Under the pieces are notes generated by a model. It was not told where the DNA came from, ran no database searches, and saw only the letters and a list, made by a program, of their open reading frames with translations. A program made the position numbers and the translations under genes. Below, in pieces: positions 1 to 64,000 of a DNA stretch of 64,000 nt; the stretch's first letter is position 1; each line of letters starts with the position of its first letter. The DNA is taken from contig AP031356.1 in the NCBI GenBank assembly GCA_037833965.1, positions 1,262,501 to 1,326,500 on the forward strand, given 5' to 3'. The DNA is from Marchantia polymorpha subsp. ruderalis (taxonomy: Eukaryota > Streptophyta > Marchantiopsida > Marchantiales > Marchantiaceae).

Positions 1-3000
1 AACTTGAGCAATTCGTATGCCGATAGTCAAAGTTCTAGCTAAAAAAACATCCACTATGCTTTGATATTTGGAAACATCTCCAGTGACCTGTTGAAATAGT
101 TTTGGTTGCAAAAAAGTGTTGAGTAGATAGTTAAAGATAATGGTGCAAAGTAACAAATTGCCAAATAGCAATAAGGTATCTCAACCAAACGAAAACGTAA
201 CCAAAGATATTAGCCGTCGATATCTTGAACTTCTAGATTTTTGAGAATTAGAAGCTGAGATTTGATGAAAATAGCAATCTCTCCCCTCTCCCATTGGTCG
301 AGCACGTAGCGCCTCTCCCTAGAGTCTCGTGGCCTTTGGGCATCTTCATCAACTCTTTTCACATGTTGTTTATTCTTGTTTCATTACCATCCCGACAAGA
401 AAAATCCTTGTACCTTAAAATAGCATTGCTTTCATGTTTTCAAATTTCCACAATGTTGATGATGTCCATCATCTTCTCAATTGAAACCGCACTCACATAC
501 TTTGTTATTGAAAGTACTCAAATATTACACATCATCATACTCAACATCATGGATTTTTAATTAGATGATTTATTTTTTTTTCTTGTAACAATTGCTCTAC
601 CATTGCGTAAATAATGCTCTAATAAAAGAAGCTTATGGATTTGTTGATCTAAGCTTTTGGGTTTTGCCAGGAACAAAATGTTACTCTTGAGACTTTATGA
701 TTCTTGCAAGCTCTTTACTCCTCGCTTCCACTTGTTGTGAAGTGAGATTAGGATCTAATCATATTTTTAGCCCTTTGAAAATAGTTGATATGTTAGCCAT
801 GTTCGTATCATATTGAATTTCATCAACAAACTTAACAAAAATGACGCGAGTTTATGTTTCATTTTTTCCAATACAAAAAACCTGATCTAACTTTAAATTA
901 TGAACATGAAGTGTGTCTACAAAAAACTTGATAACAAGAATTTTCACATCTTCATTATTTTTTATTCCAATAAATTAAAAAACCAAAAATTATAATCTTC
1001 TTTATACAGAAAGATTGGTTGGCGTTTTCAGTTTTTTATTCTTTACATAAAAAAAATATAAGCAATATTTGTAGCTTTAGCATATGATTTAAATTTTTCC
1101 TCTAAAATACCTATCATCTCGTACAATCCTTGACTATTGGAAGTTGTCACTAATGATGATGTATTTCCTTGAACATACGTAAGAGTTTCAAAAATATTAA
1201 ACATCACGCTAAATCTATCTTGCATCACTTTTTTCATAATTTCTTGAGACTTTTTAAACTTCCAAAATTGAATATGTGCAAGAATAAAATAATCAATTTC
1301 TACCTTGAATTCTTGACAAAGTTTTTCCAATTGTTTCCAAATCACTTGTGCAAGTTTGAAGATTTCGTCTTGGAATGTGATTGTGTAATCAACTTCACAA
1401 TTTCAAAGTTACAACTTTGTTCCGTTTGAAAATTTGATCATTGGTGCGCAATGTCATATTTCAATTTTTCACAAATTTTTAGTTTCGTTTGACTTTTCAC
1501 ATAAAAAATATGGCTTCCATAAGATTGCAAATTCGATTTTAAAATATACAAAACCAAAATCAAAACTAAAAAAATGTCATAATGTTGCGTGTACACCTCT
1601 ATTTTGTTTTAAATTTCAAGCACTAATGCACAATAAATTTTCAAGTGTAGTATATCTTTCTATATTAATTTTTCTTTTTTTTGTCAAAAAATCCACATTA
1701 CTTTGAAAAGCTTTTCGACTGTGCATCTCTTTTGAAGTTTGTGACAACGTACTCCGAGTTATTGAAGATTTTTCATTGCCATCATATGCAATGCTATGCT
1801 CAAATAAAGATCCGACTCCAAACAAGTCTTACTCAATTTATTCTCAATGAGGATTTTGATACAAAATGCACTCTTTTTACATGATTTTTGGCAACATTCA
1901 ACGTTTATATAACGCATATTTACTCTATTTTTGAAAGCTTTTTTTTCTTTGTTCTTGATCTAATCTAATGATCTAATAGACTCATCAAAGTGATAATAGC
2001 AACTCTTTTTATAGTATTAAGCCTATAATAGTTGTATGCACACAAGGCATGTAGATTGACATCTTCACAAATCCAACTTTCATCCAACATTCAAGCAAAT
2101 AATGATTGACATCGTACATAATTTTATTTTATCAATGAAAGTGTTTGATTTTTTTTAAGCATAGACCATATTCAATTTTTCGTATGTAGTCATTGCTTTC
2201 TAATATTATTGTTAAAATATTGTCAAGTTTTTTTTAAATCCAATCATGATAAGACTACCATTTTGTCCGCACTATATAAAATTACCCTACGAGCAAGCTT
2301 TGTACGCATCTAACTACTATAATCATCAATCTCAAAATTTGAAGTAGATTTTACATTCACGTACTTTGTTTGAAGAAATCAAGATAAAAACATTATTTTT
2401 GTATTCTTTGATAATCCAATTTCAAATATATTTTTTGAAATTTTGACACTTGGAAAAAAATTAAAATTTCATTTATAGTATAAAAAATAATCTATAGATG
2501 GTTTAAAAATTCAATTCAAATATTTAACTATTTTAGCTAGTTTAACTATGATTATTTAGACCAATCAGTTTACAAGGTAGCAAACATATGATAGCTTTGA
2601 GTGACACAATGAGGATTTTTTGTATGTGAATTTTCTACTCCTTGAACATAATTTTGCTGAAACAAATCAAATAATTTTTGTACCAGAGTATGTCATTGTG
2701 AAAATAAATCCTAATTTATTATTTTTCTTGTGATTTTCAAACTTAATAAGCAATTTGATTAAAATTCTATGAAATACTTGTTATAATTTGCAATTGCAAT
2801 TTTTATTGAGAATTTTATTATTGCAAAAAAAAATTCAATGAAAGTTAGAGAGTATGCAACAAGGTGTTTCATATTCATGAGGAATAACCGCACAATAAAA
2901 GAACAAATTTACAAATGAGCACAAAATGTTGAATCATTTGATTAGTCATGAATATGTTTTGTAACAATAATTGGGATGATTTTTTTGATTATTCAAGCAA

Positions 3001-6000
3001 AATAAAAATTCAAATTAGACAATACTCATTGGTCAAAGTATTCAAGAATTGATGACAAAAGTTGTTTCACAATCTACAATATGTGAAAGTAAACACAATC
3101 AAAAAAAATAATCTTTAAATTATCAAATTTGATAATTAAAAGAGAAAAAAATTTGATCATATAATTATTTCATTTCATTATCATGAAGGAAAAAAAACTT
3201 TTTTATTTATAAATTTATAATATTAAGAAAAAATCATAATTTTTAATTTGTCAATTGATGTCAATCCAAAATGAATTATATTAATAACTATTTAATAGTC
3301 AACTTTTACCTTCGAATCACTTGATTGAATTTTGATATATTAACTTTTTAATCTAATAATTGTCAATGTTGATCCAACAATAATGTGAAAGTGGCATGCA
3401 ACAATGCTTGCACAAAGATTAATAATTTTAAATTTGTTAGTCATCTCAATTAAATGAGTTAAACCAAGATCAAAAATCAATATTTGATATTATAGTTAGC
3501 ATAAAATATATTTTCATTGATAACAATTTTGAAATTTTAAATTTTGAAATTTTCAATTTTCAATTTTAAATAATTTTAATAATTAAATTATATAATTTAG
3601 TTCAAATTTTGATCATATGAAATTTGACAAATCATATATTTTAGAATCTAAATTTCAGAATTTGCACATATATATTACAATAACGTTTTCATAAATAATA
3701 TGAAGCAAGATAACAATCACAAAAACTAATTGTATGAAGTCAAACATTGCAACTTCAATGAATTGATATTTTATTTTCAAGTATCATCAAATACAAGACA
3801 TGCTCAAATCAATCATTAAAAAAATAATTTGAACCAAAGATTGTTTTTTTCAAAAAATAAAATAAAATTTATGAAACAGATAAATATAAATAAAATTATA
3901 TTATAGTTACAATCTTATGTCATAAATAATTTGGATAAGGATAAAACTTATACATAATACTTATCATTAAATAAAATTTGAAACAACATTATCAAAATTT
4001 TCCTATACATTCTTTAAGCTAATACATTAGTTCATAAATAAATGAAAACAAATATATTAAGTTGAATTGATATGTTCATGATTTTGTTTATCTGAAAAAT
4101 ATTTATTTTATCATTGATTAAGAAATTATTATGTTTGTTTCTAAGTCTAACAAATCATTATCACAAATGTTGTTTCATCATTATGATAGTCAAATCATCA
4201 TTTATAATAACGCATCAAATGTTATGTTGACAATAAATCTTTAGCAAATATGATGATATATTTTAATCATTAATTTTCTTATTTTATTAATTTCAATCAA
4301 TGTGAATCACAAGCCATGAAACCTTTGAATAGTTACATGATAAAAAATTCGAAGATTAAATTAAGGTAAAGAAAAAAATATAAGATTATGAGATCATGTT
4401 TTAAAAAATGTGTTAAAGCAATAAAAAAGATCTATTGAAATTGTGAAAAAAAAAGACCATTTAAGAAAAATATTTGGTAAAATGATGTTTCATAAACAAC
4501 AGCAACCAAGAATGAGAAAAAAAACTTGTTTTACACAAAGTATGTTTTATGATGTCAACAACCGTGCAACTTTCACTTCATTATAAGAATTGTAAATTGT
4601 GTAGATAATTGAATTGTAAATTTTTACTATTCATAACATATTTGTTATAGAAAAAAATATATTTAATGTCTAATCAACATCAAGCATGTTAAAATGATTA
4701 AGATAAGACTAATGAGATTAATCTTATTAAATAGAACATATTATTCTGTTAATATTTGATAATTTTTGTAATAAATTGAAAAAAATCATCTAATATTCAG
4801 ATTGATTGCTAGTACATAATTCTTTTCGAAAAATAATAGATTTTTTTTTATGTATTAAGATGGAATATTTTGTGAAATATTATTTATGTAGATCTCAACA
4901 TAACATTGATTATTTGTGTAAGAACATGTTCATTTAATACAATGTTTTTTTACACTTTGATATAGTTAAAAAAAATTACAATTTCTTTTGCACTTAAAAT
5001 CACAATTTTCATAAAAAAAATCGGAATTTATACAAAGTGACATGTTTAATTTATCTCTCATTTTATTGATTATGGGTAGCTGTTTTTTATGTTGTATGTT
5101 ATCATTGTCTCAATCTTGTGTGAAGTTATTGTATACGTAAAAAGTCAAAGTTCTTTGTTGTTTTCAAAGAGTGTACTTTATAAGTTGTAAGTGAAAATAG
5201 CAAGATAATGACATTTTAATTAATAAATGATTTGAAATATACTTTTCAAAATTTGAGATTGATTGTCAATAAAACCAGATATACTTTTATCTGATTAATA
5301 TATAAATTTCAAATCATAATAATAGTTATGATAATAATATGATTTTGTATGGATTATAATAATTGATTTTTTGATAGTATTTTTTTATGTGTTTGTGATT
5401 TTGTTTGAACTGTTTCTGATTCAGAGTAGTTTTTTCATTGTTGTTTTTATGATAATATACATGATTTGATTTTAAAGAGAAAACTTATGATTATCGTTCA
5501 AGAAAAATTTAAATGATATGATTTGTAGATTGCTAAAATGTTAGTCTAGGTTAAAGCAATTCTATGGAAAATGAAACGAAATATGTTATGATTTCATAAG
5601 ATTGCAACACTATGTGTTTCATTCTTATGCATAAATGGGAATGATGATGGATTTATATTCGTACGTAGGTAGTGTAAATTTGACATGCATTTATATTATT
5701 GTGTTAAATATAGATTAAAAGTTCATGTAATATTAACTTGACAAATCTGTGTTAAAATTATTATTTTCCATACATACATGTTTATTTGAATATTTTAATT
5801 TGAAAATAAATTAAGTATATAACAGAAGAAATATAATTTAAAAATTTTATGGTTGATAATTTTATTCTTTCGTGTAAAAATATATATTTTTATAAAAATA
5901 TGAAGTTATTTTGAAAAAAAGGAGTCCTAATAAATGTTATTATACATGATAATATTACTTTTTTAATGAAACTTAATAATACATAGTCTATTACTCATCA

Positions 6001-6900
6001 CAAAAAATTATTTTTTTCCTGATTTAAAGATTTGTAGAATAAACGCTAAATTTGATTGTGATCAGTTATCACATTACTTCATGAATATGTACATCAAGGC
6101 ATTGTTCTCACTTTTAAAATAAAAGCATTGTAATGATGAAAAAATCTCATTCATGATTTTTACATGTTAGGCTTGAAAATAGTTGGATAATATTTTCAAT
6201 TTTTTGTATCTGCATATAAATAAAAAAACCAAGAGTCTTCGTAAATTTGGTAAATTTCAAAATTTCATATATCATATAATGTTAAAGTTAAATTTGTTTA
6301 CAAAATAATTTTGTAATAGATGTGTGGAAATTGAATTTACTTACTTACTTACTTACTTAAATAAATTTTATATTAAATAATTAAATTAAGATATATTCTA
6401 ATAAGTAAATTATCATTATATTAAAAATTCAAATATTTCCTTATATTTTGCTAGAAAGTAAATTGAAATTAAGTTTATCGAATTTGAAATACGTAATAAA
6501 CTAATTTTTTTTCTTCATTTCTCCTAAAATTATTATCAAAATGACTATTTTCATAAAGAAATGTAAATATCCAGAAATAAATTTCATTCTCGTGTCTTGT
6601 TTTTTAATATTTTTGTAGTGCATATATTTGTAGATTGAGTATAATGACATAAGATTGATTACATGCTTCATTTCATGATCAATTTCCTTTATTGTTTTTT
6701 TATATTCAAGTAGATTGAAATGAGGAGATTTGTGAAAAAATTTACAATACAAACATACCATAATTTTTTTCCGACATCAAATAGTTCAAGTATGTTGGAC
6801 GCAGCATCCGCTTTGTATTTGAAGCACATGCTTTAGTTTAGTCTTCACTTTATATCAAGATTGTATTTACAGTAATGTGATCTTATAGAATCAAACTTAA
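1..6900. other. AT-rich gene-free DNA
   Basis: This stretch is very AT-rich, with many A and T runs, and I could not support any gene in it. The most protein-like open frame is on - at 1043-1345 (100 codons, mixed composition), with further short open pieces on the same strand near 1616-1825. They may be remains of an old mobile element, but I recognise no domain. A short (ACTT)n run lies near 6337-6357. Nothing else stands out. Confidence 0.6.
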
Positions 6901-9660
6901 ATGACGAATGGGGACTTGGTTATGAAGTCGAAGTACACAGTGAAATAAAGTGGAGTTAAAATTAACGTGCACTGTCTTCAGCAAAGCTGAATTAGTAGGA
7001 AGTATTGCAGGTCAAGCACTAAGAGTTGCAAAGGTTACGTGCACAATCTCTACATTTTATGTTTGAAGTCGTATGAGCTATTTTCAATTAAGTAATAGAG
7101 GTTGCAAAGTGAGCATGCGAAGACAATGTTGGAATACTTTTAACTTATGAGATGGAACAAGTTACAATTGAGCTGTTTTTACTGGTATAGCATGAGAACA
7201 TACATATAGATATAAATAATTGACCATTATTCTTGTGCTGGATGCTTGGAATCATCTCACTGACTTGCACTCTCAATTTATTTCTGAAAAAAAAATCCTG
7301 ATATAAGAGATTGTAGGTGAGTTTGCGGGGCAGTCCAAGCGCATGCCAGACTGTTATTCGATTGTGCGACCAGGAATCCGAGGAATGAACATTCACGATG
7401 TTCGCACATTTGAAACATCTGCCTAATCGGTAGCTGTCATTCGAGACCGAGTCGAAGAAAGACCGGCCGATCACAACATGCGTAAGAACGACATCAACAA
7501 ACACTCTGTCCCGACCTTCCTCACGTTGCACCAACTCGTTCGATTCTCTGCGCCTCGGCATGCAAATATTCATTCCCCGTTTTGACTTTATCCCACGGAC
7601 CCCAATTCCAACTCATTGCAGCCGGCAGACAGCCCGAACAGGCAGGTGGAGTAGTACTGTACAGTAGTCCCGCGGTAGATACTTGCGAGCACGCTCTTTC
7701 TATCTTTGCATGTACGTTTTGTAATGTATGTGGTAAGGGGAAATGGCCCAGTTGCAGTGGATCATCGTCTACGCTAGTTGCTATGAATTAGGTGAGCTGC
7801 GATCTAGTACTGGAGATGGATTATGTAAGCATGGGGCTGGGGCCGGGCAGGGCAGCGCGGTGAGTTTATCGATGACCGGCGAGGAATATTTGCAGCCACT
7901 CGTGCTAACTTTGGACCATCTGCAGCTCGAGCATATCGATAATAACCACCCACAAACTCACGCCATTAGCCGTCCGCGTCCGCGTCCATCACCTCTCGAA
8001 CTGTGGTGGCTCGACCATGGGACCCGGTACTACTTTTACGGCGTCCATTAGCTCACGTCCCTCGTAGGCCTCCCCGCCCAGATTCCGCAAAGGAATTCAA
8101 TTCTCGAATCGGGAGATTCTTGACATTGTTGATCGGAAAGCGGATAAAAGAAAAGAAGAGAAGAGTCCGGGAGATAAAAGAAAGGTTCTAGTGGATCCAG
8201 CGGAAAAGGAATAAGACAAAACCACGGAGCCTGGATCCAGCACTCCATGAGTAGATGACTGGGACATGGAGTTACAGTACACGATTCTGTTACTGTAATG
8301 AATGCTTGGGGTGAGATTTGTCTGAAGTTCTTCCTTGCGCGAGGAGACTTGGTGCCGAGACCGGCCTCAAGCTCCGATGTACCAACCACCGGAATCTCTT
8401 TGTTTCCTCCTCAGCGTAACGCTACAAGAACCGTACTGCATGAGTGACCGGTTGGTACCCGGGTGCACACGTGTATCGACATGATTGCTCAAATTTCGGT
8501 AGGAAGCCGGGCGGACCGTTGGTCTTGGACCAACGGCACCGCGTTGTCACTGTACCGTCAGTCCCCGAGAGCAACTCGTCGCGGCACTTGATTGTGTGCA
8601 AGGCGTTTTCGCGGTCGGACAAAGAACCGCGTAGGGGAGAGGGGAGGGGGTCGTCCGTCGACATGCGGGCGTGGTTGCGTCGGACGGCGACGACGTCGAC
8701 CGAGGGAAGAAGGGAACGCGACATGTCGGTGGAAGATTCGAAGACCGTGCGAAGCGTACGTGTGGACCAATGAGGCGCGGGGGACGGAGGAAGGACGGGC
8801 CGGCCCGACGGGGAGGCTGGGCGCTCGCAGTAACCGGCGTGACTGTCAACAGAGGATTGTAGCAGCACCCAATGGGGGCGCCCGCTTTGACCGGCACGGG
8901 CGGGGCGGTCGCGGTCGCGGTCGCGCTGGTGGCCGGCCCCCCGCGTGCCTGGTTAGGGCGATGGAGCAGCTGCTGGCTGGGGCTGGTGCTGGTGCTGGTG
9001 CTGCAGCGCTCCCCCGGGTACCCGCGCTCCGTTCGCTGGCTGCTGGTGCTGCGCTGGGCTGGGCTGTAGGTGGCGGACGAGTGAGTGGCGCTGTGCAGCG
9101 AGCGGAGGCTTATGGTTGCGTGAGTGCGTGAGTAGCGTGCTATTTTCATTCGTGCCCAGGAGCGTCTCCAATCGTCCTGCTCTCCCTTGCCCTCCGTCCT
9201 GCTCGCTCGCATCGTTCGGTCGTCGTCTGCAGTCAGCGATCCGCCCTCGCCCGCGTTCTGCAGTTTCTTAAGGTGAGCATGGCTCTCTCTTGAAGTCACA
9301 TCGAGGCACCAACGAAGCAAGTGAAGACCGAGGACACAGAGAGTCAGAGAGCGAGATAGCGATAGGGAGAGAGAGACAGGCTTAAGAGAGTGGGAGTGGT
9401 TTTTTTTGGGGTGTTGGTGAGATATTTGTTCTTGCGAGTGTTGTTGGTTGGTTGCGTCTTGTGCTTCTCCGCCTCTGCCTGCCTGCCTGCCTCGAGCGCC
9501 GGTGCTTTTTCGTTTCGGAAATTCTTTGGGTTTGGAGCGCTCGTTCGTGCACGTTCTCATCTAAGGAGGCTTCTTGATCTTGCTGTTGCGAAGGGTGAAA
9601 GAAGGAGAGAGGACGGTTGCCACCAGACCTCCGGTCGTCCGCGTACAACAGTTAAGGTTC
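6901..9660. promoter_or_regulatory. GC-rich island upstream of the eIF1 gene
   Basis: Base composition changes sharply from the AT-rich DNA to the left. From about 7.3 kb, and strongly from 8.4 to 9.3 kb, the sequence is GC- and CpG-rich, with short GGTCGC and GCTGGT trinucleotide-type repeats around 8900-9000. A purine-rich GAGA tract lies around 9338-9378. Several long open frames overlap on both strands here, as expected of GC-rich DNA with few stop codons, and none resembles a known protein. The likely role is promoter plus 5' leader of the eIF1 gene that starts at 9661. AG|GTGAGC at 9271-9278 would be a good donor for a leader intron, but I cannot fix its acceptor. Confidence 0.5.
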
Positions 9661-11743
9661 ATGTCAGATCTAGATATCCAGATCCCTGGCGCCTTTGGTA
9701 CGTGTTCTCTCTGCCCGAAGTCGGTCGAGGCCATCTGTCGGTGGCCCAGTTTAGGTTAACCAGAAGGTCTTCAGTTTTTCAGTTTTCTCGGTTTCTCCAA
9801 TGATTAGGATGTTCCGCTCTTGTGCTTCCGTTTTCTAGACGCTGATCAGGAGGTTTCACCGATTGCGACTTGATTGCCTCTGAGGTTTTGAACATCATTT
9901 GTAACACACTTATTCGATGATCTGCCGTCCGCTTCACGGGTTTTGAGTTCCGTCGCGTTGTTTGTTTTGGCTTCTCGAGTGGAAGGTTATCTGACAGCTT
10001 CGTTGGCCCTACAGACCCATTTGCAGAGGCGAATGCTGAGGATTCGGGTGCAGGTTCTAAGGATTATGTCCATGTGCGGGTCCAGCAGCGAAACGGAAGA
10101 AAGAGTTTGACCACCGTACAGGGCCTCAAGAAGGAATTCAACTACAACAAAATTCTCAAGGACTTCAAGAAGGTGAGTCCATGTTCTCGTTTTTGGCTTG
10201 GTGCGGCCACATCTTGGTGTGGAGTCTTTAGGTAGTTCCTTTACGGATAGTGGGCAGATTTTCTGCCTTGTCTCGCGGATACGCCAATCTCCCCCCATTC
10301 TTCACAGAGCAACACGTCCTGTCAGATCGTCCTCCACCATCTCTCTCCCTTCCGATGATGGACAAACCGCGCCCTTCTAAGCCCTCCACGTCGATGAAAG
10401 CCAACTACGATTTCCTGCTCATTTGTCCTCGATCCCGTCTTTAGGAGGCAGCCGCCCCCTCATGTGGAGTTCTCCGTCATCCTTTTATCCTCTTTCTTCA
10501 TAGCTTGATCGATTATTTGCCATTGCCGCTTTCATCCTTCTCCGCTCCCAAAGCATCAAGGTTCCTAAACACACGCTGAGTACGGAAGTACTTGCATCAG
10601 CTGCTTCTGAACCACAATCAGTTCGGTCATCCTCGTCATCTTCACCTACAGTATGTTCGTGCAGTCTGGCTTTTCCCATCTTCATGATGCCATCCCAAAG
10701 TTTCCTCCTCGTGATCGGTTGGCCTTTCCGGTGGGGTCTTTTATCAAGGCAATCCCCTCCTTCAAGCTTACATTTCTGCCATCATTTTAGCCTGGAATTC
10801 GACAATATCGCAGCTGGTCTCGTAACTTCAACTTACAAGGTCACCTCACCTGTTTGTTCTCAATGTTTAGTATCCGTGGTTCTATGACTTCTCACCGATG
10901 TGACTAGGATTCTCCTCTCGGAAAGGTGGTTAAGGAAACTCTTTTCAGTAGAAACATCCATCATCCATCAAATCAATATATATGTTATAGATTAGCATGT
11001 CGGTCTCCAATTTACAAAGTCTACAACCGAAACTTGTTCCTCAATATTCTGTTTTGGCCCATAGCTCTTCCTAACCTCATCTCATTTGAGACCGTCTTGT
11101 CTCGCCTACACTCCGTATTATGGAACTCTTCAACTCAAGCCAATGTCCTTATCTGTTTTTACAGCCCCGTCGTGTATTCAGATTACTTCCCCTCATCCTT
11201 TCACGGACATAAATCTTCCTTTGTCCACTATGGGCAAACTACGTACTTTCGTTCTTCCCTCTAGAGCTTGTAACGGTTTTTCTAGAAGGCCCTTTGTTAC
11301 GAACGGTGACATTTCAGAGCTCTGACTTACGGATCGGATATACAAGCTGTTCGCCGCGGAAATGAGCAAGCTGCGTTTAATAGTAGCAATATAGGTCGTT
11401 CGGCTGAAGTACTTACATCCTCTTCAATCTTTTGGCTTGCGCAGGAATTTTGTTGCAACGGCACGGTTGTACAAGATCCCGAGTTGGGTCAAGTGATTCA
11501 GCTGCAGGGAGACCAGCGGAAGAATGTGTCGCAGTTCCTTGTTCAGGTGATTTGTGAATTTTTGAGGTTAAATTTAGGGTTGTGAGTTTTGTCGCGTCCT
11601 AGGCTGTTCATGCGTTAACCTCGTACATTCCGGACTCTTGCAGACAACGTGGATCACTCCTCATTCCTATCTATTAAAATTGTTTGTGTTTGTTTCAGGC
11701 TGGAGTTGTGAAGAAGGATCTGATCAAGATCCACGGATTTTAA
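9661..11743 (+). CDS. SUI1: Translation initiation factor eIF1 (SUI1), four exons
   Basis: Exons at 9661-9697, 10015-10172, 11445-11546 and 11699-11743 join to 342 nt, encoding 113 residues, the usual length of plant eIF1. All three introns are GT-AG and the phases close. The protein starts MSDLDIQIPGAFDPFAEAN and contains the SUI1 core, including GRKSLTTVQGLKKEF, CCNGTVVQDPELGQVIQLQG and the C-terminal KIHGF. eIF1 binds the 40S ribosomal subunit near the P site and enforces accurate AUG selection during scanning. The start is the first in-frame ATG that gives the conserved N terminus. The first intron falls twelve codons in, and the second is long (about 1.27 kb). There is no sign of damage, and identity is near certain from the nearly invariant sequence. 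Confidence 0.97.
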
Positions 11744-12946
11744 GCTCAATGTTTTCGCCTCCGTGGTTTATGTCAGCATCAGGGTGGTCACCAGGTCAAG
11801 TTGGAGGTTGAACCATTTGTGTAGAACGGGATGCTGGTTGAGTGTAGCAACCCGAGCATAACTGTGAGGGATTCTGCAGTGTACGTCAGAGATCTGGCTT
11901 GTGTTAGGTGCTCGAGGCTCTGCACTGCTGATACCTTTGTAAGCGTCCGGTTGCAATATGATTGACTGTTTTTATTTCCATGGTCCGAGGAGGTTCATAG
12001 GGGCTTTATGTCTCTATGACACTCTTTTGGCTTGCACATGATTGGACTTTTCTTTCTTATACTTTAATGGGCTGAAGAAGATAATAGAAGGTATTTTTAT
12101 TTCTATGAGACTCTTTGGCCATCACGCTCAGGTATGAGCGCGGCAAAGTCATGTTTAGAACGATGACTTACTGCAGCAATTGAAACCAGAAAGTGCGATT
12201 GACTGAATTTCCAATGCGGTTCTTTTGTTGACTAAGCCAAGACGGAGATCTTTGTACAAATCCCTATGTTTTCTGTCTGTTGTGTATGTATGCATGTGCG
12301 TTGTATTTTAGCAGCGGCCTTGCGTTTGTAAATGTACAATCAGCGTTGCTACTCAAAATTGTACGGAGTTTATGTGATATATGTTGTGTATTTCTCGACT
12401 TCTGTTGACATCTCCTCGTACAAGAAAGAGAATTTTCAAGCTGGGTACGAGCAGGCTTGGAAGTGATGAACCACAGAACTGACAAATATCAACAAATGCA
12501 CATAGGACAGGATGAAAATTTCTTCATGAACCTACTTTCTTAAGTCGTAAACCCGAAGTTTGAACGGTTATTGAAATTTCCTGAAGTAGTCTGGCAGGAT
12601 AAGAAATTCTGAGAGTAGAAATATCTCAAATGAATATTTCGGCTGGGAAAAATGAAAAAATAGTAAAAATATTCCCGTGAAAGAAGACAATTTCCAAATT
12701 TGATAGTTGTTACCCTCACATTATCGATTTTGAAGAATGAATATGTGGTAAATAATCATAATTGAATTGCACATAATGAGAAAAAGTTAAACGTAAAACA
12801 TGAAGATTTACATCGTGAGAAAGTCGATGAAAAGGTAGACTGTGAACAACATATGTTTCTTGAAGAAAACTTCAAATGTGCAGGCAAAAATATGTTCAAT
12901 GCCAGCGTAAACAGTGGTCAAGTGTAGATGGGACGAATGTTAATCT

Positions 12947-13091
12947 GCGATATATCCTCAACTGTAGAAGTTTGTGGTTACGGTGTGTACCCACTAACCA
13001 CATATACTTGCTAGACATTGCGATGTATCCTCAACTGTAGTAGTTTGCGGTTACGATGTGTACCACTAGCCACATATACTTGCTAGACATA
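12947..13091. repeat. Two-unit tandem duplication (about 73 bp each)
   Basis: Unit 1 begins GCGATATATCCTCAACTGTA at 12947. Unit 2 begins GCGATGTATCCTCAACTGTA at 13020. Both run through TTTG(T/C)GGTTACG(G/A)TGTGTACC to CACATATACTTGCTAGACAT. The units differ by a few substitutions and one base of length. There is no coding content. Confidence 0.85.
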
Positions 13092-16000
13092 GCGTTGGCT
13101 TGATCACATCAATTCGTACACAAGGAGAGAGAACTGAAGCCACCTGTATACAACCTAATGTCCTAGTAATATAGTCGCATCGTGCCCTCAAGACTATTGC
13201 ATTTTACATTTTAAAACTGCAGCTGGTCCTCGAATGGAACTTCTATATTTTGTCCTACTCTAATGGTCTCCCTTTAAATATCAACATATTCTCTTCTAAC
13301 AGAACATGGGGCTTAAACTATCCTCGATTTCACTGAGTTAGATAATAGTGATGATTTCTTGGTATAATCATATTTCATCACATTGACTTGAGATTGCCAG
13401 TGAAAAATACTTTCTCGCTGATCTAGTAAAGATTTCCCTTGGCATCGATAGAGATGAACTCTATACCTCCCTTTCCTCTCCTTGACCAGGTATATTTGTT
13501 CCTCCAAAGTCTGTCCGTGCACGTCAAATTTAATATCTTCTAATCCTATTTTTGACCAACATGGCTAAAATATGGTTAAAAATCACGCTGATTACTCACC
13601 TTCGTCATCCAACTTAAGGAAAAATCTCACACAAATTCGGATTATTATAATATAGCTTTACCCAAAAGCATAAAGCATGCAGATAACCAATTACTAATTG
13701 CTTCGAAGAGAATGACTTAAGCCTGAGCTTGCATCGATAATCAACTTACTCGAGATTCGAAAGAACAGGAATCTGCAGAGTGGAATTTTTCTCAAATATA
13801 TAACCCTACAATAGAATTCCATGGAATGTACACAGGATCCGCGCACAGTGCAAGGAAAGGTGGATAGGAAGACGATGGGGTGGAATAAATATTAGCGCCA
13901 TGAGTTCGAGGACAGACCCCGACACACGAGATGAACATTCCAAGCATCTCGTTTCTGGTGCATGTGGGGCTCATCTACATACACACACACACCCACCCAC
14001 ACAGTAGATCTGCATCTCACAGATCCTTCTCAATGATTTGATAGCCTGTTCTTGTTGTGGATCTGGCCGGGGAATGTAAGCCTCGTTTTACTTTAATCGA
14101 TCTGTGACAAACTGCAACCATTTATTCCTCCCCCGCCCCCCACCTGACTGAAAGTATTCACTTTTGCACGCATACATACACAAGGCCGGCCAGCCAGCCA
14201 GCCATCCTCGTCAGAAGACCCGAGCTCCCGGTCGAAGACCAAATGCACACCAAATAACAACTCTCGACGAAATAAATGTCGTCTTCAGAACATTTTTTAA
14301 GCTGTTGCTGCTGCTGCCGGTGCGTCTTATGCTTCATCTTCTTCGAGTGATCGTACTCTTCTCACATGCACTGCACAAGGAAGATGAAAAGCTGAATTTC
14401 CACCAATTTGCAGCCAATGGAGTCCAAAAAGTCCAGACGAACGAGGTCATCCGGATCCGACTACTGATTGATCTGCCAAAGTAGAATAAAATCATTCCTC
14501 CTGCAAAAGACACCACCGTCTTCCAAGTGCGAGCTGCTCGAGAATCCGGCATGCACGGAAATGAAAAGCCGAAAGACGACGTTCTGCACCAGTCCCAGTC
14601 CGAGCCCGAGTCCGAGACCGATGCGGATCGAGATCTACAGCTCTGTCTGTAGCAGCAGTGCAGGCACAGTTGCAGGAGTATCCCCCCGTTGTATCATGAG
14701 ACGACGAGAGCTGCTCGATGCTCGTAGGCCGACGCAGCATCTTCGCCAAAAGCAAAGCTCGCTGAGACCTTTCCCTTCCTTTTGTTTTGCTTTTGTCTTT
14801 CCTTCTTTCCGGGCTCGATGTTGAATCGAGCGAATCGACTCATTAGACGACGCCCGGAGCTACTGGCCGCCTCCAGAGCGGGCTAAAGGGTCGGGACGAG
14901 ACTCGGGCGTGAAGATCACTCCCATCAGCGTGATCGAGATTCGCCGCCCTCATGGACTTGCTTCACCGAAAGCCTGCCATTACTCCAATCACGAGGTGCT
15001 GGCTTTTTTATATCCCCCGAGTTCAGCTCAGAGTTCAGCCGAGGCAGAGGATAGGATCCGCCTGCAGGCTAATAGAAAACAGTCGCAGTAGGCAGGCAGG
15101 TATGCAGGCAGTCAGCAGTCTGGAGTGATGGAGTGCCAACAATTACTGTTAAGCAGGTGCATTTGACCCCATCGTCCCCACCATCTTCATATCCTGTGAA
15201 CTTCACGCCGGACAGATTTCAGCTTTCTACCAGAATTCTCTTTATTTCGGCAGCACAGCAGCAGAGGAAGCGTGGGTCTTGGTCAAATGTTGACAATGGG
15301 GAGCTAGACTTGCAGCTAACTGTACCTGTGACCTGTGAGCTTGTGCGAGCCCTCGAGACTTGGTGACTTTGGGGTTTGTATACTACCTCACTCTCTTCAC
15401 CGTTGACTGTACTGTATGGACCCATGTACGGTCCATCATTAGCGTGCATCAGAAATTAGTTTTGCGCTTTGTGAAAAGTATTTTCTGTTCATGAAAGAAG
15501 AACTGAACAGAAAGCTTCTGAAATCTGTCATCGAATGATCGCTCGCGTAAGAGAGAAACATTGAGAGCTATATGCGTTTAGAGCCAAAGTGATCTGAATG
15601 CAGAATTAGACATTCAGATGTACAAAGTCACCGTCCACAACGATCTCCTGCCGTAACTCTACCGGAATTGCAGGCTGCAGCTGCAGCGCAACTTCGTGTC
15701 CAATTCTTCAAGTCCAATGAAAGAAAAATGTTCCTGCTAAAAGGGACAGCAACCACTTTTTTTTTATCAACCACGGTCAAAAAGTTCAAAGTTTTTCTTG
15801 AAACTTGAAAATTCTTGACCAGAATACGGCGTGGTTTGGACTTCGACATTCCTCGATAATGAGCAGCAGATATCGTTGACAATAATTCTGGTTATATTTT
15901 AGCTTGCTTGTGTACACGGTATTAAACTTAAAATTTCCATTTGTGTTCGAGGTAAGCGAGCAACCGGCACCATATTCAGGTCTTGAACACTGTTTTGCTG

Positions 16001-17455
16001 ATAGCCTCTGCAGGTTCCTGTCAAGCCATATCTGAAACAGTGAACATTTGGAATATATGGGAGATTAGTATCACTATAAAGTTCGCTTAAAGCATGCTGA
16101 TGCTATAGAAGAATGCATTATGATTACATGGCCCAATTCAAACAATGCTCATAACAATTTCCAAAGCTATCAAGGATGAGAGACATGATGAAAACTTGTG
16201 AAAGTTGAATCTCTGATTCACTCTCTTTCCGATTGTCGGTTTCTTCCTAACAGTGCACTGTCTCCTTGCCTTAAATCTTCTGTCCCGTTCTCGAATTCGT
16301 GCTTGCATGCGTCGAGGTTTACAAAAGTCTTGGTTAGTTGAAATCATTTTCGATTCGATTGGAATCCTCATGTTCTATATTTATGACCATGCTTTACTTT
16401 TTCTGAGGAATTTGAATCGACTGACCTAGAGCGATGTGTTTCAAAGACTGGAAGCAGAGCAAGAGGGGAGAGAATGAGTTTATGATGTAAACTTATATTA
16501 TTCTATAAACTAAAAATCTCTCACTATTATTAACATTCAGGGCGCATATCTGCTTTCACGATACAATGGCTTGATTAGCTGTCTGCACCTGTCATATCTT
16601 TAGGCCAGGAGCTTCGTTGCTGGTTTTTCTGCTTGTACCTTGAAGATGGAAACTTGACTGTGTAGAGACCATACCAACCTAGAAACTATCACTGTCTTCA
16701 GATCACACGATGTGTAGATAATTACTCTACATTACGAAATGGAGAAGCAATGAATATAAGTCAGTATGCGACCACAACTACCGAGGTACAAACTAAAAAC
16801 CACATATAGGCATGAAAAAACCACCTGGAGGTCATAAGAAGAGTAGAGAGACTTAGTCTCTGTTAATAAATTACTTCGTCTCCAGTGGCGCCTCTTATCT
16901 CTCCTACATGCAAGTCTTCAGTACTGTGATAACATGAGGTTTAGAGCAGAGACTAAAGCATGTCGCAATGATATGTATTTATGATGCGTACAGTACTGGG
17001 TGCAATAAGACCATAAAAATTGTGCACCAATATGTCTATCATCATAAAGCCAATCACACCCTCCTAAACACAATCTTGTCCAAGAGCACTGCATCTCCAG
17101 GGCATGATGAATGATACATCACTTACACATCGTTCTTCCTTGAAGATCTTGGCGGCAGCGTTAGTCTCCAAATCTTTTCCAGCTTGAAGTTGAAGGCACC
17201 GAGTTGGATTAGTAACCATAACCTCAGCGACCGCAAATTATTATATTTGAAAAACGTAGACTAGATGCTTATGTAGGCTGATTTCTCTCTGGAGCCACGT
17301 AAAAGCTCTGAATCTTTCTGTATTTTTGTTGGTCCCCTGGATATCATTAGCCTGAAACAGATGGCAGTTGATGATCCTAATCTCCATTAATTGAGGCTTG
17401 ATCAACATGACAAGCATGTCACGTTTGTGTTATGTTAGTGAGATCAGGCATTATG

Positions 17456-17473
17456 TAGGGTTTAGGGTTTAGA
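17456..17473. repeat. Short telomere-type repeat (TTTAGGG units)
   Basis: The sequence TAGGGTTTAGGGTTTAGA contains two consecutive plant telomere units. Such telo-boxes are known in plant promoters of translation-related genes and as tiny interstitial telomeric tracts. No gene start is evident next to it, so a regulatory role is only a possibility. Confidence 0.5.
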
Positions 17474-18059
17474 TGTCTGACGAGCTGCATCCACAACCCT
17501 CACTCCATCCTTATCCGCTGTGTTTATCAGGATACAGATTCAGCTAGAAATCAATTGTTTCAACAGTGAGTGCAGATTCTTCGTTACTCATGGAAACAAG
17601 ATGAACAGGCAGATTGCAGATTGCAGTTTTTTGACGAATTGTCTGTTTCCACCTCCAGGAATTCCTGCTGATGCTACTCAAATGAGATGATCTATAATGA
17701 CTTTGTACTCATCCCTTGCTCCTGATCAGATCATAGTCCGAGGTGTAAATTGTAGAACCAACCTACTATCCGAAGGGCTGGGAACACATTTTGTACTGGA
17801 ATTGAGCTACGGTCTACTTCAGGTGAAAACTGTGGTGAGATTTGTACATGCACAAATGGGGGCTATGTCTCTCATATAAAGGCTTGCCATCTCGTGTGCT
17901 TAAATTACCTGCACCGATAAACCTTTACAACAAGAGCACTAGTACTAGCTTACATTAGTATTAAGACGGGTATTCGAACGATGTCGAGCAATTTTTGGCT
18001 TATTTAATCGCCGCTTACACCAGCACTTTGTGCTAATTGTCGAGCTGCAGGTGCAATGT

Positions 18060-19815
18060 GTCAAGCATCTGACAGTGCAGCTCTTTTAGAATTCGCCTCT
18101 GCATACCACCACTGTCTTTTGAGCTTTTGGCAGCCAAATAGCGACCGCTGCTCGTGGTCTGGAGATATGGCAGGGATTAAGGTCGAGTGACTGACTTCAC
18201 AGTCGACGCCAAACACCCTGAATAGGAGGTTACCCCACCTCCCTCCCATCCATCAGACATCTTAATTCAGTCTCGTTTGGTTACTCTGCACTACATTTAA
18301 GCTGTCTCATCAGATCTTTTGATTCACAGAGACTGTAAAATGATGACACTAAATCGAAATTTCTCAGACTGATAAAGCTTCAACGTCAGTCTTGTCGAAT
18401 TCGGTTTTGTTGTGTGCCACGCTGCCCACCTCATTCACTTGTAGCTATCCAGGCAGAGCTAAGAATAAGTGATAATCACTTGGTTGTTGCTATTTCATGA
18501 ATGAGAGAGAAGTGTGTGCCTTTTCCTTCTCCAGAAGGAAAAGGCATCTGTCTGCTGGTTGACACTCACAAGCAGTTGTTGCTGCCGGTGTGGATACGCA
18601 GTAGGAGAGGCAGGAATCTCGCTCGGACGTCTCTCAGCTCTACAGAAGTTTCTGCACTGCGTGATGCTCAACGCACCTGCTCCTTAGAGTGTAGTCCAGC
18701 TAAATAAAACACTCGCTAAATAGGAGCTGACGATTTGGAAATGCAATGTCACGGGACTATTTCCTGTCTCTACGGTAGCTTCCTCAATCTAGAGAAATTT
18801 ACTCTTTCAGGCTCTGGTTTCACGGGTACGGTGCCACTGGAGCTTTGCAACCTCGTCGATGTCCTGTTCTTAGACCTCGGACAACTATCTCACAGGAGGC
18901 TTTCCTTGGTGACCTTCCCGACGAGTTCGACAATCTCACGACCTTCAATGCCAGCCAAAATCAGCTCACGGGCACTTTTCAAAATCAGCTTCTTGGCAGG
19001 TATTACAAGCGGGCTCACTTTTTCGACCACTTTTTATGTTGATGTAATATATATAATTCAGAAGATTTTTGTCCGACATGAACATCCTTTCCTAAGAGCA
19101 TTTATCTCAGCGTGGTTACTTGAGATAAGAACTTACGTGTGAATGATCTCAGGCACAAAATTGCAATACTTATTACTGTATACTTAGATCATTCTGGAGA
19201 CGATGTCCATCGAAGATGCTTTGTGCTTATTGACTGGAAGCTTCATATTCTAGAAGACAAATCAGGTTGTTAATTCAGACTCTATTTCTTTGTTTAGTCT
19301 CGCTGGGAAAGTGCTCTCTGCGCAGAGTAGAGGTCGCTGATAGATGCAACGTATCTTATCATCGACCCTGTTTGATTCGCTGCAGGCGCAATTAATCGTA
19401 AGTTGTCACAAAATCAGCTCTCGAGTTTTTCAATAGACTGGCTTCCACGTAACGTGTCACTCCTGGAGAATCTCCAACTAGATAACAAAATCTCAGAAAA
19501 ATTCCTCCCAGGTTCAAATGTGTTAACTACTTGAAGTTCACAGAATTTTTCAATATTCAGATCAGAGACAAAATTCCAGCAACATTTCTGGCTCTCCAAC
19601 ATCTTAATTACGTCATTTTTTTCTGGTATATTGACGTATTTCTTGCATCAATTTCTTCCACTAGCCTTGCAGTACTTGATGGGCACGGAAACCAACTTTC
19701 TGGAAATGTTTGTGACGATTCAAACACAGGCTGCCGAACTTAAAGTACTTGGATCTGTCGCTCAACTAGCGCTATATCAGAATTCAATTGCTTTTTGCAG
19801 CGTTCCTACAACATA
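18060..19815 (+). pseudogene. Decayed extracellular LRR gene, copy 1
   Basis: Pieces of an LRR protein appear in order but in shifting frames. Near 18068 a frame reads QASDSAALLEFASAY, then WQPNSDRCSWS, and hits a stop at 18188-18190. This matches the LRR N-terminal cap of the intact gene at 21151 (ASDSGALLEFASAF, WQPGTDCCSW). Around 18790-18870 a piece reads SGFTGTVPLELCNLVDV. Around 18910-18985 another reads LPDEFDNLTTFNASQNQLTG, like LPDTFYSVMTFKASHNSLTG in the intact gene. Further LRR-like pieces lie at 19390-19510 and 19660-19775 (LAVLDGHGNQLSG, then LKYLDLS after a frameshift). The order and spacing parallel the intact gene, so this is an old tandem duplicate broken by stops and shifts. 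Confidence 0.75.
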
Positions 19816-19880
19816 AATGAAATTGTGGAAGTCCTCTGTTCTCTTGCCGGGAATGGAAACGATCGTTAATAAAAAATGTG

Positions 19881-20935
19881 AGGAATAAATTGTGGGTGTT
19901 GCGGCTTTCTGCTCCAACGTCCAAGTCGGAGCATGAGCTGTGTGCAGGCCAGCATAACATACCTTGTGACAGTGGAGATCCGGTCGGTTGGACCTACAAA
20001 GTTGAGTGCCTCGTCGCGCAAGTCTCTAGTCTAAATCTCGTGAGTCTTGGAGACTCTGGTGACCTTAGACCGAGCAAATTACTTGCTCGGTCCCAGTTCA
20101 GCTGATCTTCCCTGAATTAAATGAAAAACTCCTGAAATGCTTGCACAAGAATCACATTAAAGAAGTTTTTTGAAATTTTGGAATTCTGAAGCCTTTTGAT
20201 CCATCCATCAGCTTGTGCACCACTCCATTACATCTGGTAGAGCAATTGCATACCTCAACCAGCATTTTCCATTTCATCTGTCAAAGTAAGATAGTACAGG
20301 CGGCATCATCTTTCCTAGCAGACAAACTGCTTTGTAAACGAGACTCATACTTTTTATCATGTGATACGATTTTGAGCCATGAAAATATTGGGAACAGGCG
20401 AAGTGCAACTGAAAGGCTCATACGTTTCATGGTCAAAGGCCTGGATCTTATGGATCATTAGACGCCAAGTCCATGACTGTACTTCGACAGGACCCTGAGT
20501 CAAGTAGTCAGATTGCACAACTCATGAGTTGAGGCCTTCGTGACCTACCTCCTCCTCCAACGAAAGCGCGAGGATCATCAACTCAGAGCAAGAAAGTCCC
20601 CTGCTCCTTCAAACGAACGTACATACACGCACTGCAGAAGTAGAAAGTACTTTGCCAGTATGCTTCTGGTACTCCTCCCCGTGATGCAAGTTCATTGATC
20701 ATGAACGGCAGCTGCTGATCAAAGTGATGACAAAATTGGGACGATCAGCCCATTTTCAATCAAAATCCCGTCATTTGCAATCGCCTATCGATGGCTCTGA
20801 TAATCCTCTGATATATGGACTTCTAGGCTCCGACTGCATTAATCAGCTGAAAGCACGGACCTGTTTCTGGAACACTAACTTCAACGGGATAACATTTCCA
20901 GCCTATCGAAACCTTCTGGTGAGTTTAACATAAAA
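19881..20935 (+). pseudogene. LRR gene remnant, copy 2
   Basis: One open stretch (19878-20105) contains VGWTYKVECLVAQVSSLNL. This has the layout of a plant LRR N-terminal cap, where Trp and Cys are followed by V..L.L. A second stretch (20724-20933) contains CFWNTNFNGITFPAYRNLL, which resembles one leucine-rich repeat (L..TNFNG.IP..L..L). No continuous frame or start joins them. I read this as a second, more degraded tandem copy between copy 1 and the intact gene. The match is short and weaker than for copy 1. Confidence 0.45.
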
Positions 20936-21150
20936 AAGCAAACTTTTGAATCCTTTGGAATTCTCAGAAATGTTACATACTGGTATCTGTACACTGACAC
21001 TTGGGTAGAGGAAGAATTGGTTCCTGGGTACGGGCTAACGGTCTAGAGCATATGAACATTGTGGCCCTGTATGGTCGTTTGCTGTATACATGGTGAGGAT
21101 GTATTATATATACTGCAGTATATAGTAAGCAGTGAGCAGATGTGTCCAGA

Positions 21151-24016
21151 ATGAAGGGGCTTGTGGGTTTAGCAGCCCTGGTGGTCGTCATCACGGTAAC
21201 CAGCAGAGAAGCTGAAGCCATAGCTTCCTGCGACGCCTCTGATAGCGGAGCTCTTCTCGAGTTCGCCTCCGCCTTCAATGACTACGGCAAAGTCCTCGTC
21301 TCATGGCAGCCGGGCACAGACTGCTGCTCCTGGCGCTGGGTCAATTGCAGTGCCATCACCGGTCGAGTCCAGGGCCTTGAGATCGTCGGCCCCGAGCTCA
21401 AAACAGGCTTGCCTCTCATAAGAAAAGTCGATTTTGGAGGTCCTTCTTCCTCCTCCGATTCATCGTCGCTTCCCACCTCATTCTCACTAACATTCCATCA
21501 GCTGTTCCAAACAACCCCTCTCATCTTTTAGACTCAGTCTGCTTCCCGATCCAGCGGCAGGAGTACTAAATTATTCACCTCCTGAAGAGGATCCACACAC
21601 TAACGCTTTCGAGCTGCAGCTGAGCATGCTCACCGAGAAGAGATGATATCTTTGTTTTTAGTTTTTATAATTTGTGATACTGTATTCAATAATTTTATCC
21701 AAATTTTGGTGGTATTTGGTTTCATTATGCGATTTAATAGCTGTGCTGATTTAATATAGTGGTTATATCGAGTCACATCTTTCAGGGCTCTTAGCATTAT
21801 GGTGATTGGTCGTCATATCGTCACACTTCCATGTTTGGTCCTATATTTCGATGCATGGATTTGGACATCGAGACTTAGTCCGTGCACTGATTTTGACAGT
21901 CTGAGCTTTCATAGTGAACGACGTAGTGCTGGCTGCAGGTCCCGTGGGAGCTCCGCTGGGACGACTAATGGCACTGCAGTACCTGCGGCTGACGGACGTG
22001 TACTTCAACACCTTGGCTCCGTGGCCCATAGGGCAGCTGTGGCTGACGCTCACAGATCTGACGCTGGTCCGATGCAACTTCTCCGGAGGCATTCCCTTCA
22101 CTTGGGGCTACCTCTCGAACCTCCGCAAGCTCGTCCTCAGCTCGAGCTTCACTGGTGTCCTGCCCGGCGAGCTGTGCAACCTGCCCAACATCTGGACCTT
22201 CGACGTATCAGACAATGATCTGACGGGCCCTTTCCCCTCGTGCCTCATGAACTTGAAGACAGTGGTGGTGCTGCGATTCGACAATAATCAGCTCACTGGC
22301 CCTCTTCCTCCCGAGGTCGGCATGCTGAGCCCCACTCTGAGCACGCTGTCCTTGGCGAACAACAAGCTCACGGGCCCCATCCCCATCGCTCTGACCAAGC
22401 TCACCGGCCTCCGAGAGCTAATCCTCGAGCGAAATCTTCTCACGGGGCAGATTCCCTCCGAGCTGAGCTTGATGAAGAACCTCGTGCTTCTGGATCTGAG
22501 TAACAATTCTTTCGGGGGACTGATCCCTCCCCCGCTTGCAAACCTTCCGAAACTCTCGAAGTTGGATTTGTCCAACTGCAGCCTCGTGGGTCCGATTCCC
22601 AGTAACTTCGGCAATCTCGTCAGCCTGACCTCGTTCGTGGCCAGGTACAACAACTTGACGGGCTCGTTCCCGTCCTCTTTTGGTTACATTCCCGCAGTGA
22701 ACCGATTGGAAGTCGATGTCAGCTACAACAAGCTCACAGAAGACCTTCCCGACACTTTCTACAGCGTCATGACGTTCAAGGCCAGCCACAACTCCCTCAC
22801 TGGCGTCTTCCCGTTATCTCTAGCAGGTACTCATCTCCCACCCCCATCGCATAGAGCATCGTTGCTCAAATGTGAGCATTGCAATTGCTGAAAGCTTTCT
22901 TTCGACTATGTTGATGGAGAGCAAATTCCAGAGCTGCAGACTGATGGAAAATTCTCCACCAAGCAGCTTCCAGCGATTTTTAGTAGAATGGTCGTGAGGT
23001 AATCAGGTTTTCATAATCAGGTTGGTAATTTCCCCCCTCATGATCATACGTGATATCACTTCATGGATGGCTCGAGAGGTTTGCTGGTTAAGCAAATCAA
23101 TCAGTTGTTGGCAAACTTGTTGTGGGTAAGACTTCAAAGTCATGTCATTTTCCAATCATGAATTATAAGAGAAACTAATACTTGCATGGCACGAGAGTTC
23201 TGATCAAATCAAGGAGTTAATTGTCAAAAGTGTTGTGGGTGAAATTCTGTAGTCAAGTTGGTCATTTTCCCGCTTATTAAATCATACGAGAGATCATTCC
23301 ATGCATGGCTCGAGAGTTCTGCAAATTGAGCAAATCGATCAGATGTTGGCTCTGATTATGACATTGCTCGAAGTTGGTGATATCGGTCGACCAATTGCTG
23401 TGAAAGGAATTACGAGTGTGAGAGATTTGTCAGAGAGGAACATTCCGATCAGATCCAGATGGTTCATAATGGGACGTCTGCGAGTGCAGGAGCGCAGTAC
23501 GTAGACCTGTCGAGCAACAAGCTGACGGGTCTGGCAAGCGGCGACATTCCCAACAACGTGTCACCTCTCGCGTACCTGAGACTCGATCAGAACAACATCT
23601 CGGCTTCGATCCCTCGCTGGTTCGGGTCCCTCAACGCCTTGAACTACATGCAAGTGAATGAGAATCAGATCTACGGAGGACTTCCGCCGGCGCTGCTCGC
23701 TCTTCCGAGTCTCACATTCGTCAACTTCTCCAACAACCAGCTCTCGGGCCAGCTCGGGTCGTTCCCTTCCAGATCCCTCGTGGTCTTAGACCTCCATAGA
23801 AACCAGCTCACCGGCGCCATTCCTGACGACTACATCTCCAACACCCCCGCCTTGAAGTATCTGGATCTGTCGTATAATTTGCTCACGAGGACGATTCCTG
23901 CAAACTTGATGCAGTCGGGACTCAGCTTTCTCAATTTAGCCGGCAATAAGCTCTGCAGCTGCGGCGACATTCCTAGTATACCATTATTGTCAGGTTTACA
24001 TCAATGGATCCCGTAG
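21151..24016 (+). CDS. Secreted leucine-rich-repeat protein, three exons
   Basis: Exons are 21151 to about 21406, 21939-22826 and 23490-24016, giving 1671 nt or 556 residues. The protein has a signal peptide (MKGLVGLAALVVVITVTSR, with a likely cut near residue 23) and an LRRNT_2 cap with Cys27, Cys58-59 and Cys66. A long run of plant-specific LRRs follows (L..L.L..N.LTG.IP..), ending near LAGNKLCSCGDIP. No transmembrane segment or kinase domain is visible, so it resembles PGIP-like or receptor-like extracellular LRR proteins. Ligand and role cannot be read from sequence. Intron 2 is a clean phase-1 GT-AG (SLAG|AQYVDLSSNKLTG). The first donor is odd: the join that best fits the family (ELKTG|PVGAPLGRL) uses ACAG|GCTTGC, a GC donor. 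A GT alternative lies at about 21438 and adds residues. Two decayed relatives lie just upstream. Confidence 0.8.
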
Positions 24017-27000
24017 TCGATCCCTTTCGATCATTCTTCAGGTAGAATGTAAGCGCTCGAGCCACAGGTCCACGTCATGGCCTCTTCGGCTTATTAGAAT
24101 CGTCGAGAGAAAATGGCCAGGCGGTTTTTGTATGTATGGATCAAGATTGCGCCTCAGGTCGATGGATTTAGATATCACGATGTGGCTGCTTATACAAAGC
24201 TCTCAATAACTTACTGATTTTCGTGTACGTGTTGAAGTTCTGGACGAGGTGTTGTCACTTGAATCTGTTGTACGTCAGTCCGATTGAGTCCGAGCTCACG
24301 CAAACTGTCATCGTTTGTAACTCAATCCTCGGCCTACTTCCAGCAGCTCTCGTGCAAATTGTTTATTCGCCACGAAGGAGAGTGCTGGATCTTGTTCCTG
24401 TAATCGTGTGTCCATGCAGCAAGAACGATCGATGGCTCGGACTGTTCAGCTCGTATACCAAAGATGTTTCTGTCCTTCTCGTGAGCCTGTGAAGATGCAA
24501 CCTTGATCTGTGTTTCGTCTAGATCTGATTTCAGCAGCAGAAGCAGCTGACGCTGGATCTACTTTGCTCTTCAGGAAGGTTCAAGTACAGAGATATAAGA
24601 CCATGACAAGACTTTCTAACACCTCTTGCTGTTGTACATGAGAACGACCGATCTGAAGCGAGAACCTTGATGCGTTGTCCAGTCGAGATTGCATTCGATC
24701 AATACGCTCAATTTCGCTCTCACTTTGTCGCTGCTTTTGAGTAGTCGGCAAACGTGGACAATGTCTCCCTTCCAAGGAAGATCAGGATTTTATCTCGTGT
24801 CGGGTTGATGCTACCGAAATAGGCAGCCTCAGTTGCCGGTTCTTGTCTCAGCTCCGAGTCAATTTTTCGTGCTTCCAGAAGTGAGATCGACTTCTAGATC
24901 ACTTGCCTCAGCATGTAAAGCTAGAAATCCAAAGCCAGAGTAACTAACATTTCCTCGACTACAACGCGGCGCACTAATGTTGTGTACAGTAAAGATGCTA
25001 GTATGTGCATAACATTGTATACACTAACCTATTTATTGTCCTTTCACAAGAATTTTTCGATGGTAGTTCAACATCACGTCTACTAAATTATATGTCGTCT
25101 TGAACTTTACAAGCACTAAAGCACTTCATCTTTTTTATGTAAACCGCATTTTCATCGATTATTTTTTTAATGATCAATAAAGTATACATTCCTAATGTCT
25201 TCTAGGATGTATCTAAATCTTTCACATTAAACTTTCATTAATTTTATCTACAATAAGCGTGCTGTAGACAATGTAAGTTACATGTAGGATAATAATGTCA
25301 TGCAATCATGTAAGTCTTCGTATGATATTACACAACACCCATTACGATGAAACAAGAGCTTCAATGATTTTAAACGTTTACAAGTTGTGAGAGAAAAGGA
25401 AAACAGAACAAAATTTACATGTAACTTACATTGTCTACAGCACGCTCATTGCAGATAAAACTAATGAAAATATAATGCGAAAGATTTGGATACATCTTAG
25501 AAGGTATTAGGCATGTATACTTCATTGATCATTAAAAAAATAATCGATGAAAATGGGGTTTACATAGAAAAGAGGAAGTGCTTTAATGCTTGTAAAGTTC
25601 AAGACGACATATAATTTAGTAGACGTAATGTTGAACTACCATTGAAAAATTCTTGTGAAAGGACAATAAATAGGTTAGTGTATACTATGTCATGCACATA
25701 CTAGCATCTTTGTGTAAAAATACTTTATTACACAATCTTTAAGTTGTCTTCCAAAACTCATTTCATTCAGCCATCAATACATGATGTAATGACAATATCC
25801 ATAGAATGAAGTACAGTATTATAATCAACATGAACATAAATAAGATCACATAATCGAGGTTTCATACTTTACTTTACTACTAGAGAAAAACTCAGTTATA
25901 AATTGCATCTTCCCTTTGATATGAAATTTTTGGCTACAGGTCTCATCTTGAAAATATGACTATTTGTGTCACTAGTTTCATTTATTTTTTTATGTGAATC
26001 CACTTACAATCTATCACTATTTTTTTGGTAACAAATCCTTGACTTCTGATGTTCTTTTGTTCAATATTGAATATATCTCCTTGTGCACTTATTCATCTCA
26101 CTCTTGCTTCTTCCTAGAGGCCTCAACTTCAAAATGAAGATGATCCATCTTCTACAAGCAATGCATCATTACGAACTACAACATCAATATCTATGGCTTC
26201 AACCATTTCGTGAAGAGAGATCCAAGTATCATATCTCTGGAGGTCATGAGAGATAATTGTGATTTTTAGCTCTTTAGTTTGTTATAAGGATGATTAGCCA
26301 TTAAAGATTTTTGATTGTCCAAGTAAGCTAGTTCAGTCTCTGGTTCATATGCAATCCGCTTCAATGATAATTTTATCATTGTGAGAATGCAAAGATCACT
26401 CTTAACTCAACTATGTTAGTCTCCCCTCAAATATATTTGAGATAAGTTAATTGCTCGTCATTTCTATAGTTTGAGATTTATTCCCCTACTTAAATATGGA
26501 TGTATTGGAGGACACAATCCAAAACTATTGTTTTGGAATGAGAAGGATTCCAAATCCCAAAGGCCGTCGTTTCACGATGAAGTAAACGGAAATATTATAT
26601 CTAGTTTTCTAACAATTTAATTAGTAATAGGGTTGATTCTAAACCTGGAATCAACTTGCTTACTACTCAGTAACTTTTTTACAATTTAGCAAGAGAGTAT
26701 TAGCATACACATCACTAACCAAGTAGTCTAGAGTATTAATTCAACCATGTGTTGATAAGACGAGATGCTTATCAAACAACTCCGCCTCACTTAAGATTAT
26801 CTAACATGTATTTGGCTAAGTTAGTACATATCTCTGGTTTCAAATCTGAAGATGGGATTGTAGTCAACACAATATTTACAATCTCCCACTTCAAGCTTAA
26901 ATTTACGGACGCAGATCAAGAGATCAAAACCAACGTCATCTCAGATGTTGAGAAGTACAGAGTATATAATGATTGGTTCTTATCTTGAGTGATGTCGCTT

Positions 27001-28341
27001 ACGTGCTTGCAAAAACCATGTTCTTAAAATGTGACATCATCGATTGCTAATCAGTCATGAATACTAGGAAGCGGTTAACGTTCATCTGAAACATTTCCCA
27101 AGAGTATAGATGGAGACGAATCATGGATACATTTTACGAATTCAAATACTTGAGAGGTTCATTTGAGCAAAACTAAGTTCGAGCACACAAGCTACGCTTT
27201 AGTCAAATGCTACAATTCATATTTCTAGCAGACGTTCGGTACGACAACGAAGAGAGAAAATATCAGTTTCACCACAAGATCTCCCCCGAATCATAGTGCC
27301 GGCTGTAGACCTGACAGGACAACATATTTGAGATAGCTAGGAATTAGAGGACTCCTACCGTCAATACCTCTTTGTGCAACAAGCTGCTCGGCCATTGTGA
27401 TTTTCGAACTCTGATTTCAAGTTTCAAAAGTCGCATACCAGATCTTTGTAGTCATCAACATTTCGTTCGAGGAGACCCAAAATGCTCCAAGACAGTTAAT
27501 ACCTCAACAAGAGAGTGACCAATTCAGCTACATCTCCATATTTTGACAGAGGTCTCGACCCTGTCCATTTTCACATTCACATCCTGGGATGAGCAGGAGA
27601 AAGGAAAGTACTTTCCAAGGACTCCACGAACATGGTTAAGACATCTTTGTATTGATGGCTTCAAGCCCGCTACATGTTAATGCAGGTGATCCGCATCTTC
27701 AGGAAACAATTACGAAACACCATCACTAGTCATAAACAACCCTTCGAGGCTAGCTAAGAGTTACGTCATCATCTGTCACGAACAGAAAATTCAGTAAAAG
27801 GATAAAGCGATGAGCACTTGCAACCGGCACACTTAAATGTGGAGGACGTTGCACTTGAATCTAGATGGTGTAAAAACACAACTACTGTACCATGCAATCG
27901 GCAGTCGCACAAGGATCTGTTCGTACGAATAACAGTTTCTGGTGGCGACATATTTCTGCTCAGATCGCGAACAGTGAAGGAGACGACTCGAGGCTGACCA
28001 GGGAGGAAATACTGACTAGCTCTAACATTCAAGAGGTTGCGCGTCCTAACATTCTATAAAAATTCCACCTCCGTTCCTGTATGAGGTTGTACATAAAACT
28101 TATCAACTGAACGCCCTTACTCTTACACGCAAGCTGGTTGCTCAGAATGAGTAAATGCTAACTTGCTAAAAATCTGACTGTCTACTTGGACTCCAGGAGT
28201 TGTAGGAAGCTGTAGCAAAAGTGAATTGCTGTTGCTTCTGCTAAAAAAATGGTTTATCAACTTTACCCGGAATAAGGGTGCTCGTCTTCTGTACCTTCTT
28301 GTACCAATTCTACCGCGCAAAGAGCTTGTTTCCAGACCACA
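24017..28341. other. Intergenic DNA without a supported gene
   Basis: No frame here has recognisable protein content. The left part probably includes the LRR 3' UTR, and the right end the 3' UTR of the E1-beta gene on -. The main structure is the inverted repeat at 24991-25711. Around 26.1-27.0 kb there is low-complexity, stop-rich sequence of the kind left by old retroelements, but I could not assign it. Confidence 0.5.
24991..25711. repeat. Long imperfect inverted repeat (two arms of about 295 bp, 130-bp spacer)
   Basis: The left arm (24991-25285) starts AAAGATGCTAGTATGTGCAT and ends near GTAAGTTACATGTA. The right arm (25416-25711) is its reverse complement from TACATGTAACTTAC to ATGCACATACTAGCATCTTT. 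By eye the arms differ at about one base in fifteen, with very few gaps. No coding frame spans the arms. A transcript of either strand would fold into a nearly 300-bp hairpin. It could be a foldback or MITE-type element or a small-RNA hairpin locus. I saw no convincing target-site duplication at its edges. Confidence 0.9.
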
Positions 28342-30550
28342 TCACTTAGCGAGCAGATTTTCCACAGCTGTGATAATCTGGTGCGGTTGGACTACAGTAA
28401 GCTCTTCCAAGGGTCCAGAATAAGGAGTGGGTACATCCTGCGATGAAAGGCATCCAATAGGTGCATCGAGGTAGTCAAAGAAATTCTCCATGATTGCGGC
28501 CCTCAGACTGGCACCAATGCCACCAGTTCGCATGCACTCTTCAACGATGAGCACTTTGTGGGTCTTCTTCACCGAATTACCGATAGTGAACATGTCGAAT
28601 GGCTTCAAAGAACGGATGTCAATAATCTCAGGGTCATAGCCCTTGTTTACGAGGGTCTTGGCTGCCTGAAGTACGTAGTGTCTCATTCTTGAGTACGTAA
28701 GAATGGTGATGTCCTTTCCTGGACGAACCATCTCGGCTTCCTCAAGGCAGCAAACGTAGTCTTCATCGGGAATGGTCTCCTTCAAATTGTACAACAACAC
28801 GTGCTCGAACAGGATAACGGGGTTGTTGCTTCGGATGGCGGCTTTCATCAGTCCCTTTGCGTTGTAAGGTGTTGAGCAGGCAACCATCTGCAAGCCAGGT
28901 ACAGACTGGAAGTAGGACTCCAAACGTTGAGAGTGCTCTGCACCAAGTTGCCTGCCGACTCCTCCTGGACCCCTGATAACACATGGGATGGTGAACTGTC
29001 CTCCTGAGGTATAATGCAACATTCCACAGTTGTTGGAGATTTGGTTGTAGGCTAACAACAAGAAACCCATGTTCATGCCCTCAATGACTGGTCTCAAACC
29101 GGTCATAGCCGCTCCTACTGCCATTCCGGTGAAGGAGTTCTCAGCAATTGGAGTATCAAGAAGCCTCCAGTCTCCAAACTTCTCAGCGAAGCCCTTGGTT
29201 ACTTTGTAAGAACCACCATAATGACCGACATCCTCGCCCATCACGCATACGTGCGGGTCTCTCTCCATCTCCTCCTCGAGACCTTCCCGAAGAGCTTCAT
29301 ACAGAAGTAGCTCGTGGCTGTACATTAAACCAAGAAGAACATCATTGAATTAGAAACCGGCAGAGTAAACAACAGCTGCTTGCAATTAATTTCACGTAAA
29401 ACACCCATAGTTTGCACTTACAGACGCTGCACCGTTAGGAGGGTAGATAAAAAGGGTAATTTGAAAAAGAGAGAACCTTACCCTGGGCCCTTTGCTCCAG
29501 TGCTGGCTGCTGCCTCTTGCTTTGCCTGGAGAGTTTGGAAAGAGAAGGTCAAACTTCAACCATGGACATGTTTCACAAAGGGTGAGACGGAGTTTGCAAG
29601 GTAGGAATATGACCAACCTTTGACATGGAAAAAGAATCGAGAGGGAGCTCTAGTATTTAGCTTGCAGGACCATGTGACTGTAACTCGTAGAATTTAAAAA
29701 CTAGATCTTAATTCAAAAGGACGGCATTTCACACAGCTACCAAGGAAGCACAAATATTTCAGTCCACCAAAGAACAACTAAGTCGACCTTCTTCCACATT
29801 TTTATATGACCCAAGTGCGATCTACATGAGACGCTAGTGTATATTCACACTCACAGCGACGGCATTGGTAGTAATCTTCGGGGTCCACAGTTTCTGGGAT
29901 GAAGGTCCAAAGTTTGCTGACTGCTCTGCACTTGAAGCACGCACAGCCAAACCTCTTCTCGATCCTGAAAAAGACAAAGTTACTCTGTCAGCCTCTCGGC
30001 AATCTCAAGGCATGCACAAGGCACAGAAAAAAATTGCAAGTGAGCACCTTCGCCGACAGCACACTGAAACAAGACGAGACATCAAACTCCCTTAGAAACT
30101 CACAGCACGGCCACCGGCGGATACCAACAGGCTGTGACGCCTACCAAATCCGACCATTCATTCTCTCAAAAACCCAACCGAAACTACAATGACGGCCGCG
30201 GAAGAAATAAGCTCCATGACAACCATTGTACACAAACAACAAGGTCTGACAACCACCCAAACTCGAAAGCCAACCCGACTAGGTCACTAATCTTGCGGCA
30301 TTTTCACAAAGCGGACAACATGAGACGACCACAATGATCTCTAAACCTGCAATCGATCAGCTGATGCAGAAGAACCCGGTCCCGGCCACATGGAAAAGCC
30401 CACATCGCGCAATGAGAAGCAATCTCGCTTACCGAGAGCAGGCAAGGACGAAGAAGCGGTCTGCACACGGGCAGCAGAGTAGGAAGAAGAGGCCGAGAGC
30501 AGTGCGGCAGCCGGAACTGACACGGCCATGATTCCTTGAGACAACGCCAT
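28342..30550 (-). CDS. PDH-E1 BETA: Plastid pyruvate dehydrogenase E1 component, beta subunit, four exons
   Basis: Exons on - are 30433-30550, 29855-29964, 29482-29525 and 28342-29317. All introns are GT-AG, phases close, and the product is 415 residues. The start [16 protein letters not shown] opens a Ser/Ala-rich plastid transit peptide that extends across exon 2 ([14 protein letters not shown]). The mature part begins near [17 protein letters not shown]. It has the transketolase-type beta fold with [48 protein letters not shown] and the C-terminal [14 protein letters not shown] and [11 protein letters not shown]. With E1-alpha it decarboxylates pyruvate using thiamine diphosphate, supplying acetyl-CoA for fatty-acid synthesis in the plastid. 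The HSQRLE segment and transit peptide mark the plastid rather than the mitochondrial type. The third exon is only 44 nt ([14 protein letters not shown]), a linker after the transit peptide. No defects are seen. Confidence 0.96.
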
Positions 30551-31482
30551 CTCCGCTGCGCTCGGGGACTCGCTGACGGGAGGGGAGAGCTCGGGACCCA
30601 AAGAACTTGCGAGGCTCCGGAATGCGAGAGCTCACAATCTCAATCAACCCTCGGGATTGCGCTCTGCGCGAGCACGACCTTCGTCCCTCGGCTGCTTCGA
30701 TCGCAGGAGGCGCTGCTGGCGCTGCTGCTACTCGATCGCCCGCGGGCGCAAGGCGACAAAACGCCTGACGGGGATGGCGAGGCCGATCAACACACACCTG
30801 TCATTACTTGTCGTCCGCGGATGTTCCGAAGCCCTCATCCCGCGTCGGTCGTTGCTCCTCTGAACTGGGACTCTTCCCGGCTCTCGAGTGGCGTCCGACA
30901 GTCCCGCACTTCGCCCCCTCGGTTTTTCCTATTACTGCCTCGATTCTAACGCCTTTGCGTCCGCTTCACATTGATCACGTCGGATTCTAGTTCGGACCTA
31001 TGGACAAGTCGGAGCCCCGATTATGGGTTTGGAAGTGGGCAAGAATATAGAACCAAGTAGAATAGCCATATATAAATTAAAATAGTAGATCACTTATCAA
31101 GCACTGCAGGGATAAAATCATATGGGTGATATTGACAGGGACCCAAAAACATTCCAAGGAGTGATGTTGTTTACGAATAAAAACAACATCTGAGAAGCAT
31201 CACTCAAGGTATTTGTTAATAGAGATAGCATCAACTGATGCTTATTCTAGAACATAAAATTGTGTACAAATCATTTTTCTCATCTAGTATGATATGTTCT
31301 TTTGGACTATTTCTCTGAATACTTAATATGTAGAGTAACAAAGATGTGAGATTTGAATACCCAAATCTTTATTGACCTGTCCATTTAATTCCTTCACTTT
31401 TACACAGAATCACATGTATAATTGGTAGCCACCATATATGTAATAGTAAATTGGTACTTCCAAGTTATATATATATATGACT

Positions 31483-31520
<38 letters not shown>

Positions 31521-33447
31521 CTCTCTTTAACACGAATTAAATACAAGACATATCACGTTCACACAAACATTCCAAGAAGTTCAACATCCCCGTCACTTAC
31601 TGGATATAAGAATGAAAGAATAAGGAATGAATATTCCTCAAGACATGTACAAATTCTGAAGTTAGATAAGAAAGTTCTTTAGATCATTTGAGTAGTTCGA
31701 AAGGTACTCAACATGAAACGTTCAGTCCTCTCTATTCGGCTGTTGTTCGTTTCTCTTATTATGTTGAGGAATGTTTCTGTCACCGGGAAACCCGTCGAAG
31801 GCCGAAACAGGAAATTCTCGAAGTGTATAATTGGCCAGGACTTTGATGAAACGCAGCTACCACATTCCTGAAGCTGTGACTGTTGGCTGCTGTTGCGTCA
31901 CAACCGTCACGGCCGATTGGCTGCATGATCGGGACAATCTCCAAGCCAGAACAAGTGGCTGGGACTAGCCACAAACGACCGGTCACCGGACAAAACCAAA
32001 CCCGTAGTCGGGCTTTTTGTCCAGTACCGCCAGAACGGCGAACGGCCCGGCCCACCTTTTCGTCGGACAACGCTCACTCCTGACCGTTACCCGTTGGGTT
32101 CGTCCCGGTTCCGGCTCGAGTGGTGTGTGCTATATTTCTTGGCCCCGCTTTTGCCGTAAGGCTTGGAGTATTTCCAAGCAGAGCTGCTTTGCGGAGTTTT
32201 GCCGTCCGCAGAAGAACAGACGGGCCTGAGGAGACCGTAGAATGCAGTTGCGGGCGGCGATTAGCCCCAGGAAGCTGGGTCAAGACAGGCCGGTCAATTC
32301 CTGAGTCAATGGCTGGCGAGTCGGAGTCGCTGGGCCTCCGGCTCCAGCGCCACCTACTTCAAAAGCCCGCGGAAAGGCGCTCTTGCCGGAATGGCGCCAG
32401 GCCATCATGCCCCCCACCCCCCTCTCCCACCTGCCGAAGCGCAAAGCGTACGCTTGTTCGGTCGCTCATGCACCAACGTTAGTTTCGAGGCACGAAAACG
32501 GAGAATATTCACTTTCCTGCTCGAAAGCATGCAGACGGACTTCACTCCTCACCAAGGGACGGGGCAGCTTCATCGTTCGTCTGCTCTCTTCTCTGATACG
32601 TGCCCACAGTGGCAAGATATGGAGTCTTCATCGACCGAGATGGTTGGTAGAAAGGTGCGACTTTCGGGCAACAAGTTCGTTGATTAAAGCTTCTCGTAAA
32701 GCATGCTCTGGTGATGCGAACTAGTTTGAGATTCTTGGTAGGAACAAGCTTTTCTGAAGTTTCGATGTCTGTGTCTCTTCTCGAAAGGTATTCACTTCAG
32801 TTGAGCTGGGCAACACTTGCATCGGTTGACACCATCATAGCTTCTTACGGTTTGTGGGCCTCAAGCGTTTGCGAATTTTGTTCCAGGGGATTGCCATTGC
32901 TAGCTGGACGAAGTAATCCCATAAAACAAGCCCTCACTCAGCGAGTCTCGAAATGGAAAATGTCGCCAGCCAGGACCATCTAATATTTTACGGGTCGGAG
33001 TAGGGCATTCCAGATCGTCGGACACTTGAAACCCAGATATAATACTAAAAGTTTGCAAAAATGATTACAATGAATCCGAGATCCGTGGATGGGCGGGTGT
33101 CTTCGAATCAGATCGTCATCCACGGAAACTTCGATGATTGCAGTAAGATCCGTAGAGAAATAATACAGACGGAAGAGTTGGAAATTACATGGGCTATCGA
33201 GAACACGCACTCAATATAATGCTCACCCTCGACAGCTTGATCTCCGGATATAATCTACTATAAGCTATCGGAGGCACCAGAAGGACAGAAAGCGAACGCT
33301 CTCAGAGCAGTGCAACTAGAAGTCTACAAAAAGTTAGACTCGTGAATCTTGGGGCAAAACAAAAGAGTTACTAATACATGGACAATGGTCCTCATAACTT
33401 CAGACGGAAGGCACACATTATATAAAATAACAGGCTTGGCATGCAAT
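30551..33447. other. Intergenic: E1-beta promoter side and VPS41 3' side
   Basis: 30551-30990 is GC-rich and probably holds the promoter and 5' leader of the E1-beta gene, which reads leftward from 30550. An (AT)n microsatellite lies at 31485-31518. 31.8-32.7 kb is again GC-richer, with several overlapping open frames of up to about 120 codons and no recognisable domain. I did not call a gene there, but a non-coding or lineage-specific transcript is possible. 33.0-33.45 kb is likely VPS41 3' UTR. Confidence 0.5.
31485..31518. repeat. (AT)n microsatellite
   Basis: An uninterrupted AT dinucleotide run of about 17 units. A shorter AT run lies just before it at 31466-31478. Confidence 0.95.
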
Positions 33448-36400
33448 CTAACCAGCCCAACCATTGCTAGTAGCCGCGGTGGCCGATTTCTTTCGGTCAT
33501 CTTTGGCCTCCTTATTTTTCGCTGAAGCTGTTGTACAAAGAATACATCGCATGGGGGGAGAACCCGACTCCTCTTCGTCCTCGTCTTCATCCCCGTGAAT
33601 GTACAGACTCGCCGTAGAAATTCCCTGTCCTATTTTGTACGCAAGATCTTTTGGTGATTCTTTTTTCTTCAGATCCGTCCCTTGAGATCGTATCCCTGAG
33701 GTGTCATTCAGACACGTGACATGGTAGGCATGACTGCAGAAGAAGGCCACCACTGCGACGTTCTGTAGAGCGACAGGATCCAGGCATATACAGCACAGCC
33801 CACTACCACTGATCGTAGAAAGCTTTCGCCCCGTTTTTGTAGTGCCACTCGGAATTTGGTCTCGGAGTCGCTGCATCGCTGGAGCTGGAGCGATGGAACC
33901 ATTTTGGGAGTTTGACTGAGCCTTACCTTCCTCTTCGGTGCCTCCCACTCGGATCGCATGTCTCGCCTCGTCATAATATCTCACAAGTAAATCAACACAA
34001 TCAGCCTACAGCACACCGATCACAAGCGTCAGACCAGCATTCTGTGAACCTCAAACAATGCCACCCAAGAGTTTTGTGAGAATCGTCAGACAAGAACAGA
34101 AGCCCTCGCTCTCTGCCCACACGGAATGGCAGTGACTAATCTTAAAATGCAATAATTGATTATCAGCTGACATGAAGCGACTATGCACATGCCCAAGCCA
34201 TCACAAAAGGACGAGGTAAAGCACACAAGCGTTGCCTGCAAATCATGGTTTCAATCTGCATATGAGAAACATAACGTGAGACCATTTTGTACCTTCAAAA
34301 TCTCATTGCATCCACGTCGTAGCGACGTCTCCGTTCGATAGTCGGTAATAATTTTCACCAGGCGGTCCCTCAAACTACATCACCAGTTTCACAATCAGTC
34401 TATAAAGCACCTTTCACCCGTGGTCGGTGACGAATCATCGAGCCAAAAAGAAAAAGTCTGACTGCAACTGATCTTGCGTTCGAGCACATTCTATGCTTCT
34501 CACCGTGGTATGGGGAGCCCGCAAGGAACTTTGTGGACTAGATGAAGCGGGTCTATGTTTCCAACCGTATGCTCAAGCAGTGCTCCGACCTGGAAGTTCC
34601 GAAATAAAGGTGGTACCGAGTTAGTATGAGTTAGGCAATCTAATTCATGAAAACTTCTAACATTACTGCGGCATAAACAAAACCGCCGAGAAATGGACTC
34701 TTGCATGGGAGACAACGCTACAGTATTACTCATATTCACAGGATTATTACTGGACTGCGAACCAGTTCTTACCAATTCCGGGTGTTTCAAACTCAGGTTG
34801 ATTAGCTCTTCCCACAGCTCATCGTCATGCTGAGCGGTAATAAACTTAATAGCCTTCATAATCATCGATAGCAACTTAGTTAGAAACAGACAATCCGCAC
34901 CGACGAGATTTAGAAAACACAGCAAAGATCAGCCCAAAGATCTTAGTTCGTACACCCACCTCCTCCATATCCTGTAGCGTGTTGATTATCAAACCTAATG
35001 CTTCCTTCACATTGCCCATTCTCCCGAGGAGAAATACTCTCTCCCTTGTCAGACCTCTCTTCGCACAGATCTCATACGCCTGCCATCAAACAGAAGGTAC
35101 GATTCAGAGGAGTAAAATCACACTAGGGGAAAGCCTTCAAGATATGCAACAGAGATTCCATCGCCTGGTAGAACTTAACAACACAGTCCACCAACTTTCT
35201 GCATGAGTCCTCCTAACTTAGCGACACCAATCGATATTGCACCTTGTCGAGGTTGAAATGCTGACTGCTACGCAAAAATGGCAGAAGGAGTCGAGGCTCA
35301 AAATCCGCATATAACTCCACCTGCCCGTCAGAGAAAAATTAAGAAGACCCGAGACAAAGGATAAAATCACTATCAAGAAGGCCAAACTATTCACCTCAAC
35401 AATGTCCACGTCAAATTTCGGCTACTACAGACCAATTTCATGAATATGATGATGCGTGGAAGGGGTTCACTGCTACGGACTGAATCCCCTTGTTTGTCAA
35501 GTCGGCTGAGTTTGGCAGCCGACTTGAGAACGAAGTTGCTGCACTAACTTAAAGGTCGTTCACCCTTGTCAAATATCCACATAAAACCAACAAAAGCACA
35601 AGGTACAAACGTGAGCAGTAATTTTAATCATAGACGAACAAGTCTAATATTTGAAGGCTTAAAAGCAACACCTGCATATTGTGGAAATCTTTGCCTGCGT
35701 TGGGATCCTTCTCGAACAATGCGTGTAAATAAGAGTGGAGCAGTTGTCTTTGATCCGGTCCAGCCTTCTTCAGCTGGCCTACAACTTCTGAAGCAGATAT
35801 CGTGTCGCTTTGTTGTACAAGCAAAGCAACGGTTCTCTTTGCATTCAGTTTCATAAGGTTAACAACCTAAAAGGCAAATCACCTGAAACTCATCAGAATA
35901 GGTAACCCCTCAGATACAAGCGCTGAATCTATGAAGATACAAATAAGTATGGGGCAAATGGTTTCTGGGTACGATGAATAACTCAGCGGGACGCAGAACT
36001 TTGATGTCGTGAAGGAGAGAAATCCAAGACACAATGAGCACAAGGACTCCAAAGTTCCAAACAGTAGTTAGAAGCAAACAAATACATTTACGCGGACTAC
36101 TGTAGGTGGTCCCATAACAGTTCCGATTCCGAAACCTGTGACTCGTCGTACTAGAGTTTCGGACTTACTTTGTCATGGATATCTGCTTGTAGATTGTGCT
36201 CCTCAATATATTCGAAAACGTCGGGCCTTTGCAGCTGCGCTCACAAAAGCAGTATGCAACGTTGGTCTTGTGGGTAAAAGCTTTTAGCGACAACAATCAT
36301 ACGTGTGAGAGTATACCAAATGGCCTTAGAAAATTTACTCGTAGGTTGTAACTAGCAAACTCAAGGTAGACTTACCAAACATTCGATCCTTTCTACCTGC

Positions 36401-39400
36401 AATTTGCAAATACTTACCTCAACAAATAACGCAAGTGCTTTGCTATACTCTCCATCCATTCTATATAATTCGGCAAGGACCTGCACTTTTCAAGAGGTCG
36501 TGTATCAGATGTAGAGGTTATAAATAACTGAAACGATTGCAATCGTATTGAACACAGTCAAAACTAGTTAAGCTAACTACAAGACATCTTCATCTGCAAG
36601 CTGAGCTTCCAAAATTCCGCATTTCAATTTTTTGAAAAGGAAAATAATGTTAAGTTCATTTTGACACGACACTCACGGCTTTCAAGAAGTCAGACTTTGA
36701 ACTTGTACCAAGCTGCAGTTGAATAGCTGTGATGATAGTGGAATGCGAGTACAGAGTTGAAGGCCAAGTTCGAATCGTTGTCAACAATTGCTCGTGGTAC
36801 GCAGAGTTTGTCAGAAGTGCATTCAGAACAACCTGCAGGGCATCTCGCAACGCTAAAGTATGAATTTCATCCAATATATCCCCTTGTCAAGAATAACTGA
36901 CTACAGGTGTCCCTTGCATTAGCAACCCCACCTTACCCCACAGAGCAATTTAGAGAACTACGAAACAGGTGCAAAACCTACACGATACCAGCAGAGAAGA
37001 TAAAGGTTTTCACACAAGTTTAGGACCACACTGCAGATGCCCTCTACGCCGACTCACCTCATAAATTGTATCTCGGAGTTGAGGATTCGACGTAGGGATG
37101 TAAGGAGCGAGAACAGGAAGTTGTCGCACATGAGCGAAAAGAAACACCCACCTGCCGACAGTAGGAGTTGGTCAAATGCTCTTGATAAATGAAGGACGGA
37201 AATGTTTCAGTGTTTTCATACAACGAAGTAATAATTCTATACCTTTCCCAAGCTGCAGCAGAACCTCGCAATAATTTTGGGCATAACGACGCAGCCTGAG
37301 CATACTGGCGTTCCAAAACCAGATGATCCAAGTATTTCGAGCCAACCTGCAACAAAAGGTCATGATAACGCTTCGTGAGTATCTTACGATGAAAATGGAG
37401 ACAGAATCTTCCTTACATTTGATAGAAATGCCACAATAAGTCTACTTATCGTGAGTAGCTTAGAATGTAATGATCAGAGGAAACTCCAAAACGTTGCAAG
37501 CAAACAACTCAGACACACCTCCTCCATGCGCTCAGTAGAAACTTTGCCATCCTCGACAGCTGCTAGAGCTTTCTCGTGAAAACCATGCTCAAGAAGCCAA
37601 TTCACATGGTCATCTGCATCCCTGCAATATTGCACCAGTCCAGGTTTCCATGTTCAGCTCATCCAACTTACTGAATCAAATATTTGCTCGTGCTGTTTTA
37701 CGTTTGTAAATGCTAGACAGTACCAAATAAGGTAATTCAACGATACTCAACCCAAGAAACGTTGTATAAGGAATCTCTACATTACACTGACTGCTAACAC
37801 TACGTGACTCGTATGTTAGTTGTATTAAAAGTTTCTGTTGCCAGACCTCGGTCTGGCGATAACAACATCTTTTGGTGAAACGATGTAGTATAAACGTTCG
37901 TCTCCAGCTGCCCACTGTCCTCCTGCACTGCTGCTGCCTGTGGGTATACATTAGATATGCAAATTACGACTTGTTTCACCGACCACAGAGGCTGAGGCTT
38001 TCTAACAACCACAAAAACTTGATGAACTCCCGTGTTTCGACTAGGCCAGTAGCTTACCCGAAAAAGGAGTATGCGCCAGGACGTAGTCCTTGGCTTTGTA
38101 GTGTTCGTAGCCGTGAATAGATAGAGCATCCGTTGCCAGTTCCTCGTTTGTCCAAGTTACGATCCGCACTTCTGGTCGATGAGCATGCCCCTGCTTGTTC
38201 GGTACTGTCAGTATTATGACATATACGAACGGACGTTCTTAACGTGACAGCTACTTTAGGTGAGAATGGAGATCAGCGCAACACTGTTTAAACTATGGCA
38301 TGCCGTTCACTACATGCTATGGTTGACTGAATGTGCATCCTGCCTGCCTCTAAGATACAAAGAGATCTCCCTCGATGGAAACACTTTCAAAAGTGCTGAC
38401 GCCATTGTTCTCTTTACCTGCTTTGTAGTAAGCAAGGCAGCAGCAGAAGTGGTAATGGCACCAGCAGCTTCAACTTGAGCAGCAGGAGCTGCAACTTCAG
38501 GAATGTAAGCCAAGACAACAAGATCATCGCCATTCGGGGCAAGACCTGATATGTAATACTCAGTCTTGATAGCGGCCTTGATTTCAACGTACTTGGACCC
38601 GCTTCCAGCACTGCCTTTCCGTCCAATCCCCAATATATCCCCAGCTGCAGCACCGTTCTTCCCATCTCCCGTCCGAAAGCAAGCAATTTTAACGCAATTG
38701 GCCCAGCCGAGAATCAGCGTAGCATCATCCTACAAAACGAATCGGAAGTTTAACAATCTACATCACAGAATTGAGAGAATTGTCCATAAGTCAATCTTCA
38801 TCAAAAACCGCAATGGGCCTCCTCAATTGATCCTGACCTTCCAAACCAAGTGAGGACGCAATAATTCAGCTCGAGGGCTGTCTTTGGGACGTTCGATGAA
38901 GGTTATGCGTTGATGAGAAGCAGTATCATACACCTTCACGCCAAGATCATTTGCCCAAGCTATGAGACTTGTTCTCCACTTGACTGCATGAACAGGACCT
39001 TCTCCCGAGTGCAACACCTGTGTCCATCAGGAGCAATATCAGATCACTGCTCCTCCTTGGGACAAAAACTTTTTGTGCTGTGCACATTACAGTGCAGGCG
39101 TAGAACTAAGACAGTGCCGATGTAAATAGTAATGTTACCTGATCACGCGAGCCAAACCAGCCCTTGGAGTTGAACATGAGTTGCCCCGCCAACCCCCCAG
39201 CAGCGAATTGTTTGGATGCCTTTCTCGAGTAATCTGGATCCAAAGCAACTGCTTTCATTGGCCTGTGATATTCAAATTTCTCCTTCTCATCGGTGTACAA
39301 GCTGTTGATTACCACAGATCCATCATCTGAGCAGCTTCCAATGAACTCTCCGTCTGCATCGAAACTCAATTCATTCACGGTGGCTGAATGTGCTGCAAAC

Positions 39401-40426
39401 CGTTTCACCTGTAAATGGTGAAAGAGATACAACAAATCACTGTGAGACAGCACATTTTTGAGATATACGACTTGTGCAATCAGCGACCTCAATAAGTGTG
39501 ACCCGTAAGATTTTGAACAAGTTCATGCTATGTCTCGTACAGATATATGACGACCGTACAAATTACAGAATTATCAAAAAATTGGCAGAGATCGTCTCCA
39601 ACAGCTAAACTAGGATATTCCCCGCCCACCCTACGTCCTTTGTAAGTGACTCAATTGTAGCTGCAACTCAGACATCTACGGCCAGCAACAGACATTCACA
39701 CGATGAAGAGAGACGTGAATTCGGCCGGGAGGGGAAGGGCCCCTACAAATAGCTTTTCTGAACTCGAGAGTCATCGAGTCAAAACCGTTTCTAAAAATCT
39801 CGATTAGATCGTTAGTATGATATACTATCGATCTCATCATGTTTATGTGCTCATCCGTGTTTCATATTTGTCCAAATGGGTTACTATTTAACAAACCGAA
39901 CAAGGCAAGATACAGAATTCAACGTCCGACCTTTCAATCTAGACCCTCAACGGAACCTCAGGACACTATGACAAGACCCTGAACGCTGTCAAGATGTAAA
40001 ACTCTGATGTAGGTGCAACTTGCTTAAATGTGGAGAAGTGACAAGACTGGGGGCAATTCGTTTGTTGAGTTCACGATACTATTGACATTGAGCGAGGTTT
40101 CTTCGGCGGAATACTTTGCTCAAATTTTTGGCAATGATGATGAGTGCGAAAACTCTTACCTCATTTCCTAGATAATCGAGTAGATACACAGTTCCATCGT
40201 GAGTACCCAGAGCAATAATGCGTTCAGCGACAGTGAGGCAAGACGCAGCATCAGCAGAGAGTAGACTTGGCACACTCCCGCCCATCCGCTGATATTTCAA
40301 CCTGGGTTCCTCTTCTTCGCTCGAAGCGTCTTCTTCTTCCTCCTCTTCAGGATCTTCCTCGTCATCAAGTTCATCGTCTCCATCAACACCATCGTGCGCA
40401 GCTGCACCTATGTGTTTTTTAGCCAT
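33448..40426 (-). CDS. VPS41: Vacuolar sorting protein VPS41 (HOPS complex), 19 exons
   Basis: Exons on - are 40160-40426, 39139-39408, 38838-39017, 38418-38729, 38058-38190, 37847-37937, 37519-37621, 37243-37346, 37058-37151, 36677-36832, 36418-36480, 36169-36234, 35672-35866, 35243-35320, 34960-35079, 34773-34853, 34504-34589, 34293-34374 and 33448-34005. Together they make 3039 nt, or 1012 residues, close to the usual plant length. The first ATG opens an acidic N terminus (Asp/Glu run), then PRLKYQRMGGSVPSLL and a WD40/beta-propeller part (IGSCSDDGSVVINSLYTDEK). A clathrin-heavy-chain-type helical repeat region follows (CPKLLRGSAAAWER to LLEHTVGNIDPLHLV). A C-terminal RING-H2 spans about residues 898-984 (CCICLDP, CSHAYHVTC, MRCILC). 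VPS41 is a subunit of the HOPS tether that drives fusion at the vacuole/late endosome with Rab7-type GTPases. A truncated duplicate lies at 53.9-58.1 kb. Confidence 0.95.
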
Positions 40427-42070
40427 TGCTACCACAAAGTGTTGATGGAGGCACTATGCTTGGGTTGCGCGTCTTCTTGTTTCTACAAAATTGAGGTCAA
40501 CGAGTGATGAGCCGAGGTAATTCCTGTTACGATTTTGCAGAGATGTATGCAGATATATTTGAACCTCTTCTCTCTTCGCCGTTAACTGTGCCCCGCTTAA
40601 ACGTGAATTTCCAAGTTCAGTATTATTTAGGTCACACCAAACTTTCTCCAGTAACAAAATTGTTGCATTAGTCTGGACACATATGCAGAAAAAGGTACCA
40701 CTGTAATCAGCGCTTTACAAGAGAGTCCTGAATGATAAAATCCTTCGGATTTCGACTTTCACTGACTATACGGTTTTGATTGGCAACCAATTCCAACGTA
40801 ATTTGAGCAGATCATACACTACAAATCCGAACTGGTAAATCCGTCGTTAAGCAACTTATACGAATTCGTCCCTCCTCTACCGCAGTACTGCTCATACAGA
40901 TCGGCAGGAGGTCACAAACAGAGGAAACCAAGTATGGCTCTAGCAGGTCAAGGTTTTAGCTGGCTATGAGGTTCATCAACAAATCCATCGGGCTTGGTTT
41001 CTTCAACAACCAACGGATTAGCATGAAGCCAAGTTTTAGCACCCCAAAAAAATTGACTCCGAAGACGATGACAAGAACTATACTCAAAACGACCAATACG
41101 ACCATTTCGTCAGCCTTATCTGTGTCCAAAGTTGTGGATTCTAAATACCACAGGAATCCAGTGTTCGAGTGTTTGAGCTGCTCCGCTAAATTCAGGTTGC
41201 ATTATTCGAAATTACGTTCATTCTTACCCGGTTCACTAAATAAAAAACCAAAACTCTGTTACCCAATGCTCCAACAGAATGTAATAACCTCCGTTGAAAC
41301 CAAACGCGGAAGTAAGAAATCAGCCGAATCATTGAAACAATTTACAGATCTAAGCTCCACACACTCCACGGCTCGAGGCAGAGACCTCCGCAATTCAGCC
41401 AGAAAAGAGAAACCCAGATCACGCGAAAAGCAAAAGGATGCAGAATTGATAGCAAAACCCACCAAAAGAACAAGGTCGAGAATGAACACTCCGAACGAGG
41501 ATCCGAACCAAAAGGAGCATTCAGGATTTGCATGGATCTGCTTCGTCGAGCGCACGCACGCCCTCGCTTGCACAAAAGCGCAGCTGGCAGACAAACGCCG
41601 ACGAGAAATTCGTGCGCCACTCCAACTGCTGCTGCATTTTCAATCCCGTCTACGAACACATTGCAGCTCCATGCACCGTGAAGAGAAACGAAAGGGCCGA
41701 GCGGGGGCCGAGCGGAAGAAGAGAAACGAGAAACGAGAAACGAGAGGAATCGAACGATGTCAAATCGAAATCTGACGAATCTCAGTTGCCCCTTTCTCGT
41801 CCACGCTGGGCATCTGTCTGTCTGCCTCTCAGATCGTCGGAGAAAAGACCTCCTGATCGCAGTCTGTGTCGCGCTCCCACTCACTCCGTTGTCTTGCAGC
41901 GTCAGAGGAGCGGACGAGGAGCGGGAGTTCGTCTGCTGGGCGACCCCCGAGTCCCTTGGCCTCCCTCCCTCCCTTCCTCCCCGCCCTCCCCTTCCCTTTC
42001 CTGGCGCTGCCACCTGTTCTGCCAACGTTGCCGTCTTTTTCTGCTTTTTTCCTGGGTCAGCAGCTATACG
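37450..42070. repeat. Segmental duplication, copy A (intact VPS41 side)
   Basis: This segment is repeated in the same orientation at about 53.85-58.08 kb. The left edge of similarity is near GTAGCTTAGAATGTAATGAT (about 37456), inside the intron after VPS41 exon 7. The right edge, as far as visible, is GGGTCAGCAGCTATACG near 42070. Copy A includes VPS41 exons 1-7, its upstream DNA and the GC-rich region. It is longer than copy B mainly because of 327 bp at 40447-40773. Confidence 0.9.
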
Positions 42071-42300
42071 CCATTTGCCGATTCCTGTATTTTCTGGCCA
42101 TGGCTCCGCAGGATTTGCCTCTTGCTCTTGTATTTTGTTTCTCCACTTTCTCTTCTAGTGCTGTGATTTTTCTCGTCTTCCTCCGACCGTCGCCTGAGGT
42201 CGTCGTCCGCTCCATTCTCTCAGGACGATCAGGGTTCACCACTCTCGGAATCCCCCTGCTCTCTCGGAAGAAGATCTTTCTCCATCAAAGCATTTCAGCG
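40427..42300. promoter_or_regulatory. VPS41 upstream region, GC-rich; long + open frame judged non-coding
   Basis: This is the likely 5' leader and promoter of VPS41, which reads leftward. GC and CpG content rise from about 41.5 to 42.3 kb, with CT-rich tracts. A + frame at 40966-41775 is open for 269 codons and is also open in the duplicate (57015-57896, 293 codons). By eye, its first ~195 codons differ between copies by about 13 replacement and 4 silent changes, close to what drift alone gives. It is basic and low in complexity and matches no family I know. I therefore do not call it a gene. Bases 40447-40773 are absent from the duplicate. Confidence 0.55.
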
Positions 42301-45300
42301 TTGAGAAGTCGATAACCAAGGAAGTGATAAACCTTATTTACTCGTCTAATTTGTCTTCATGCATCTCCCGATCTTCTTACGCGCAAGTACACATTACCTA
42401 TTGATAGATCCAACAATGTGCTACTTTGTTGAGTTTTAAGCGATGAACTTCTAAGATTTCCTTGCGGCTCTATACATCTCTATACCACAAAACTTTCACT
42501 TATTGCAAAATGTCTTTTGATATCTTATCTTAGGTTGATTGTTTTTGTAAACTTTGCTTCTGGTAGACTTAAAGGGGGTGATATTGAGTAACATGATGTC
42601 TACTCTGAATAAAGATAATGAGGTTTGCAGCAATGTAGACGGCTTTGCGCACCAAAACTGGTGGGGGATTGGACAAATACTTAGTAGTTGGACCTCAAAC
42701 GACGTGAGATCATCGGTGCTTATTTTAATTGAGGGTCCGAGATCGAGAGTGATAGCACACTGAGACAGTCATGGTTAGCATAATACACATATCTTTATAA
42801 GTGACGGTTATTCTTTTTGATACAAATCCTTTTTAACAAAGTGACTTAATAATTTATTTTAATGATGGATGTTGATTAAAACATTTTAACTTACACCCTT
42901 TATACAAAGCAATCATGAGTAGACTATATATTCAATATGACTGTTACATCCATAACATACCATAAAAATATTGGGATATTAAACTTTTCAACATTATGTC
43001 TTGATATATTTTTACATTAAATTAACTGATAATGATTTTATATTTGATAATTTAACGTTTTCTAGTAAAGTAAAATTAAACTAACTTTTGAATCACAATA
43101 TGTAACAAGCATGCTTTCATTCTTAGTGAATATATGTATCCATATAAAATATGGTGCAACTTGCTTCACAACATATCCACCCTAGTATCACAACATGTTA
43201 CAACTTTCGAAGTACTTTGTGGCTTCAATAATCCTCCAACTTTGATTGCTCTAGTTTTTTTTTTCTCCATAAAATACAAGTAATAAAATCAAATAGAATA
43301 TGTTTTAAATCATGAGATGATTTTTCTATCAAACTCTTTGGAATCTGCACTTTCCAGTGAAAGTAAACAACGTTATGCATTTTGTAAAAGTTTTGGCAAC
43401 TTCACACAAATGTTAAAGTTACAAGATTAACAAACTTGTCATGCATTGCAGAAAGTTGTCTTTAAGAAAATATTTTCTGAATTTTTTTAAAAAGAAACCT
43501 TATATATACTACTTTTCAAATATGACACATGAAAAAAAATCAAAAAATTATCAAGCATATGATATTTTAATGCTTCCACTCAAGTGTTGCAAATCATTAC
43601 ATGATATATAAGAGAATTTTTTTGATTGTGAATCTTAGATCAAGCCAATACATATGCATTGTGTTGAATAATAAACCGTCATTGAATTCAAATTTGTTTA
43701 TGTGCCTACAACTCTAGAAAATTATATGGAAATTCATTCTCGTCATAAAATCTATAATTCATATTTGATCTTTTTTTTCATCAACTATACATAACCTATT
43801 TATACAAAAAAATTTGATTTTGATAGTCAACCGTGAGTGTTTAGCAATAATTCAATGATTCTTTATTGTAGCAGATTGAAAAAGTAATTTGGTTGAGTCA
43901 GTTTTGTGTTTATCCTTCATACAACATCATACAAAGTATGAATGATACAAATCACATTTTATTATAGTTATTTGATGACTAAATTATCTCTTTTCAGCTT
44001 GATCTTAGAATATGTAACATGATAAACTATGCATGTTTAATTTTATTTCTTATTTCCAACAAAATTTTTGGGGTTGAAATACAAGTTTTTTATACTATGA
44101 TTGTCATTTGTATAAAATATTTTAATTTTCACTCTTCAAGCTCTATATCTTTCAATAATCTGTTAAATGTTGATTTTTTGAAGAAAACAAAAGAACTAAC
44201 ATGATATGAAACATAAAGACGTAACGATCCCTATAATCAATATCTATTCAAAAATATTGAGGGTCAAAATTTAATGACTACACCCTGAACCACATTTAAG
44301 ATCAAAATTTTATCCAATACCAGTATTTTAATGACAATCATGTGTAATCGAGTCTTTTTTCTTATTTCTTTCATTTTTATTACATATGATAAATTTAGTT
44401 GGACACAACTATTTTTAAAAATTTTCAATTTATGCATAAATTTGTATACTTGATAATAAAACTAGTTATAATTTTTCTCAATCCAAATATATATTTTAAT
44501 CAATATTATCATAATAATTAATAAATTTTGTTCATGAAATAAATTATCAAACACAAAATAAAAAATTACTGTAATAGTGACATATCTATTTATTTTTTCA
44601 CATCTATCAAAGACATGTTTGTCTACATTAAACTTATGTAAATTAGTTTTTTTATTGTCAATATAAACTTATTATTATTTCAAAATATTAAAAAATTAAA
44701 TATTTTATCAACTTTTTTATAAAATTTAAACATTAGGTAAATATTCAAGACAATTATACAAAAAATTTTAGTTTTTTAGCTTACAAAATTTTAAAGTCTT
44801 GCAATTGTTTTTTGCAATGAAATGATCATAAATTTTCACCTTAAAATTTGTTTTTATTTAAAAATTTATTATTTATATTTTAAATTTATTATTATTATTA
44901 TTATTTTCATTTTAAACCTAATCATAAAACAAAATTTAAATCTTATAAAAAATGAATTTATATTAATTAATAAACATGTAATCTCACATTTATAGCTAAA
45001 ATCATGAGTAAAAATGTTTTCTATGTACAAATTTTACTCATTAATTTTTTGACATGTTCACAGCTCGGCCAACGGCTATCTGGGTAATAATTCTTGTTAG
45101 CCAGTTAGTTTATTCTACAGCCTTTAGCTTAACGGCTCACATACTTTTTTTTATTAACTCCATTGAATATGCAATTTTGTAACATGAGCTTCGTGTTCGT
45201 CTAGATGAAATTGTTGCATACACAAAATCGTTCTACGTTGGCAATAACAACCTTATCCAATAACGTAATTTTAGATGGCACAAAGACCCCATGCACATCG

Positions 45301-47277
45301 TTGTGTTGCATGCAATGAATAACAATTGCAATAACAAAACCAAGTTTTGCCCACCATCCAAATTTTGTATTGTCGCATGATTCATTGTAACTCTAGGTGA
45401 AGTGCAAAGTGTCCATGATATCTTTTGAAACATCATCACATTCACTGTTTAATTCAGACATTGAATCTCATGATATGGGAATTGTCAAATTGATTTTTGT
45501 ATATGTGAAGAACAATTAAAAGTAGCCAAGGAGTTTATCATGATAAGCTTAGATATAACTAAATCTAACTAGTTATGACTAAGTCTAACTAATTATAACT
45601 AAGTTTATATAGTGATGACTAAGTTTAGCTATTATGTCTATACTTGACTAGCAGTTTTGATTTGCACAACTATTTTTTTTTCTTTCAAAGTATAGATTTC
45701 AAGCATGATATACTTTGACTACATAATTGGCTTTCATTGGTTTGACTAAATAATGAGTACTTCATTGATTAGACTAAGTCTAATGTTGAATTAGTGGCAA
45801 GTGTAGTTTCTAGAAGTTTGAAAGGCTTGAATGACATATGATCACATCAACCTAGGTTTTCGGATACTTGTAGAAGGTTTAAGATATCAATGACATATTG
45901 CCAAGTATTCGAAACTAGTCAAACCTATCATGATTTATTTTTGTAAAAATAAATCATATAGTAATTATTATTTGTTACTATGATAATATCTTAAGTGATG
46001 AATGGAAAGAATATGTGAAAGAGTGTTTGAGACATGAGTATGAAGAGCAATCCTAGCCATGATGAGCTACCGCAAAGCCATTTGTGATAAACATGAATGA
46101 GAATCAACCGGAGCTTGTTGTCAAGGCTTGTAATTGATATGTGTGATCAAAGCTACACAAAATTTCTCGGTACAAGAAGATTAGATTATTGTTCTAAGTT
46201 TACTACTTATCTATATACATATTGTGAAGGTTCTAGAAGATCACATATTACTATCGTGGCTCTATCGTTACGTGTACATGTCACTCAAAGCATTCCGAAA
46301 GATTCTGTCACGTGTTTCTGCTGTGATTCCACAAACATGTGTACACATCGCTTAAAGGTTTCCAAAAGGTTCTGTCACAAGCTCTTCTCACTCGAGCACT
46401 TCAAGATCACTTCACGGAAGTAATTCTTGACAGTTGTAGGGTGGTAATAAGCATAATCTAGATGGTATTTTTAGACTTAAAAGATGTAACATTTTAATGT
46501 GTGCACTAGATATCATACTCTTGCCAAAGAATTTTTCAAAGCCATGTTGTCACAGAACCTATTTTTTCATCAGTCTTTGAAACCACAAGATTAAAAACGA
46601 GTATCAGAATTCATAGCGGGCCAATCAAATGCTCTTGATACTTCTCCAGCTTTATCATCAATTCTTTTGTGGCATACTTTGATTCTAGTGTAGGAAAACT
46701 GTACTCACGTTTTTGGATCGTCGCATGGCAGATCACACACAATTAAACTACAAGGGGTCAAGCATGTAGCCTACTTCCCTTCCTATTCCGCACGGCGCAC
46801 GCGACAGGGTGACGCCGCGTGGTGGGTTCCTCTTTCCTCGTGGTCAAACAAGCTACCGCGGTTGCCTAGAGCGACCGTAGTTGACCAGGCCAACTGCGGT
46901 CGACAAGATGAACCGTGGTAGGCTAGGAAATTGCAGTTGGTGCAACAATAGAAGGCTTGCCAACTAGGGTCAACTGGACATTGTAGTTGGAAAGTCAAAC
47001 ACGTTAGGCAGAACAACCGGTGTAGGCGGAGTAATTTAGGTTAGCATAGCAACGTGTTCGACAGTGATTGTCCATATTCAACAATGACGGCCGACAATGA
47101 CGGAAACGATCGATAGTCAACAGTGACGATGACAGTGAATCGCGAATGAAGGTTGCAGACGAAAGTGACTATTACGGTTAATCGTAGGCAACGATGACAA
47201 TTGCGCGCGCAGTTGTGGACAGTTGCTGGTCACGGTCAGTCACGATTGTAAGTGCGGACAAACTAGCAAATCCATCA

Positions 47278-47580
47278 TGTTGTCAAGAATCTTTTGTTTG
47301 AAAGATTTATCTGTCAAAAAGATTCTTTCTGATTGAAAAAATATTCCATTTTGTTGAGGTTAACTCCAGTTAAGGAGTAACCTCGGATCCTAGCTATTTA
47401 TAGCTAGTACGGTAGTCTTGACAGGGGATAAATACCTCAGCTTTTGCCTTGTACACGAAGTCTTTCTGACAATACTTGGAGTAAAGTGCTGAGAGTTCTA
47501 GGTGGACGTAGCCCTCTTCAAGAGTGTGAACCACGTTATTATTGTGTCGATGTGTCTCTCTTGGATTTTCTACATACACA
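47278..47580 (+). mobile_element. Probable Copia-type LTR remnant
   Basis: The sequence opens TGTTGTCAAGAATC. It then has GAGGTTAACTCCAGTTAAGGAG and an AGCTATTTATAGCTAG hairpin. The trailing part reads GGTGGACGTAGCCCTCTTC, then GTGAACCACGTTATTATTG and TGTGTCTCTC. The phrase 'GGTGGACGTAG...GAACCACGT' is a familiar 3' part of plant Copia LTRs. No primer-binding site or polyprotein frame follows, so it is a fragment or solo LTR. Confidence 0.6.
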
Positions 47581-48089
47581 TTTGGAAATATTTTGTCCAC
47601 AAGAATATTTGTCCAAATGTAGTAAAATTAGATATTGGTGTAAAGCTCTCTACGCGATTGGTGTATCTGGACAATTTTCAGGAGTTGACAGATAATTTAG
47701 AAAGAGAAAATCCTTGCGTAAGCTATTTTCTATATCTAGCTTTTTTGACGGACTAAGATGACAACACAACAAGTCGTAAGATCTAGATCGAAAAGGATGA
47801 TCTTTGAATGATGATCTATAAAGCTTATGTGTTACAAGCTATGAAATCTAATAATGTATAAGGTTCTTGTCAGTATTGATGTTTCTTTCAATGAAATCAA
47901 TATCATTGATAATTCTTCATGTTATTACTCTATCATGTTTTGACTACGGCTTAGTTATAGTTAACTCTTTTCTAAAGAGAGTGCATTGTGTTAAATTTCT
48001 GTTTAGAACTTTCCACGAAATAATAATATAGATTACAGAGGTTATTGTTTCTTTAACACGAGTTAATGGATAGATTATTGAGGTTTTAT

Positions 48090-48310
48090 CCTTATGAGAA
48101 ATTAACCTCAACAATCTCAACTCCTGTTAAGGAGTAAACTCATGTACTAGTTATATTTAGCTAGAAGTATCGTTTGTGATGTGGTATATATATCTCAGGT
48201 TTGTATTACAGTACATTGAGATTACTATCACGCATGAATTCTCCGGTGGACGTAGCACTCTTGAGGATGAACTACGTTATACGCTTGTCTCCCTTGTGTT
48301 GGTTGTTCGT
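48090..48310 (+). mobile_element. Second, diverged LTR-like remnant
   Basis: The same order of landmarks as at 47278-47580 is seen in a more diverged form: CAACTCCTGTTAAGGAGTAA, then ATATTTAGCTAG, CCGGTGGACGTAGCACTC and GATGAACTACGTTA. The two copies are direct repeats roughly 750 bp apart, too close to enclose a full element. They may be remnants of nested or deleted elements. Confidence 0.5.
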
Positions 48311-50265
48311 TTCAATGTTGTATCACTGATGTTTTTTGGATTTTACGTTTTCAAAAATTTGAAAATAAAATTTTTGAATGATTCGATTTATTTTACATAT
48401 ATTTCAAAAAAAGCAAGATAATAAAATCTCATCATTATATATAATATTAGTTTTTCTAAATTTCTAATGTGTTGTTGTCAACTAATATATTTAAAGTTTA
48501 TTCAGGAAAAATATCGTTGTTTGCATAAAATTATTATTTTTTACTTTGTAAAAAATCTATTTGACATCAAATATATCCATATCAAATAAATTTATTCCAA
48601 TGATTTTAATAATTGCAAACGATTATTTTTAGATTGTAGTAATTTTTTACTTTATTTTTGTTTTCAAAATTAAAATCTTCATCATCTATTGTTTATTAGT
48701 AATTCAACTCTATTTTAACTAAAAACTTTTAATCCAAGATAGTGTTTAAGCTTTTAATAGTTAGTCAGAAATTTGTTGTTCACTATAAAACGTGTTGTTC
48801 ACGAGAGCTAACAAAAACTCTTCTAGCTGTAGATTTATTTGAATAAAGTCTTTTGGTTCTAGTGTACGTAGTCCAAAGTGGAAAATCAATGTGTAATTGT
48901 ATCGATACATGTTCGTGTTGTCTTTTTATGTATGTCTATGCGTGAATTTGTGTTTGTATTCTTGGAATTTCTTGCAATAATAGATAATAATTATCATCGT
49001 ATGCGCTTACGTTTTCACAAATATATGTATGTGATATATCTATATTTATTTTTTTATTTAGAAAAACATAAAAGTAAATCTAAATATTTGTTTAAACTAT
49101 CAACTAGTATGTACAAAATTAGACATGGAATGAAATTTTAGCCAAAACAAGATAGATTTGATCTAAAAAATATATGACATGATTGTTATTTCATTTTACT
49201 TATATTAGAATGCAAATTTTTCATCGTGACATTTTACATAATCAGACCTATATCCAAGGAAAATCTTAAGTAACTTAATCATTTTATCGTAGAGTTTACA
49301 TGAAAAAATACCAAAATATGAATCAGCTCTGATTTATATTATTTTCCAAAATATCAACTTATTTAAAATAAATAAATCACATTGAAGGTCAATTTTGTAC
49401 TTTATTTTTATTTTAATGACAATCATGTGTAATCAAGTTTTTTTTTGCTATTATTCTTATTACATAAAATCAATGTAGTTGAACAATCATGTTTTTATAA
49501 ATTTCTAATTTGTGCATCAATGTTTATAATTAATAACAAATCTAGTTATAAATTTTGTTCACTTAAATTGTGTTTCCTAATCAGTATCATCATAGGTTTA
49601 AAAAAAAAATGTGAAATGAAGCATTGAACACAAAGTAAAATTCTGATGTAAATTTGACATATCTGAATTTTATTTCACATGTATCAAATACCTTTTTCTC
49701 CTAGATTAAATACTTGTAGATAACATCTGTTTGTTGTTGGTGAACATTGTTTAATAATGCAAATTATTCAACACATTTGGATCTTTATTTTAATATTTGA
49801 AAACAAATGTAAACATTAAGTAAATGTTCATGACAATTATGAGCAGAATAGATTTTATTAGCCTAAAAGCTTTTTAGATCTTGCATTAAGGTTTTGAAAT
49901 TTTTTTAATATTTTTTCACCTTTTATGTTTGTCTGTTTTTAAAATCATCAGAAATGTTTATGCTATATTTAATCATCAAAAAAAGTTAAGCTTATCAATA
50001 CAAAATATATCAGAGTCATACTAAGCATGTAATCTCACATATATAACTAAGAGCATGAGATACAAAACTTTATTATTCATTAATTTTATGTATCACGTTT
50101 TTTTTTTTAATCTATCATAAAGATTCAAATCGAATATGTTTTCTAGTCTTAGCAAATTTTAAATTTTATATATTTTTTAATTATTAAATGTTTAATTTTA
50201 AATATGTTTCTAAAATAAATAAATAAATTTGAATATAAAATAACAATATTATTTTAATTAATAAA

Positions 50266-50441
50266 GGGAGCCGTTAGTCATCACTTATTTCTACAATTCA
50301 CCACTCACCCTCATCCGGATACGTCCGGGATGGGTATTCGAAATGCTCCCATTCGTCCTCGGCACCTAGAGCATCAAGATACCCCCGCGGTAGTTGCTGG
50401 TGTAGTCGCTACTAGAGTTGCCGATGCAGTCACTGCGGGAG
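50266..50441 (+). repeat. Left terminal inverted repeat of the MULE
   Basis: It is the reverse complement, with substitutions and about 22 bp of extra sequence, of 52467-52620. The most conserved block is the inner ~110 bp. Confidence 0.9.
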
Positions 50442-52380
50442 TTGTTCGAAGAAGTTGACGACAATTTCTCTTGTTGTGCCCCACTTCTCCGCAGTTTCCG
50501 CATCGACGTAAAGGCCGCAAAGAATTCTCCACGACCTCACGCGATGGATCATGCTGCGTAGAGCTCTGCGATTGATGTCCAAGAGCACCAACATGGCGCC
50601 CGCGGCCATGCTGAACAGACGTATTGAAAACTTCTGCTGCCGGTAGCACGTCGAGATGATCAAGGATTACTCCCTGCCGATACAAGGTTCCTTCTTCAAA
50701 TTCTTCTTGGATGCGCTTCATACTCTCCTCGATTGATGTGGGTGCTACTAACACTACTTCTTGTCGAGGAGGCTGCACCAACCACCAGTGCGAATCAAAA
50801 TCTTCAAGGCTCAGCACCCTTGGCGGTTTAGCGGGTGTTGCGCGTGTTGTTGCTGTTGCTTGTCGAAACTTGTGTCTGCACGACATTCCCATATTTGAAG
50901 TAAACATACCGTGACATTCCACGTCATTATCCTCATCGTTCTCCAAAGATGTACCAAGCTGCTGTTTGTGCTGTTTGAATGTTATCTTCAAGGCTGCAAC
51001 AGAGACCTTGTAGGAAACGGCGGAGAAGACCGATCCGTAACCAAGACTTGTTGACGCCCGTTCCCTACTTGTTTGCAGTCAGATAATTGCAAGCTGATTG
51101 TCACAGGCAAGCTGGTAGGCAATTTCCACCGTCAACAAATCCCCGTGGACACTGCTCAACAACAATCCATGACTTGACTGCTGCATGCGCGCTCTCAACG
51201 CGCGCAGTTGTCGTGTAGTCAAAATCCATCTTGTTGCGTAAAAACACTACTACAAATCGGTACTTGTACAGCAGCCAAGTCTCTTCAAGATAAATCATGA
51301 CATGGTGAGGAAGAATCTCTTGCATCCTAGTCAACTGTCGAGCGTACGTGACTGCAGTTTTTGACCTCACCAAGTTGTTCCGGTGTTGTTCAAGAACTTT
51401 GAAAGCTGCGATGCTTGCAAAGTTCTTTCGCTGCTGGGGGAAGATGTTTTTGCTTTTGTGCCATTGGATGGGCACACAAGAAAATTGACGTTGATGTCAT
51501 CAGAAAATACAGTTGACAAAGTGTTCATCAAGGTCAGATCACGATCGGTGACAAACGTCTTTGGTACTAACAAGAAGGCAGCAAAAACATGTTGTATGTG
51601 CCACAACGTCCAGAGGTAGTATTTTGCGCGTTCCCCTACCATAAAACAGTAAGCAAAGATGAACGACTGATGCGTGGCCGTGACTCCGACAACGTGCATC
51701 AAGGGCAATCCAAAACGATTGGTCTTGTAGGTCGAGTCGATCAACCATACCTTTCTAGCGCAAAATCGGTAGCAGATTTCTTTGGCAGAAAGGGAAATGA
51801 TCAGTAGGTGTGTCAACTGTCGTTGAGCATCAAACTGAGCAAAATAAGACGCATCAGGGCGGTCTTCGAGGCCGTCAAGCAGAGCAATAAGCGAAGAACA
51901 ATCAGCCAGGATGCGCAGACGCTCTACTTGGTTGACATTGTAAACATCTCGTGGGGTTATTGAAACCCCACGAGGGCGCATGGCAGCCACTATTCTGACA
52001 GGTTTCTGTCGATCAATTGCCGCTTGGATTACTTCTTGGCGTTACTCTTCAGTCAGCGGGCATCCTTGCGGATGAACAGCTGGATCGGTAAAGGGTTCGT
52101 GATTGTGATCGTAGATGTCAACTTCAACTGCCCAGTAAGCTTCTCCATCTCCATCTTGTTGCGCAAAGCCCTGAACTACACGATTAAACATACAACCTGT
52201 ACCACGACGGGCATAGACGCGTTTGCGTTGATTATATTTGGAGTTTGATGCTGCTTTTGTTGCGCAGGAACACTACAAAGCAACAGCTTTGAGGTCATCG
52301 TCTTTGTTGTTCCCGACTCGCCTGGTGTGAAAAAAGTCACGATCGGCAACGTGTGAATTTAAAGCCGCGCAGGCAGCATT
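50374..52380 (-). pseudogene. Broken MULE/FAR1-type transposase
   Basis: Reading leftward, a FAR1/WRKY-GCM-like N-terminal zinc-finger region (RRGTGCMFNRVVQGF, VDIYDHNHEPF) is cut by in-frame stops at 52273-52275 and 52042-52044. The catalytic domain follows, with LIDSTYKTNRFGLPLMHVVG (first Asp) and KTFVTDRDLTLM (second Asp). Near 51470 the frame shifts, and C.WHKSKNIF continues in another frame with TTTARVESAHAAVKSW, which holds the catalytic Glu. A further shift leads to a C-terminal part ending in a CCHC zinc knuckle (CGNCGEVGHNKRNC) at about 50450-50490. At least two stops and two frameshifts mean the product cannot be made. The coding end lies within the left inverted repeat. Host FAR1/FHY3-type regulators derive from such transposases, but the intact TIRs show this copy is a transposon. 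Confidence 0.88.
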
Positions 52381-52466
52381 TAGACTAGAATAGGTTCTTA
52401 GTCACAATCCATGGTGATGTAAGTGGTGCTTTAGACGCGATTTTGGAATCAACTATTTTAAACAAC

Positions 52467-52620
52467 TCTAGCAGTGATTGCATCGGCAAATTTAACCGCG
52501 ACTACACCAGCAACTGTCGCGAGGTATCTTGATACTCTCGGCGTCGAGGATGAATGGGAGCATTTCGGATACCCAGGGGACGTGCTAAAAATGAAGTATG
52601 AGTGATGATTTGCGACTCCC
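52467..52620 (-). repeat. Right terminal inverted repeat of the MULE
   Basis: It pairs with 50266-50441 and ends in GACTCCC, directly followed by the TTAATAAA target duplication. Confidence 0.9.
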
Positions 52621-52628
52621 TTAATAAA

Positions 52629-53846
52629 TAATTGTATATAAAATTTGTAAATTTGTTTTTATCATATGTTAAATACTTTTTTTTAGATTTTTCAGATTAC
52701 TATTAATTTTTTCAAACAAATATGAAGTTATTATTATTGTGTATCATTCAAGAAATTAAAATTTTACTTTATTTTGGTAAAAGAAAAAACATTTAGTTAA
52801 TCTACATGAGAATGATCATAATTTAAGTAAATGTATTAGTTAATTATTTTTTAAAGTACTGCAATTATTTTTTAAGATATTTGATCAAAGATAATCATGA
52901 ATTTTCATCTTGTATGTTTATTTCTATTGATATTATCATAATTGATAAGTTCCTATTTGATACTTTATATTTAAAGCTTAGCAAAATTAAATTTTTATTA
53001 AATTTCACAAGTATATAAGCTCACATGTGTAACTAAAAAGCATGAGATTGAAAATTTTCATTATTAATTCTTGATTTTTGTATCAGAATGATCAAATATA
53101 TTCTGTTCTAAATTAATTAAAAATCATAAAAATATTAATAATTTTTTTTTCAAACATAAATAGTTTAACAAAAGTATTTTTGAAATTTTGTGTTTCTTTC
53201 TATTATTTAATATTTTTTTTCAAAATATATACAAGTTCTATAAGTGGAATAAAAAACTAATAAATCTTACTAATTTCCGTACATTTTTTAATCTAAACCT
53301 ATTTTACACAAGTCTGATTTTGTTAATTCTTTATATTTAATCAATTTAAATTCAGAAATTATTAATGTTAAATCATTTTGTTCATACTTTCCATACATCA
53401 AAGATATATTGATATATTTTTTTGATAAATGCAAGATCATAATGCTTTATTTTTATTTAAAATAATGTATGAAAATGTTTTGTGCCTTTCAATGCTTGTA
53501 ATCAAACAATGATAACATTTTTTGGAACTAAAATGATTAATCATACATCAATATTATTGAATTTCTTTATTTTTCATGTTTTTAAACTTGCTGATTAATG
53601 TTGTGTGCTGGTTGCAGTGGATAAGAAACTGAAGACTGAGATAAACATTATTGAAATGTGCATGGAAGAAAATATAATTGACCACTACTAGGAAAAAAAC
53701 AAAAAATAAAGTCCAGTAGATAATATATTATTACTTGAATATACATCAAAATTTAAAAAAATTGAAACTTAAAAAAGTTTATGTACAATTCTTTTAAAAT
53801 CTATGTACAAACTAAAAAGATGTCATTTACATAGGCTTATCTTTTT
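52629..53846. other. AT-rich spacer
   Basis: AT-rich sequence with no coding potential lies between the MULE and the left edge of the VPS41 duplicate. I see no repeat that would explain the duplication breakpoint. Confidence 0.6.
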
Positions 53847-53925
53847 TCCTAAATAAGCTAAGTAACTTAGAAAATAATGATAAGAGAAAACTCCAAAATG
53901 TTGCAAGCAAAAAACTCAAACACAC

Positions 53926-56796
53926 CTCCACCATGAGCTCAGTACGAGCTTTGCCATCCTCGACAGCTGCTACAGGACCCTCTTGCCAACAATTCCTACG
54001 AAGCCAAGACACATATTTATCTGCATCCCTGCAATAATGCACCAGTCCAGGTTTCCATGTTCAGCTCATCCAACTTACTGACTCAAATACTCTATTTGCT
54101 CGTGCAGTTTTAGGTTTGTAAATGCTAGACAGGACCAAATAAGGCAATTCAACGATACTCAATGCAAGAAACGTTGTAAAAAGAACCTCTACAATGCACT
54201 GACTGCTACCACTACGTGACTCGTATATTAGGTGTATTAAAAGTTTCTGTTGCCAGACCTCGGACTGGCGATAACAATATCTTTTGGTGCAACGATGTAG
54301 TATAAAGGGTCGTCTCCAGCTGCCCACTGTCCTCCGGCATTGCTGCTACCTGTGGGTATACATTAGATATGCAAATTATGACTTGTTTCACCTACCACCG
54401 AGGCGGAGGCTTTCTAACAACCACAAAAACTTGATGAACTCCCGTATTCCGACTAGGCCAGTAGCGTACCCGAAAGAGGAGCATGCGCCAGGACGTAGTC
54501 CTTGGCTTTGTTGTGTTCGTGGCCGTGAATAGATAGAGCATCGATTGCCAGTTCATCGTTTGTCCAAGTTACGATCCGCACTTCTGGTCGTTGAGCATGC
54601 CCCTGCTTGTTCGATACTGTCAGTATTATGACATATACGAACGGACGTTCTTAACGTGACAGCTAAGGTAGGTGAGAATGGAGATCAGCGCACAGTTTTA
54701 AAACTATGGCATGCCGTTCACTACATGCTATGGTTGACTGAGTGTGCATCCTGCCTCTAAGATACCAAAAGATCTCCCTCTATGGAAGCACTTTCAGAAA
54801 TGCTGACGCCATTGTTATCTTCACCTGCTTTGTAGTAGGCAAGGCAGCAGAAGTGAAAATGGCATCAGCAGTTTCAACTTGAGCAGCAGGAGCTGCAACT
54901 TCAGGAATGTAAGCCAAGACAACAAGAGCATTGCCAAACGGGGCAAGACCTGATATGTAATACTCAGTCTGGATAACGGCCTTGATTTCAACGTACTTGG
55001 ACCCGCTTCCAGCACTGCCTTTCAATCCAATCCCCAATATATCCCCAGATGCAGCACCGTTCTTTCCATCTCTCGTCCGAACGCAAGCAATTTTAACGCA
55101 ATTGGCCCAGCCGAGAACCAGCAGAGCATCATCCTACAAAACGAATGGTAAGTTTAACATTGTACATCACAGAGTTGAGAGCATTGTCCATAAGTCAATC
55201 TTCATCAAAAACCGCAATGGGCCTCCTCAAATGCTCCTGACCTGCCAAACCAAGTGAGGACGCAATAATTCAGCTCGAGGGCTGTCTTTCGGACGTTCGA
55301 TGAAGGTTATGCGTTGATGAGATACAGTATCATACACCTTCACGCCAACATCATTTGCCCAAGCTATGAGACTTGTTCTCCACTTGACTGCATGAACAGG
55401 ACCTTCTCCCGAATGCAACACCTGTGTCCATCAGGAGGAATATCAGATCACCGCTCCTCCTTGAGAAAAAAATATTTGTGCTGTGCACATTACACTGCGA
55501 GGCGTAGAACTAAGACAGTGCCGATGTAAATAGTAATAATACCTGATCACGCGAGCCAAACCAGCCCTTGGTGTAGAACATGAGTTGCCCCGCCAACCCC
55601 CCAGCCGCGAATCGTTTGGATGCCTTTCTCGAGTAATCTGGATCCAAAGCAACTGCTTTCATTGGCCTGTGATATTCAAATTTCTCCTTCTCATCGGTGT
55701 ACAAGCTGTTGATTACCACAGACCCATCATCTGAGCAGCTTCCAATGAACTCTACGTCTGCATCGAAACTCGATTCATTCACGGTGGCTGCATGTGCTGC
55801 AAACCGTTTCACCTGTAAATGGTGAAAGAGATACAAAAACCACTGTGAGACAATTTTTTGTTGAGATAGACGACTTTTACAATCAGCGACCTCAATAAGT
55901 GTGACCGGTAAGATTTTAAACTAGTTCATGCTATGTCTCGTACAGATATATGACGACCGTACAAATTTCAGGAATATCAAAGAATTGGCAGAAATCGTCT
56001 CCAGCAGCTAAACTAGGATATTCCCCGCCCACCCTACGTCCTTTGTACGTGACTCAATTGTAGCTGCAACTCAGACATCTACAGCCATCAGCAGAAACTC
56101 ACACGATGAAGAGAGATGTGATTTCGGCCGGGAGGGGAAGGCCCTCCTACACAGAGCTTTTCCGAACTCGAAGGTTATCGACAACCAAAACGTTTCTAAA
56201 ATTTCGATTAGATCGTTAGCATGATATACTATCGACCTCATCACGTTTATGTGCTAATCCGTGTTTCGTATTTGTCCAAATGGGTTACTATTTAACAAAC
56301 CGAACAAGGCAAGATACACAATTCAACGTCCGACCTTTCAATCTAGACCCTCGACGGAACCTCAGGACACTATGACAAGACCCTGAACGCTGTCAAGATG
56401 TAAAACTCTGATGTAGATGCAACTTGCTTCAATATGGATAAGTGACAAGACGGGGCAATTCGTTTGTTGGTTTCATGGATACTATTGACATTTAGAGAGG
56501 ATTCTTCGGCCGAATACTTTGCTCAAATTTTTGGCAATGATGATGAGTGCGAAAACTCTTACCTCATTTCCTAGATAATCGAGTAGATACACATTTCCAT
56601 CGTGAGTACCCAGTGCAATAATGCGTTCAACTACAGTGAGGCAAGACGCAGCATCAGCAGAGAGTAGCCTTGGCACACTCCCGCCCATCCGCTGATACTT
56701 CAAGCAGATTTCCTCTTCTTCGTTCGAAGCGTCTTCTTCTTCCTCCTCTTCAGGATCTTCCTCGTCATCAAGTTCCTCGTCTCCAACATTCGTCAT
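53926..56796 (-). pseudogene. Truncated VPS41 duplicate, exons 1-7 only
   Basis: Exons on - are 56563-56796, 55543-55812, 55242-55421, 54825-55133, 54470-54602, 54259-54349 and 53926-54028. They match VPS41 exons 1-7, keep every splice site and phase, and join into 440 open codons (about the first 440 of 1012). After exon 7 (AVEDGKARTELMVE) the sequence runs into AT-rich DNA, so the helical repeats and RING are missing. The N terminus is shortened (MTNVGDEELDDEED) by an in-frame loss relative to copy A. Changes from copy A include many replacements at conserved sites (such as DADGEF to DADVEF and EPRLKYQR to EICLKYQR). Exon 7 is the most altered. This looks like a young duplicate free to decay, although a short WD40-like protein could still be made. 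Confidence 0.85.
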
Positions 56797-58080
56797 TGCT
56801 ACCACAAAGTGTTGATTTTGATTGGCAATCTCTCACCAATTCCAACGTAATTTGAGCAGATCATATACTACAAAGCCGAACTGGTAAATCCGTCGTTGAG
56901 CAAATTATACGAATTCGTCCCTCCTCTACCGCATTACTGCTCATACAGATCGGCAGGAGGTCACAAACAGAGGAAACCAAGTATGGCACTAGCAGGTCAA
57001 GGTTTTAGCCGGCTATGATGTTCATCAACAAATCCATCGGGCTTGCTTTCTTCAACAACCAACAGATTAGCGTGAAGCCAAGTTTTAGCACCCCAAAAAA
57101 ATTGACTCCGAAGACGATGACAAGAACTATACTCAAAACGACCAATACGACCATTTCGTCAACCTTATCTGTGTCCAAAGTTGTGGATTCTAAATACCAC
57201 AGGAATCCAGTGTTCGAGTGTTTGAGCTGCGCCGCTAAATTCAGGTTGCATTATTCGAAATTACGTTCCTTCTTATCCGGTTCACTAAATAAAAAACCAA
57301 AAATCTGTTACCCAATGCTCCAACAGAATGTAATAACATCCGTTGAAACCAAACGCGGAAGTAAGAAATCAACCGAATCATTAAAACAATTTACATATCT
57401 AAGCTCCACACACTCCACGGCTCGAGGCAGAAACCTCCGCAATTCAGCCAGAAAAGAGAAACCCAAATCACGCGAAAAGCAAAAGGATGCCGAATTGATA
57501 GCAAAACCCACCAAAAGAACAAGGTCGAGAATGAACACTCCGAACGAGGATCCGAACCAAAAGGAGCATTCAGGATTTGCATGGATCTGCTCCGTCGAGC
57601 GCACGCACGCACGCCCTCACTTGCACAAAAGCGCAGCTGGCAGACAAACGCAGACGAGAAGTTCGTGCACCACTGCCACTGCTGCTGCATGTTTTCTACG
57701 AACACATTGCAGCTCCATGCTTTGTGAAGAGAAACGAAAGGGCCGAGCGGAGCAGAGCAGAAGAAGAGAAACGAGAAACGAGAGGAATCGAACGATGTCA
57801 AATCGAAATCTGACGAATCTCAGTTGCCCCTTTCTCGTCCACGCTGGGCATCTGTCTGTCTGCCTCTCAGATCGTCGGAGAAAAGACTCCCGATAGCGGT
57901 CTGTCTCGCGCTCCCAACTCACTCTTGTTGTCTTGCAGCGTCAGAGGAGCGGTTCATATGCTGGTCGACCTCCGAGTACCTCGGCTTCCCGCCCTTCCCT
58001 TCCCTTTCCTGGCGCTGCCACTTGTTCTTCCAACGTTGCCGTCTTTTTCTGCTCATTTTCTGGGTAGCAGCTATACGACC
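56797..58080. other. Duplicated VPS41 upstream region
   Basis: This is the counterpart of 40427-42070. It lacks the 327 bp found at 40447-40773 and several short stretches of the GC-rich part. The + frame at 57015-57896 is the copy of the frame at 40966. As argued there, the substitution pattern does not support coding. It may still contain promoter function, since the truncated VPS41 copy retains its whole start region. Confidence 0.5.
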
Positions 58081-58344
58081 TTAGGCCCAAACCACACGAC
58101 CGGCACCGGCAAAGAATACTCGACTCTCATTGGCAGGACTGCTGCCCCCCTTACCACACGGGAGGGAGCGGCAATTAGAAAAATCCTAGGTGGCAAAAAA
58201 AACTATCGTTCCGGAGTACCAGGCACTTCCGCCCGGAAACCCGATTTTTACGGAAATTCCAACTCCACGTGGACATTCGCGCCTTTTACAAGTTTTCGAA
58301 GAGCACTTCCACTTGATAGGATTTCTCAAGATTTTCTCGACGCG

Positions 58345-61300
58345 ATGGAGTCACAGGGAACTCCGCCGTATGATTTCACGAATAATGCATCAGGTTCCAA
58401 CTGTCCGGCTATGGGATCGGATAGCAATACGCAGGGTAGTACTACCATTCCAATGTCGCCATTTTTCGGAAAGTTTCCACACCCAGGTTTTATTTTTCCA
58501 CAACCCTTCGTGCATTCACTCCCGGGAATGCACTTTCCACCAGCAAGTAACATTTCTGCGAGCCTCCCCGTTGGATTCAATACTGGTAATGAGAAAGTCG
58601 AATTAAGTGAAGTTGATGCTATACCGACGAAAATTAGCAAGAAACGAAGAATTGCTCGTAAAAAACCTGAAATTACTCAGGTGGATGGCGTGAAAGAGGA
58701 AATCGACGTTTCAAAGAGTAATGTGCTTTGGAAGGATCATTGGATCATTCAACTGATTACACTGCGAGGAGAAATGCATAGTGCATTTTCAGCCCCGCCA
58801 AAGCAAGGTGAGTCGCATATTCATTTACTTCAGTTGCTGCCGTGATAAGTATATTGCACGATTCGAAACAATTGCTCGCCCAACATTGTTTATGGCCACG
58901 AAATCATCGTTGTTCTTGGATTGTAGATTGCTACATTCTTAGATTAAGTTTCGATCAGTTACATAAATCAAGCTCTGCCGGACAGCGATGTGTTCGCTGC
59001 TGTCTTTCTCCTCGAAGAGTACTGCTCGCAGTCCTCGAAAAGTCGTTTGCAGGTAGAGGACTGAGATTATATAGCAGCATGTAGATGTACGTGAAAGCAC
59101 GCAATTTACGAGTATCTCGGTTAGTGTCTTTGGGATATGAATTACTGGGGGTATAGATTAATTCTCAGAATACTTCTACCCGAGCAGTCCAGTAGGCATA
59201 TAAGAAGGTGCAGTGCATTTCCTGAATGGATGTGTAAGATTCGAAACTATCTGAGATTCTAACAGATTAATTCCGAGATCATATTACTTGCAGGAAGTAG
59301 GACATCTGAATTGTAACCGGCAGGCTTTGACTGAGTGTTATTTCACGCTTTCAGATGACAGTTTCACTTTGAGATTCATACTATCTACTTGACTATCCGA
59401 ATAACGAAGTAACAAAACATTCAAGCAAACTGTGAAATCCATTTTTCCTTCATAGCAATATGTACCACTACAATCTCTTTACTTACTCGATTTCAAGATT
59501 CTCCCGTGAATGTGTCCATTTTGTGGCGGGTTCAAATCTTGGTGGGTTGGCAGGCAGAGCCATATCAACTTCCCTTCGTTGTGATCTCCAGTTGTCCATA
59601 CCGTCTTGTATCTGTGCACATGAACTTAGGAAACTTATAAACTTATATACTTAGAAACAATAACATTAGAATCGATTTTGAAGAATTGTCTACAGTCGAT
59701 ACACTAAATTAGGTTGCAAGTTTTTTCTTACACTTCGTTCGCATATCAGTTATTGTTACTATTGTTCAGTATGCTTAATCTAATGCTTTTTTAACAAGGA
59801 ACAGTAGTGCATGCTTGGTAAAATCCATGTGCTTCACATGGTCAGCTTTTATTCTGAGTTTACATTCTGAGCTCATATCATGTGACGTCTATCAATCATA
59901 GGTTGTGATACAGCCTTAGACAGCTTCTGTACTTCTTTTTTACAAAATGCATTCAGCATAATTTGAAGCGTGCATTGTAGAGCTGGAGTGGCGTGAGCAC
60001 GTACTCTCTAAGCTAACTCTAGAATAATCAGCTTTCATGTGATTAAGCTTAGAAGTACACCAGGTCTGAAAGTTGAAGAGGTAAAACACAACCTTCTAAA
60101 CCTGTTGAAATTTAATCTCTTGCGGGAATACCACTAAGACTTCTTTGTTCCAGATAGTTATTCAACACATTACTTCTACATTGAGTACCACCAACTATGA
60201 CTTACGAATGCCCGTCTAAAGTGGTAACAATTTAGACAACCTCCACCTCTACTAGCAGTTTGACGGCCGTAAAAACCAAAAAGCATTTAATTGTTTGTGC
60301 ATTAAGAGGGAAGTCTCCATCATCAGTCTTCTTTCTTATCCTCAGTGTTTGTCTCTTTATTTCTTATCAATCTTGCCCTTTACCTTGCTCTGGTGGTGTA
60401 CTGTTTGTGTTTGACAGAATAAAGGACCTGTAGTTTAAGCTATGCATAATCCTGTTTTATTTCTGATTCTACATTTATTCTCTAGTTACCTGCGTCTAGG
60501 GTGTAAGTGCCTCTGGTCAGTACTTCAGCCTTTCCTTGCCTTGAGAACGCTCTGAAGTCAACATGTTCGTATCAGACCTCTAAATACGTCGAAGCCGATT
60601 TCGCGATTGGACCTATATCTGAAAATTATACACACAAGAGATCTTTACTTCCAGTTCTCAGCTAGAATACTTGTGACTGTCGGGTCTATTTATCCTGCAT
60701 GGTTCCCAAAATGTCCTTTTATTAATGTTCGTCAGGGATGATCCAGCCGCCTTTGTTCAGTTTATTGCAATTATACTGCCGATTTGGACGAAAGGTGTTC
60801 TCGTTGAGTTTTTCTTTGTCTGGACTGGTGAAGTTGGTTGTGGTTTTCTTGTTGCTACTCCTCTGTCGTAGGGAAATGTCGATACCATGGTAAGATGATC
60901 AAAGATCTGTTGAACCAACTCTTCTCAGTACACCCGGTCTTATTTACTGTGACAGGGTGGAATCCTCAAAAAGCTGTGACATTTCTTGACAACCATGATA
61001 TTAGTTCAACTCAGCGACATTGGTGCTTTCCTGACAAGAGGGTGGTGATGGGATATGCCTACATCCTGACACATCCTGGCATTCCTTGTATTGTAAGCAG
61101 CACGTAGACTGAAAATCCCAGTCACTTCTAGCTATATATGGCCCCAAGGCTGAGTAACTTGTACCAGCACACACATAGCACTATACACGATTTTTTTATG
61201 TTTCTGATGTCTCAGCAAACATGTACACCCGATTGACTTCACTTAATTTTAACAGAAAGAACTTATTTCTTTCTTTCAAATTTATTTCACAACTTGTTAC

Positions 61301-62368
61301 ACCTACTTCGAGCTTGTGCTGCTTGTGCTTAGGTGTTGATAATTCTTCTACGTTGGATACATATGCTACTGGATCCGGTGGTTGTTCTCAGGCTTCTCTT
61401 GGCCACAGGCCGCCAAGAGTTGTGTACAAATCGGATATTTGCATTCCATGCTTACTTATAGGAGCATATAGATTGCCTTCAAACAATGCATCTACTAGAA
61501 GAGTCACAGATTTCCGAGCTGGTATACAACAGGATCCTATTATAGAGTTTCTTTTCTATTGCATACACCATGTATGCCTACAGTGCCTAAAATCATCATG
61601 AAGCAGTCAATTTTTTCCCCATCGTTCTGTCAGTTGATGGATTCTGTCTAGTAGGTATACCTTGTGTGCTACGAACAAATGTGCTCACATATCTTTGTAC
61701 AATATCTAGAACTGCGACTGTTTGCACGCTTCTTTTGTCTTGGCTTTTGGTTTTGAAGTTGACCAGAAACAGATACTGCACATGATCATAAAAGCTATGC
61801 TTAGTGAGTTAGTAATTTAGTGTATGTCAATTCTCATTGATTGTGTTTTTTAATACAATCTTATGCGTTTGTGTTTTGTTCAGGTGTCGATAATTGGTCA
61901 CGGCTTCACACGAAGCTTGTGTCCATGTGTCCTGATTTCAATAAAGACAGTGAAGCATGTAGAAAAAAATGGAGTTCCATCTATACCGAATACAAAGAAG
62001 ACAAGGCAATGAATATGAAGTCGGGATCGCAACGATCGGAGAAATGTCGATGGTATCTCTTGGTGGACGAGTTTATGTTTGACAGGGCAAACGTAGTTTT
62101 ACATGCCCATGCCGATGTTATGGACGGAGATGGAGTGAAGTGCAGCGTCACTTCGGAGACAAATACAAAGGAGCAAAAAAGTGGGGAGAGTTCATCAAAA
62201 TCACCGGAGCCTAAACGAAAAGAGGATTTGTTCTTGGAAAGATGTCTTGGAGAGCTGAAAGAGAGTAGTAAGATTATGCTAGAGAGTTTGAAGAGCAATG
62301 ATGATATAAAAATGGCACTATTAATGAGTATGCAAAAAACCATGGAGAAATTGGTTGATAAACTCTAG
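58345..62368 (+). CDS. Harbinger ORF1: Myb/SANT-like DNA-binding protein, two exons
   Basis: Exons 58345-58807 and 61884-62368 join at a phase-1 GT-AG intron of 3076 bp (CAAG|GTGAGT ... TTCAG|GTGTCGAT), giving 315 residues. The N-terminal part is Pro/Phe/Ser-rich with a basic stretch KKRRIARKK (likely nuclear signal). Spanning the splice is a trihelix/SANT-type domain: [48 protein letters not shown] and [12 protein letters not shown]. The C terminus is a charged helix ([18 protein letters not shown]). In Harbinger elements this protein binds element DNA and helps import the transposase. The start is the first ATG of the frame inside the element that gives a sensible N terminus; the frame is open further upstream into duplicated host DNA. 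The intron contains an alpha-amylase exon. Confidence 0.85.
58808..61883 (+). other. Long intron of ORF1
   Basis: 3.08 kb between a good donor and acceptor. Apart from the alpha-amylase exon at 60956-61092 I see no domain. An open stretch at 61221-61601 ends without known similarity. Another AG|GTGTTGATAATT at 61331-61344 resembles the true acceptor context at 61882 for a dozen bases only. Confidence 0.6.
60956..61092 (+). pseudogene. Captured alpha-amylase exon inside the ORF1 intron
   Basis: The 137-bp stretch encodes [20 protein letters not shown], then [25 protein letters not shown]. This is the plant alpha-amylase (glycosyl hydrolase 13) region IV, with its F.DNHD motif around the conserved catalytic-site Asp, and the following strand. 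It sits between an intact acceptor (GTGACAG) and donor (GTAAGC), so it is a whole exon rather than a random slice. The usual Thr after DNHD is Ile here. No other amylase exon is seen nearby. It lies in the same orientation as ORF1. The phases do not allow silent inclusion: the entry phase fits ORF1 exon 1, but the exit phase shifts exon 2. Confidence 0.85.
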
Positions 62369-63035
62369 TTGAAGAATAATTTAGGTGGACAGTATGTAAG
62401 AGAAATGGATTTTAGATTATTCTTTATGTCTTCACGACATGAAATGACAATGTGATACTTATACTAATACATTGTTGATTTGTTTGGTGGTTTTTCAAAC
62501 CTTTTGAGTTCTGTTTGTTTCTTTTTTCAAAAACTAAAGTTGGTTGATTCTTCTAGCACTTTTGAGCCTGCTTTCATGTAGAGTAATGTTTGTATTCATT
62601 TGTATAGAGTTGAAGCATGTACAAGGTACAAGCTTGATGTAGCATAATGTCTGCATTCATTTGTACACCAATTTGAACGATTGGTGTCATGACTAATCAG
62701 TGTGAGAACCAGAAAATTACTCTTGTCCGAAGGACAGTACAGTACTTTCTCTGACCTGTTCTGATTTCTTTTGCTTAACTTGTCAGTAGTGCATTAAAAT
62801 ACAAGGTGAAACAGTGAGTTCAAAGTGTGTTGATTGCGCATGGAATTTAGAGTGATAATAGATTTCTCTGATTATGAAGCATGTACTTGGATCAGTATAT
62901 GTGGATTTTATTATATGTAGATATTACGTTAATCCTCATAACAGATGTCTAACGCCACAAGTCTAAATAGTTCACTAAAAAATTTACTACTTGCTAGCTT
63001 CAGAAAATGCACCGAACATCAAATACTAGGCTAGA
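62369..63035. other. Spacer between convergent Harbinger genes
   Basis: Holds the 3' UTRs of ORF1 (+) and of the transposase (-). Contains a short repeated phrase (TGTAGAGTAATGTTTGTATTCATTTGTA near 62577 and a variant near 62638). No coding content. Confidence 0.6.
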
Positions 63036-64000
63036 CTACTCAACGTCCATGGGAAATGTTTCTGCCATACACTCTCCTGTTTTTGCCATCCACAAACTCC
63101 TGGCAATGCCGTTCCGCCTTGCAAACAACTCCTTTGCAGTTTTACCTCCAGTTGTCATTGAAATTTGAAATTCTCTTGCGATCTCCTGTTTGAAGTACTC
63201 CAATGTTTCTCGAGAGTTGTCTTCAATTCCAGCAAGGCTATGTAAAGCATGGTTAGCCACTGCAAGCTTCTCTTGTCTCGCAGGACCCGAAGGTGTCATA
63301 AGTGACAATCCATTGTGCACTTCATCTGATGCCTCTTGCAACCACTCTGTTTTCCAGAAGTTGTCTCCTAGGATGATGCACATGTTATGTAACACAAGGC
63401 AAGTACTCACCAACTCAGGCATGTTCTTCAGTTTCACGTCAACTCTTTTTAACAATATTCGCCACCTACCCTTAAGCATTCCAAATGCTCGCTCAATGCA
63501 CATACGAGTGGAACTCTGAACAAAGTTCCAGTTGTATTCCTCTCGAGTTAGCCCGTCTTTGTGACCTCTAAAAGGAGCTAACATCCAAGGGCGGCATGGG
63601 TAGGCCGCATCTCCAACCAAAGCATAAGGCGCAAGCTTTCCAGCTTCGCAAAATTGCCCAATTGCGGTTCTTCCCCATAAGTTAGCGTCATGCATGGATC
63701 CGGCCCATCCTATGTCAAAATCCCAAAATAGGCACTTGCTAGATACAACACCTTGCAATAGTATAGAGTGAAATCCTTTACGATTGTAATAATCAGCCGC
63801 ATGTAGACTAGGTGCCACAATTGGTATGTGAGAACCATCCACCGCACCAACCACATACGGTATTCCATGAATATCTTCAAACTCTCTAGCAAATTTATCC
63901 ATAGTGGTGGTGGAAGGCCACCGAATGAATCTCTTGAGAAGTAGCAATTTCACAGCATGAGTGAACTGATTAACAGCCTGTTGACTTGTTGAAAGACCAA
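63036..64000 (-). CDS. Harbinger transposase (HARBI1-like, DDE_4 nuclease), N terminus outside the window
   Basis: The frame is open from the window edge down to a stop at 63036, with about 320 residues visible. In the first visible codons it reads GLSTSQQAVNQFTHAVKLLL, the helix-turn-helix-like region before the nuclease. The DDE triad is present: VVGAVDGSHIPI (Asp), LVGDAAYPCRPWM (Asp) and RMCIERAFGMLKGRWRIL (Glu). HDANLWGRT and LHNMCIILGD are also typical of the family. The enzyme cuts and pastes Harbinger DNA at TTA-type targets. No stop or shift is visible, so this copy may be functional. Some host genes (HARBI1-like) have the same domain, but the neighbouring ORF1 and the TTA end argue for a transposon. 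Confidence 0.93.
   Translation of the reverse strand, partial: GLSTSQQAVNQFTHAVKLLLLKRFIRWPSTTTMDKFAREFEDIHGIPYVVGAVDGSHIPIVAPSLHAADYYNRKGFHSILLQGVVSSKCLFWDFDIGWAGSMHDANLWGRTAIGQFCEAGKLAPYALVGDAAYPCRPWMLAPFRGHKDGLTREEYNWNFVQSSTRMCIERAFGMLKGRWRILLKRVDVKLKNMPELVSTCLVLHNMCIILGDNFWKTEWLQEASDEVHNGLSLMTPSGPARQEKLAVANHALHSLAGIEDNSRETLEYFKQEIAREFQISMTTGGKTAKELFARRNGIARSLWMAKTGECMAETFPMDVE

Follow-up and report, generated by a model that had tools for sequence, protein, structure and literature searches.

A PIF/Harbinger element of Marchantia polymorpha with an α-amylase exon and further host DNA in the intron of its ORF1 gene

The element and its two genes

The window analyzed here (the whole 64,000-bp stretch of Marchantia polymorpha subsp. 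ruderalis DNA, on contig C7) contains a PIF/Harbinger element on the plus strand at positions 58084–64724 in window numbering. Positions 58084–64000 lie inside the window, and the element extends 724 bp beyond the window end, a part that is contained in L013. The boundaries follow from element copies that share their ends and differ in their flanks, from terminal inverted repeats that agree in 19 of their first 22 bases, and from the TTA on both sides. This TTA/TTA pair (58081–58083 on the left, 64725–64727 on the right) represents the 3-bp, TWA-like target-site duplication expected for PIF/Harbinger elements.

The element encodes a Harbinger-type DDE transposase on the minus strand (64451–63039, positions 63039–64000 being inside the window). 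This frame is open over 471 codons, and the 468 amino acids from the first methionine gave Pfam matches to DDE_Tnp_4 (PF13359, E = 2e-32) and Plant_tran (PF04827, E = 4.3e-10). The second gene, ORF1, lies on the plus strand and consists of exon 1 (58345–58807, ending in phase 1), an intron of 3,076 bp (58808–61883), and exon 2 (61884–62368). The end of exon 1 agrees to within one base with the junction originally placed at 58807. When spliced, both exons form an open frame of 315 amino acids with a Myb/SANT-like domain (PF13837, residues 128–216, E = 5.7e-8, above the curated cut-off), which straddles the intron position and is encoded for the most part by exon 2.

The original prediction had described the element as Harbinger-type and apparently autonomous. 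DDE_Tnp_4, the Myb/SANT-like ORF1, the terminal inverted repeats, and the TTA duplication agree with the first part of this description. With both the ORF1 and the transposase frames open, the window element is also apparently autonomous, as judged from its sequence. The likely start of a neighboring VPS41-like gene, with its first exon at 56521–56796 on the minus strand (Beta-prop_Vps41, E = 7.5e-11; PDB VPS41, E = 0.00027), has the element ∼1.3 kb upstream.

The amylase exon, its donor gene, and its copies

Within the ORF1 intron, and in sense orientation, lies an exon of 137 nt at 60956–61092 that enters in phase 1 and leaves in phase 0. Its acceptor side reads ...TTATTTACTGTGACAG / ...TTTACTGTGACAG, and its donor side reads GTAAGC. 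A Pfam search of the exon, only 45 amino acids long, gave no match, and its identity was settled by a PDB sequence search, in which the 45 full codons matched barley α-amylase type 1 over all 45 residues (E = 1.1e-17). The exon is α-amylase region IV, complete with both splice sites, just as had been proposed from the sequence. Seven pieces of the genome's other amylase genes were also used as queries against the window, and the sole match at E < 0.05 was found at 60949–61101. At this threshold, no further amylase exons flank the captured one within the window, either in order or otherwise.

The donor was found on contig C2 (L010, minus strand), where tblastn with the other amylase genes of the genome located seven exon pieces in order, including the neighbors of the captured exon on both sides; the N-terminal exon was not located by this search. 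The introns of the donor gene are canonical GT-AG introns with compatible phases, and two of the exon pieces gave Pfam matches to the α-amylase catalytic and C-terminal domains. The captured exon is exon 6 of the donor in our numbering. The donor exon before it ends in phase 1 and its own first bases are GG, both precisely matching the element, and the splice sites around it are identical in donor and element. No element-only sequence was found in the donor. The gene structure proves the direction of transfer for the amylase piece, the only piece for which this holds. Other amylase sequences were considered and rejected as donors. Two genes, at C5:31.38 Mb (68% protein identity) and C2:25.92 Mb (67%), have no intron at the 5′ side of the exon, and the AMY-like exons at C4:26.67 Mb and C3:26.36 Mb have the intron placed after STQ instead.

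The captured piece of ∼1.17 kb corresponds to positions 4782–5949 of L010 (reverse strand) and comprises the end of donor intron 5, the whole exon, and ∼820 bp of intron 6. In the window, intron 5 is represented by a left part at 59948–60055 (95% identity) and by its end with the acceptor AG at 60924–60955, as defined by comparison with the donor. Intron 6 follows on the right at 61093–61760, with ∼147 bp missing at 61211–61213.

The exon DNA occurs at six places in the 241-Mb genome, namely in the donor and in five element copies: the window copy, a second copy on C7 (L012), and one copy each on C9 (L008), C4 (L009), and C3 (L011). Over ∼6.65 kb, the window copy shares 99.3% identity with its C4 sister and 98.7% with its C9 sister. 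All five copies end at identical element positions. The 3-bp target-site duplications agree in four of them (TTA/TTA in the window, TAA/TAA in L008, TCA/TCA in L009, and TGA/TGA in L012), the exception being the imperfect pair TAA/TGA of L011. Comparison of the ORF1 and transposase pieces among the four sisters showed open frames in L009 and L011, a stop in the transposase of L008, and no transposase in L012.

A real amylase exon that adjoins transposon sequence could also mean that the element had inserted into an amylase gene, the remnant of which now surrounds or interrupts it. This reading is refuted by our results and has practically no probability left, since the exon lies inside the element, between the ORF1 exons, in five copies with different flanks; the window holds no second amylase exon; and a full amylase gene exists on C2 without the element. 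With an intact donor elsewhere, a copy within the element ends, and several element copies that have it in common, the case has the features of transduplication. Pack-TYPE elements are non-autonomous and without transposase, but the 471-codon transposase frame of the window copy is open, and we therefore classify it as a transduplication in an apparently autonomous element.

Two of the sister copies show further peculiarities. In the C3 copy, ORF1 and the transposase gene are separated by an additional ∼740 bp (L011:6999–7736), which are 88% identical to C4:16383090–16383801 and possibly represent a capture outside the intron. Close behind the second C7 copy follows a second, diverged element 5′ end (L012:7309–8056, 65% identity).

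Make-up of the ORF1 intron and its probable origin

The case is larger than the original prediction had suggested, as most of the remaining intron matches other unlinked loci. Altogether, 2,800 of the 3,076 intron bases (91%) match four unlinked loci, including the amylase gene (93–96% identity). The pieces all lie on the plus strand. The first, segment D (58859–59064), is 83% identical to a locus on C8 (L069), its transfer direction being uncertain. It is followed by segment A (59070–59863), which is 94% identical to C2:6087569–6088357 (6.09 Mb) and present in all five amylase-bearing copies. A linker at 59901–59947 consists of a D-derived tail and ∼25 bp that match the start of another amylase piece, found in element copies E31 and E70 (see below). 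Behind the left part of amylase intron 5 lies a 13-bp filler (60056–60068) that is similar to the bases immediately to the right of segment B (TACACC.GGTCT). Segment B itself (60069–60923) is 96% identical to C5:29248839–29249698 (29.25 Mb), is confined to the window, C4, and C9 copies, and replaces ∼65 bp of amylase intron.

Outside the element copies, a single long match was found for each of segments A and B, and four further matches, under 50 bp, for A. A further segment, C, matches element copies (E30, E31, and E70) and one further long locus. For A, B, and C, it is these single long outside matches that point to the direction of transfer. The source of B, which starts where an open reading frame ends and an apparent splice site is found, may be an intron of a gene; a Pfam search of this locus gave no match. 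The donors of the amylase piece (C2:16573870) and of segment C (C2:16777337) lie ∼203 kb apart, a proximity that may point to an element copy once present in the vicinity but could be chance.

The five source loci were compared with 21 element copies, namely E70 and 20 of the 32 matches to exon 1. At least one source was present in 8 of the 21 copies: the amylase exon-6 piece in five, an amylase exon-7 piece in two (E31 and E70), A in five, B in three, C in three, and D in eight. None of the sources was detected in the other 13, for most of which only the ∼1.5 kb downstream of exon 1 were compared. D covers the intron start in 8 of the 21 copies, and the C8 locus could therefore be either its donor or a derivative. 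The additional matches of E30 (C2:141475) and of L034 (C6:30734391 and C3:10796882) were not counted as donors, because these loci may be element remnants. Another intron make-up is common to two copies on C9 (L034:2040–3557 and L033), with an 85% match at C3:10796882–10797666, which may be a candidate source or an element remnant.

Comparison of filled with unfilled copies reveals how the joints are built. The arrival of A replaced ∼535 bp of segment D. Segment B took the place of ∼65 bp and is preceded by the 13-bp filler, which resembles sequence across the joint. There is no target duplication at the joints of A and B. Such joints resemble break repair with template switching and are unlike transposon insertions, a mechanism that we read from its outcome in the joint sequences. 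Gap filling with template switching has a precedent in animal Pack-TIRs, as described in the available part of PMC8277862.

Nested insertions of other transposons that had previously captured the amylase piece, A, B, and C might produce a similar patchwork, and B is indeed flanked on either side by a repeat of ∼12 bp (TACACC.GGTCT) that, taken by itself, might be mistaken for a target-site duplication. In the unfilled copies, however, these 12 bp adjoin one side only, and the arrival of B also removed the ∼65 bp of amylase intron. Moreover, no foreign terminal repeats were seen by eye at the joints, and the segments, with their one long match each outside the element copies, belong to no repeat family. 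We consider nested insertion unlikely.

Our preferred reading, to which we assign a probability of roughly 0.8, is that the element transduplicated the ∼1.17-kb piece of an unlinked amylase gene in sense orientation into its own ORF1 intron and then transposed at least four more times, while the intron took up, and partly lost, other host DNA, the exon being carried as a neutral passenger. Gap repair is the likely route. Breaks inside the element, for example after failed excision, would have been repaired by copying from other templates, i.e. by repeated gap repair with template switching. The amylase piece would have been copied into the ORF1 intron in this way before the element moved on, and several further host pieces would have entered the same intron, some of them being partly lost again. 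The patches would have survived there because the intron tolerates change.

A second amylase piece and comparison with known systems

In the element copies E31 (C3) and E70 (C7), the same donor gene is represented by another piece (L010 reverse strand, 6306–7040, 89–96% identity), which comprises an intron end and ∼50 bp of exon 7. This piece starts behind the same linker, and thus at the same left junction, as the exon-6 piece of the window lineage, where ∼25 bp of it remain. The remnant scores 19 in L011 and L012, a value reached by none of 300 shuffles (best score 16); the window's own, more diverged version scores 15, which 2 of 300 shuffles reach. That one junction is followed by two different pieces of the same gene suggests that homology for the second capture came from the first. 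An arrival of the exon-7 piece before the exon-6 piece would require fewer jumps. In both E31 (L031/L065) and E70 (L070), ∼365 bp of linker and amylase piece are duplicated in tandem.

Taken further, the ORF1 intron of this apparently autonomous transposon might act as a permanent cargo bay, repeatedly refilled by gap repair from unlinked host loci, with a captured piece serving as homology for the next patch from the same gene. We put this forward tentatively and think it rather doubtful, although it would explain the single left junction of the exon-6 and exon-7 pieces.

Transduplication by PIF elements is already known. The Pifvine-3 elements of grapevine contain transduplicated host exons and introns in a variable extra region of up to 3.5 kb, and, as some of this DNA is common to several copies, the ability to transpose was retained, according to the portion of PMC2528002 available. 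In contrast to the extra DNA of Pifvine-3, which that portion places in a long 5′ region outside ORF1 and transposase, the captured DNA described here fills the ORF1 intron; here, moreover, layers overwrite each other and two pieces come from one gene, unlike what is described there for Pifvine-3. Pack-TYPE elements, including Harbinger-PIF members in rice and maize, similarly carry gene pieces between terminal repeats that are spread by transposition, but are non-autonomous by the definition in the excerpted text of PMC8903248, whereas both ORF1 and the transposase are open in the window copy. Animal Pack-TIRs likewise have an internal gap filled from elsewhere, with short microhomology and with non-coding or coding filler; they are mostly single-copy and near their source (PMC8277862, in part), in contrast to the multicopy situation here, with source and element on different contigs.

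Hybrid-end capture by Pack-CACTA is another route by which a plant transposon with terminal inverted repeats gains chromosomal DNA. It takes the DNA between two neighboring copies, whereas the DNA here is internal and comes from unlinked loci (PMC13317346, in the sections available). The same sections of this 2026 review treat uptake of unlinked gene pieces by such transposons as still debated and name internal capture from unlinked loci as a possible undiscovered mechanism. In the open-licence literature searched, we found no account of an ORF1 intron being overwritten serially; measured against this literature, the intron site in a copy with open frames and the traceable overwriting with known sources are new. 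Within one genome, a single family preserves successive capture layers whose sources and joints can be identified, and it does so in copies that still have open protein genes, so that the order of events, the chemistry of the joints, and the cost to the element are directly testable. Ready-made exons inside a transposon gene are also a starting point for exon shuffling.

The original prediction further held that alternative splicing could produce an ORF1-amylase chimera with a truncated SANT domain. The phase in which the amylase exon enters does equal that at the end of ORF1 exon 1 (phase 1), and inclusion would shift the ORF1 frame to a stop within exon 2. The predicted product would consist of ORF1 residues 1–154, 46 amylase residues, and a frameshifted tail, and the domain, spanning the intron, would indeed be truncated. 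A chimeric transcript is possible. That the exon is used, either in such a truncated protein or as a poison exon throttling ORF1, appears improbable to us even though the entry phase fits and both splice sites are kept in five of five element copies; over so little divergence, splice-site conservation is weak evidence. The exon shows no sign of selection and is most likely neutral cargo, which we consider likelier than a chimera. Relative to the donor, the window exon carries four nonsynonymous and no synonymous changes, the C9 and C4 exons two and none, and the C3 exon one of each, and in the second C7 copy (one of the five) the exon is frameshifted by a 10-bp deletion.
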